Below are positions 1-45,956 of a DNA stretch of 45,956 bases, piece after piece; position 1 is the first letter of the stretch, and each line of letters opens with the position of its first letter. Location: positions 1 to 45,956 of the forward strand of contig NZ_FUGE01000102.1 of NCBI RefSeq assembly GCF_900162825.1, read 5' to 3'. The stretch comes from Psychrobacter piechaudii. Its GTDB lineage: Bacteria; Pseudomonadota; Gammaproteobacteria; Pseudomonadales; Moraxellaceae. The translations under genes were made by a program, and so were the position numbers. The notes under the pieces are model-generated. The model saw only the letters and a program-made list of their open reading frames with translations, was not told the origin of the DNA and ran no database searches.

Positions 1-262
1 TAAGTTTGGCTTTTTTAAATTGTTTACGTGATTTAGCGTGTGTCTCATTGATAGCCTGTAAGGTCTGACTGTGTAATCCTAAATACTCACCGCTACCTTT
101 GGTGTACTCACTTAGATCATAAGCACTAAAAAACTTACCGGTACGTTTTAGATGCTCAAAACTTAACGCATTGACATAGTTCCACACGAAGTTTACCGAA
201 CCGCTTAGACGATTCAGCTCTTTTATGTGTTTGTCTTTAATGCGTAGCTTGAGTGTTTTCAT
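1..262 (-). CDS. tnpB: TnpB-family RNA-guided nuclease (IS200/IS605 element), 5' part only
   Basis: The reading frame begins at an ATG at 262 and runs open through base 1, so only the first 87 residues are present and the C-terminal part lies outside the window. The translation opens MKTLKLRIKDKHI and has the N-terminal TnpB/OrfB pattern: a short basic beta strand, then FVWNYVNALS and SAYDLSEYTK. The C-terminal remainder (QAINETHAKSRKQFKKAKL) also fits. Proteins of this family are RNA-guided DNA nucleases carried by IS200/IS605 elements. The RuvC catalytic residues and the guide-RNA-coding right end would lie beyond the window, so activity cannot be judged. No tnpA is seen on the side that is visible. 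Structured repeats lie just upstream of its start at 317-380 and 513-559. Confidence 0.85.
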   Translation of the reverse strand, partial: MKTLKLRIKDKHIKELNRLSGSVNFVWNYVNALSFEHLKRTGKFFSAYDLSEYTKGSGEYLGLHSQTLQAINETHAKSRKQFKKAKL

Positions 263-316
263 ATATTCAGTATGGCAAGATTAATTTTAGCTTACAACCC
301 TTTAACGGCTTCTTAC

Positions 317-380
317 GACAGTGTGTGTCGCCTTATATCCACCCCCTGAAGTGGGTGGTTTTACGGCGACTGGTGATAAC
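317..380. repeat. Structured repeat, copy A (long form)
   Basis: This stretch has nested inverted repeats. An outer stem pairs GTCGCC (327-332) with GGCGAC (365-370), and an inner stem pairs CCACCC (339-344) with GGGTGG (353-358). A second, shorter relative lies at 513-559. The two share the GACAGT lead-in, the 14-base core GTCGCCTTATATCC, and a GATAA tail. The position just upstream of the tnpB start suggests a left-end hairpin of an IS200/IS605 element or a REP-like derivative of one. That role is inferred. Confidence 0.6.
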
Positions 381-512
381 CCGAATCTCAATTCTTTTCC
401 CTAACCCATTGATTATAGAAGGCTTAAGAATTCATCTTATCAGTTCGAATCTTCCTAAGCCTTTATTTTTGGCAAGTTACAAAGAGTTGAAAGTGGAATA
501 TCAACAATAAAT

Positions 513-559
513 GACAGTTGTTGTCGCCTTATATCCGGTTTTTGGGCAACTCATGATAA
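513..559. repeat. Structured repeat, copy B (short form)
   Basis: This repeats the core of copy A (GTCGCCTTATATCC at 523-536) but lacks the inner hairpin arm. The outer stem is kept: GTCGCC at 523-528 faces GGCAAC at 545-550. Read on the minus strand, the one changed position is a G-U wobble, so the stem survives as RNA or single-stranded DNA of that strand. The copy lies about 40 bases upstream of the J-domain gene and could lie in its leader. It may be an old element end or a small non-autonomous relative. Confidence 0.55.
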
Positions 560-598
560 AATCGTCGATTATATCATCACTAACACAAAAGGAATGCC

Positions 599-1789
599 AT
601 GAAAAACTCAAAAAATCTTAAAAACAATACTTCTAAAGACAAGAAAACCTCATTAAAGCAGAGTTCTAGCACATCACTAACCAGTAACTCGTTGCTAAAA
701 TCCACTGACACTAATTCCCAAAAACACAAAATAAACCAATTATGGGAGAAAATATTAAAGCAAAAACAGCGTAATCAAGACTATATTTCCAAAATGGATA
801 GCCACCTAGGGTTATACCACCAAGCGATTGCTCCTACAAAAGTAGAATATTTATTACCTTCTTTGGTCTCTCTCATTACACGATTAATAGAGCTTTTTGA
901 ACGTAAGACCATTAGTGATTGGCAACGAACGTTTATAATTGATTGGATAGGAGATCTACTTGAAGATGTAATGGATATCAGCCCTGATATAGGAATGCAG
1001 CTACAATTAAAAGCTTCAAATGCTACTCAAAAAGTCATCAAGTACAAACTATCTGATGAGGAGTCCGAAGAATTCGAACAGCATATGCAAAACACCTTTA
1101 AAACCTTGGTTGAAGACATGTATGGAGGACCAGTTCCCACACCAGAAGAGGGCTGGGATTTTGAGAATATAACCCATATACTTGAAGGTTTTAGTGAAGC
1201 TCAGTTTTTTGAACAAAATGAGGGTAGTATTGATGAAGAAAAACCTATTATCAATAACCATTCAACTGCTGACGCCGACTCTGATTTTAGAAAGTGGTTC
1301 AATCAAATGTTTCGTCGTACAGCTAAAGCCTTACACCCTGACAAACAAAGTAATGACACTGTACGAGAACGAAATCAAGCTATTATGGCAGAATTAAGTC
1401 ATGCAAAAGCAACAGGGGATATTGTTACTATCATTCAGTTATATATGACTCATGTTGGAGACAATCAGTTTAATGCTTTCTCGGAGCTTGATGAAGCTCG
1501 CCTTATTAATGCTCTCAATCAGCAACTCACCAAACTCAAAGTGGAGTTTATTGAGCTAAAAGATGAAACGGTATTAACTGATTATGCTATTAAGCGTTTG
1601 AAAAAATGTGCTAAAAATCCGAAAAAACTCCAAGAGTGGATTGATGAAATCAAAGCACAAGCAGTCAAGTTAGATGAAACCCGAGCCAAGTTGAAAAGCC
1701 TTAAGGCACTAAAGCAAGAAATAGAAGTCATGATTCAAGAACAAGAATCTTATTACTTACAAGCACAGTTCAAACAGCTATTTGACTGA
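599..1789 (+). CDS. J-domain-containing protein (DnaJ-like co-chaperone)
   Basis: This 396-residue protein carries a short, divergent J domain at about residues 228-283. It has the HPDK signature at 246-249 in the context TAKALHPDKQSN, followed by a helix and then the GDIVTIIQLY segment seen in this small J-domain subtype. J domains stimulate the ATPase of Hsp70 (DnaK), and the HPD tripeptide is essential for that. The first 45 residues are Lys/Ser/Thr-rich and probably disordered. Residues about 80-175 are helical with no recognised domain. Residues 300-390 are Lys/Glu-rich and likely coiled coil. There is no glycine/phenylalanine or zinc-finger region, so this is not DnaJ itself. The start follows AAAGGA by seven bases. 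Its client is unknown. Confidence 0.75.
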   Translation: MKNSKNLKNNTSKDKKTSLKQSSSTSLTSNSLLKSTDTNSQKHKINQLWEKILKQKQRNQDYISKMDSHLGLYHQAIAPTKVEYLLPSLVSLITRLIELFERKTISDWQRTFIIDWIGDLLEDVMDISPDIGMQLQLKASNATQKVIKYKLSDEESEEFEQHMQNTFKTLVEDMYGGPVPTPEEGWDFENITHILEGFSEAQFFEQNEGSIDEEKPIINNHSTADADSDFRKWFNQMFRRTAKALHPDKQSNDTVRERNQAIMAELSHAKATGDIVTIIQLYMTHVGDNQFNAFSELDEARLINALNQQLTKLKVEFIELKDETVLTDYAIKRLKKCAKNPKKLQEWIDEIKAQAVKLDETRAKLKSLKALKQEIEVMIQEQESYYLQAQFKQLFD

Positions 1790-2035
1790 TCTTTGGGCCG
1801 TGCTTCAAAAAGTATGCTGTCAATAGTCTGCTAGCAAATTCGTGTAGATACCTATGCCTCTATTCATAGTGGATTTCTTCCAAGTTCTGTTAAAATAATT
1901 ATTGCTATCTCTATATGACGGCTGTAAACTAAAAAACAAGCAGTAACTATTTTGATACGATCTCGGTTACTTTAAAAGGGTTGTTGACACAATCCTTACA
2001 CTATATTTTGCAACTGCAGGAAGCAGTTTTCCCTT

Positions 2036-2055
2036 AAGGGGGCTCCCTCCCCCTT
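2036..2055 (+). promoter_or_regulatory. GC-rich leader hairpin upstream of the symporter small subunit
   Basis: AAGGGGG (2036-2042) pairs with CCCCCTT (2049-2055) around a six-base loop. It ends about ten bases before the AAGGAG ribosome site of the next gene. A second, mutually exclusive palindrome, CCCTTAAGGG, occupies 2031-2040. The hairpin lies in the 1790-2079 gap, which otherwise shows no gene. It may act as a translational or attenuation control, but this is inference from structure alone. Confidence 0.4.
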
Positions 2056-2079
2056 TCATTGACAAAAGGAGTTTGTCTT

Positions 2080-2340
2080 ATGAGTCCCTCACAAGATTCT
2101 TCAGGCTACTGGAAAGCCAACATCCGTTTGATCCTCATCTGTCTATTTATCTGGGCTTTTTGCTCTTATGGTATGGGTATTTTATTCCGTCCTTTATTGT
2201 CAGGCATAACCTTCGGTGGTGCTGATCTTGGTTTCTGGTTTGCCCAACAAGGCTCAATTATTACCTTTATTATTTTGATCTTCTTCTACGCTTGGCGTAT
2301 GAATAAGCTAGATAAACAATACGGCTTAGATGAGGAGTAG
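2080..2340 (+). CDS. Sodium/substrate symporter small subunit (DUF4212)
   Basis: This 86-residue membrane protein has two hydrophobic segments (about residues 14-35 and 48-70) and ends in a charged tail. The order and wording match the DUF4212 family, which occurs as the small partner of VC_2705-type sodium:solute symporters. I place the start at the ATG at 2080, not at the in-frame TTG at 2059. AAGGAG lies 9-10 bases before 2080, and the first residues then read MSPSQDSSGYW, typical of the family. The large subunit begins three bases after this stop codon, so the two are one translational unit. The transported compound is probably a small organic acid such as acetate, by family analogy. The sequence does not show it. 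Confidence 0.9.
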   Translation: MSPSQDSSGYWKANIRLILICLFIWAFCSYGMGILFRPLLSGITFGGADLGFWFAQQGSIITFIILIFFYAWRMNKLDKQYGLDEE

Positions 2341-2343
2341 ATT

Positions 2344-4212
2344 ATGAGTCAATTCACCATTAATATTTTATTTGTTGGAGCCTCTTTTCTACTCTACTTT
2401 GCTATCGCTATTTGGGCTAGAGCTGGCTCTACCAAAGAATTCTACGTGGCTGGGGGTGGTGTTCACCCCGTATTAAACGGTATGGCAACTGGTGCTGACT
2501 GGATGAGTGCCGCCTCTTTTATCTCCATGGCAGGAATGTTGGCCGCTGGCGGTTATGGAGCTTCCACCTATCTAATGGGCTGGACTGGTGGCTATGTTCT
2601 TTTGGCTATGTTACTAGCGCCTTACTTACGTAAATTTGGTAAGTACACAGTGCCAGATTTCATCGGCGATCGCTTCTATTCTAAGGGTGCAGCTTTAGTC
2701 GCTGTGGCCTGTTTAATTATTGCCTCTACTACGTATGTTATCGGTCAGATGACAGGCGCTGGTGTGGCCTTCTCACGCTTTTTAGAAGTAGACAATACCA
2801 CGGGGCTGATGATTGCCGCTGTGGTGGTCTTCTTCTATGCCGTATTGGGCGGTATGAAAGGTATTACCTATACTCAGGTTGCTCAGTATGTGGTCCTAAT
2901 TATTGCTTATACCATTCCTGCCGTATTCATCTCTCTTGAATTAACCGGCAACCCTATCCCAGGCTTAGGGATGTTCTCAACCCATACTGAATCGGGTATC
3001 CCATTACTTACTAAGCTTGACCAAGTAGTTACCGATTTAGGATTTACGGCTTATACTGCTGATGTGCCTAATAAATTAAATATGGTGCTATTCACCTTAT
3101 CGTTAATGATTGGTACTGCCGGTCTACCGCACGTTATCATTCGCTTCTTTACGGTCCCTAAAGTAGCGGATGCGCGCTGGTCTGCAGGTTGGGCATTGGT
3201 ATTTATTGCCCTGCTATATTTTACCGCGCCTGCTGTGGGCGCTATGGCCCGCTTAAACCTTATGAATACTGTTTATCCTCAAGGTGCGGATGCCCCTGCC
3301 CTACGTTATGAAGATCGTCCAAGTTGGATGCAGACTTGGGAAGAAACAGGTCTTATCAAATATAATGACTTAAACGGCGATGGTCGTATCCAAATGTATA
3401 GTGATAGTGGCTTAGGTGCAGCGCAAGTAGCGTTGGCTACTGCTCAAAATGAAGGGGGCGATGTTGCCGCTGCTACAGCTGCTGTTGAAGAAGCGAAAGT
3501 GGCGCATGCTGCAGAGCTCGAAGGTAAATTTACTAATGCAGGCTGGGCAGGTAACGAGCTAGATGTGAACAATGACATCATGGTACTGGCCAACCCTGAG
3601 ATTGCCAATTTACCACCTTGGGTCATTGGTTTAATTGCAGCAGGCGGCTTGGCCGCGGCTTTATCTACCGCAGCAGGTCTGCTATTGGCCATCTCTTCTG
3701 CCATCAGCCATGACTTAGTCAAGCGTAACTTTAATCCTGATATTACTGATAAAGGTGAGCTATTGGTAGCCCGTATCTCAATGGCAGTTGCTATTGTAGT
3801 TGCGACCTACTTAGGCATTAATCCACCAGGTTTTGCGGCGCAAGTGGTGGCTCTGGCCTTTGGTATCGCTGGTGCTTCGCTGTTCCCTGCGTTAATGATG
3901 GGTATTTTCTCAAAACGCATTAATAACTATGGGGCTATCGTAGGCATGTTAGCCGGTTTAATCACTACTTTGGTCTATATCTTTGTGTATAAAGGTTGGT
4001 TCTTTATCCCAGATACTGCCAACTTCCCTGATACCGCTGAGTACTGGTTATTTGGCATCTCGCCAATGTCGTTTGGTGCCGTTGGTGCTCTAATTAACTT
4101 TATCTTAGCCTTCTTGGTGTCTTCAATGACTGAAGCTCCTCCAGTACATATTCAGCAACTGGTTGAAAGCGTCCGCTCTCCTCGCGGTGCTGGGGCAGCT
4201 ATTGATCATTGA
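2344..4212 (+). CDS. Sodium:solute symporter large subunit, VC_2705 / ActP-like
   Basis: This 622-residue SSS-family transporter has many membrane helices. Family signatures include GADWMSAASFISMAG near residue 50, an early GAGVAFSRF, and the helix AAGGLAAALSTAAGLLLAISS near 435-455. It pairs with the DUF4212 protein just upstream (three-base gap), which places it in the VC_2705 subgroup related to acetate permease ActP. A long hydrophilic insert of about 100 residues (roughly 320-420) separates two helices. It contains DLNGDGRIQ (342-350), which fits an EF-hand-like calcium loop, and an alanine/glutamate-rich helix. Substrate is unproven; short monocarboxylates are the best guess. An inverted repeat and a terminator follow. 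Confidence 0.9.
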   Translation: MSQFTINILFVGASFLLYFAIAIWARAGSTKEFYVAGGGVHPVLNGMATGADWMSAASFISMAGMLAAGGYGASTYLMGWTGGYVLLAMLLAPYLRKFGKYTVPDFIGDRFYSKGAALVAVACLIIASTTYVIGQMTGAGVAFSRFLEVDNTTGLMIAAVVVFFYAVLGGMKGITYTQVAQYVVLIIAYTIPAVFISLELTGNPIPGLGMFSTHTESGIPLLTKLDQVVTDLGFTAYTADVPNKLNMVLFTLSLMIGTAGLPHVIIRFFTVPKVADARWSAGWALVFIALLYFTAPAVGAMARLNLMNTVYPQGADAPALRYEDRPSWMQTWEETGLIKYNDLNGDGRIQMYSDSGLGAAQVALATAQNEGGDVAAATAAVEEAKVAHAAELEGKFTNAGWAGNELDVNNDIMVLANPEIANLPPWVIGLIAAGGLAAALSTAAGLLLAISSAISHDLVKRNFNPDITDKGELLVARISMAVAIVVATYLGINPPGFAAQVVALAFGIAGASLFPALMMGIFSKRINNYGAIVGMLAGLITTLVYIFVYKGWFFIPDTANFPDTAEYWLFGISPMSFGAVGALINFILAFLVSSMTEAPPVHIQQLVESVRSPRGAGAAIDH

Positions 4213-4251
4213 TATTAAAAGAATGACCGTCTATTTTTCTTAACTGCAAAA

Positions 4252-4278
4252 TAACTCAGTGGCCCACCCACTGAGTTA
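4252..4278. repeat. Perfect inverted repeat downstream of the symporter
   Basis: TAACTCAGTGG (4252-4262) and CCACTGAGTTA (4268-4278) form an 11-bp perfect stem with a five-base loop. No T-run follows directly, but a second hairpin with a T-run comes a few bases later. The pair may act together as a strong 3' end or an mRNA-stabilising structure. Confidence 0.6.
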
Positions 4279-4282
4279 CCCA

Positions 4283-4326
4283 AAAAGATGAATAGGTCAC
4301 TTAAGCGGCTTATTCATCTTTTGTTT
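4283..4326 (+). terminator. Rho-independent terminator after the symporter operon
   Basis: AAAAGATGAATA (4283-4294) pairs perfectly with TATTCATCTTTT (4311-4322), followed by GTTT. It lies 70 bases after the symporter stop and 50 bases before the next start, so it separates the two transcription units. The stem is AT-rich with a 16-base loop, so its strength is moderate. Confidence 0.65.
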
Positions 4327-4372
4327 ATTAATACTAGCCATTTTTTGACTCACTGACCTCGGACTCCTGCCC

Positions 4373-4903
4373 ATGATTTATGAATTTATTGCCACGATAA
4401 CTGCAGGCTTTGGTATGGCTGGTATCGCCATGATTATCCGCCATCTTACTAAGTTTGCGGGCAAACAGGCCCCAAAATGGCTCATTCCCATTTTTGCAGC
4501 GATCGGCATTTTAGGCTTTCAAATTCATCAAGAATACAATTGGCAACAGCAGCAGATAGACAGGCTACCTGAACAAGTAAAAGTGGTAAAGACAGTTGAA
4601 GGACAGGCTTGGTATCGCCCTTGGAGCTACCTAAAACCGCAAGTAATTCGCTTTATGGCGGTTGAGGCAGGCGAGCCGCTTGGCTCTGATATTAATCCGA
4701 CCACAGCAGATATTAGACGCAGTAATATCTACTTGTTTGAAAGACGCATTAGCACCAAAATCATTCCACAGCTGGTCAACTGCCAACAACCTGCCATCAC
4801 CAGCTTAACCACCAAAGCCCCTTTGTCTGCCGCTACTTTTAAACAGCTGCAATGGCAACCTTTAGCCGCTGACGATGAGATTTTGCAAGTAGTTTGTCAG
4901 TAA
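4373..4903 (+). CDS. Uncharacterised membrane-anchored protein
   Basis: I do not recognise this 176-residue protein. It has two N-terminal hydrophobic segments, about residues 5-24 and 36-53, the second preceded by the basic stretch GKQAPKW. A soluble region of about 120 residues follows and contains WYRPWSYLKPQVIRF near residue 85. The C-terminal half has two cysteines (the NCQQ motif and VCQ at the end) that could form a disulfide if the domain is periplasmic. It sits alone, between the terminator of the symporter unit and a convergent gene that ends 29 bases away. No function is claimed. Confidence 0.7.
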   Translation: MIYEFIATITAGFGMAGIAMIIRHLTKFAGKQAPKWLIPIFAAIGILGFQIHQEYNWQQQQIDRLPEQVKVVKTVEGQAWYRPWSYLKPQVIRFMAVEAGEPLGSDINPTTADIRRSNIYLFERRISTKIIPQLVNCQQPAITSLTTKAPLSAATFKQLQWQPLAADDEILQVVCQ

Positions 4904-4932
4904 TCCGCTTTTGGTACTGGCGCAGCCTATGA

Positions 4933-5286
4933 CTACTCCACACTCATCCGAGCTCTATTTTTGGCCACAGTTCTATCACCAATGCCTTTCACTTTTGTCA
5001 GCTCATCAATAGAAGCAAATGGCCCAAAGGCCTCTCTATATAACATGATCTGCTGCGCCTTACTGCTACCGATGCCTTTTAATTGTGTTAATTCGCCCTC
5101 AGCTGCAGTATTTAAATTAATAACCCCACTTTGCTTAACCAGTTGTTTATTCTGCTGCTGATTTATTAAATACGTATAGGCTTGATTTGCATCGGCAAAG
5201 CATTGCTGCGCCCAAGCATTTGAGGTTAAGACTAACTGAAGTATCAATAATATCCCGAGAACTACTGCTCTAATGGGATTATTCAT
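4933..5286 (-). CDS. Secreted helix-hairpin-helix protein (ComEA-like)
   Basis: From the ATG at 5286 this is a 117-residue protein. Residues 1-25 are a signal peptide ending AWA/QQ, residues 26-50 form a short linker, and residues 53-115 hold two helix-hairpin-helix motifs (LKGIGSSKAQQI and VKGIGDRTVAKN) in the ComEA arrangement INLNTA...EL..L.GIG. ComEA-type proteins bind double-stranded DNA in the periplasm during natural transformation, which is known in Moraxellaceae. I prefer 5286 to an upstream ATG at 5313 because it starts directly with the signal peptide. This start overlaps the MazG stop by eight bases, so the two are probably translationally coupled. Confidence 0.85.
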   Translation of the reverse strand: MNNPIRAVVLGILLILQLVLTSNAWAQQCFADANQAYTYLINQQQNKQLVKQSGVINLNTAAEGELTQLKGIGSSKAQQIMLYREAFGPFASIDELTKVKGIGDRTVAKNRARMSVE

Positions 5287-6178
5287 GCTGTTTGGCCAGC
5301 TCCCACAATGCATCCATTTCCTCTAAGCTACTTTCTTCAGCCGTTTTACCTTGCTTCGCCAATTCTGCTTCTATGAAACCAAAGCGTGAGCGAAACTTAT
5401 GCACGCAGGTCAAGGTGGCCGCTTCGGCATCTAGGTTCAGCTTGCGTGCCACATTCACTAAGCCAAAGATACAATCGCCAAGCTCTTTTTCCAGCTCCTG
5501 TTTCTGAGTGGCATCTACCTTCTCGCCGGCTTGGGGCAAGATTTGCTTTAATTCGGCGATTTCCTCCTCTAGCTTCTCTATCGCGCCGGCCACTCCTTCC
5601 CAATCAAAGCCCAGCTTACTAGCGGCTTGTTGTAAGCTTTGCGCCTGCATCAGCGCACTACCGGCTTTAACAGCATCTAAACTGCGTTTGGGCTTACCGC
5701 GACGCTCTCGCTCGGCATTTTCTATAGCCTTAATCTCATCCCAACGTTTTTTTACTGCGGCTTCATCAGGCAGCTTATCAGCTTCAAACACATGCGGATG
5801 ACGGCGAATCAGTTTACTTTGCAGGACATAAATCACATCGCCCAAATCAAACTGATGCTGCTCGGCATAGATTTGACAATGAAAAATCACTTGTAATAGT
5901 ACATCGCCAAGCTCGCCTTTGATGTCTTCAATATCGCCCTCTTGAATCGCTTCAGCGAGCTCGTATGCTTCTTCTATCGCATAAGGAATCAAGCTGTGAT
6001 TGGTCTGCTTAATATCCCAAGGACAGTCGGCCCGCAGTCTGGCCATCAAAGCCAATAAGTCGCTCATATCAGAGCTGGGCTCTGGAGTTCCGGTCACTGG
6101 GGCTGGTGCTGTTATTGATGCATCGTTTGATGAATAGTTTAATGCGCTGGTTGGTGCGGATTTTGGTGATTGAGACAT
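5279..6178 (-). CDS. mazG: Nucleoside triphosphate pyrophosphohydrolase MazG
   Basis: MazG hydrolyses nucleoside triphosphates to monophosphates and pyrophosphate, which clears abnormal nucleotides and, in E. coli, affects the stringent response. The first MazG domain shows the DCPWD entry, the metal-binding EEAYELAEA (69-77) and GELGDVLLQV (88-97). A second, weaker MazG repeat follows near residues 205-270 (EEEIAELKQ, ELGDCIFGLVNVA). At 299 residues it is about 36 longer than E. coli MazG, because of a Ser/Pro/Ala-rich N-terminal extension. An internal ATG at 6067 would give the usual length but has no clear ribosome site, whereas AGGG precedes 6178. The gene diverges from ugd and overlaps the downstream ComEA-like gene. 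Confidence 0.93.
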   Translation of the reverse strand: MSQSPKSAPTSALNYSSNDASITAPAPVTGTPEPSSDMSDLLALMARLRADCPWDIKQTNHSLIPYAIEEAYELAEAIQEGDIEDIKGELGDVLLQVIFHCQIYAEQHQFDLGDVIYVLQSKLIRRHPHVFEADKLPDEAAVKKRWDEIKAIENAERERRGKPKRSLDAVKAGSALMQAQSLQQAASKLGFDWEGVAGAIEKLEEEIAELKQILPQAGEKVDATQKQELEKELGDCIFGLVNVARKLNLDAEAATLTCVHKFRSRFGFIEAELAKQGKTAEESSLEEMDALWELAKQHE

Positions 6179-6249
6179 GGCCCTATTACCTTTGTAAAAT
6201 TAAAAATTACTGTATATAGATATAGTTAAGCTAGCTACTACTTTGAGTG

Positions 6250-6268
6250 TGATACCTGAAGTGTATCA
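6250..6268. promoter_or_regulatory. Short inverted repeat between mazG and ugd
   Basis: TGATAC (6250-6255) and GTATCA (6263-6268) face each other across seven bases, within the 181-base divergent region between mazG and ugd. The size and spacing suit a dimeric regulator site, but six-base arms can arise by chance. Confidence 0.25.
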
Positions 6269-6359
6269 TTTTACAATTGTAATTACGGTTTCATCAGCAT
6301 ATAGTAAACTTCATAATAACAGCTCAGTAATACACTTTTTAAATAAGAAGAAAAAAGAC

Positions 6360-7652
6360 ATGACCGATAAAATAATTCACCCTGCTCCTCTGGATAATGC
6401 AACAAACATAACTTCAAATGATACTTCACCTAACCACGATACTTTACCCTCTTTAACCAACATTGTGGTTATTGGCGCAGGCTACGTGGGCTTATCCAAT
6501 GCCGTTTTATTGGCCCAGAAACATCTAAATACCCAAGTCACGCTGTTTGACATCGACCAAAATAAGATAGAGCTGTTACAACAAAATAAATCTCCGCTAC
6601 AAGACACTGAGATTTGTGATTATCTGGCCAATAAACCGCTTAATTTAACCGCCACGTCGCAATCAGAATCAGTGATAGATAATCAGGGCATTTATCAAAA
6701 TAGTGATCTAGTAATTATTGCCACCCCGACTAACTATGATGTGGCTTCAGGAAAATTTGATACCTCCTCGGTTGAAGCTAGTATTGCTGCGGTCCGAGAG
6801 CAAAACGCTATTGTGCCCATCGTCATTAAGTCGACCATTCCCATTGGCTTTACCGACAGCATGCGTCAGCAATTTGACAGCCAAATTCTATTTATGCCGG
6901 AGTTTTTACGTGAAGGCCAAGCCCTGTATGACAACTTATATCCGTCACGTATCATTGTTGGCGCAACCAAGCAGCAAGCCTTAGCAACGGCCTTAATGCG
7001 CTTATATCAACAAGCCAGCCTAACACCTGAGGTGGCGACCCTTATGATGCCACCGACTGAAGCTGAAGCGGTGAAGCTATTTGCCAACAGCTATCTGGCT
7101 ACCCGAATTGCTTTTTTTAATGAATTAGACAGCTTTGCTGAGAAGCATGAGTTAAACAGCCAATCAATTATTACAGGCGTTGGCTTAGATCCCCGTATTG
7201 GTCAGCATTATAACAACCCGTCATTTGGTTATGGCGGCTATTGCCTCCCTAAAGATACACAGCAACTTAAAGCCAATTACGCCGGTATTCCCGCCAACTT
7301 AATCCATGCTGTGGTCGATGCCAATAATACGCGTAAGCGCTTTATCGCCCGTCAAATTATTGATAAAAACCCCAATCAAGTAGGGATTTATCGACTAAGC
7401 ATGAAAAAAGATGCTGACAATTTTAGAGATTCGGCAGTGCTTGACGTAATTAATACCCTCAAGCAGCATGGTATGAGTATCACTATCTATGAGCCGGCTT
7501 TAGACACCGACAGCTTTGAAGGTTGCCAGGTGATTAATGAGTTAGACCGCTTTAAACAGCAAAACGACTTGATTGTTGCCAACCGCTGGCACGATGAGTT
7601 ATCTGATGTCAAAGCTAAGGTTTACTCAAGAGATGTGTTTGGCTATAGTTAG
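6360..7652 (+). CDS. ugd: UDP-glucose 6-dehydrogenase, short (E. coli Ugd) type
   Basis: Ugd oxidises UDP-glucose to UDP-glucuronate with two NAD+, making a capsule precursor in the cytoplasm. The protein follows E. coli Ugd closely: NAD-binding IGAGYVGLSN (38-47), IATPTNYD, KSTIPIGFT, MPEFLREGQALYDN, PTEAEAVKLFANSYLATR with the catalytic Lys and Asn, and FGYGGYCLPKDT with the nucleophilic Cys. I start at the ATG at 6360 (430 residues). The frame is open back to a TTG at 6243, but that part reads unlike any Ugd. Even so, about 34 unrelated residues precede the usual start. The gene is followed by phosphomannomutase on the same strand, 102 bases on. A dead relative lies nearby at 9363-10700. 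Confidence 0.93.
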   Translation: MTDKIIHPAPLDNATNITSNDTSPNHDTLPSLTNIVVIGAGYVGLSNAVLLAQKHLNTQVTLFDIDQNKIELLQQNKSPLQDTEICDYLANKPLNLTATSQSESVIDNQGIYQNSDLVIIATPTNYDVASGKFDTSSVEASIAAVREQNAIVPIVIKSTIPIGFTDSMRQQFDSQILFMPEFLREGQALYDNLYPSRIIVGATKQQALATALMRLYQQASLTPEVATLMMPPTEAEAVKLFANSYLATRIAFFNELDSFAEKHELNSQSIITGVGLDPRIGQHYNNPSFGYGGYCLPKDTQQLKANYAGIPANLIHAVVDANNTRKRFIARQIIDKNPNQVGIYRLSMKKDADNFRDSAVLDVINTLKQHGMSITIYEPALDTDSFEGCQVINELDRFKQQNDLIVANRWHDELSDVKAKVYSRDVFGYS

Positions 7653-7754
7653 CCCCGACATCCAAGCTTGTTTATGGCTTAAGAGTTTTAGCTATTTTAT
7701 CGCTGATTATTTAATATTTTTTATTGCTAATCGATTTTACAAAAAAGGCTGCAC

Positions 7755-9233
7755 ATGACCACACCTAGTATTTCTGACACTCTTAATAAAAATAATGATA
7801 CTTTAACCCATCGCCCCATTACTTCCTTTAAAGCTTATGACATTCGCGGTGAGCTCGGCGTTAATCTAGATGAAGACATTGCTTATCGTATCGGCCGTGC
7901 TTTTGCTCAGATTTTAGCCTGTCAAAAAGCGGACAGTGAAGGTGATGAGAGCTTAGAGAACAGCATTGTTATCGGCTGCGACATCCGTGACTCAAGTGAA
8001 ACATTAAAGCAGGCGACCATTCGCGGTATTGTTGATGCAGGCGTTGATGTGATTGATCTAGGCATGACCGGTACCGAAGAGGTGTATTTTGCCACCAGCC
8101 ATTATAATGCGTTAGGTGGTATTGAAGTCACCGCCAGTCACAACCCCATCAATTACAATGGGCTAAAACTGGTGCGTGAAGGTTCAAGGCCGATTAGTGC
8201 GGACTCTGGTCTGGCAGAGATTCAAGCTTTGGCAGAACAAGGTAGCTTTGCTGCCTCTGATCAATTAGGTAAAGTAGTAGAGAAGTTTGATAAAACTGCC
8301 TATGTCGATCACTTAATGAGCTTTATCGATACCGATAAGCTAGTACCGTTAAAGATTGTCATTAACTCAGGTAATGGCAGTGCTGGACCGACCGTAGATC
8401 TGTTACAGCAGCGTTTACAACAAAAAAATGCCCCCATTGAGATTATTAAAGTACACCACACCCCAGATGGCAGTTTCCCCAATGGCATCCCCAATCCTAT
8501 GATTTTGGCCAACCGTGACTCTACCAAACAAGCGGTTATTGATAATAAAGCCGACTTAGGTATCGCCTTCGATGGCGACTTTGATCGCTGCTTCTTATTT
8601 GATGCTCAAGGTGAGTTTGTCGAAGGCAGTTATGTGGTTGGGATGCTCGCCCAAGCCTTCTTACAAAAGCATCCCGGTGCGGCCATCGTTTATGACCCTC
8701 GCGTGCTTTATAACACCGAAGCACTTATCGCAGAGGGTGATGGTGAGGCAGTGATTAGCAAATCAGGCCACTCTTTTATTAAGCAAGTCATGCGTGAATC
8801 AGGAGCCGTCTATGGCGGTGAAATGAGTGCTCACCACTACTTCCGTGACTTCTTTTATTGCGACAGCGGTATGATTCCTTGGCTACTAACCATTGAGCTG
8901 TTATCGACCACCGGCAAATCATTAGGTCAATTGGTCAATGAGCGTATCAGCGCCTACCCAAGCTCAGGCGAGATTAACTTTAAACTGACCCAAGCCAGCA
9001 GCGATGAAATCATTAGCGCCATTGAAGACTACTTTAGTACGCAAAACCCCGATAAAAACACTTTGGATGGGCTGAGTCTAGACTTTGGCCAGTGGCGTTT
9101 TAATATTCGTGCCTCCAACACTGAACCCTTAATTCGTCTCAATATCGAGACCAAGGGTGATGAAGCTTTATTGACTGAAAAAACTGCCCAAATTAAGCAG
9201 TGGTTGGCCACACAAGGGGCTAAGCTTGCTTAG
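7755..9233 (+). CDS. manB: Phosphomannomutase / phosphohexomutase (ManB/CpsG type)
   Basis: This alpha-D-phosphohexomutase interconverts hexose 6- and 1-phosphates. Its closest pattern is ManB/CpsG: FKAYDIRGELG near residue 25, GMTGTEEVYFAT, the phosphoserine loop TASHNPINYNGLKLV, the metal-binding loop FDGDFDRCF, GGEMSAHHYFRDF for sugar choice, and RASNTEPLIRLN for phosphate binding. All catalytic parts are present in 492 residues. Many members accept both mannose and glucose phosphates, so it may also act as phosphoglucomutase and feed galU. Position matches the pgm gene that ends the Acinetobacter capsule locus, converging on the pgi side. A bidirectional terminator follows. Confidence 0.9.
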   Translation: MTTPSISDTLNKNNDTLTHRPITSFKAYDIRGELGVNLDEDIAYRIGRAFAQILACQKADSEGDESLENSIVIGCDIRDSSETLKQATIRGIVDAGVDVIDLGMTGTEEVYFATSHYNALGGIEVTASHNPINYNGLKLVREGSRPISADSGLAEIQALAEQGSFAASDQLGKVVEKFDKTAYVDHLMSFIDTDKLVPLKIVINSGNGSAGPTVDLLQQRLQQKNAPIEIIKVHHTPDGSFPNGIPNPMILANRDSTKQAVIDNKADLGIAFDGDFDRCFLFDAQGEFVEGSYVVGMLAQAFLQKHPGAAIVYDPRVLYNTEALIAEGDGEAVISKSGHSFIKQVMRESGAVYGGEMSAHHYFRDFFYCDSGMIPWLLTIELLSTTGKSLGQLVNERISAYPSSGEINFKLTQASSDEIISAIEDYFSTQNPDKNTLDGLSLDFGQWRFNIRASNTEPLIRLNIETKGDEALLTEKTAQIKQWLATQGAKLA

Positions 9234-9284
9234 ATCTGATTTTTAAGTTGTCAGGTAAAGCTTTATTCACTAAAAACTGGCTTG

Positions 9285-9323
9285 AAAAATCCCGTTAACC
9301 AATTTTGGATTAACGGGATTTTT
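9285..9323. terminator. Bidirectional terminator between convergent manB and the Ugd-like gene
   Basis: AAAAATCCCGTTAA (9285-9298) and TTAACGGGATTTTT (9310-9323) form a 14-bp perfect stem with an 11-base loop. A runs on one side and T runs on the other let it work from both directions. It lies between two converging genes. Confidence 0.9.
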
Positions 9324-9362
9324 GCTTTTTGCTTGCACCCTAAAGCCTGAAACAAAAACTGC

Positions 9363-10700
9363 CTACTTACTGCGGCCAATACCTTGATAATCACCAGTCA
9401 GTGACTGTATTTGATCCTTAGTAAACGCATTTTGGGCATCAAATACCGGTATCACCACCTCATTAAGGGCACTGATTGGTAGACGCTTGGTCTCTGGCCA
9501 TGACAATACAAATAAGGCATCACAATCCGCCAACTGCTCGGTTGGACTCTCAATGAACTGCAATAAAGGCTGATCAGGATATAGTCCTGCCAACTCGCTT
9601 TTCGCCTCTGATGCATAAACCTGAGTGGTAATGTTATAAGACCACAGCAAAGTTAATAACGGGTGAATAGCCGCTTCAGAGGTGCGACCTGAACCTGATT
9701 TATAGCTTGCACCCCAAATAGAGACCTGTTTATTCTCAATAGCCCCATCAAAATACTGCCAAAATTTACGGAAAATAAGCTCCTTTTGATCATTATTGAT
9801 AAGATCCACCGCTTGCATTAAACGGTGATCTACTTGAGTGTGCGCCAAGGTTTGCTGTAATGCGTTAATCTCAGCCGGCAAGGTTGTGCCACCAAAGCCC
9901 CACCCTGCCTTCAGGTAGCTACTACCAATACGAGTGTCTAACCCCATAATGTCAGCCACTTCTTGAATATCTACCCCTTGATGATCAGCGAGTCTGGACC
10001 ACTCGTTCATAAAGCTAACCCGAGTGGCAAGCATACTCATGATGGCACTACGCGAGAATTCGATAGTCGCAATATCACTGATATAACTGCGCTGAGCTTG
10101 AGCAATTAAGGGTTGTAATATCGCCACTTTATCTATTGAGTCGGCTGTCTTTTCTCCCATCAGCCATAGCTTAGGCGAAAGCATTGAAAGGTAGGCGCTA
10201 CCGTCTTGTAAAAATACAAAGGGTACGTAATAAACCCAAGGACGTTGACAATAATCAGCAATATTGGCAAAAACTCCCAAAGTGCTAATACCACTTATGA
10301 TCACTGGAGTTTGACTGGGAACTTGGCTTTCATTCATCTGAGTTACCCAAGCCGGCTTATTGTCACTACTCTGACACCAAGTCTCAGGCAAGTCACTATG
10401 AAACAGCCAGTATAAACTCGCAACTTGCTGAGTAAATACTTCAGTCGCTTGTTCTGGAATAGGCTGTACCACGATATTTTTTTGGTTTAGATACAGCTGC
10501 CATAAAGCTTGCTGCTGATACTCGAATTTATAGTTGGTCAAGGTATGTTCTAGCTGTTGTTGATTGGTATACAAGCTGACCTTATTTCCCAAACTCACCA
10601 TCACTGTAGCAGTGGTAATGGCATCAATTGAGTGACCCACAATTACGCACGGGTTGTCTTCTGAGCTTTTACTGGTCTTAACATAGGCGGGCATGTTCAT
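9363..10700 (-). CDS. UDP-glucose dehydrogenase-family protein lacking catalytic residues (probable pseudoenzyme)
   Basis: This 445-residue protein keeps the layout of a long-type Ugd but not its chemistry. The dimer-core helix reads SMLATRVSFMNEWSRLA (222-238), and the segment before the usual active-site loop reads MGLDTRIGSSYLKAGWGFGG. The loop itself, normally GGSCFPKD, is GGTTLPAE: the nucleophilic Cys is Thr273, and Lys and Asp are Ala276 and Glu277. The ExxKxxxN motif is E214-R217-M221. The first Rossmann turn, normally GxGxxG, is GHSIDA (22-27), and the Asp ending strand two is Thr. The third domain is recognisable (WGASYKSGSGRTSEAA). The frame is intact, so it is not a decaying pseudogene. 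It starts at ATG 10700 with AAGGA upstream, downstream of galU and pgi. A structural or regulatory role is possible. Confidence 0.8.
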   Translation of the reverse strand: MNMPAYVKTSKSSEDNPCVIVGHSIDAITTATVMVSLGNKVSLYTNQQQLEHTLTNYKFEYQQQALWQLYLNQKNIVVQPIPEQATEVFTQQVASLYWLFHSDLPETWCQSSDNKPAWVTQMNESQVPSQTPVIISGISTLGVFANIADYCQRPWVYYVPFVFLQDGSAYLSMLSPKLWLMGEKTADSIDKVAILQPLIAQAQRSYISDIATIEFSRSAIMSMLATRVSFMNEWSRLADHQGVDIQEVADIMGLDTRIGSSYLKAGWGFGGTTLPAEINALQQTLAHTQVDHRLMQAVDLINNDQKELIFRKFWQYFDGAIENKQVSIWGASYKSGSGRTSEAAIHPLLTLLWSYNITTQVYASEAKSELAGLYPDQPLLQFIESPTEQLADCDALFVLSWPETKRLPISALNEVVIPVFDAQNAFTKDQIQSLTGDYQGIGRSK

Positions 10701-10755
10701 CAAATATCATCCTTTTTATTGTTTTTCATAACTTTATTATTGTTAATGCTCACGC

Positions 10756-12438
10756 TTACTTTTCTTCAATTTGTTTATTAATATGCTGTAATAAAGCCTG
10801 AGTAGAGCTGTCAAAAGTGGCTTGTTCTTCTACAGCTGCACTTGACTCAGGTTTTACTAAATGAATATGAGCAAAGACTTCATCAGCCACTTTTTTACCC
10901 ATCTCCACACCCCATTGATCAAATGGATTAATGTCCCAAAGACTGGCCATGACAAACACTTTATGTTCATACAAAGCAATTAAGGCACCAAAGCTAGTTG
11001 GCGTCAGCTCATCCAATAAAATAGTGGTCGATGGCTGATTGCCGCGATAGCGTTTGAATTTGTCCAATTCTGATACTTCTTGCCCAGGTTTAGCAGCAAG
11101 CGCCTCGTTACCAAAAGCTAGAACGCGACTTTGCGCCAAGCAGTTGGCCAACGACAAAGCATGTTGACGCTTTAGTTCACTAGATTCAGAATCTTGATAA
11201 TAATTGACGCAGGCAATGAAATCACAAGATACTTTTTGGGTGCCTTGATGCAGCAGTTGATAAAAAGCATGCTGCGCATTAGAGCCAATTTCTCCCCATA
11301 AAATTGGGCAGGTGGCATAGGTTACAGGCTGACCGTCATGGGTCACTGACTTACCATTACTCTCCATTTCAAGCTGGGTTAAGTAGCTTGGAAAGTATTT
11401 AAGACGACCATCATAAGGTAGCACGGTATGGGCATTAATATCTAAAAAGGTACTGTTCCAGACCCCAATCAATCCCAATAACACCGGTAAATTCTGATCA
11501 AAGTCAGCATGTAAAAAATGCTGATCCATCGCATAGGAGCCTTGCAGCATTTCATTGAAGCGCTCAGTACCGATGCGAATAGCCACTGCTAAGCCAATGG
11601 CCGACCACATTGAGAAACGGCCTCCAACCCAGTCCCAGAGCTTCAATTGGTGCTCTGGGGCAATTCCCCAAGCACTGACTCTCTCAGGATTAGCAGAAAT
11701 ACCAATAAAATGTCGGCGCAGTAAGGTGGTTTTACTGGCTCCTGTGCTCAGCAGCCACGCTCGAGCCGTCTCCGCGTTAGATAAGGTATCCACAGTACCA
11801 AAGGACTTAGAGGAGATGATAAATAACGTCGTTTCTGGATTAAGGCGCTCCAACAAGCTACCCAATTGAGTGCCATCCATATTAGACACAAAGTGGACTT
11901 CAATGTCACTGTCTGCCCACTCATCGAGCGCAGTATTGGCCATAACCGGGCCCAAATCTGAGCCACCTACCCCAATATTAACCACATCGGTAATGGCTTT
12001 ACCCGAGTAACCGCGCCAGATACCATTGCGGATTCGGCTCACCAAGTCTGCTGCTTTATCTAGGCTATCATGGACCTCTGCCACCACATCTACACCTTGG
12101 TGGGATAGGTTGGCGGTCTTTGGCAGACGCAGGGCAGTGTGTAGCGCCGCTCTATCCTCACTACTGTTTACCTTGTCGCCTTGATACAGGCTGTGGATTC
12201 TTTGCTGCAAGCCACAAGCTTCCGCTAACTGAATCAGTTGATTCTTGACGGATTCATCTAACAACTGCTTGGAGTAATCAAAATAAACCCCTGCCGCCTG
12301 GACGCTAAACTTTTGTGCTCTATCTTGCTGCTGATCAAATAGCTGCGTTAAAGACCAAGGCTTTTGTGCTAACTGTTGTAGCTGTTGCCACTCAGGCAAT
12401 TGAGTGGGTAAAGAATTATTTCTGCTGGCGTTCATCAT
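10756..12438 (-). CDS. pgi: Glucose-6-phosphate isomerase
   Basis: Pgi interconverts glucose 6-phosphate and fructose 6-phosphate, linking central metabolism with sugar-nucleotide supply. At 560 residues it is close to E. coli Pgi (549). Visible signatures are VNIGVGGSDLGP, FISSKSFGT-like IISSKSFGTVDT, the PGI signature DWVGGRFSMWSAIGL, GSNAQHAFYQLLHQG, and the C-terminal NPFDQWGVEMGKKV carrying the catalytic lysine. The gene begins 26 bases after galU ends, and the Ugd-like gene follows 55 bases later, so the three form one operon. In Acinetobacter capsule loci galU, ugd and gpi are also adjacent. Confidence 0.97.
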   Translation of the reverse strand: MMNASRNNSLPTQLPEWQQLQQLAQKPWSLTQLFDQQQDRAQKFSVQAAGVYFDYSKQLLDESVKNQLIQLAEACGLQQRIHSLYQGDKVNSSEDRAALHTALRLPKTANLSHQGVDVVAEVHDSLDKAADLVSRIRNGIWRGYSGKAITDVVNIGVGGSDLGPVMANTALDEWADSDIEVHFVSNMDGTQLGSLLERLNPETTLFIISSKSFGTVDTLSNAETARAWLLSTGASKTTLLRRHFIGISANPERVSAWGIAPEHQLKLWDWVGGRFSMWSAIGLAVAIRIGTERFNEMLQGSYAMDQHFLHADFDQNLPVLLGLIGVWNSTFLDINAHTVLPYDGRLKYFPSYLTQLEMESNGKSVTHDGQPVTYATCPILWGEIGSNAQHAFYQLLHQGTQKVSCDFIACVNYYQDSESSELKRQHALSLANCLAQSRVLAFGNEALAAKPGQEVSELDKFKRYRGNQPSTTILLDELTPTSFGALIALYEHKVFVMASLWDINPFDQWGVEMGKKVADEVFAHIHLVKPESSAAVEEQATFDSSTQALLQHINKQIEEK

Positions 12439-12464
12439 AGTAAAGGGACTCGATAGGGCTAAGG

Positions 12465-13343
12465 TTAGGCTTGTAACTGCTGCTCAGCAAAGTAGATAAA
12501 GGCCTTCATATAGCTGGTCATATCGCCTGCATCAAAGCTTTCGCCCAGCATAGTGGTGATATCTACCCCTTGAGTACTGATTAGCGCATCAATGGCATCG
12601 GTCAGCTGAATCTCACCGCCCACTGAAGGCTTTGTCTCGGCTAAATAATCAAAAATAGAAGCGGTAAAGACATAACGCCCCACCACGGCCAAGTTAGAAG
12701 GCGCATCCGCTAACTGTGGTTTTTCGACAAAGCCTGCTACTGCAAAGTTGGCATTTTTATCATCAGATAATTGTTCCAGTTGATCGGCCTCTTTTAGCTT
12801 AGCAATACCATATTTATGCACGTCTTCGTCAGCCACAGCACTCACTAAGATTTGAGAATGGTTACTTTGCTCAAAGCTCTGAATCATATAGGCCAGGTTG
12901 TCTTTGTCCATATCGGTAGTGAATGGGTTAAGCACCACGTCAGGCAGCAATACCGCAAAAGGATTGTCGCCTACGATAGGACGCGCCTTTAATACCGCAT
13001 GGCCTAGGCCTAAGGGCTTGCCCTGACGAATCATAGATACTGACACATCCTCTGGTAACCAGTTTAAGCTATCAGCAAGCTCCTCTTTACCCTTAGCCCG
13101 TAGCTGATTGTCTAGCTCAGCATTGACATCAAAGTAGTTCTCGATGGCGCTTTTTTGGGCATGACCCACCAACACAATGTGCTTAATACCTGCAGCAATG
13201 GCCTCTTCAATGACGTAATGAATGGCCGGACGATTGCCTAGTGGTAACAGCTCTTTGGGCACAGACTTTGATAAAGGCAACATACGGGTACCGAAGCCGG
13301 CAACAGGGATAACAGCATGAGTAACTTGAGTGGTCATAAGCAT
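12465..13343 (-). CDS. galU: UTP-glucose-1-phosphate uridylyltransferase
   Basis: GalU makes UDP-glucose from UTP and glucose 1-phosphate. The nucleotide-binding start is complete (VIPVAGFGTRMLPLSK, then SVPKELLPLGNRP), as are GLGHAVLKARP, LLPDVVL, VAGFVEKP and the sugar-binding GGEIQLTDAID. At 292 residues it is the usual bacterial length. Two in-frame ATGs lie at 13343 and 13337; neither has a strong ribosome site, so the start is uncertain by two residues. It heads the galU-pgi-Ugd-like operon. Its product would feed the active Ugd encoded at 6360-7652. Confidence 0.97.
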   Translation of the reverse strand: MLMTTQVTHAVIPVAGFGTRMLPLSKSVPKELLPLGNRPAIHYVIEEAIAAGIKHIVLVGHAQKSAIENYFDVNAELDNQLRAKGKEELADSLNWLPEDVSVSMIRQGKPLGLGHAVLKARPIVGDNPFAVLLPDVVLNPFTTDMDKDNLAYMIQSFEQSNHSQILVSAVADEDVHKYGIAKLKEADQLEQLSDDKNANFAVAGFVEKPQLADAPSNLAVVGRYVFTASIFDYLAETKPSVGGEIQLTDAIDALISTQGVDITTMLGESFDAGDMTSYMKAFIYFAEQQLQA

Positions 13344-13483
13344 CCAACTTTGATAAATTTAGAATTTATATTTGGTATAAGGTTCATCTCATATTGTAGC
13401 AAACTTTAGCCCTTATTCAGTGAACAAGGGTCAATTATTACGATATCCACCCAAGCTAAAAAAAACAAAAGCTAAAAATAAAG

Positions 13484-13516
13484 CCAAAAAAAAGAGCATC
13501 CCGAAGGATGCCCTTT
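13484..13516 (-). terminator. Terminator of the sucCD end of the TCA operon
   Basis: On the minus strand GGGCATCC and GGATGCTC pair around a TTCG tetraloop, followed by a run of seven Ts and further T/G-rich sequence. It lies 45 bases after sucD and before galU, so it separates the TCA block from the sugar operon. The UUCG loop makes it especially stable. Confidence 0.9.
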
Positions 13517-13560
13517 TTCATTCAAAGACAGGGGTTAATCTGTCTGAGAGATAAAGCAAA

Positions 13561-14436
13561 TTACCAACCAGTAACTTCTTTAACTGTCTCACCAATCTTA
13601 GATGGGTCACGAGTATACGCGATGCCCGCTTCTTCGAATGCTTTGAATTTTTCTTCAGCAGTACCTTTACCACCAGAGATAATCGCACCAGCATGGCCCA
13701 TACGCTTACCTTTAGGGGCAGTAACACCAGCGATGTAACCGATAACTGGCTTAGTTACATGATCTTTGATGTAAGCGGCTGCTTCTTCTTCAGCAGTACC
13801 ACCGATTTCACCGATTAGTACGATAGCTTCAGTTTGTGGATCTTCTTCAAACATCTTCAAGCAATCGATTTGGTTCATACCTGGGATTGGGTCACCACCA
13901 ATACCGATACAAGTTGACTGACCGAAGCCTAGTTTAGTGGTTTGAGCCACAGCTTCATAAGTCAAAGTACCTGAACGTGAGATGATGCCCACTTTACCTG
14001 GTAAGTGGATGTGGCCTGGCATAATACCGATTTTGCACTGGCCTGGAGTGATAACGCCTGGGCAGTTTGGACCAACCATTTTCACGTCGCCAGCTTGCTC
14101 GATGTAACGTTTTGCTTTTAGCATATCTAGAGTTGGAACACCTTCAGTGATCACAACAATTAGCTTAACGCCTGCGTCTACCGCTTCGATGATTGAATCT
14201 AGTACGAAAGGAGCTGGAACATAGATAACTGACGCATCAGCGTTAGTTGCTTCCATAGCTTCCGCCATAGTGTTGAATACTGGCAGACCTAGGTGAGTTT
14301 GACCACCTTTACCTGGGGTTACACCACCAACAACTTTAGTACCGTATTCGATAGCTTGTTCTGAATGGAAAGTACCGTTTTTACCAGTAAAACCTTGCAC
14401 CAATACTTTGGTGTCTTTATCAATTAATACACTCAT
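13561..14436 (-). CDS. sucD: Succinyl-CoA synthetase alpha subunit
   Basis: With SucC this enzyme converts succinyl-CoA to succinate with substrate-level phosphorylation. The 291-residue protein has the CoA-binding Rossmann part near [16 protein letters not shown], the [19 protein letters not shown] segment, and the phosphohistidine loop [17 protein letters not shown], where the His is phosphorylated. A good AGGAG site precedes the ATG, 33 bases after sucC. It is the last gene of the TCA block and is followed by a UUCG terminator. Confidence 0.98.
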
Positions 14437-14469
14437 TATTTACTCCTAATTATGGTCACTTATTTGGGA

Positions 14470-15639
14470 TTATGCAGTTTTTACAGCATCAACAATTTTT
14501 TGCGCAGCGTCTGATAAGCCTTGAGCTGAAATGATTTCAACGTCAGATTCATCCAGTAGCTTAGCACCTAACTCAGCATTGTTACCTTCTAAGCGAACCA
14601 CTACAGGTACAGTTACATTCACTTCTTTAACCGCTGCAATAATTGCTTCAGCAATCATGTCACAACGTACGATACCACCGAAGATGTTGATTAGAACGCC
14701 TTGTACGCTGTCATCTTCTAAGATGATTTTGAACGCTTCTACAACGCGATCTTTAGTAGCACCACCACCAACGTCTAGGAAGTTAGCTGGCTTACCGCCG
14801 TATAGTTTGATGATGTCCATTGTTGCCATAGCAAGACCGGCACCATTAACCATACAACCAATGTTACCTTCTAGAGCAACATAGTTTAGGTCAAATTCAG
14901 CCGCTTTAAGCTCACGCTCGTTTTCTTGTGATGGGTCATGCAATTCAGCGATTTTTGGCTGACGGAATAAAGCGTTCGAATCCACACCGATTTTGCCATC
15001 AACACAAGCCAATTCACCGTTTTCACGAACAGCTAGTGGGTTGATTTCAATCATATCGAAATCGTTTTCGATGAATGCTTGATAAGCACCAGTCATTAGT
15101 TTAACGAACTGGTTGATTTGCTTGCCTTCTAGACCTAGTTTGAAACCTACTTCACGAGCTTGGAAAGGCAATAAACCTACTAAAGGATCTACTGTGATGC
15201 TGAAGATTTTCTCTGGTGTTTCTTCTGCAACTTTTTCAATCTCAACACCACCTTCCGTTGAAGCCATGAAAGTTACACGACGAGTAGCGCGGTCAACTAC
15301 CGCACCTAGGTATAGCTCAGTTTGTACTGGGTACATGTCTTCTGCAACTAGTACGAAGTTTACTGGCTGACCTTCAGCGTCTGTTTGATAAGTAACTAAG
15401 TTAGTACCAATTAGGCTATCAGCAATTTCTTTGGCTTCTTCACGAGTTTTAACAAGCTTAACACCACCTGCTTTACCACGGCCACCAGCGTGAACCTGTG
15501 CTTTAATTACAGCAACGTCAGTTGGCGTTTTGTCAAAAGCTTCTGCAGCTTCGTCACCAGAGTATGCAATGATACCTTTCTGGATTGGTAAGCCGTAGCT
15601 CTCTAGCAATAGTTTTGCTTGATACTCATGTAAATTCAT
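14470..15639 (-). CDS. sucC: Succinyl-CoA synthetase beta subunit
   Basis: SucC provides the ATP-grasp nucleotide-binding half of succinyl-CoA synthetase. Its 389 residues match the family length. It starts [18 protein letters not shown], and has the ATP-grasp core [18 protein letters not shown], metal ligands in EINPLAV and CVDGKIGVD, and the flavodoxin-like C-terminal part [10 protein letters not shown] and [11 protein letters not shown]. The ATG follows AAAGGATAAC. It is upstream of sucD in the usual order, and a stem-loop lies in the gap between lpd and this gene. Confidence 0.98.
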
Positions 15640-15674
15640 AAAGTTATCCTTTAGTTTTTTATTTAACAGGTAAA

Positions 15675-15710
15675 GCTGACACCAGATGCCTAAATCTTTC
15701 TAGTGTCAGC
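15675..15710. repeat. Intercistronic stem-loop between lpd and sucC
   Basis: GCTGACAC (15675-15682) pairs with GTGTCAGC (15703-15710) over a 20-base loop that can itself fold (AGAT with ATCT). There is no T-run, so it is more likely an RNA processing or stability element than a terminator. Similar stem-loops occupy other gaps in this gene block. Confidence 0.55.
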
Positions 15711-15776
15711 AACTTAATTAGTAACAGACTTTTATATCAATACTGATTAGCACTTCACTAAGTCTATAACTGTTTC

Positions 15777-17249
<1,473 letters not shown>

Positions 17250-17412
17250 TTAATCAAAGAATTTTACAAGCTCTTTTATTTATAGTTTGAATTATGAAAT
17301 GACCTATTCATTTATTCTTATGTGACTAATTAGCACAGGGTTCGCTGTTTAGGCTTGCCTATATTCAAAAAAACTATGTGCTAAATAACTTAATAATCAA
17401 TCAATCCATAAC

Positions 17413-17447
17413 GAAAAAGCTTGTACCAGAATCTCTCTGATACAAGC
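17413..17447 (-). terminator. Terminator-like hairpin between sucB and lpd
   Basis: On the minus strand GCTTGTA and TACAAGC (17441-17447 and 17419-17425) form a stem extended by CAGA/TCTG after a one-base mismatch, followed by TTTTTCGTT. It begins ten bases after the sucB stop. Since lpd and sucCD lie downstream, it probably works as a partial terminator that lowers their expression relative to sucAB. Confidence 0.65.
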
Positions 17448-17456
17448 CCGTTGACC

Positions 17457-18683
17457 CTATAGGTCAAGTAATAGTCTTGCTGGATCTTCGATCAGCTCTT
17501 TGATCGTTACTAAGAACTGTACCGCGTCTTTACCATCAATCATACGGTGGTCATAAGATAGCGCTAGGTACATCATAGGTAGAATTTCAACTTGACCATT
17601 AACCGCCATAGGACGATCGTTGATCGCATGCATACCTAGGATAGCTGTTTGTGGTGGGTTCAAGATTGGCGTTGACATGAGTGAACCAAATACACCACCG
17701 TTAGTGATAGTGAAAGTACCACCAGTCATTTCTTGTAGTGATAATTTACCATCACGTGCTTTACCAGCAAACTCACGAATACCCGCTTCAACATCTGCCA
17801 TGCTCATACGGTCTGTATCACGTAATACAGGAACCACAAGACCACGGTCTGAAGATACCGCAACACCTACGTCATAGTAACCATGATAAACGATGTCATC
17901 ACCGTCGATTGAAGCGTTAACAGCTGGGAAACGTTTTAGCGCTTCAGTAGCGGCTTTAACGAACAATGACATAAAGCCTAGACGCGTACCATGGCGTTTT
18001 TCGAACTGATCTTTGTACTTAGCACGAAGATCCATTAATGGCTTCATGTTAACTTCGTTGAACGTGGTTAACATAGCGGTTTCTTGAGTCGCTGATAACA
18101 GACGGTTCGCAACAGTCTTACGTAGACGCGTCATTGGAACACGCTTCTCAGTACGCTCACCTACTGATTCAGCTACAGGGCGGCCACTGTCAGACTTGAT
18201 AGAGCTGTCCGCTTTAAGTGTTGGGTTAGCCATGTCTTGCTTAGTCACACGACCACCACGGCCTGAACCTTCAACATTTTTTGGATCAACACCAGACTCT
18301 TTCGCTGCTTTACGAACCGCTGGGCTTTGATCTTTGTGTTCTGCTTCGTCAGCTGCGCTTGCTTCAGGCTTAGCTTCTGCTTTATCTTCAGCTTTCTCTT
18401 CTGCTTTGCTTTCTTCAGCAGCGTCATCACCGCCAGTTGTGCCAGTAGCACCAGCTTCAAACTCAGCGATTAGCTCGTCCGAAAGTACGATGTCATCTAC
18501 TTGCTTAACAATTTTAGTAACCACACCATCATCTGGAGCCACTACTTCTAAAACCACTTTATCGGTTTCGATTTCAGCTAAGATGTCATCACGGTTTACT
18601 TGTTCGCCTTCGCTTACGTGCCATTCAACGATAGTACCGTCAGCTACTGACTCTGGAAATACGGGCGCTTTAATTTCTGCCAT
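17457..18683 (-). CDS. sucB: 2-Oxoglutarate dehydrogenase E2, dihydrolipoyl succinyltransferase
   Basis: SucB forms the core of the 2-oxoglutarate dehydrogenase complex and transfers the succinyl group from lipoate to CoA. The 408 residues show, in order, a lipoyl domain with the modified Lys in [13 protein letters not shown] (about 37-49), an Ala/Glu/Lys-rich flexible linker (about 80-115), the E3/E1-binding motif [13 protein letters not shown] followed by [12 protein letters not shown], and the catalytic domain ending in [14 protein letters not shown] with the active-site His and Asp. AGGAG precedes the ATG. It follows sucA after a 229-base gap with a stem-loop. Confidence 0.97.
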
Positions 18684-18873
18684 GGGAACTGCTCCTGTTA
18701 TAAATATAAAATGATTAATGACTTATTTTAATTCACACAACAAACAACCTCAGGGTTAACTTTACAGTCTTTAGCTATGAATTAGAGTTGTCTATTGTTA
18801 AAAGTTGGTTAAGTATTTAAAAGCCAATTAGGATTATAAAACTCGATAAAATCAGTTTGGACAAACACTGAAA

Positions 18874-18901
18874 GTCTAAGCGACTGATGTGCCGCTTAGA
18901 C
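18874..18901. repeat. Intercistronic stem-loop between sucA and sucB
   Basis: GTCTAAGCG (18874-18882) and CGCTTAGAC (18893-18901) pair perfectly over a ten-base loop, directly after the sucA stop. In the transcribed direction only TTT follows, so termination would be weak; protection of the sucA mRNA end is an alternative. Confidence 0.55.
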
Positions 18902-18912
18902 CTCATTAGGAT

Positions 18913-21789
18913 TTATTTAAGTTGATCTACTTCGATACCTAGGCCACCAGCAACCAGCTCTCTTTGCTGACGAACGTGAATCGCCGGCAGACCCGTTGCA
19001 GGTGCTGCAGAAGCAGGACGGGCAACAGGCTCAACGATATGTGCTTTAGTAACACGTGGCTGATCGCCTTGTGGGCCAAAGATACGGAACATATGAGGGG
19101 CTAAATAGTACCAAGCGCCTTGGTTTAATGGTTCTTCTTGACACCATACAATTTCTTCAAGGTTGGCATATTTTTGCACTTCTTCGACCATTCTTTCTTC
19201 AGGCAGTGGGTATAACTGTTCAATACGAACAATAGCCACATGGTCTAGGCCCAGTTCACGGCGCTGCTCAAGCAAGTCGTAGTAAACCTTACCTCCACAC
19301 ATTACCATACGAGTTACTTTATCATTATCTAACTGATCAATCTCAGGTAGAACGGTTTCAAACTTACCGTTTGCCAGCTCTTCTAATTCTGAAGTAGCCA
19401 GCTTATGACGCAATAAGCTCTTTGGAGACATCACTACCAATGGCTTACGAATTGGACGTACCGCTTGACGACGTAAGGCATGGAAGATCTGAGCCGGTGT
19501 GGTCGGGGTGATTACTTGCATGTTGTCTTCAGCACATAGCTGTAAGAAGCGCTCTAAACGGGCGGAGGAATGCTCAGGACCCTGACCCTCAAAGCCGTGT
19601 GGTAATAACATAGTTAAACCACATACACGTTGCCACTTAGTTTCACCACTCGAGATGAACTGGTCGATAACTACTTGGGCACCGTTTACAAAGTCACCGA
19701 ACTGAGCTTCCCAAATGATTAAGGCATTAGGCACAGTGGTTGCGTAACCGTATTCGAATGCCAATACCGCTTCTTCTGACAACAATGAGTTGTAAGTTGC
19801 GAAACGGGCCTGAGTATCATTCAAATGTGCTAATGGTACATACATCTCACCATTTTCAACGTTGAAGATTTCAGAGTGACGGTGTGAGAACGTACCACGA
19901 CCCACGTCTTCACCAGTAATACGAACTAGAAAACCTTCATCTACTAGTGACGCATAAGCTAAAGTCTCAGCTGCACCCCAGTTTAAGGGCTCTTCACCGG
20001 TTTGCATCGCTAAGCGCTGCTCAACCATTTTTTGAACTTGGCGCTGTAGCTTAAAGCCTTCTGGCATGGCTGCCATACGGCGACCATATTCTTTTAGTTT
20101 CTCGATATCCACACTAGTATCCCAGTCATCTTCTAACTCATGACCTAGGTACGGACTCCAGTCGACATAAAGCTCTTCGTTTGGTTCTTGTACCAACGAG
20201 TTGGCTACATATTCGCCTTTGTCTAGCGCTTCACGGTACTCGTCATCAAGCCTCTTGTCATCTCCTTCGGAGATCACACCTTCCGCCAACAGTCTTTGTG
20301 CATACTGAGTACGAGTAGTCGGTAGCTTCTTGATGATGGCATACATTAACGGCTGAGTGGCTGATGGCTCATCGGCTTCGTTGTGACCGTTACGGCGGTA
20401 GCAGAATAGATCGATTACAATGTCTTTATGGAACTCGTGACGATAATCTAGTGCCATTTGTGCCGCGAATACCACCGCTTCAGGATCATCACCATTAACG
20501 TGAATGATTGGGGCGTGAACCATCTTGGCAATGTCAGTACAGTATTCAGTAGAGCGCGCGTCTTCTTGACGGCTTGTGGTAAAGCCCACTTGGTTGTTGA
20601 TAACGATGTGAACCGTACCGCCTGTGGTATAAGCTCGAGTCTGTGACATCTGGAACGTTTCTTGAACCACACCCTGAGCGGCAATGGCGGCATCACCATG
20701 TACTACTAGCGGCAATACTAAATTACCATCGGTATCGTTACGACGAACTTGACGTGCCCGTACTGAGCCTTCTAGTACTGGTGAGACAATTTCAAGATGT
20801 GAGGGGTTGAACGCTAGGGCTAAGTGAGCTTCACCACCTGGTGTCATAACGTTTGATGAATAACCATTGTGATACTTAACATCACCTGACCCTTTTTCAG
20901 GCATCACTTTACCATCGAACTCATCAAATAAGTCCGCTGGATTTTTACCTAAAATGTTCACTAATAAGTTTAGACGACCACGGTGAGCCATACCCATAAC
21001 TATTTCTTTGGTACCGTAGCCACCCGCACGCTGAATGATTTCATGCACTGCTGGAATAAAGCTTTCACCGCCTTCAAGACCAAAACGCTTAACCCCAGTA
21101 TATTTACGAGCTAAGTATTTTTCTAAGCCTTCAGCAGCGGTTAAACGCTCAAGGATTTCTTTTTTCTTCTCTTTATCGAACTTGATGTAACCTAAGTTGG
21201 TTTCCATGTAGTTTTCAAACCAACGCTTCTCAGTGCTGGTAGTTACATGCATATACTCAAGGCCAATATGACCACAGTAAATACGCTCAGCCACTTCAAT
21301 AATTTCACGAAGCGTCGCTTCAGGCTTACCGATATTAAAGTCACTGGTTGGGAAAACTGTATCTAAATCTGCTTCAGACAAGCCATGATATTCTAAAGTT
21401 AAATCTTCTACTGGAGCGCGGGCTTGTAGCTGTAATGGGTCAAGCTTCGCACGGCGGTGACCTCGACGACGGTAAGCAGAAATTAATTTCTGTACGCCCA
21501 TCTGACGAGGATCCATGCAGTTGGTATCAGAGCCAGAACCGGCGGGAGCTGCCCCACCTTTATTGGCTGTTTGATTGCGGGCCAACAGTAAGAACTGATC
21601 CTGGATAGCATGGTGCAAAGCATCATTACCCGTTTCATATTCTTTAAAGTAAGCCTGCCAATCAGCATCTACACTGTCTGGGTCTTGTAGGTATTGCTCA
21701 TATAGCGACTCGATATAAGTTGCGTTGTCGCCTGCAAGTTCTGTCGCACTTGCTGCTTTTAAAGCATCTTCATTAGTCATAGTATTCAT
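18913..21789 (-). CDS. sucA: 2-Oxoglutarate dehydrogenase E1 component
   Basis: SucA is the thiamine-diphosphate-dependent E1 that decarboxylates 2-oxoglutarate and loads succinyl onto SucB lipoate. The 958 residues include the N-terminal SucB-interaction helix (YIESLYEQYLQDPDSVD), the active-site AHRGRLNLLVN, the ThDP/metal region HGDAAIAAQGVVQET and NNQVGFTTS, CYRRNGHNEADEP, the pyrimidine-domain GEDVGRGTFSHRH, and LLPHGFEGQGPEHSSARLERFLQLCA. Length matches the family (E. coli 933). I start at 21789; an ATG at 21780 is also possible. A terminator after sdhB and a 995-base gap suggest it has its own promoter. Confidence 0.97.
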   Translation of the reverse strand: MNTMTNEDALKAASATELAGDNATYIESLYEQYLQDPDSVDADWQAYFKEYETGNDALHHAIQDQFLLLARNQTANKGGAAPAGSGSDTNCMDPRQMGVQKLISAYRRRGHRRAKLDPLQLQARAPVEDLTLEYHGLSEADLDTVFPTSDFNIGKPEATLREIIEVAERIYCGHIGLEYMHVTTSTEKRWFENYMETNLGYIKFDKEKKKEILERLTAAEGLEKYLARKYTGVKRFGLEGGESFIPAVHEIIQRAGGYGTKEIVMGMAHRGRLNLLVNILGKNPADLFDEFDGKVMPEKGSGDVKYHNGYSSNVMTPGGEAHLALAFNPSHLEIVSPVLEGSVRARQVRRNDTDGNLVLPLVVHGDAAIAAQGVVQETFQMSQTRAYTTGGTVHIVINNQVGFTTSRQEDARSTEYCTDIAKMVHAPIIHVNGDDPEAVVFAAQMALDYRHEFHKDIVIDLFCYRRNGHNEADEPSATQPLMYAIIKKLPTTRTQYAQRLLAEGVISEGDDKRLDDEYREALDKGEYVANSLVQEPNEELYVDWSPYLGHELEDDWDTSVDIEKLKEYGRRMAAMPEGFKLQRQVQKMVEQRLAMQTGEEPLNWGAAETLAYASLVDEGFLVRITGEDVGRGTFSHRHSEIFNVENGEMYVPLAHLNDTQARFATYNSLLSEEAVLAFEYGYATTVPNALIIWEAQFGDFVNGAQVVIDQFISSGETKWQRVCGLTMLLPHGFEGQGPEHSSARLERFLQLCAEDNMQVITPTTPAQIFHALRRQAVRPIRKPLVVMSPKSLLRHKLATSELEELANGKFETVLPEIDQLDNDKVTRMVMCGGKVYYDLLEQRRELGLDHVAIVRIEQLYPLPEERMVEEVQKYANLEEIVWCQEEPLNQGAWYYLAPHMFRIFGPQGDQPRVTKAHIVEPVARPASAAPATGLPAIHVRQQRELVAGGLGIEVDQLK

Positions 21790-21909
21790 AGTCTTTTCTT
21801 ATTTACATTAAGGTTTAATTTAAATAAAACGTATTTAGATCAAGCTATTGGTGTCAGTAACTTATTTTATCAATTAAAATCATTAATCTTGTTAAAGTCT
21901 GTAGTCAGT

Positions 21910-21931
21910 TTACTCAATCGATAATGAGTAA
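21910..21931. promoter_or_regulatory. Inverted repeat upstream of sucA
   Basis: TTACTCA (21910-21916) and TGAGTAA (21925-21931) are perfect seven-base arms eight bases apart, about 120 bases before the sucA start. This fits a site for a dimeric regulator of sucA, or a leader hairpin. No known regulator motif is recognised. Confidence 0.35.
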
Positions 21932-22392
21932 TGTTTCCCAATGATCCGTGATACTTACCATCACCTGGCCAAAAGTTAGACCATACAATTTTTTATAGGC
22001 CAATATTTCTAATGCCAAAAGATAGTCATGTGCAATTAACCAGTTTTAAGGCTTCACTTTGGAATATAGGCTAAAAATAATTATTTACAAAGCTAGTTGC
22101 TTGAAACTTAGTTTTTTAAACCCACCTGGTGCCTTAGGTACTTTAAGATTTCAGTAAGCAATCTGCTTAGCACTTTGATCTTTTTTGCTAATCTTAATTG
22201 GCTTAATTTATTATACAGTCACTAGTCACCGTGACCCGACAGCTAACCTCACGAACCTAGCTATTGCTGCACTTATTAACCACTATGGGGACATTTTAGT
22301 CGATTACTACCTTTAAACTCTTTCTAATATCAGCCTTGTACACGCTAGGAGAAATTAAAATCTTGGTGTTCCACTACAAAACAGCGTCTCTT

Positions 22393-22515
22393 TCAATCAA
22401 TAGATTCGCAATCAAAACACCCATATTCAAAATAGCTAACCTCATTTAGGTACGACTCTGTTCTAACTAAACCCCGATTCTTATCGTGGCTTTCATTACC
22501 TTCAACCTGTGCCAT
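22393..22515 (-). CDS. Possible small protein (40 residues) between sdhB and sucA
   Basis: On the coding strand of the TCA block an ATG at 22515 opens a 40-codon frame ending in TGA. A GAGGT ribosome site lies six bases before the ATG, well placed for initiation. The product begins MAQVEGNESHDKNRG, is soluble and acidic, and contains a CxxC pair in GCFDCESID at its end. I do not recognise it. It lies after the sdhB terminator and 600 bases before sucA, so it would need its own promoter. A frame of this length can arise by chance, so the call rests mainly on the ribosome site and orientation. Confidence 0.3.
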   Translation of the reverse strand: MAQVEGNESHDKNRGLVRTESYLNEVSYFEYGCFDCESID

Positions 22516-22655
22516 ATTCTACCTCGAAATGAAATAAGAATACAGTTGAACACTCAAAGTAAGGGTAACCTGTAACCAAAAGGCTCTGATTTTGTTTGTT
22601 TAATACTAGGTATTTAGAAACTAAATGTTCATCATTTGGGCACTGCTAATTTTAA

Positions 22656-22688
22656 CAAAAAAAGACCCCTATCAACAAATAGAGGTCT
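22656..22688 (-). terminator. Terminator after sdhB
   Basis: On the minus strand AGACCTCTA pairs with TAGGGGTCT (one mismatch) over an eight-base loop, followed by seven Ts. It lies about 100 bases after the sdhB stop and would end the sdhCDAB transcript before the long gap leading to sucA. Confidence 0.85.
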
Positions 22689-22784
22689 GTGGTATTCACG
22701 TAAAGGGTTGCTAATCGATAGTGATACCTTTTTTCTAAATTAATATTATCACAGTCTTAATTAACTAAACCAACTAATTAAGGA

Positions 22785-23495
22785 TTAGCCGGCTTGTTCT
22801 AGTAACAAGTTACGTAGATGACCAATCGCGCGCGTTGGGTTCAAGCCTTTAGGGCAAACTGCTACACAGTTCATAATACCACGGCAACGGAATAAGCTGA
22901 ATGGGTCATCCATACGGGCTAAACGTGCTTGAGTATCTGTATCACGGCTATCTGCTACAAAGCGATAAGCATGAAGTAAAGCAGAAGGACCTAAGAACTT
23001 ATCTGGGTTCCACCAGAAAGATGGGCAGCTGGTTGAACAGCAAGCACATAAAATACACTCATACAGTCCGTTTAGCTTCTCACGTTGTTCAGGAGACTGT
23101 AGACGCTCTGTTGGCGGTGCTGGCTGATCGTTAATTAAGAAAGGATGAACTTTTTCATACTGCTCATAGAATTGGTTCATGTCCACAACCAAATCACGTA
23201 CCACAGGCAGACCTGGTAGAGGACGTACTGTGATTTTCTCTGGTAAGGTGTTCATGTTAACCAAACATGCCAAGCCGTTTTTACCATTGATGTTCACACC
23301 ATCAGAACCACAAATACCTTCACGGCAAGAGCGTCTAAACGTGATGCTTTCATCTTGTTTTTTCAAACGTAGTAAAACGTCAAGCAACATACGATCAGAG
23401 TCTAAAAGCTCAATCGTATAAGTTTGCATGTAAGGGGCTGCGTCCTTATCAGGATCGTAGCGGTATATCTCAATGGTGCGAGTACCTCGGCTCAT
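22785..23495 (-). CDS. sdhB: Succinate dehydrogenase iron-sulfur subunit
   Basis: SdhB carries electrons from the SdhA flavin to ubiquinone through three iron-sulfur clusters. The 236 residues show all ligands: the [2Fe-2S] set in CREGICGSDG and LAC, the [4Fe-4S] set CILCACCSTSCP, and the [3Fe-4S]/[4Fe-4S] set CRGIMNCVAVCPKGLNP. ATG start; it follows sdhA after 116 bases that contain two small palindromes (23515-23529 and 23535-23545). A terminator follows. Confidence 0.97.
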   Translation of the reverse strand: MSRGTRTIEIYRYDPDKDAAPYMQTYTIELLDSDRMLLDVLLRLKKQDESITFRRSCREGICGSDGVNINGKNGLACLVNMNTLPEKITVRPLPGLPVVRDLVVDMNQFYEQYEKVHPFLINDQPAPPTERLQSPEQREKLNGLYECILCACCSTSCPSFWWNPDKFLGPSALLHAYRFVADSRDTDTQARLARMDDPFSLFRCRGIMNCVAVCPKGLNPTRAIGHLRNLLLEQAG

Positions 23496-23611
23496 AGTGC
23501 TAACTCCACACGGCGTAAAGCTGCTTTACATTCTCCCAACTTGGGTCAGGCTCCACAGCTTTACTAATTCAAAAAATTAAATTCAAATAGGTTGCGTTAA
23601 TCAAGCTTGGC

Positions 23612-25462
23612 TTAGTAAACGCGTACTTTTGGCTCAACGTAATCAACAGTCAATGGTACTTTACGAACTGGCTTATAAATAATCTTATTGCCTTCAGAGT
23701 ACCAAATAGTGTGCTTCATCCATTCGTTGTCGTTACGACCGTTTGGCGCAACAGCATCATCTTCTGGACGCTCATAGTCAAGCACGGTATGGGCACCACG
23801 ACACTCATGACGCTTAGAAGCTGAAAGCATAGTTGCTTTGGCTACTTCATAAAGGTTAGCAACTTCTAAAGCTTCAATACGCGCAGTGTTGAACACTTGC
23901 GATTTGTCAGCTAAGTGAATGTTGTCCACTTTTTCTTGAAGCGCTAATAACTTCTCAACCCCTTCGTCCATCAATGCTTGAGTACGGAATACACTGGCGT
24001 GCTTCTGCATCGTTGCACGAATTTCATCCGCCACGTCTTGAGCATTATAACCCTGAGTAGACTGCTGTAGCTTATTCAAGCGGTTCATAGTGAAGTCTAG
24101 AACACGAGGGTTCATTGGATGATAGTTGTGGTCAGAACTGCTGAAATTATCAATGATATGCTTACCTGCAGCACGGCCGAATACAACCAAGTCAAGTAGT
24201 GAGTTAGTACCTAAACGGTTGGCACCGTGAACACTCACACAAGCACACTCACCAATGGCATATAGACCTTTAACGATCTTACCTTCAGTGTATAGACCTT
24301 CTTCGTCTACTGGACCTTCTAAATCTGGAACAATAACCTGACCGTTAATCGTGGTTGGGATACCGCCCATCATATAGTGAATGGTTGGAATAACTGGGAT
24401 TGGCTCTTTGGTAATATCAACGTTAGCAAAGTTTTTACCAATCTCAAATACTGAAGGCAGACGCTTCATGATGGTGTCCACACCTAAGTGAGTCATGTCC
24501 ATCACGATATGGTCACCATTTGGACCACAACCACGGCCTTCTTTGATCTCTTGGTCCATTGAACGTGATACTAGGTCACGAGGAGCCAAGTCTTTAACTG
24601 TTGGCGCGTAACGCTCCATGAAAGCTTCACCATCTTTGTTACGTAAGATAGCGCCTTCACCACGGCACCCTTCGGTTAGTAGTACACCAGCACCGAATAC
24701 ACCCGTTGGGTGGAACTGCCAGAACTCCATATCTTGTAATGGAATACCAGCACGTACTGCCATACCTAGGCCGTCACCAGTGTTAATGTAAGCGTTGGTA
24801 GAAGCGGCGAAAATACGACCTGCACCACCTGTTGCTAATATAGTGTTGGTGGCTTGGAATACGGCCACAGTACCGGTTTCTTGGTCAATAGCCACTACGC
24901 CATTGATGTCGCCTTTTTCATCTTTAATAAGGTCAAGTGCGATCCACTCGATAAAGAATTCAGTACCCGCTTCTAAGTTCTTTTGGTATAGCGTGTGTAG
25001 TAGCGCGTGGCCAGTACGGTCAGCGGCAGCACAAGCACGTTGTACCGCTTTTTCACCATAGTTTGAAGTGTGACCACCGAATGGACGCTGATAGATAGTT
25101 CCGTCTGGGTTACGGTCAAACGGCATACCCATGTGCTCAAGCTCATACACTACTTTTGGTGCTTCGCGGCACATAAATTCGATAGCGTCTTGGTCACCCA
25201 ACCAGTCTGACCCTTTTACGGTGTCATAGAAGTGGAAGTGCCAGTTATCATCACTCATGTTACCTAAACTAGCTCCAATTCCCCCTTGAGCCGCAACAGT
25301 GTGCGAACGGGTTGGGAATACTTTGGTAATGACAGCTACGTTCATGCCGCCTTCTGCTAATTGCAGAGCTGCACGCATACCTGAGCCGCCACCGCCAACG
25401 ATAACAGAGTCGTAATTTAGGGTTTTAATATTGCTAATTGTATTGTCTTGTCTAGTTGCCAT
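23612..25462 (-). CDS. sdhA: Succinate dehydrogenase flavoprotein subunit
   Basis: SdhA oxidises succinate to fumarate with covalently bound FAD at the inner face of the membrane. The 616 residues show the FAD-binding VGGGGSGMRAALQLAEGG, the flavin-attachment His in RSHTVAAQGGIGASLG, the HPTGVFGAGVLLTEGCRGEG active-site stretch, the catalytic Arg region RDLVSRSM, YMMGGIPTTINGQV, and SVHGANRLGTNSLLDLV. Gene order sdhC-D-A-B is standard. A perfect 14-bp stem-loop sits in the gap before it. Confidence 0.98.
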   Translation of the reverse strand: MATRQDNTISNIKTLNYDSVIVGGGGSGMRAALQLAEGGMNVAVITKVFPTRSHTVAAQGGIGASLGNMSDDNWHFHFYDTVKGSDWLGDQDAIEFMCREAPKVVYELEHMGMPFDRNPDGTIYQRPFGGHTSNYGEKAVQRACAAADRTGHALLHTLYQKNLEAGTEFFIEWIALDLIKDEKGDINGVVAIDQETGTVAVFQATNTILATGGAGRIFAASTNAYINTGDGLGMAVRAGIPLQDMEFWQFHPTGVFGAGVLLTEGCRGEGAILRNKDGEAFMERYAPTVKDLAPRDLVSRSMDQEIKEGRGCGPNGDHIVMDMTHLGVDTIMKRLPSVFEIGKNFANVDITKEPIPVIPTIHYMMGGIPTTINGQVIVPDLEGPVDEEGLYTEGKIVKGLYAIGECACVSVHGANRLGTNSLLDLVVFGRAAGKHIIDNFSSSDHNYHPMNPRVLDFTMNRLNKLQQSTQGYNAQDVADEIRATMQKHASVFRTQALMDEGVEKLLALQEKVDNIHLADKSQVFNTARIEALEVANLYEVAKATMLSASKRHECRGAHTVLDYERPEDDAVAPNGRNDNEWMKHTIWYSEGNKIIYKPVRKVPLTVDYVEPKVRVY

Positions 25463-25600
25463 TACGTTTTCCTAATGAATACGTTAGTCGTCATATTAGC
25501 TGGCGATGGGTGCTATAAGGTAACTTCAATTAAAACTCAGTTACGATATAGCCTCACATTACCAGACAGGCTCGCTTTAATCTAAATTGGTTTGGTTCAT

Positions 25601-25632
25601 GTAATTAACTAAAGAATGCTTTAGTTAATTAC
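25601..25632. repeat. Perfect stem-loop at the sdhD stop codon
   Basis: GTAATTAACTAAAG (25601-25614) and CTTTAGTTAATTAC (25619-25632) form a 14-bp perfect stem with a four-base loop. Its right arm includes the sdhD stop codon, and 138 bases separate it from the sdhA start. No T-run follows on the transcribed strand, so it is more likely an mRNA stability or processing structure than a terminator. Confidence 0.7.
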
Positions 25633-26000
25633 ATAATACCGCGGCCCCAAAAAATCATGACGCCCCAGAATAGGTATACCAAAATTGCGATAATCATAGC
25701 AGCCTGTAGCACGATGCGTAAGCCAGTAGATTTGATATAGTCGGTGAATACCGTCCACATACCTACCCAAGCGTGTACTGCTAAGGCAACGACTGCCAAT
25801 AAGCTTAACAAACGCATTGGCATACTCATCATGAAGTCGCGCCACTGATCATAGTGAAGATCACCATTGAACAAGAAAAAGCCTACCATGACAACTGAGT
25901 ATACGGCTAATACAACAGCGCTAATACGCTGCATAATCCAATCGCGCGAACCTGAGCCAGTTAGCCCTGTCGCACTTTTAATTCCAGAATCATTTCTCAT
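25629..26000 (-). CDS. sdhD: Succinate dehydrogenase membrane anchor subunit D
   Basis: SdhD is one of two membrane anchors that bind ubiquinone and heme b. From the ATG at 26000 the protein has 123 residues and three hydrophobic helices. It carries TGLTGSGSRDWIMQRISAV at its start and HAWVGMWTVFTDYIK in the second helix, with a conserved His. The sdhC stop and this start share one base (TAATG), a standard coupling arrangement, which is why I prefer it to an in-frame ATG at 26015 that would overlap sdhC by 16 bases. Confidence 0.93.
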   Translation of the reverse strand: MRNDSGIKSATGLTGSGSRDWIMQRISAVVLAVYSVVMVGFFLFNGDLHYDQWRDFMMSMPMRLLSLLAVVALAVHAWVGMWTVFTDYIKSTGLRIVLQAAMIIAILVYLFWGVMIFWGRGIM

Positions 26001-26377
26001 TAGAACATCACCCATATAAATGACAGCACTATCAATATAGCGGCAATAACAAAGCTCACAATTGACGCTGTTCTACCAGACTGAAGGTCTTCATTGAAGC
26101 CCATGTCGGCAAATAAATGTTTGATACCCATAACAAAGTGGTAAGCAGTCGCGGCAACAAAGATCCACGCAATAAAGCGTAGCACCATGTTGTCAAAAAC
26201 AGCGTCAAAGTGTTGAGGAGAATATAAAGAAGTTTGCAAAAGCCACAGCATCACTGGAATTAAGATGAAAAGAATAATTCCTGAGATACGATGTAAAATC
26301 GAAGCTCTGGCCGTCGGTGAACTGTTAACGCTTATCACTTGGCTAAGTGGCAGATTAATCGGTCGGTTGCTTTTCAC
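26000..26377 (-). CDS. sdhC: Succinate dehydrogenase cytochrome b556 subunit C
   Basis: SdhC anchors the SdhAB dimer and helps bind heme b and quinone. The 125 residues include the N-terminal RPINL and the signature ARASILHRISGIILF near residue 24, then three hydrophobic helices, with AYHFVMGIKHLFADMG bearing the likely heme His. The start is GTG at 26377, supported by AAGGA about nine bases upstream. It is the first gene of the sdhCDAB operon and diverges from gltA across a 1.4-kb gap. Confidence 0.93.
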   Translation of the reverse strand: MKSNRPINLPLSQVISVNSSPTARASILHRISGIILFILIPVMLWLLQTSLYSPQHFDAVFDNMVLRFIAWIFVAATAYHFVMGIKHLFADMGFNEDLQSGRTASIVSFVIAAILIVLSFIWVMF

Positions 26378-27771
26378 AGCGGGCGTCCTTTTGCGGTTGA
26401 CACTCGTGGTTGCGTTTTTAAGGCTCAGCGATTTATAGAGTAATGGAATAAAAAGTCAGACCAACTTTACAAGCAGTCAAATCTTAATTCATTACCACAG
26501 TTCGAAGGCCTAAAACGGACACGAGACGGATAAGTTAAGGAGTTGCTAACTGGCTAAATTCATACCTAGCCGTACTGTAAAGCTACAGCACTCTAAATAT
26601 ATTTCTTAATATAAATAAGTATAAAAATGACTTAGAGCATATAGATTCGATGCTAAAGCTTACGCCTTTATGCTAAGGCGTTGGCGACCAACACTTAGTT
26701 AAATTATTGTTTTTGCAAGAAAATGTACTCGAAAATTTATAATTAATACTGTTGTATACCATACTAAATGGGGACTTGCCCCGGATACCAATTATATATA
26801 AATCCACGTCTATTTCTGCACTCACAATCAATTAAATAAATGGTAAGCCAGCATCTATAACGCAGTAATTATAGAGTTTGTTGCTATCAATTACAAATAA
26901 AATACCAAATTAGCTTTTATATTCACTTTATTTATTAACAGAATATAAGAAAAAGATCATAGTTGACTGTGTCTAAGCTGACTTTATGACAGCGATTCTT
27001 ACTAAAGCGTAACTAAATATTACCAAAAAAATCCTATGTCAATCCTAACTAAGCAGGCTCAACCACTTGCCTATACCCCATTCTACTTTAAGGCTTAGCT
27101 TTATAATTAAGCGGTTAATGAGTTTATGCTGTGAGGTAAAAAATGTTTTGCCCGTTAAAACAAGAGTGGCTTAAAAACGCTTGAGAAGTTATCAAGTTGG
27201 CGGTCATAGATTGACTAAAGAGGGGATTTTGCGTTATAAATGTTTTTTCAATTCAATAGACTTACTGCTAGTATATAATCGGTATGTGCCAATACCTTTC
27301 CCATATTGGGTCTAAAACTGCTAATATGACTTTATAAACCACTCTAAACCTAGAGGCTTTTAACTCTGAGCTTAGAGAAGTGATATAAGCTAGCAATCAT
27401 GACCTTTTTCAGTCATCCTTGCCAGGCAAATAGGCATAAATAACAACCCCAAAGTTAACCTAGCTGACTTTCAGCTATTGGCAGCTAGGGGAGTGTTATA
27501 CCGAATAAAAGCAAATTAAAAAATATTTTTTAATGGTTTTTTAGGCTAATTAAATTATTTGAGGTAAGCCCCTTCCAAGACGTGAGTTTTTAAGTAACGC
27601 GCGCTTTAAATAAAGTAATTAGCAAATGTGTTTTTTAAGTGTCATACCCCGATAGCCTGCTTAATTTAGCAAGCAAGTAGATTTGTCTTAAGACAGACTA
27701 ACTGTTTTCTATATTATCGTGGATGTTATCGACCCAAACTTACTGTTTATTCCAATAATTAAGAGGATTTT
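26378..27771. promoter_or_regulatory. 1.4-kb divergent region between sdhC and gltA
   Basis: No sizeable gene is present. The region is AT-rich and must hold the promoters for both directions. I see a perfect TATAAT at 27274-27279 without a good -35, a 12-base palindrome TGTCTTAAGACA at 27684-27695 just before a TATATT at 27710-27715, GGGG/CCCC hairpin arms at 26770-26782, and ACGCCTT/AAGGCGT at 26662-26681. A pair of competing hairpins lies at 27459-27489. A 13-codon frame with GAGGT before its ATG (27143-27184) is also present. None of these is assigned firmly. Confidence 0.5.
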
Positions 27772-29052
27772 ATGGCTAACGAAACTGCATATCTAAAGGT
27801 AGATGGACAGGAATACGAATTACCAATCATCAAGGGCACTCTTGGTCCGTCAGTAGTTGACGTTTCAGCTTTCCAAACTGCAGGCTACTGGACTTACGAT
27901 CCAGGCTTTAAAGTAACGGCTCCTGTTGAGTCAGAAATTACTTACATCGATGGTGACAAAGGTGAATTGTTGCACCGTGGCTACCCAATCGATCAATTAG
28001 CTGAAAACGCTGAATATCTAGAAGTTTGCTACGCTCTACTACATGGCGATTTACCAAACGCTGAGCAAAAAGAAGACTTCTACAAAAAAGTAAGAGAGCA
28101 TACTGGAGTTCATGACCAGTTACGTAAATTCTTCGAAGGTTTCCGTCGTGATGCGCACCCAATGGCCATCATGGTAGGTGTTGTGGGCGCTCTATCTGCG
28201 TTCTATCATGACAACCTAGACGTTACTGATGAAAAACAGCGTGAAATCACTGCTATTCGCCTAATCTCAAAAATGCCAACTATCGCGGCAATGAGCTATA
28301 AGTACACCAAAGGCGAACCATTCATGTACCCACGTAACGACTTCAGTTACGCAGAAAACTTCTTATACATGATGTTTGCAACGCCAGCTGATACAGATTA
28401 TAAAGTAGATCCAGTTCTAGTTAGAGCTATGGACAAGATCTTCACTCTACACGCTGACCACGAACAAAACGCTTCTACTTCTACTGTCCGTTTAACCGCT
28501 TCTACTGGTGCAAACCCATACGCTTGTATCGCTGCTGGTATCGTAGCTCTATGGGGCCCATCACACGGTGGTGCTAACGAAGCTGTACTACAGATGCTAG
28601 ATGAAATCGGTACTGTTGAGAACGTTGACGAGTTCATGGAAAAAGTAAAACGCAAAGAAGTGAAGCTAATGGGCTTCGGTCACCGCGTTTACAAAAACTT
28701 CGACCCACGTGCTAAAGTTATGAAAGAAACTTGTGACGAAGTTTTAGGTGCTTTAGGTATCAACGATCCTAAGCTTGAACTGGCTATGAAACTTGAGAAA
28801 ATCGCTCTAGAAGACGAGTACTTCGTAAAACGTAACCTATATCCAAACGTTGACTTCTACTCAGGTATCATCCTAAAAGCGATCGGTATCCCAACTTCAA
28901 TGTTCACCGTTATCTTCGCTCTAGCGCGTACTTCTGGTTGGATCAGCCACTTGTTAGAAATGCACTCAGCACCATTCAAGATTGGTCGTCCACGTCAGTT
29001 ATACACTGGTGAAACTAAGCGTGACTTCGTAAAAGTTGAAGACCGAAAATAA
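27772..29052 (+). CDS. gltA: Citrate synthase, type II
   Basis: GltA condenses acetyl-CoA and oxaloacetate, the entry step of the TCA cycle. The 426 residues fit the NADH-sensitive hexameric type II family of Gram-negative bacteria. Visible landmarks are [31 protein letters not shown] with a catalytic-region His, [32 protein letters not shown] with the second catalytic His, and the C-terminal [21 protein letters not shown] precedes the ATG. Codon choice is noticeably more uniform (many CTA, AAA, GTA) than in nearby genes, as expected of a highly expressed gene. A strong terminator follows. Confidence 0.98.
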
Positions 29053-29087
29053 GAAATCCTATAGCTTATAAGCTACTTATAAGACTA

Positions 29088-29123
29088 AAAAAAGCGTCCG
29101 ATATATATATCGGACGCTTTTTT
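29088..29123. terminator. Terminator after gltA
   Basis: A near-perfect palindrome: AGCGTCCGATAT and ATATCGGACGCT meet over a few AT bases, flanked by an A-run on the left and a run of seven Ts on the right. It would stop gltA transcription and also transcription from the opposite side. Confidence 0.93.
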
Positions 29124-29188
29124 AATGTCTGTAACCATGGCTGCAACTTAGCTATTAAAGCTACTTAATCCTAGCTATTTAAAATGGG

Positions 29189-30226
29189 CTATTTAAACTT
29201 TTTTAACCTTTCCTCATAACTTTTGATTTGCTCATCATAAGCAGCTATCTTCTCATTGAACTCTTTTGCTAAGGCATCAAATTCAGCAGACTGTAATTGC
29301 TTTAGGGCTTCCAGCTCAGCGCTTTGCTGGCGCTCTATCTGCTCCCACGTTTGATATTGCTTTAACAGTCGTGCCAAAGAGGGACTCTTGAGGACCAGTC
29401 GCTGTGCTAGCTCAGCATTATTAAACACGGCCGGCGTTAACATAGCTACGCTCAATAAGGTATCAATGGCTTGAGCCGGTAGCGGTGTCTCATCATCAAA
29501 GTACAGCGCTTGCATCGCCACATTGTAGCGCTCTTGAATCTCTACTGCGGTCAGCTCCTCTGGTGGCACCATGGCTAGATTAATCAGTGGCAACTCTTGT
29601 AGCGTCAATTGCCCCATCTCCACATCTGATATGCCCTGCTCTTCTTCTTTGGCTTGAGCAGCCTCTGCTGTCTCGCCAGCTTGCTGATTGGCTGTGGTAG
29701 AAGCTGAAGTTTCCGGATCAGTTTCTTCTACCTCTACTGTCGCATCAGTTAATTCAGAACCCACTGTATTTTGGTTTTGGGTGCTTTTAGCCGATTCTGT
29801 ATTTTCAGTATTTCTTTTTTGATCAATTAACTTTTGTCCGACTGTCTTTTTCTCTGGAACTGCATTTGTCGAATTATCAGCAGCTTCCGCAGCTTCAAAT
29901 AAAGCCTTATTGTCCTCTGGGCTGTCTGCCGCTTGTAGGGCTTCATATTCAGCCAGCTGACTTTGCTGCAGATTAAGCTTACGCTTCACGTACTCTTCTT
30001 CAAAACGGGCTATCTGAGCTTTGGCCGACTCGCTCATCACCACACTTAGTGTACTTTCTTGCGAGGTTTGGGTCGCACTGTCCGTAGTAACCTCTTCAGA
30101 GGTAGGCTGACACCCTGCCAAACCTATGGTTGCCCCTAAGGCTATCACCATCAAGCCTTTGCGGCTTTTCATTACCGTTAAGCCAGATTTGGAAGCAAAG
30201 GTGGTCTTGGATTTGTGGTTCATCAT
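29189..30226 (-). CDS. Putative lipoprotein with coiled-coil ends, function unknown
   Basis: This 345-residue protein has a basic N-terminus and a hydrophobic stretch ending in a lipobox, GLAGC, with Cys39 as the probable lipidated residue. Residues 60-100 and 300-345 are Glu/Lys/Gln-rich and likely coiled coil. Residues 115-200 are acidic, Thr/Glu/Ala-rich and low in complexity. A more ordered stretch (about 205-300) contains LTLQELPLINLAMVPPEEL. I recognise no domain. The ATG at 30226 overlaps the upstream stop as ATGA and has AAGGA at good distance, so translation is coupled. An internal ATG at 30172 would give a more typical signal peptide but has no ribosome site. Confidence 0.75.
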   Translation of the reverse strand: MMNHKSKTTFASKSGLTVMKSRKGLMVIALGATIGLAGCQPTSEEVTTDSATQTSQESTLSVVMSESAKAQIARFEEEYVKRKLNLQQSQLAEYEALQAADSPEDNKALFEAAEAADNSTNAVPEKKTVGQKLIDQKRNTENTESAKSTQNQNTVGSELTDATVEVEETDPETSASTTANQQAGETAEAAQAKEEEQGISDVEMGQLTLQELPLINLAMVPPEELTAVEIQERYNVAMQALYFDDETPLPAQAIDTLLSVAMLTPAVFNNAELAQRLVLKSPSLARLLKQYQTWEQIERQQSAELEALKQLQSAEFDALAKEFNEKIAAYDEQIKSYEERLKKFK

Positions 30227-30801
30227 GCTTGATATTCCTTATTATTATTGTCCTTGTTTTTATAATCTGGATGTTGCTGCAAAAAAGGGATACAGGCCTG
30301 CCACGCTCCGCAATCCTTGCCCTGTTCACGGCGCACAAAGTAATCTTGCACCATACGTGCCTGCTGCTCAATACCATAAGTGAAAAAAGGCTTACCTTCT
30401 TGCAAGATATAGTCATAGCGGCGATTCCTCATTGCCCCACTCACCACTTTTAGACCTTGTTGCAGCTGCCAGACATGAGTGAGCTCATGAATCAACCAAC
30501 TTTTTTTACCTAGCGACTGTTTACTGAAGTCCTCTACCCAATCTTTGGGATTAAAATAAATATTGCCATTGGGACTGACCGCATAATTTTTTAGCACCCA
30601 CCAGGCTGTCTTTAGACGCACCTGACTGACATCAAAGTCTGGCCCAAACACCGAATGTGCCATTTTTATTTCCGCCTCAGTTAAGGGACGGCTTTTTTGT
30701 TGTGTTGTTGGTACAGCTAAGGCTTTGGCCGATAAGCGGCCCATAGGCTTTGGTAGTTTTTTCAGCTGTTTTTTTAGCTTCTTTTTTAGTTGGGATCGCA
30801 T
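30223..30801 (-). CDS. Putative HELTH zinc metallopeptidase-like protein
   Basis: This 192-residue protein has an HExxH zinc motif in WLIHELTHVWQ (HELTH at 105-109), and a Glu in GIEQQARMVQDYF (Glu145) that could be the third zinc ligand. It starts with a strongly basic segment rich in Lys-Leu repeats and has no clear signal peptide. The LTEAEIKMAHSVFGP and SPNGNIYFNP segments resemble small proteins often annotated as Vgr-related or DUF4157-like. Whether it cleaves anything is unknown. It overlaps the downstream lipoprotein gene by four bases and diverges from rarA. The pair may work together. Confidence 0.7.
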   Translation of the reverse strand: MRSQLKKKLKKQLKKLPKPMGRLSAKALAVPTTQQKSRPLTEAEIKMAHSVFGPDFDVSQVRLKTAWWVLKNYAVSPNGNIYFNPKDWVEDFSKQSLGKKSWLIHELTHVWQLQQGLKVVSGAMRNRRYDYILQEGKPFFTYGIEQQARMVQDYFVRREQGKDCGAWQACIPFLQQHPDYKNKDNNNKEYQA

Positions 30802-31070
30802 GATTCTGACTCTGGCAATAGGCTATTTATATTTGATAACAAAATACTAAATTAGGGAGCGCCAATTATAGATAATAAACTAATAATGAGTGCGGCCGCT
30901 AGTAACTGCAAGGGTCGGTCACATCAGCGCACATTTAAGACACAACCCATTGACTTAGCCATTACAAAAATCATATCTAGTTACCTGAGCTTAACTTGCA
31001 TTTTGGCCAGTTTTGAGCTGTAATCAGGGGCTTACATCCTTCTATTTAGCTAAGGTATTCACTGTTTATT

Positions 31071-32384
31071 ATGTTCAATACCCGTAACCCTTCTTATTCT
31101 GATACACCTTTAGCGCAGCGTATGCGTCCCAAATCTTTGCAGCAGGTTATTGGACAGACTCACCTTCTGGCACCGGGAGCACCCATCCGCCGCTTTGTCG
31201 ATCATGGTCACCTGCCCTCCCTGATTTTGCATGGCGAGGCTGGGATTGGCAAGACCACCATTGCTATGCTGTTGGCCGATGCAGTGGGCCGCCCTTTTTA
31301 CCCATTATCGGCGATTAATACTGGGGTCAAGCAGTTACGCGAAGTCCTCGATGCGGGCAGTAAATCAGGTCAAGCCGGATTGGACTTTGTCGCTCCTGTG
31401 GTATTTATCGATGAGATTCACCGCTTTAATAAAGCGCAGCAAGATGCCCTACTTGGCGCTGTCGAGTCAGGCGATATTACCTTAATTGGGGCCACTACCG
31501 AAAACCCTTCATTTAGTGTTAATAACGCTCTACTCTCCCGCTGTCAGGTTTATCGTTTAGAGCCGTTAACTGAAGAGCAGATTGAACAGCTGCTACAACG
31601 GGCCATAGTAGAAGATGAGTTTTTATCTAAATTAGATATTCAACTACAAGCGATTCCGCAGATTGCCAAATTGGCACAAGGTGATGCTCGTAAATCACTA
31701 AATTTATTAGAGCTTGCGGTTCAAGCTTCAGACCATAGTCAGCAGCCGATAGTCATTGATGACACCCTACTTGCCAGTGTGGCGCAAACTGCCCTGCAGC
31801 GCTATGACAAAGATGGCGATCAGCATTACGATATTATCTCGGCCATGATTAAGTCGGTACGTGGCTCAGACCCTGATGCGGCTTTATATTGGATGGCACG
31901 AATGTTGGTAGCAGGCGAGCCACCAGAGTTTATTGCCAGACGTTTGGTTATCTTAGCCAGTGAAGATATTGGTAATGCCAATCCCAATGCGCTGCTACTC
32001 GCTGATGCTGCTCTACGTTCGGTAAAAATGATTGGTATGCCCGAAGCGCGTATTATCTTAGGTCAAGTGGTGGTGTATTTGGCCACGTCAGCCAAAAGTA
32101 ACAGCACTTATTTGGCGATTAATAAAGCGATGCAACTGGCACAAAAAGATCAGTCTCCGGTACCACTCCATCTGCGTAACGGGGTAACCAAACTGATGCA
32201 AACCCAAGGTTATGGCGAAGGGTATATTTATCCTCATGATTATCCCAATCATTATCAGCATCAGCAATATCTGCCTGATAATTTAGTCGGTACCCAGTTT
32301 TATCAGTATGCCGATAACCAACGTGAGCAACACAGCCTACAATTTATGCAGTGGTTAAAATCTCAGCCTAATACAAATCAATAG
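31071..32384 (+). CDS. rarA: Replication-associated recombination protein A (AAA+ ATPase)
   Basis: RarA (MgsA) is an AAA+ ATPase related to clamp loaders that acts at stalled replication forks. The 437 residues contain [21 protein letters not shown], Walker [15 protein letters not shown] (residues about 54-67), Walker [20 protein letters not shown], sensor 1 [20 protein letters not shown], and the C-terminal tetramer domain with [19 protein letters not shown] and the family ending [13 protein letters not shown]. No strong ribosome site precedes the ATG at 31071. It stands apart from its neighbours by 269 and 217 bases. Confidence 0.96.
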
Positions 32385-32492
32385 CTAACCCAATAATTAG
32401 CCCAATAAGCAGTCTATTAAAGGGATAAAGTAGCAATAAAAAGGCATTTAATACGCCTTAACTTCCCTTTCATAGCTTGTTTTAATAACTTT

Positions 32493-32521
32493 TTGACACC
32501 ATTGATTCATGGCAGTTAATG
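32493..32521 (+). promoter_or_regulatory. Likely promoter of ribB
   Basis: TTGACA at 32493-32498 is followed by exactly 17 bases and TTAATG at 32516-32521, about 80 bases upstream of ribB. The -35 is perfect and the -10 moderate. I saw no FMN riboswitch signature in the 217-base gap. Confidence 0.5.
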
Positions 32522-32601
32522 GCACTCAGACCCAGTTACAGGTACAATGGTCACCATATTCATAGCTTATAATCTGATAAACAATAAAAGAGAAACCTTT
32601 C

Positions 32602-33720
32602 ATGGCATTAGACAATATTAAAGACATCATTGAAGACATTCGCGCCGGTAAAATGGTCATCTTAATGGATGATGAAGACCGCGAAAATGAGGGCGACCTA
32701 ATTATGGCCGCTACTCATATCAACCCTGAGGCCATTAACTTCATGATTACTCACGCCCGCGGCTTGGTGTGCTTAACCTTGACCGAAGAGCGCTGCCGTC
32801 GTCTTGAGTTGCCACTAATGAGTGACAACAACGAAGCCAAATTCAGCACCAACTTCACTGTATCTATTGAAGCGGCTGAAGGGGTAACCACAGGTATTTC
32901 TGCTGCGGACCGTGCGCGTACCGTACAAGCGGCCGTTTCTGCGACTGCCAAAGCTGAAGACATCGTGCAGCCCGGTCACATCTTCCCTATTATGGCCAAA
33001 AAAGGCGGCGTGCTACACCGTGCCGGTCATACAGAAGCCGGTTGTGATTTAGCCCGTCTAGCAGGTCTTGAGCCTGCAGCAGTAATCGTAGAGATTATTA
33101 ATCCAGACGGCACCATGGCCCGCCGTGATGACTTAGAGAAATTTGCTGCTGAGCATGATTTAAAAATCGGTACCATCGCTGATCTAATTAACTATCGTAT
33201 TGCCAATGAGCAAACGGTTAATGAAGTTAGCAAGCAGCCTTTTGAAACCGACTTTGGTACTTTTACCCTGTATCAGTTCAAAGAATACGGCGCTACAGAA
33301 ACTCATTTAGCGTTAGTAAAAGGTGACCCAAGCGAAGGCGTAAGCACCGTACGTGTGCATGGCTTCCATCCGCTACGTGACTTATTCTCGGCTAAACGTG
33401 ATGCTACCGGCCGCAGTGGTTGGAGCGTACAAAGCTCATTGCAAGAGATTAGCCAGTCTGAGCGCGGTGTATTAGTATGGATTGGCAACGACGAGCCAGT
33501 AGATTTGGGCGAAGCACTTGAGCGTGCTAACAACAATCAATCTGTATCTACTTTAGCGAATCAGCCTTACCGCAGTATCGGTGTGGGCGCGCAAATCTTA
33601 CGTCACTTAGGCGTGCGTGACATGCGCTTACTGTCAACACCGCTTAAGTTTAATGCGCTATCAGGCTTTGATCTAAACGTAGTGGAATGTATCGACTCTC
33701 CTGATGCGTCCAACCGTTAA
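32602..33720 (+). CDS. ribB: 3,4-Dihydroxy-2-butanone-4-phosphate synthase with degenerate cyclohydrolase II domain
   Basis: The N-terminal half (about 1-205) is a complete dihydroxybutanone-phosphate synthase, which converts ribulose 5-phosphate in riboflavin synthesis: MDDEDRENEGDLIMAA, THARGLVCLTL, GISAADRARTV, and GHTEAGCDLARLAGL. The C-terminal half (about 210-370) has the fold pattern of GTP cyclohydrolase II, with SVGVGAQILRHLG-like IGVGAQILRHLGVRD. However, the zinc cysteines are missing: the usual VRVHSECLTGD...LRCDCG is VRVHGFHPLRD...AKRDATG. It therefore should not act as cyclohydrolase II, and a separate RibA is expected elsewhere. Fusions with an inactive second half are known in proteobacteria. 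The next gene starts within this one, 17 bases before its end. Confidence 0.92.
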   Translation: MALDNIKDIIEDIRAGKMVILMDDEDRENEGDLIMAATHINPEAINFMITHARGLVCLTLTEERCRRLELPLMSDNNEAKFSTNFTVSIEAAEGVTTGISAADRARTVQAAVSATAKAEDIVQPGHIFPIMAKKGGVLHRAGHTEAGCDLARLAGLEPAAVIVEIINPDGTMARRDDLEKFAAEHDLKIGTIADLINYRIANEQTVNEVSKQPFETDFGTFTLYQFKEYGATETHLALVKGDPSEGVSTVRVHGFHPLRDLFSAKRDATGRSGWSVQSSLQEISQSERGVLVWIGNDEPVDLGEALERANNNQSVSTLANQPYRSIGVGAQILRHLGVRDMRLLSTPLKFNALSGFDLNVVECIDSPDASNR

Positions 33721-34828
33721 GTCTTTCAAACCGCTGTTAAGTAATACCCTTACAGCCACCAAAGATAAAACCTCTACTCTGCTGCAGCCGTATACCCCAA
33801 GGCTGCAGCAGTTGGTCAGCTGTGATGGAGTATCTCTGCCCATTACGGTAGTCGGTCACCCTGAAGCCGAGCCGGTAGTATTGCTACACGCCTTTGGTAT
33901 GGACGCGCGTCAGTTTTTGCCTTTTGTGTTACCGCTGTTGGGGCAGTATTGCTTTTATCTGCCTCATTTTCGCGGCTTTGGCTTAGCGGCCAATACTCCG
34001 AGCAGTGAATTTAATTTCATCGAGCAATATGCCGATGATCTAGAAGTTATCCTGACCCATATCTGTGCCGAGCATCAGGTAGAGTCTGTGGATGTCGCGG
34101 CTATTTCTATGGGAGCGCTGGTAGTTTGGGCTCATTTTAATCGTTATGCACATAGCGAGCCTCAGTCTACTACTACCACTTCTAACAATAGAAATAGCAC
34201 TACCTCTGCTAATAACCAGTCCTCTACCACAAATTCTTCTAAAAACCATTCAAAAATTACGCGCTATCTAAACATTGACCAATCTCCCATCGTGCACAAT
34301 CAGCCCGATTGGCAAGGCGGTGTGTTTGGTGAGGAACAAGCGCAAATCTTTGAGCAGTTTAGTGAAGTATTGCAAGCCACGCTACCGTATTTCCAGCAGC
34401 AAAATATTACCGATTTTAGTCACCTGCCTTTTGCTGTAAAGCGTCAGATTACACAGGTGGAAACGGCATTTTCATTAATGTCAGCCGGTCGCCTACCCTC
34501 ACAGTTGTTTATTAAAAGTAGCAGCTACCTGCCCGATTATAAATTGGCGGTGTATCAGCATCCCACGTGGCAACAAAAGCTAAAAGGATTAAACGCTTAT
34601 CTTGAGCTGCCTTATGATTATCGAGAGGCGCTCACTCACACTCAGACTCCAGTAACCATGTTAATTGGTGCCCAATCGCAGCTTTATGATCCCACATGGC
34701 AACGCCAAGTAGCGGATATCCTGCCCAATGCCGATGTGATTGAAATCGCTGAGTCTGGTCATGCCATTCCTTTGGATGCGCCGATCCAATTTGCTCAGGT
34801 TTTAAAGCGTTTTTTACAGGCCAGTTAA
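33704..34828 (+). CDS. Alpha/beta hydrolase with atypical nucleophile elbow
   Basis: This 374-residue protein has the alpha/beta hydrolase order. There is an oxyanion-region LLHAFGMDARQF near residue 60, HFRGFGLA (88-95), a nucleophile elbow AAISMGAL with Ser135 where the first Gly of GxSxG is Ala, and a late ESGHAIPLDAP with the catalytic-type His. A Thr/Ser/Asn-rich insert of about 33 residues (152-184) breaks the cap region and looks disordered. Substrate is unknown. Its ATG lies inside ribB (17-base overlap) without a clear ribosome site, so it probably depends on ribB translation. The next ATG would remove the first core strand. Confidence 0.8.
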   Translation: MRPTVKSFKPLLSNTLTATKDKTSTLLQPYTPRLQQLVSCDGVSLPITVVGHPEAEPVVLLHAFGMDARQFLPFVLPLLGQYCFYLPHFRGFGLAANTPSSEFNFIEQYADDLEVILTHICAEHQVESVDVAAISMGALVVWAHFNRYAHSEPQSTTTTSNNRNSTTSANNQSSTTNSSKNHSKITRYLNIDQSPIVHNQPDWQGGVFGEEQAQIFEQFSEVLQATLPYFQQQNITDFSHLPFAVKRQITQVETAFSLMSAGRLPSQLFIKSSSYLPDYKLAVYQHPTWQQKLKGLNAYLELPYDYREALTHTQTPVTMLIGAQSQLYDPTWQRQVADILPNADVIEIAESGHAIPLDAPIQFAQVLKRFLQAS

Positions 34829-34980
34829 GATTGACAGGTATTAGCTAGGTCGCCTTTCTATTATTGCCACAACACCCATTAATATCTTGGCCAAATAGAG
34901 TCTAAACGTCATTGCTTGTGTCACCGCGTGGTATTGCCTATACTTGAGGCACACTTTCACATACCTAAACGGACTTAAGT

Positions 34981-35847
34981 ATGGATACGCTCTCTGTGGC
35001 CTTACTGCCGCTTATTTTGGCTTTTATCATGTTTGCATTGGGTTTATCCATGCAAATCGCTGACATCAAGTACATCGCAAAAGAGCCCAAGCCATTTATT
35101 ATTGGCTTTATCGCTCAGCTGGTGCTGTTACCCGTGGTCACCTTTGTACTGATACTATTGCTAAAACCTGCTCCGGCTTTCGCCTTTGGCTTTATGCTGC
35201 TCAGCTTCTGCCCAGGCGGGGTCACCAGTAATATGCTGTGTACTTTATTAAAAGGAAATCTACCGCTATCGGTGGCTCTGACCTCAGTGATGAGCTTGGT
35301 GTCTATTTTTACCGTGCCGGTGTTGACTGCTTGGGCTTATGGCCACTTTTTAGGCACTGAAGGCGGTTCGATTAACTTGGTGAGCATGGGGATTAAGATG
35401 TTTTTAATCACTGCCTTACCGGTCGGACTGGGAATTTTTGTTCATGAAAAAAGGCCGGCTTTCACCAGAGCGCACCGTGACAAGTTTATGAAAGTGGCCT
35501 TTGTGTTATTTGCCCTCTTAGTGGTTGTGGCCATCTTTAGTAACCGCGAAGTGCTGTTTAATGAGTCTGGGCAAATCACAATCATGATTGTGACCTTGTT
35601 ACTCGCCTTATTCATCATAGGCTTAGGCATACCCAAACTGCTGGGCTTATCTTGGAAAGATGCTAAAACCATTGGTATGGAGGTGGGCATTCAAAACAGT
35701 TCAATGGCCTTGGCGCTATCTGGTATTTTGGCGGTATCGAGCGAATCAGTATTGCCTGCTTTTGCCCTACCTGCTGGCGTGTATAGTGTGGTGATGTATT
35801 TGGTTGCTATCCCTTATATTTGGCTGTTTCGTAGATTTAATGACTGA
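34981..35847 (+). CDS. Bile acid:sodium symporter (BASS) family transporter
   Basis: This 288-residue membrane protein has nine to ten hydrophobic helices and the BASS family motifs. These are FALGLSMQIADIKYI near residue 20, LLSFCPGGVTSNMLCTLLKG near 75-95 with the sodium-site stretch, and EVGIQNSSMALALSG near 237-250. Bacterial members carry organic anions with sodium. Despite the family name, bile acids are an unlikely substrate here, and a small carboxylate or sterol-like compound cannot be told apart from sequence. It stands 152 bases after the hydrolase and 37 before the helicase. Confidence 0.9.
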   Translation: MDTLSVALLPLILAFIMFALGLSMQIADIKYIAKEPKPFIIGFIAQLVLLPVVTFVLILLLKPAPAFAFGFMLLSFCPGGVTSNMLCTLLKGNLPLSVALTSVMSLVSIFTVPVLTAWAYGHFLGTEGGSINLVSMGIKMFLITALPVGLGIFVHEKRPAFTRAHRDKFMKVAFVLFALLVVVAIFSNREVLFNESGQITIMIVTLLLALFIIGLGIPKLLGLSWKDAKTIGMEVGIQNSSMALALSGILAVSSESVLPAFALPAGVYSVVMYLVAIPYIWLFRRFND

Positions 35848-35884
35848 TATTCTTTTAACCTAACTCTAACTGTAATCGACGCTT

Positions 35885-38086
35885 ATGACCGACTCTTTAT
35901 TTTCAACTCGCTATTATAGTTATCCCAAGCTGGATGAAGACATTCGCGACAAGATGCAGCATTTGCGTCAGTCGATTGCCAAGCTTGAGGCCAATCTGAT
36001 TACTCCAGACTCGGTTGATAAAGCGTCAAAACAGACAGAAGGTCATAAAGATAACTCCGCCCTAGAGAATACAGTACTAGCAGAAAGTGAGGTCGATTAT
36101 GCTGGCGAGTTAAATCCCAGTCAGTTGTTGGCAGCTACTACCATCGAAGGAAAGGTGTTGGTCATCGCTGGTGCCGGCTCTGGGAAGACTAAAACTCTGA
36201 CCTACCGCACCAGTTATTTGATAGAAAGTGGCGCTTCTCCCAATAGTATTCTACTGTTAACTTTCACCCGAAAAGCGGCTAATGAAATTAAAGGCCGAGT
36301 CAAAAGCTTATTGGCTGAAAGTCTGGCGGACAATAGAGCGTTAAGCGGCCTAGATTTAAATGCCATTACCAGTGGTACTTTCCACTCGTTTTGTAATATG
36401 CTACTGCGTCGCTATTCTGGGCTTTTAGGGATTAATCCAAAGTTCACCATCTTAGATACTGGCGATAGTGAAGATGCGCTGGATATGATTTGTAAAGATC
36501 AGGGCGTTGTCCGCAAAAACATGAAGCAGGCTTTCCCACGCAAAAAGACCTTACAAAAACTGATTTCCACCTCGCGCAACCGGCACATCCTACTGCGGGA
36601 TTTAATTGAAAATGACTATCCGGATATCGCCATTCATATTCCGGTCATTGAGCAGTTGGCGATGGAATATCACAGATATAAGCGCGCCAATCACTTATAT
36701 GATTTTGACGATATTATCAGTCAGGTAGTTTATCATCTAAAAAACAACCTACAATTTCGTAAGCTGATTCAAGACACTTACCGCCATGTGATGGTCGATG
36801 AGTATCAAGACACTAATATTCCTCAAAAGCAGTTAATCGACTATATCTGTAAGCCTGATAATGTGTCACTCATGGTGGTGGGTGATGATAACCAAAGCAT
36901 TTATGCTTTCCGTGGGGCCAATTACGAAAACATTCTGTTATTTGGTGACAGCTATCCTGAAGCCAAACTGATTAAGCTTGAGCAAAACTATCGCAGTACC
37001 CCGGCTATCTTAGATTACGTCAATGCGCTGTCTGAGCAAATCACTTTGGGCTATCAAAAAAAGCTGTATTCCAGCTTAGCTGTTGATGGGTCAAAACCGG
37101 TATTATCGCGTCGCAGTAATGACAAAGAGGAAGCCAAATACATTGCTGATAAAATCATCAACTTAAAGCCAGAGCATGACTATAATGATTTTGCGGTATT
37201 AAGCCGGACCTCTTTTCAATCCAACGAGATTCAACTGCAGTTTATGCAGCGTAATATCCCATTTATCGTGGTGGGCGGTATTAAATTTATTGAAAAGCGC
37301 CATATCAAAGACATCTTGGCATTGGTGAAAATCTTATACAATCCTAACGATACCATTGCTTGGCACCGTATCTTAACTTTATTTAGTGGCGTTGGTGAGG
37401 TGACTGCGACTAAGATTACCAACGCCATTACCAGCAGAAATAACTCGTTTGAGCCGCTACTTGACCCTAAACTAACCAAAAATAAAGAACACATCAAAGA
37501 GCTGTATCAAGTGTTGACCAAAGCTGAGCAACAAGAAACTGTGGCCGATATCTTGCAGACCTTAATAGATTTTTATCTGCCTATGTTAAAAATGCTTGAG
37601 GACAACTGGCGTGAACGCTCGGAGGACTTCCGAGTATTGATTAACTTAGCGCGGGAGCACAGCAGCTTAGATAACTTTTTGGAAAACTTAGCCCTCGATC
37701 CACCCAATGATTCAGTGGCGGTCATGGGTGATCCGGAGAAAAAAGAGCCCGATGCGGTAACCATCTCTACCATTCACAGTGCTAAGGGGCTTGAATGGCC
37801 GGTGGTCTTTGTCAACTCCTTGGTTGATGGATTGACACCCCACCACCGCTCACTGCATGAGTTTGAAGAGTTAGAAGAAGAACGTAAACTGTTTTATGTG
37901 GCCTGTAGTCGTGCCAAAACCCATCTATACTTAACCGCTCCCGATTACTATTCAAGTTTCGCTGGTTACTTTGATAAGGTTTCACGTTTTATCGCCGAGG
38001 TTCCAGAAGATACAGTACTAGTAGATAGCCACGCCTCTAAGGCTCGAGCTGAAAAACCTGAATCTAATGAGCCGGAATGGTGGTAG
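35885..38086 (+). CDS. UvrD/Rep-family superfamily 1 DNA helicase
   Basis: This 733-residue helicase unwinds DNA with 3'-5' polarity by family. All motifs are present: Q motif LNPSQLLAA (about 77-85), Walker A IAGAGSGKTKTL, Ia LTFTRKAANEIKGR with TFHSFCNMLLRRY, II MVDEYQDTN, III VVGDDNQSIYAFRGAN, IV LEQNYRST, V ISTIHSAKGLEWPVVF, and VI EERKLFYVACSRAK. About 75 residues before the Q motif are not part of the helicase core and contain a Lys/Leu-rich helix. It is shorter than UvrD and Rep paralogues in E. coli only in the 2B part and ends soon after motif VI. It is most like the general repair helicases, but I would not call it uvrD itself. Confidence 0.92.
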   Translation: MTDSLFSTRYYSYPKLDEDIRDKMQHLRQSIAKLEANLITPDSVDKASKQTEGHKDNSALENTVLAESEVDYAGELNPSQLLAATTIEGKVLVIAGAGSGKTKTLTYRTSYLIESGASPNSILLLTFTRKAANEIKGRVKSLLAESLADNRALSGLDLNAITSGTFHSFCNMLLRRYSGLLGINPKFTILDTGDSEDALDMICKDQGVVRKNMKQAFPRKKTLQKLISTSRNRHILLRDLIENDYPDIAIHIPVIEQLAMEYHRYKRANHLYDFDDIISQVVYHLKNNLQFRKLIQDTYRHVMVDEYQDTNIPQKQLIDYICKPDNVSLMVVGDDNQSIYAFRGANYENILLFGDSYPEAKLIKLEQNYRSTPAILDYVNALSEQITLGYQKKLYSSLAVDGSKPVLSRRSNDKEEAKYIADKIINLKPEHDYNDFAVLSRTSFQSNEIQLQFMQRNIPFIVVGGIKFIEKRHIKDILALVKILYNPNDTIAWHRILTLFSGVGEVTATKITNAITSRNNSFEPLLDPKLTKNKEHIKELYQVLTKAEQQETVADILQTLIDFYLPMLKMLEDNWRERSEDFRVLINLAREHSSLDNFLENLALDPPNDSVAVMGDPEKKEPDAVTISTIHSAKGLEWPVVFVNSLVDGLTPHHRSLHEFEELEEERKLFYVACSRAKTHLYLTAPDYYSSFAGYFDKVSRFIAEVPEDTVLVDSHASKARAEKPESNEPEWW

Positions 38087-38348
38087 CAATATTCCTGGTT
38101 AGAAAGTAGCCCTATAATTCCTTACTTTTATAGTATATATTCTGGTTTTTTATAGTAAGATAGCCCCATAATTGGGCAGCACTCTTAATTTAATGTTAAA
38201 ATACTCAGAATAATGGGTTTACTTTATCCTGATACTTTTTATCCAAAATTAGAGTTACACCCTAACCCTATTTGCTCTTAACTTAATTGGCTCTTAATTT
38301 TAACGATTAAGGGACTGAGTCGGTCGAAATAAAGGTAGAGAAGTTAGC

Positions 38349-39497
38349 ATGAATTTTTTAAAACACCGCAAATCTTTGCTCACTAGTGCAGCACTTGCCG
38401 TGACCATAGGCTTAACTTCGGGCTGTGGCACGATTAATGCGGGCATGCAATCGGGCGACTTGCCGCCACAAGGGGCTTTTATTGCTGAAAATGGCATGCA
38501 GTTTAATATTCAGCCCTTATCTTTAGCAAACTTACCCCCTGCTCCTAGCTATGCATCAAGCCGCTCAGGTATGGGTATGAAAAACGCTCGGGTACGTGAG
38601 TTATTAAATGGCTCACGCGGGGTAGCGGACTATCGCATTTCTACTGGGGATGTTTTAAGTATTAATTTAATAGAATATCCTAATATTACCCCTCCTAATA
38701 ACAACTCTATGAATGCGAGTGCTAGCAATCCTTATGCCGCCGGCTACCCAGTTGATCAACAGGGTTACCTCCAGTTTCCATTGGTCGGCCGAGTTAAAGC
38801 CAGTGGTTTAACGGTTAGCCAATTTACTAATAATCTACGTAGCCAGTTACAGCGTTATTTAAAATACCCTGACCCTCAGGTAAAAGTAGTGAATTTCCGC
38901 GGTAGTAAATTCTTTATTGATGGTGCAGTGCGTCAGCCCGGTGAGTTCAATATGGCCGATGCGCCTATCTCATTATATGGCGCTATCTCTATGGCGGGTG
39001 GGGCTACTACTGAGGGCGACTCCAACAGTGTGGTGCTAACCCGTAGAGGCGTGAAATATGAGCTAGGGCTCCGTGATTTACAGGACATGGGCGTCTCTGC
39101 CAGTCAAATCTATTTGCAAGATGGCGACTCTATTCATATCAATCGCCTCGATCGTAATAAAGTCTATGTTTTAGGTGAGTTTGGTGAGATTAAGCCTCTT
39201 GAAATACCGGATCATGGCTTAACGCTGACTCAGGTCATTGGTCAGTCAAAAGGGTTAAACCCTTCTACTTCTAATGCGGCTAAAGTCTACGTGGTCCGTG
39301 ATCACGGTAATGCATCGTATACCGATATCTACCATGTCAACTTACAGACAGTCACTAATCTAGCTTTGGCTAACCGCTTTGAGATGCATCCTAATGATAT
39401 CGTCTATGTGGATCCTACTGGCTTGACCCGTTGGAATAGATTTATCAACTCGGTTCTACCTTCAAGTAATGCGATTAGACAGTTATCAAGCTTATAA
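38349..39497 (+). CDS. wza: Outer-membrane polysaccharide export lipoprotein Wza
   Basis: Wza forms the octameric outer-membrane channel that exports group 1 type capsule. The 382 residues begin with a signal peptide ending in the lipobox LTSGC (Cys26). A polysaccharide-export domain follows, with YRISTGDVLSINLIEYPN and VDQQGYLQFPLVGRVKASG (about 95-155), and then SLBB-type domains with FRGSKFFIDGAVRQPGEF and KVYVLGEFGEI. The C-terminus ends in a Trp-containing segment (LTRWNRFINSVLP) that would form the transmembrane helix. It starts the wza-wzb-wzc set; I see no JUMPstart/ops element in the 262 bases before it. Confidence 0.95.
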   Translation: MNFLKHRKSLLTSAALAVTIGLTSGCGTINAGMQSGDLPPQGAFIAENGMQFNIQPLSLANLPPAPSYASSRSGMGMKNARVRELLNGSRGVADYRISTGDVLSINLIEYPNITPPNNNSMNASASNPYAAGYPVDQQGYLQFPLVGRVKASGLTVSQFTNNLRSQLQRYLKYPDPQVKVVNFRGSKFFIDGAVRQPGEFNMADAPISLYGAISMAGGATTEGDSNSVVLTRRGVKYELGLRDLQDMGVSASQIYLQDGDSIHINRLDRNKVYVLGEFGEIKPLEIPDHGLTLTQVIGQSKGLNPSTSNAAKVYVVRDHGNASYTDIYHVNLQTVTNLALANRFEMHPNDIVYVDPTGLTRWNRFINSVLPSSNAIRQLSSL

Positions 39498-39560
39498 CAT
39501 AGCCGTCATAGAAGGCTGATAATTTTTTGTTTTTTGAGATTTTAATTGTAGGAATCACTC

Positions 39561-39995
39561 ATGGCTTTTGAAAACATCCTGGTAGTTTGTGTCGGTAATA
39601 TCTGCCGCAGTCCAATGGCAGAGGCTTTATTAAAGCAGCGTTTCCCTGAGAAAAATATTGACTCTGCTGGCGTTGGGGCGTTGGTAGGTCATGGCGCTGA
39701 TGATGCGGCAATTAAGGTAATGCAAGAAGAGCAAAATATTGATATCACCAATCATGTAGCCAAACAGATTGATGAAAAGCTGGCACAAAAGGCCGACTTA
39801 ATTTTTACTATGTCTGAAGGTCAGAATAAGTGGATTGAGGAACGCTGGCCATTCTGCCGCGGTAAGACCTTTAAGTTAGGTCACTGGAATGGTAAAGACA
39901 TTGCTGACCCTTATAAGCACGAAATAAGTGCTTTTCAGACCGCGTACCAGGACATCGTAACCGGTATAGAAGAATGGGAAGATAAAATCAGTTAA
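39561..39995 (+). CDS. wzb: Low-molecular-weight protein-tyrosine phosphatase Wzb
   Basis: Wzb removes phosphate from the tyrosine-rich tail of Wzc, resetting the capsule polymerisation cycle. The 144 residues carry the active-site P-loop CVGNICRSPMAEALL at about 10-24 (C-x5-R-S) and the general-acid loop DPYKHEIS near residue 116. Length matches the family. It lies between wza (63-base gap) and wzc (96-base gap), all on the same strand. Confidence 0.97.
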   Translation: MAFENILVVCVGNICRSPMAEALLKQRFPEKNIDSAGVGALVGHGADDAAIKVMQEEQNIDITNHVAKQIDEKLAQKADLIFTMSEGQNKWIEERWPFCRGKTFKLGHWNGKDIADPYKHEISAFQTAYQDIVTGIEEWEDKIS

Positions 39996-40091
39996 TATGC
40001 TTTTTTAATATAGTCCTTCTTTTGTATTATAGGCTCCTGTGTAGAATAAGCCGCTTTATTTAACTAGTAACCAATAAATAGTGAAAAACCT

Positions 40092-42347
40092 ATGAGTCAG
40101 ACTGTGCCTAACCCTTCTACCAATGACACCACTCAACAAGACGATGAAATTGATCTAATTGCGCTATTATTGACTTTACTGCGTGGTTGGAAAACTATTC
40201 TCGCCTGTGCCTTATTAAGTTTAGCACTAGGGGTTACCTATAGCCGTTATGTCCAACCTACCTATCAGACTGATGCCCTACTTCAGATTGATGAAAAGTC
40301 GAAAGGGGTGGCTGCTCTAGGGGCCAATATCTCAGAATTAGTGGGTGAAAGTGGCAGTGCTGCTGAAACTGAGCGTGAACTTATCAAATCACGTATGGTA
40401 TTAGGCCCTGTGGTGGATAAGCTTCATTTAGATTTACGGATTAGCAATCCTGAGATAGGATCTCTAGACCGTATTGCGCAGTCTAAGATACCCTCTCAAA
40501 CCAGTACTGAACAAGGTGTGTTCCTTGAAACTAGACATGGCGAAGCGCAAATTAATAACTTTGAGGTACCTCTAGCTTACCTTAACAAGCCTTTCACTCT
40601 AGTAAAAACAGCGACAGGCTTTACCCTTAGTCTTGAGATTAATGAAGAAACTATTGAGTATAAAGGAAATATCGGCACCCCTACTACTCTAAACACACCA
40701 GAGGGCAATATTAGAATCTCCGTCGCTTCCCTACCTGCAGTGGGACATCCCATTAGTTTAACTAAGCTGTCTACTCCTTCTGCTATTAATGCGCTAGGTG
40801 ATAATTTATCTGTAACCGAACGAGGTAAGCAGACAGGTATTGTACAGCTTACCCTTTCTGGTGAAGATCAAGAACAGGTTAGCCGAGTCCTTTCTAATGT
40901 GGTGCAATCTTACATCGATCAAAATTTGTCTCGAGGAGCACAACGAACCACCACAACCATCGAATTCATGGAATCACAAATCCCTCAGCTGAAGCAAAAG
41001 CTCGAACAGTCGGAAGAAGCTTTTAACAAGTTCCGAGAACAGTACGGTACCATTGATGTTACCAAAGAAGCAGAGATTCTTTTAAGTGAGAGTGCTCAAA
41101 TTGAGCGTCAGCTGAGCGAGCTACAGTTAAAGCAAGCTGAGTTACTGACTTACTATACTGCAGAGCATCCTCTGGTAGTGCAAATCAATGATCAATTAGC
41201 AGTATTAAATGCAAGACGCCAAGAAATCAAAGACACTGTAACTCGTATGCCAGAGACTCAGCGTGAGTTCTTACAGTTATCCCAGGACATGGAAATTAAT
41301 CGTGAAATCTACCTAACTATGCTGAAAAACTATGAGCAGCTTAAAATTGCTCGTGCTGGTGAAATTGGTTCTGTTCGAGTGGTTGATATGCCTATCAACA
41401 CCTATAAAGCCATAGCCCCGAAAAAGCTACAAATCTGGATATTGGCTTTATTGCTAGGTACCATGCTTGGCACTTTGTTAGTCTTTATAAAAAGCTTATT
41501 ACGTAATCCAGTTAAAGATCCAGAACAGTTGGAAGCTAAGACTGGTGTGCCGGTTATTGCCACCATTCCACGCTCGAAGACTTCCTTCAACCTGAGCAAA
41601 AAGAAACATAATAACCGTAACCTATTGGCTATGGTAGATCATGAAGGTCTTAGCTACGAAGCCATTAAGAGCTTGCGTACTTCTCTGATTTTTACCATGC
41701 CCAAACTGACAAAAGCAGCTCAAGGCAGTATTGAAAGCGATACTGGTATGATAAAGCATGGTAAAGTTATCGTTATTACCGGTGAAGCCCCAGGCATTGG
41801 TAAGTCTTTTGTTTCTTCTAACTTGGCTGAGACCTTCTCCCAATTAAATAAAAAAGTATTAATTGTAGATGGCGATATGCGTAGAGGGGAGCTGCATAAA
41901 ATATTCAGTATCACTAAGAATGTTGGCTTGAGTGATTATTTAACGGCTAATGAAGATGCTTTAAACAATTACATTCACCCTACCTCTTTTGATTTTATTG
42001 ACTTTATGCCGCGCGGTGAGCACCCTACTAACCCAGCCTCTTTACTTGCCAGTGAGAAATTCAGAAGCATGATGGCTCAATTGGTTGCTATCTATGACAT
42101 CATTATTATTGATACGCCACCAATCTTAGCCGTATCGGATGCTATTATCACTGCTAAATATGCCGATAAAGTACTGATGGTAACTCGCTTTAATCAGTCT
42201 ATTGAAGGTCAGGTAGCTTATGCAGTGAAACAGATGGACAAGGGCGGCGTCACTGTAGACGGTATTGTATTAAACGATATGGTACAAGGCATCACCAGTA
42301 AATATAACTACCATTACAGTTATGCTTATGGTAACTCGAAAGACTAA
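40092..42347 (+). CDS. wzc: Polysaccharide co-polymerase / tyrosine autokinase Wzc
   Basis: Wzc spans the inner membrane and controls capsule chain length and export by cycles of tyrosine autophosphorylation. The 751 residues show a Wzz domain with DLIALLLTLLRGWKTILA as the first membrane helix, long periplasmic helices including a coiled coil near 300-400, a second helix LQIWILALLLGTMLGTLLV near 445, and a C-terminal BY-kinase. The kinase has Walker A GEAPGIGKSFVSSNLAE, Walker A' VDGDMRRGEL and Walker B IIIIDTPPIL. The tail holds a Tyr cluster (YNYHYSYAYG), the target of Wzb. All parts are present. Confidence 0.97.
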   Translation: MSQTVPNPSTNDTTQQDDEIDLIALLLTLLRGWKTILACALLSLALGVTYSRYVQPTYQTDALLQIDEKSKGVAALGANISELVGESGSAAETERELIKSRMVLGPVVDKLHLDLRISNPEIGSLDRIAQSKIPSQTSTEQGVFLETRHGEAQINNFEVPLAYLNKPFTLVKTATGFTLSLEINEETIEYKGNIGTPTTLNTPEGNIRISVASLPAVGHPISLTKLSTPSAINALGDNLSVTERGKQTGIVQLTLSGEDQEQVSRVLSNVVQSYIDQNLSRGAQRTTTTIEFMESQIPQLKQKLEQSEEAFNKFREQYGTIDVTKEAEILLSESAQIERQLSELQLKQAELLTYYTAEHPLVVQINDQLAVLNARRQEIKDTVTRMPETQREFLQLSQDMEINREIYLTMLKNYEQLKIARAGEIGSVRVVDMPINTYKAIAPKKLQIWILALLLGTMLGTLLVFIKSLLRNPVKDPEQLEAKTGVPVIATIPRSKTSFNLSKKKHNNRNLLAMVDHEGLSYEAIKSLRTSLIFTMPKLTKAAQGSIESDTGMIKHGKVIVITGEAPGIGKSFVSSNLAETFSQLNKKVLIVDGDMRRGELHKIFSITKNVGLSDYLTANEDALNNYIHPTSFDFIDFMPRGEHPTNPASLLASEKFRSMMAQLVAIYDIIIIDTPPILAVSDAIITAKYADKVLMVTRFNQSIEGQVAYAVKQMDKGGVTVDGIVLNDMVQGITSKYNYHYSYAYGNSKD

Positions 42348-42413
42348 CTATAGTACTACTAGATCCTCCCCCTGCTAATTTAGCCTTATAGCAAATATAA
42401 CAGTGATATAGCC

Positions 42414-44390
42414 ATGCAACACAAAGATAAAGATAGTCGTACTAAGCAGGAATCTGATTTCAGTACAATCCATGACGATCCTGTACCTACTAAACTTAGT
42501 ACTTTAGCAGAAGGACTATTACAGCTGCCACGTCCAGTCAAGCAAGCTATACTGCTATTAGGTGACTACTGCATATCTATAGTCTGCCTTTTTTTTGCGC
42601 TTTCATTACGTCAAGGCGTACTTGATGTTAATGCCAGTCCATTATTGGTTTCTCTGTATGCGCTAGTACCTATTCTAGGCTTATATGTGGTCGGATTTTA
42701 CCGCGGAGTTACTCGTATCTTCTTTGATACCGACATGCGCCGCGTGCTTAAGCTATTTGTCATCATTCTTATAATATTCACTGTTGTCTATTTATTTGAC
42801 TTTATTACCAGTATCCCACGCTCAGTTCCGCTTCTTTACTTATTTATGCTGTTTATTTGGCTGTGGGGCAGCCGACTATTTTTGCGTGATTTGTTATTGC
42901 GTTTGCAAGGCAAACCTGTCTATCAAGATTCGAAGAATATAAATGTTGAACGAGATAACGTGCTCATATATGGTGCTGGTGTATCCGGTACCGCTCTTTT
43001 TGATGCTTTAGAAGATTCTCCTCGTTATCAGGTAAAAGCCTTTATAGATGATGATACTCGCTTGACAGGTGGGCATATTCTAAATAAGCGTATTTATCCA
43101 GCCACAGATATCAAGCATTTAATTGATGACTTAAATATTGCTCAAGTGTTTTTAGCAATGCCCTCGGTTAGCCGTCAGCGCCGTCGTGAAATTATTGATG
43201 GTTTGACAGAAATGTCAGTTAAAATTAAGCAACTACCTAGTCTGCAAGACATCGCTGAAGGTAAAGTTACGGTCAGTACCATGCGCCGGGTAGATATCTT
43301 GGATGTATTAGACCGTCAAACTGTTGAACCTGACCAAGCCCTACTTCATAAAAATATTAAAGGTAAAAATGTACTGGTTACAGGTGCAGGCGGCTCTATT
43401 GGCAGCGAGCTGTGCCGTCAAATTGTTAAAAACAAACCTAAATGTATAGTGCTGTATGAGCTTTCTGAATATGCTTTATATGCTATCCACCAAGAGCTTG
43501 TTATCTGGACAACTAACAATAGTGAAGGTCAAAACATTGAAATCATTGCTCTTCTTGGCAATGTAAATAATCAAGATAAGTTGTCTACAGTATTTAAAAA
43601 ATACGATATTAACACTGTATATCATGCAGCGGCTTATAAGCATGTCCCTATAGTGGAGTTCAATCCTTTTGAAGGCGTTATAAATAATGCTAAAGGTACC
43701 TATCACTGTGTAAAAGCTGCTATTGAATCAGAGGTAGAAACCTTTGTTTTAATCTCAACAGATAAAGCAGTACGTCCTACCAATATCATGGGTGCCTCTA
43801 AACGCCTAGCTGAGCTTGTGTGCCAAGGCTTTAGTAATGCTAATCCTAAGACAAAGATCAGTATGGTACGCTTTGGTAATGTGTTGGGCTCATCAGGATC
43901 GGTAGTTCCTCTATTCACCAAGCAAATCGCTAAAGGTGGCCCCATTACTGTGACTCACCCTGAGGTAACTCGTTACTTTATGACCATTCCAGAAGCGGCT
44001 AACTTGGTTATCCAAGCTGGAGCAATGGCACAAGGTGGTGAAGTCTTTGTATTAGATATGGGTAAGCCGGTAAAAATTGTTGATCTTGCACGTCGTATGA
44101 TTCACTTAAGCGGCTATGAAGTAAAAGACGAAAGCAACCCTGCTGGTGACATTGAAATCATATTCAGTGGCCTACGCCCAGGGGAGAAGCTGTATGAAGA
44201 GTTGATTATTGGGGATGATAATGTAGAAGCCACTCAGCACTCTTTAATTATGCAGGCTCGTGAGCATAGCTTTGATCTAGATGAAATCGAATCTGTATTG
44301 TTTGAATTAAAGCCCAGGGCTCAACAACACGATGTCGACTGGCTCAAAAACGAATTTAGTCATTATGTAGAAGGCTATAAAGCCAAGTAA
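42414..44390 (+). CDS. Membrane nucleotide-sugar 4,6-dehydratase (WbpM/PglF/FlaA1-like)
   Basis: The 658-residue protein has four N-terminal membrane helices (about 40-150), then a CoA-binding-like Rossmann domain (VLIYGAGVSGTALFD near 185) and a C-terminal SDR domain (VLVTGAGGSIGSELCRQI near 320, with AAAYKHVPIVE). The catalytic motif of usual SDRs, YxxxK, is MGASK here, as in WbpM-type enzymes that use a Ser-Met-Lys set (STDKAVRPTNIMGASKR). Members convert UDP-GlcNAc to UDP-4-keto-6-deoxy-GlcNAc, the first step to QuiNAc, FucNAc or bacillosamine type sugars. It follows wzc by 66 bases and points to a 6-deoxy amino sugar in the capsule. Confidence 0.93.
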   Translation: MQHKDKDSRTKQESDFSTIHDDPVPTKLSTLAEGLLQLPRPVKQAILLLGDYCISIVCLFFALSLRQGVLDVNASPLLVSLYALVPILGLYVVGFYRGVTRIFFDTDMRRVLKLFVIILIIFTVVYLFDFITSIPRSVPLLYLFMLFIWLWGSRLFLRDLLLRLQGKPVYQDSKNINVERDNVLIYGAGVSGTALFDALEDSPRYQVKAFIDDDTRLTGGHILNKRIYPATDIKHLIDDLNIAQVFLAMPSVSRQRRREIIDGLTEMSVKIKQLPSLQDIAEGKVTVSTMRRVDILDVLDRQTVEPDQALLHKNIKGKNVLVTGAGGSIGSELCRQIVKNKPKCIVLYELSEYALYAIHQELVIWTTNNSEGQNIEIIALLGNVNNQDKLSTVFKKYDINTVYHAAAYKHVPIVEFNPFEGVINNAKGTYHCVKAAIESEVETFVLISTDKAVRPTNIMGASKRLAELVCQGFSNANPKTKISMVRFGNVLGSSGSVVPLFTKQIAKGGPITVTHPEVTRYFMTIPEAANLVIQAGAMAQGGEVFVLDMGKPVKIVDLARRMIHLSGYEVKDESNPAGDIEIIFSGLRPGEKLYEELIIGDDNVEATQHSLIMQAREHSFDLDEIESVLFELKPRAQQHDVDWLKNEFSHYVEGYKAK

Positions 44391-44473
44391 CCCAATCCTT
44401 TCTTTCTAACAATATCAGTATTATTTTTAAATTTAGTACCATAAAATTTAATAAGATTATTTCTAATATTATT

Positions 44474-45956
44474 ATGAAACAAACTGGTGGCTATGTGAGT
44501 AAAGATAATTACAAAAGAATGGCCAAAAATGCGGGCATGCTTTATTTTCGCATGCTGCTTACAATGTTTGTTGGCTTATATACGTCTAGAGTCGTACTTC
44601 AAACACTTGGAGTAGACGATTATGGGATATATAACGTTGTAGCTGGCTTTGTCACTATGCTAGGTTTCTTACATAGTGCTATGTCGTCTGCTACCCAGCG
44701 ATTTTTATCTTTTGAGTTAGGCAAGTCTGAGGAGGAAGGTAGAGATGTGAGTGGTATATTTAGTATGAGCTTAAATATACACATTTTTATCGCTATTTTT
44801 GTCTTAATATTAGGTGAAAGCATAGGACTATGGTTTCTTAATAGTCAACTAAATATCCCAGCCGATAGGTTAGGTGCTGCTAAGTGGGTTTTTCACTTAG
44901 CTCTACTTTCTTTTATGGTAACCATTATTAGTGTGCCTTATAATGCATTAATTATTGCTCATGAGAACATGGCAGTTTTTGCTAAAGTCAGTATAGTCGA
45001 TGTCTTCTTAAAGCTAGCTGTGGTATTTATGCTAACCTTACTTGGGTTTGATAAGCTGATATTATACGCAATACTTAATTTACTAGTTGTAGTTATCGTA
45101 TTTATGATCTATAGAACCTATAATGTAATTAAGTATGAAGAGTCAAGATTTAAATTATATTGGGACCAGCAACTTTTTAAAACTCTAATATCCTATACAG
45201 GGTGGAACCTTTGGGGGAATATTGCTGCAGTGATGAGTAATCAAGGTGTAAACATATTACTCAATATATTCTTCGGTCCTGCAGTTAACGCTGCACGTGG
45301 ACTAGCAATACAGGTTTCTAGCCAGTTAGATAGATTTGTTCAAAACTTACAAGCAGCTATTAATCCTCAGATAGTAAAGTCCTATGTAAGAAATGACTTA
45401 GCATATATGCATCAATTAGTGTGTTATAGCTCAAAATACAACTTTTATATCTTACTAATTCTTGCTATTCCAGTCTTAATACATACAGATTTTATACTTA
45501 ATCTATGGCTAGGGAAACCTCCAGATAACACTACCCTATTTATAAAGCTTATCATTTGTTCTTTATTAATAGATAGTTTGTCACCTTCATTGATGACTGC
45601 TGCACAAGCAACAGGCAAAATAAAAAGGTATCAGTTAGTAGTAGGTAGCATCTTATTGCTTAACGTTCCAACCTCATATTACTTTCTAAATAGTGGTGGA
45701 GATGCTTCTATTGTGTTTTACGTAGCCATTTTCTTATCATTAGTTGCTTTAATGGTAAGAGTGTTTTTAATTTCAAAACTAATTAATTTAAATATAAAAC
45801 AATATATTTTAGAAGCTATTACACCAGTACTAATAGTATCTGCAACAATGTATTTAATTTTTGAGTTATTTAATATAAGACCTCAACATTCTTTTTTAAG
45901 GTTTTCTATATCTACAACTATATTATTGATAACAAGTATTGGAGTAATATTAATAC
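44474..45956 (+). CDS. wzx: Wzx-type polysaccharide flippase, 3' end outside window
   Basis: An open frame runs from ATG 44474 to the last base of the window (494 codons, no stop). The protein is highly hydrophobic with about 12 predicted helices. It begins MKQTGGYVSKDNYKRMAKN and contains LYTSRVVLQTLGVDDYGIYN near residue 36 and SATQRFLSFELGK, which are typical of the MATE/Wzx-related family in capsule and O-antigen loci. Wzx flips lipid-linked repeat units to the periplasm. A GTG at 44495 (starting VSKDNYKR) is an alternative start. The stretch is visibly more AT-rich than the upstream genes, as is usual for the variable part of capsule loci. Confidence 0.85.
   Translation, partial: MKQTGGYVSKDNYKRMAKNAGMLYFRMLLTMFVGLYTSRVVLQTLGVDDYGIYNVVAGFVTMLGFLHSAMSSATQRFLSFELGKSEEEGRDVSGIFSMSLNIHIFIAIFVLILGESIGLWFLNSQLNIPADRLGAAKWVFHLALLSFMVTIISVPYNALIIAHENMAVFAKVSIVDVFLKLAVVFMLTLLGFDKLILYAILNLLVVVIVFMIYRTYNVIKYEESRFKLYWDQQLFKTLISYTGWNLWGNIAAVMSNQGVNILLNIFFGPAVNAARGLAIQVSSQLDRFVQNLQAAINPQIVKSYVRNDLAYMHQLVCYSSKYNFYILLILAIPVLIHTDFILNLWLGKPPDNTTLFIKLIICSLLIDSLSPSLMTAAQATGKIKRYQLVVGSILLLNVPTSYYFLNSGGDASIVFYVAIFLSLVALMVRVFLISKLINLNIKQYILEAITPVLIVSATMYLIFELFNIRPQHSFLRFSISTTILLITSIGVILI

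Follow-up and report, generated by a model that had tools for sequence, protein, structure and literature searches.

The long-type UDP-glucose dehydrogenases (Ugd; TuaD/BceC/3gg2 type) and the 'Ugd' of the Acinetobacter K locus (galU-ugd-gpi-pgm; PMC3628348) are the closest described systems to a protein encoded in a 45,956-nucleotide stretch of Psychrobacter piechaudii DNA, hereafter the window. This protein belongs to a clade of Cys-less Ugd-family proteins, for which we coined the name UgdX. UgdX shares with the long-type Ugd the fold, the central dimerisation helix, the G.GFGG loop and the R of RIG, and UgdX relatives outside the sub-branch of the window also share most of the UDP-domain invariants. 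However, UgdX lacks the catalytic Cys and the NAD signature and forms a separate clade. The Acinetobacter K-locus 'Ugd' resembles the window protein in family, operon neighbourhood and Cys loss, but it has kept Lys204, the UDP domain and Asp264, which is preceded by His or Gln, whereas the window sub-branch has lost more. In the part of Kenyon and Hall (2013; PMC3628348) available to us, the Acinetobacter K-locus ugd is listed as a producer of UDP-GlcA. According to the available text of PMC9676051, ugd is present in every A. baumannii K locus and D-GlcA is attributed to ugd2-ugd5. The A. baylyi ADP1 model (PMC2606687) gives the name 'ugd' to ACIAD0072 and not to the gene flanked by galU (ACIAD0099) and pgi (ACIAD0101), and the excerpted text of that paper leaves the latter gene unnamed. 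Within the open-licence PMC literature, covered largely as titles and listings, we found no published inactive Ugd and no mention of the missing Cys.

In the window, ugdX is the last gene of a galU-pgi-ugdX run, and the genes adjoining it are precursor-supply and TCA genes. The features of the locus are as follows.

9363 to 10700, minus strand: UgdX, a predicted non-catalytic UDP-glucose dehydrogenase-family protein of 445 aa (frame reading, Pfam, alignment and structure model).
10710 to 10715, minus strand: Shine-Dalgarno-like AAGGA, about 10 nt upstream of the ugdX start (sequence reading).
10620 to 10637, minus strand: GHSIDA, residues 22-27, where the NAD-binding GxGxxG turn would be (alignment).
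10038 to 10052, minus strand: RSAIM, residues 217-221, where the catalytic Lys204 and Asn208 would be (alignment).
9870 to 9905, minus strand: GWGFGGTTLPAE, residues 266-277, where G.GYGGSCFPKD would be, with Thr273 in place of Cys (alignment).
10756 to 12438, minus strand (same strand as ugdX): pgi, glucose-6-phosphate isomerase, directly upstream of ugdX.
12465 to 13343, minus strand: galU, UTP-glucose-1-phosphate uridylyltransferase, first in the run.
7755 to 9233, plus strand: pgm-type phosphohexomutase, convergent with ugdX.
About 6360 to 7652, plus strand: Ugd with an intact active site, from the short E. coli/S. pyogenes subfamily; it did not arise by recent duplication of ugdX.

The ugdX frame is open over 9363-10703 on the minus strand, giving 446 codons from a TTG at 10703 or 445 from the ATG at 10700. 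The P. piechaudii genome contains a single ugdX and, at about 6360-7652, the canonical Ugd of the short type. The possibility that ugdX is a recent duplicate of this neighbouring ugd was rejected because that Ugd belongs to another, distant subfamily. Between the convergent ugdX and pgm, a by-eye reading found an inverted repeat (AAAAATCCCGTTAATCC..GGTTAACGGGATTTTT, window 9285-9323), which looks like a two-way terminator. Elsewhere in the window, two long frames (599-1789 and 4373-4903) had no Pfam match at E ≤ 1e-6.

Catalytic residues (Lys204, Asn208 and the Cys) are numbered here after S. pyogenes Ugd. By alignment, window UgdX has Arg217 for the Lys, Met221 for the Asn and Thr273 for the Cys, and in the GGxCxPKD loop Ala276 and Glu277 replace the Lys and the Asp. 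In the NAD region, GHSIDA stands instead of GxGxxG and the acidic ribose ligand Asp has become Thr45. The neighbouring Ugd, in comparison, keeps the Cys, Lys, Asn and Asp. The alignment and frame reading thus bear out the first-pass annotation, which had described an intact frame with a ribosome site, these losses at the catalytic positions and in the GxGxxG turn, and an active Ugd encoded nearby. Consistent losses were seen at the level of domains. In Pfam, the central domain PF00984 of window UgdX scored 80.4 bits against a cut-off of 25.4, the UDP domain PF03720 fell below threshold (23.6 against 30), and the NAD domain PF03721 was absent from the matches at E ≤ 1. Several UDP-domain invariants are lost in the window sub-branch (e.g. 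DGRN to DAQN). For the NCBIfam nucleotide sugar dehydrogenase family TIGR03026, window UgdX scored 125.1, under the cut-off of 189.8, and the A. nosocomialis UgdX passed it at 193.9 despite having no Cys. The fold itself appears intact. Among PDB entries, window UgdX is closest to the UDP-glucose dehydrogenases 3gg2 (match starting at residue 164) and 2y0c (starting at residue 195), and its structure model (pLDDT 92.1, pTM 0.87) has the Ugd fold, with 3gg2 as the best Foldseek match (E 2.9e-28, TMq 0.78). The model of A. nosocomialis UgdX (pLDDT 89.6, pTM 0.84) best matched 2y0d (TMq 0.94).

UgdX homologues were found in all 105 genomes of the window's genus, the best piece showing 37-98% identity with the window itself excluded. 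We aligned 145 Moraxellaceae UgdX proteins, comprising those of all 105 genomes of this genus (code g1) and 40 others. None of the 145 has the catalytic Cys; the position is occupied by Thr (115), Ser (25), Ala (2), Asn (2) or Gly (1), and within the window's genus by Thr in 104 of 105 and Ala in one. Lys204 is replaced by Arg in every UgdX of g1 (105/105), g10 (19/19), g7 (6/6) and g14 (1/1), and is still Lys in most of the remaining 14. The ugdX frame is intact in 142 of the 145 genomes; in G050, G075 and G186 it is split or cut, and for these the longest open piece alone was used, unmended. In G050 and G075 the gene lies in two frames; both are less complete genomes, and sequence errors are possible. 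Nei-Gojobori dN/dS for ugdX (23 pairs, 20 with a value) ranged from 0.023 to 0.262 with a median of 0.078, the top value coming from a pair with dS of only 0.01, and the comparison gene pgi gave a median of 0.050 (22 values). By these ratios, ugdX is under purifying selection that is slightly weaker than that on pgi. The homologue search with active-site alignment and dN/dS, which had been proposed as a check of the first-pass reading of a selected, fold-intact pseudoenzyme, therefore agreed with that reading: a dead site and purifying selection occur together across species, with the same losses in 105 of 105 genus genomes and dN/dS of about 0.08. As judged from these alignments, it is well supported that UgdX is dead yet conserved, and UgdX is very probably a conserved non-dehydrogenase.

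The Cys loss extends to Acinetobacter. A scan of named genomes covered the query's close relatives only, the best 80 of 480 confirmed loci being from Acinetobacter, Advenella and one Alcaligenaceae MAG. Asn occupies the catalytic Cys position in all of these best 80 of 480 loci, mostly within GGENFSHD, and AEFTK is kept in the same 80 but with Ser at Asn208. The first-pass annotation had placed an active ugd at the same operon position in Acinetobacter, and this claim fails on the Asn found there. A loss specific to the window lineage, with an active copy in Acinetobacter, was rejected on the same evidence. Since the Acinetobacter operon copies also lack the Cys, its loss is old and not peculiar to the window lineage. 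The gene order galU-UgdX-pgi was found in 75 of the best 80 of 480 loci; of the other five, three have an extra ugd before galU, one a second galU frame, and one no galU within the stretch. In 30 of these 80, the end of ugdX and the beginning of pgi share 4 nt, with starts assigned by rule. One locus each came from A. baumannii (L257), A. venetianus RAG-1 (L217) and A. baylyi (L205). The L257 UgdX shares only 65% identity with its A. nosocomialis counterpart and is perhaps a member of the rarer ugd group described in the available part of PMC9676051. Four of the best 80 of 480 loci (L234, L236, L240 and L248), from Advenella and the Alcaligenaceae MAG, carry an Acinetobacter-like UgdX with 64-66% identity, and the galU-UgdX-pgi order was seen in L234 and L248, the two non-Acinetobacter loci viewed in detail. 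Advenella and Alcaligenaceae are Betaproteobacteria. The resemblance suggests a putative lateral transfer of the galU-UgdX-pgi module into Advenella and the Alcaligenaceae MAG.

Cys-less UgdX is distributed beyond the family. A census of 293 genomes of the order detected it in at least 43, belonging to families f1 (Moraxellaceae; 11), f36 (11), f37 (10), f43 (10) and f26 (1), and all 43 proteins were Cys-less when read for the active site. Among the best 30 loci of a class census (229 genomes) were the window itself, three further Cys-less loci, all beside pgi, and 26 canonical loci with Cys. In a 63-row tree, built by a quick method without bootstrap, a branch with an SH-aLRT support of 100 separated the 43 Cys-less rows from the rest, and the canonical rows all had the Cys. 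The window protein falls inside this clade and has the galU/pgi neighbourhood. The stem of its sub-branch measured 2.21 changes per column in this tree, and with nearly matched taxa it measured 1.88 for UgdX versus 0.27 for Pgi, about seven times as much. Therefore, a second burst of change followed the old Cys loss in the window sub-branch. Outside this sub-branch, 23 relatives keep Lys204 in 22 cases, Asn208 in 14 and Asp264 in 13. Intact homologues elsewhere combined with relaxed selection here, which the first-pass annotation had named as evidence against a pseudoenzyme, were thus not found as regards the Cys, but Lys204 and Asn208 are intact in these relatives in the numbers just given. 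We considered W314 as a strict family-wide signature and rejected it, for it was present in all 43 tree rows, yet several f37 rows had no match.

To describe which half of the protein is kept, we used 143 columns in which 37 canonical rows agree (≥95% invariance). On average, the 23 relatives that fall outside the window sub-branch keep a share of 0.40 of the NAD columns, 0.65 of the central columns and 0.79 of the UDP columns, and Pfam on three of them agrees that the NAD half is lost and the UDP half kept. NAD invariants being the lowest and UDP invariants the highest, NAD binding is what the UgdX family gave up. In the 20 rows of the window sub-branch the shares are 0.25, 0.53 and 0.38, respectively. 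For the active short-type Ugd of the window, taken as a control, the columns kept number 33 of 59 NAD, 30 of 48 central and 10 of 36 UDP. The UDP half thus appears to be retained in most UgdX and not in the window sub-branch, although, as the control shows, activity is compatible with departures from the UDP columns too.

These features point to an old Ugd-fold family that has very probably lost its dehydrogenase chemistry. We tentatively favour, at something short of even confidence, a protein without catalytic activity that would serve as accessory or sensor in a Pgi-GalU UDP-glucose module, with a partner and a ligand that we infer; a specific part in UDP-glucose supply, whether regulatory or accessory, is itself a tentative assignment. 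In this module, Pgi converts fructose-6-P to glucose-6-P, followed by Pgm, and GalU yields UDP-glucose, with UgdX as a possible accessory or sensor subunit. A known parallel, by analogy only, is the trypanosome AdoMetDC prozyme, described in the accessible text of PMC6221367, in which a dead paralogue acts as a regulatory partner. However, the partner there is the active paralogue, whereas UgdX is linked to Pgi and GalU, which have other folds.

The distribution of UgdX tracks one Pgi subfamily and the galU/pgi neighbourhood rather than the active Ugd. A same-strand pgi lies within 700 nt of ugdX in 142 of the 145 Moraxellaceae loci; the three missed by this count are G062 and G117, where UgdX is less than 200 nt from a contig end, and G194, at 710 nt. 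In the window's genus, pgm is on the opposite strand in 103 of 105 loci and a same-strand galU is present in 78 of 105, many of the remaining stretches being short. Across the 293 order genomes, 44 encode a Pgi whose score against Acinetobacter Pgi is 578 bits or more; the rest score at most 515 or have no match, eight genomes being without any Pgi match. Of these 44 genomes, 43 contain a UgdX whose sequence was read. In the remaining 249 genomes, the best Ugd-family match was read in 72 and had the Cys in all 72, 52 had an unread match at E ≤ 1e-100, and 125 had no match at E ≤ 1e-100; as best matches alone were read, the 43 UgdX genomes are a lower bound. The 44th genome, G331, has no UgdX beside pgi and a single Ugd-family match, unread and of unlisted place. 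The pairs are adjacent in 32 of 43 genomes, and the 11 f36 pairs lie apart yet involve the same Pgi subfamily.

Absences were also joint in part. UgdX had no match in 14 Moraxellaceae genomes. Nine of these lack pgi as well, six of the nine having a completeness of 90% or more; another four encode a divergent Pgi, and the last, G115, encodes the usual type. G331 and G115 are possible exceptions to the UgdX-Pgi link. In G115 (L342), a Pgi stretch with five in-frame stops adjoins a weak UgdX-like piece of 97 aa and pgm; this is possibly a joint pgi/UgdX relic, the match being weak. Seven of the nine genomes lacking both UgdX and pgi also lack a convincing galU, and therefore en-bloc loss of the operon explains much of the joint absence; G119 (68% complete) has a partial galU. 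In all eight genomes of the Moraxellaceae genera g3, g4 and g6 (L344-L350 and L353), a divergent pgi, in G121 a fragment, stands beside a canonical Cys-bearing Ugd, so Pgi-Ugd neighbourhoods also occur with a live Ugd. The co-occurrence of UgdX with the Pgi subfamily may be due to the common ancestry of a small number of families (f1, f36, f37, f43 and f26), and for this reason its tiny Fisher value means little.

It is possible, although unlikely, that UgdX serves GalU or the general UDP-glucose pool and that the tie to Pgi is operon history. In f36, ten of 11 UgdX genes lie by galU and none by pgi, and therefore GalU is an equally good partner candidate in that family. The galU-UgdX-pgi order of 75 of the best 80 of 480 Acinetobacter/Advenella loci, with four more carrying an extra gene or a second galU frame, is also in keeping with such a role. 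However, eight of the ten f37 loci have pgi but no galU within the stretch, and G184 keeps galU (73% identity) without any UgdX or pgi match.

A little more doubtful is an enzyme with changed UDP-sugar chemistry, acting through the conserved Lys and Asp and a new Ser or Asn. The retention of Lys204 and Asp264 outside the window sub-branch (22 and 13 of 23) would fit this, as would the uniform Asn, mostly within GGENFSHD, at the Cys site of the best 80 of 480 Acinetobacter/Advenella loci. The NAD-binding invariants are gone, however, and the Cys position varies across the family among Ser, Asn, Gly, Ala, His, Tyr and Thr, unlike a catalytic residue. Moreover, the window sub-branch is without the Lys and Asn as well.

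An improbable alternative is that UgdX scaffolds the assembly of surface glycans and has no part in precursor supply. According to the available text of PMC9676051, UgdX lies within the Acinetobacter K locus. In the accessible part of PMC10904470, phage-resistant A. baumannii carried IS insertions in gpi (five isolates), pgm (one) and ugd (one), together with one glycosyltransferase mutant, and the ugd insertion led to phage resistance like those in gpi and pgm. That insertion may nevertheless act by polarity on gpi, and the precursor-supply and TCA genes beside ugdX in the window do not suggest glycan assembly.

The first-pass annotation had proposed a partner, scaffold or inhibitor of Ugd or Pgi. 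The Pgi part of this fits better, given the subfamily co-occurrence, and the Ugd part is disfavoured as quite improbable. UgdX and Ugd share the dimer-helix domain, and an active-type ugd is close by in the window and in some relatives. However, the window's active Ugd is of a distant subfamily, and the short (E. coli)-type Ugd was undetected (best E above 1e-20) in 41 of the 105 window-genus genomes, all of which have UgdX; 38 of the 41 are at least 90% complete and four are single contigs. The long-type canonical Ugd was found at E ≤ 1e-75 in none of the 105, in a search that contained no positive control, and the order search, which did detect the canonical Ugds of other genomes, included eight window-genus genomes with one match each. 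Since 41 of 105 genomes are without either searched kind of Ugd, UgdX is not simply a Ugd partner. The Ugd query itself recovered 30 window-genus loci, 29 with Asn208, Cys260, Lys263 and Asp264 intact and one outside the pattern. Finally, that ugdX is a decaying gene kept by short time alone, for which the long stem of the window sub-branch might speak, is ruled out for practical purposes by the low dN/dS, the intact frame in 142 of 145 genomes and its presence in all 105 genomes of the genus.

Returning to an accessory or sensor protein of the Pgi-GalU module, most UgdX would use the retained UDP-sugar half to bind UDP-glucose, the end product, and would modulate or stabilise Pgi (or GalU). 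Because the UDP half is eroded in the window sub-branch as well, window UgdX may act mainly by protein contact, and the loss of UDP-domain invariants there would weaken ligand sensing, yet the active short-type Ugd itself has no more than 10 of 36 such columns. A more specific form, a retired Ugd that binds UDP-glucose, contacts its dedicated Pgi subfamily and tunes the gluconeogenic entry of carbon into UDP-glucose as an end-product sensor, is conceivable but on the unlikely side. If true, it would mean that a Pgi regulatory subunit has long been overlooked in Acinetobacter and many Pseudomonadales, masked by the name Ugd.

In the available portions of PMC3628348 and PMC9676051, the gene common to all A. 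baumannii capsule loci is labelled as the maker of UDP-glucuronate. Should UgdX prove to be no dehydrogenase, a wrong label underlies capsule sugar predictions, metabolic models and enzyme work on UgdX. A non-dehydrogenase UgdX would also help explain the extra ugd2-ugd5 gene that the available text of PMC9676051 assigns to capsules with D-GlcA. The new question is then what function a dead Ugd would have beside Pgi and GalU.
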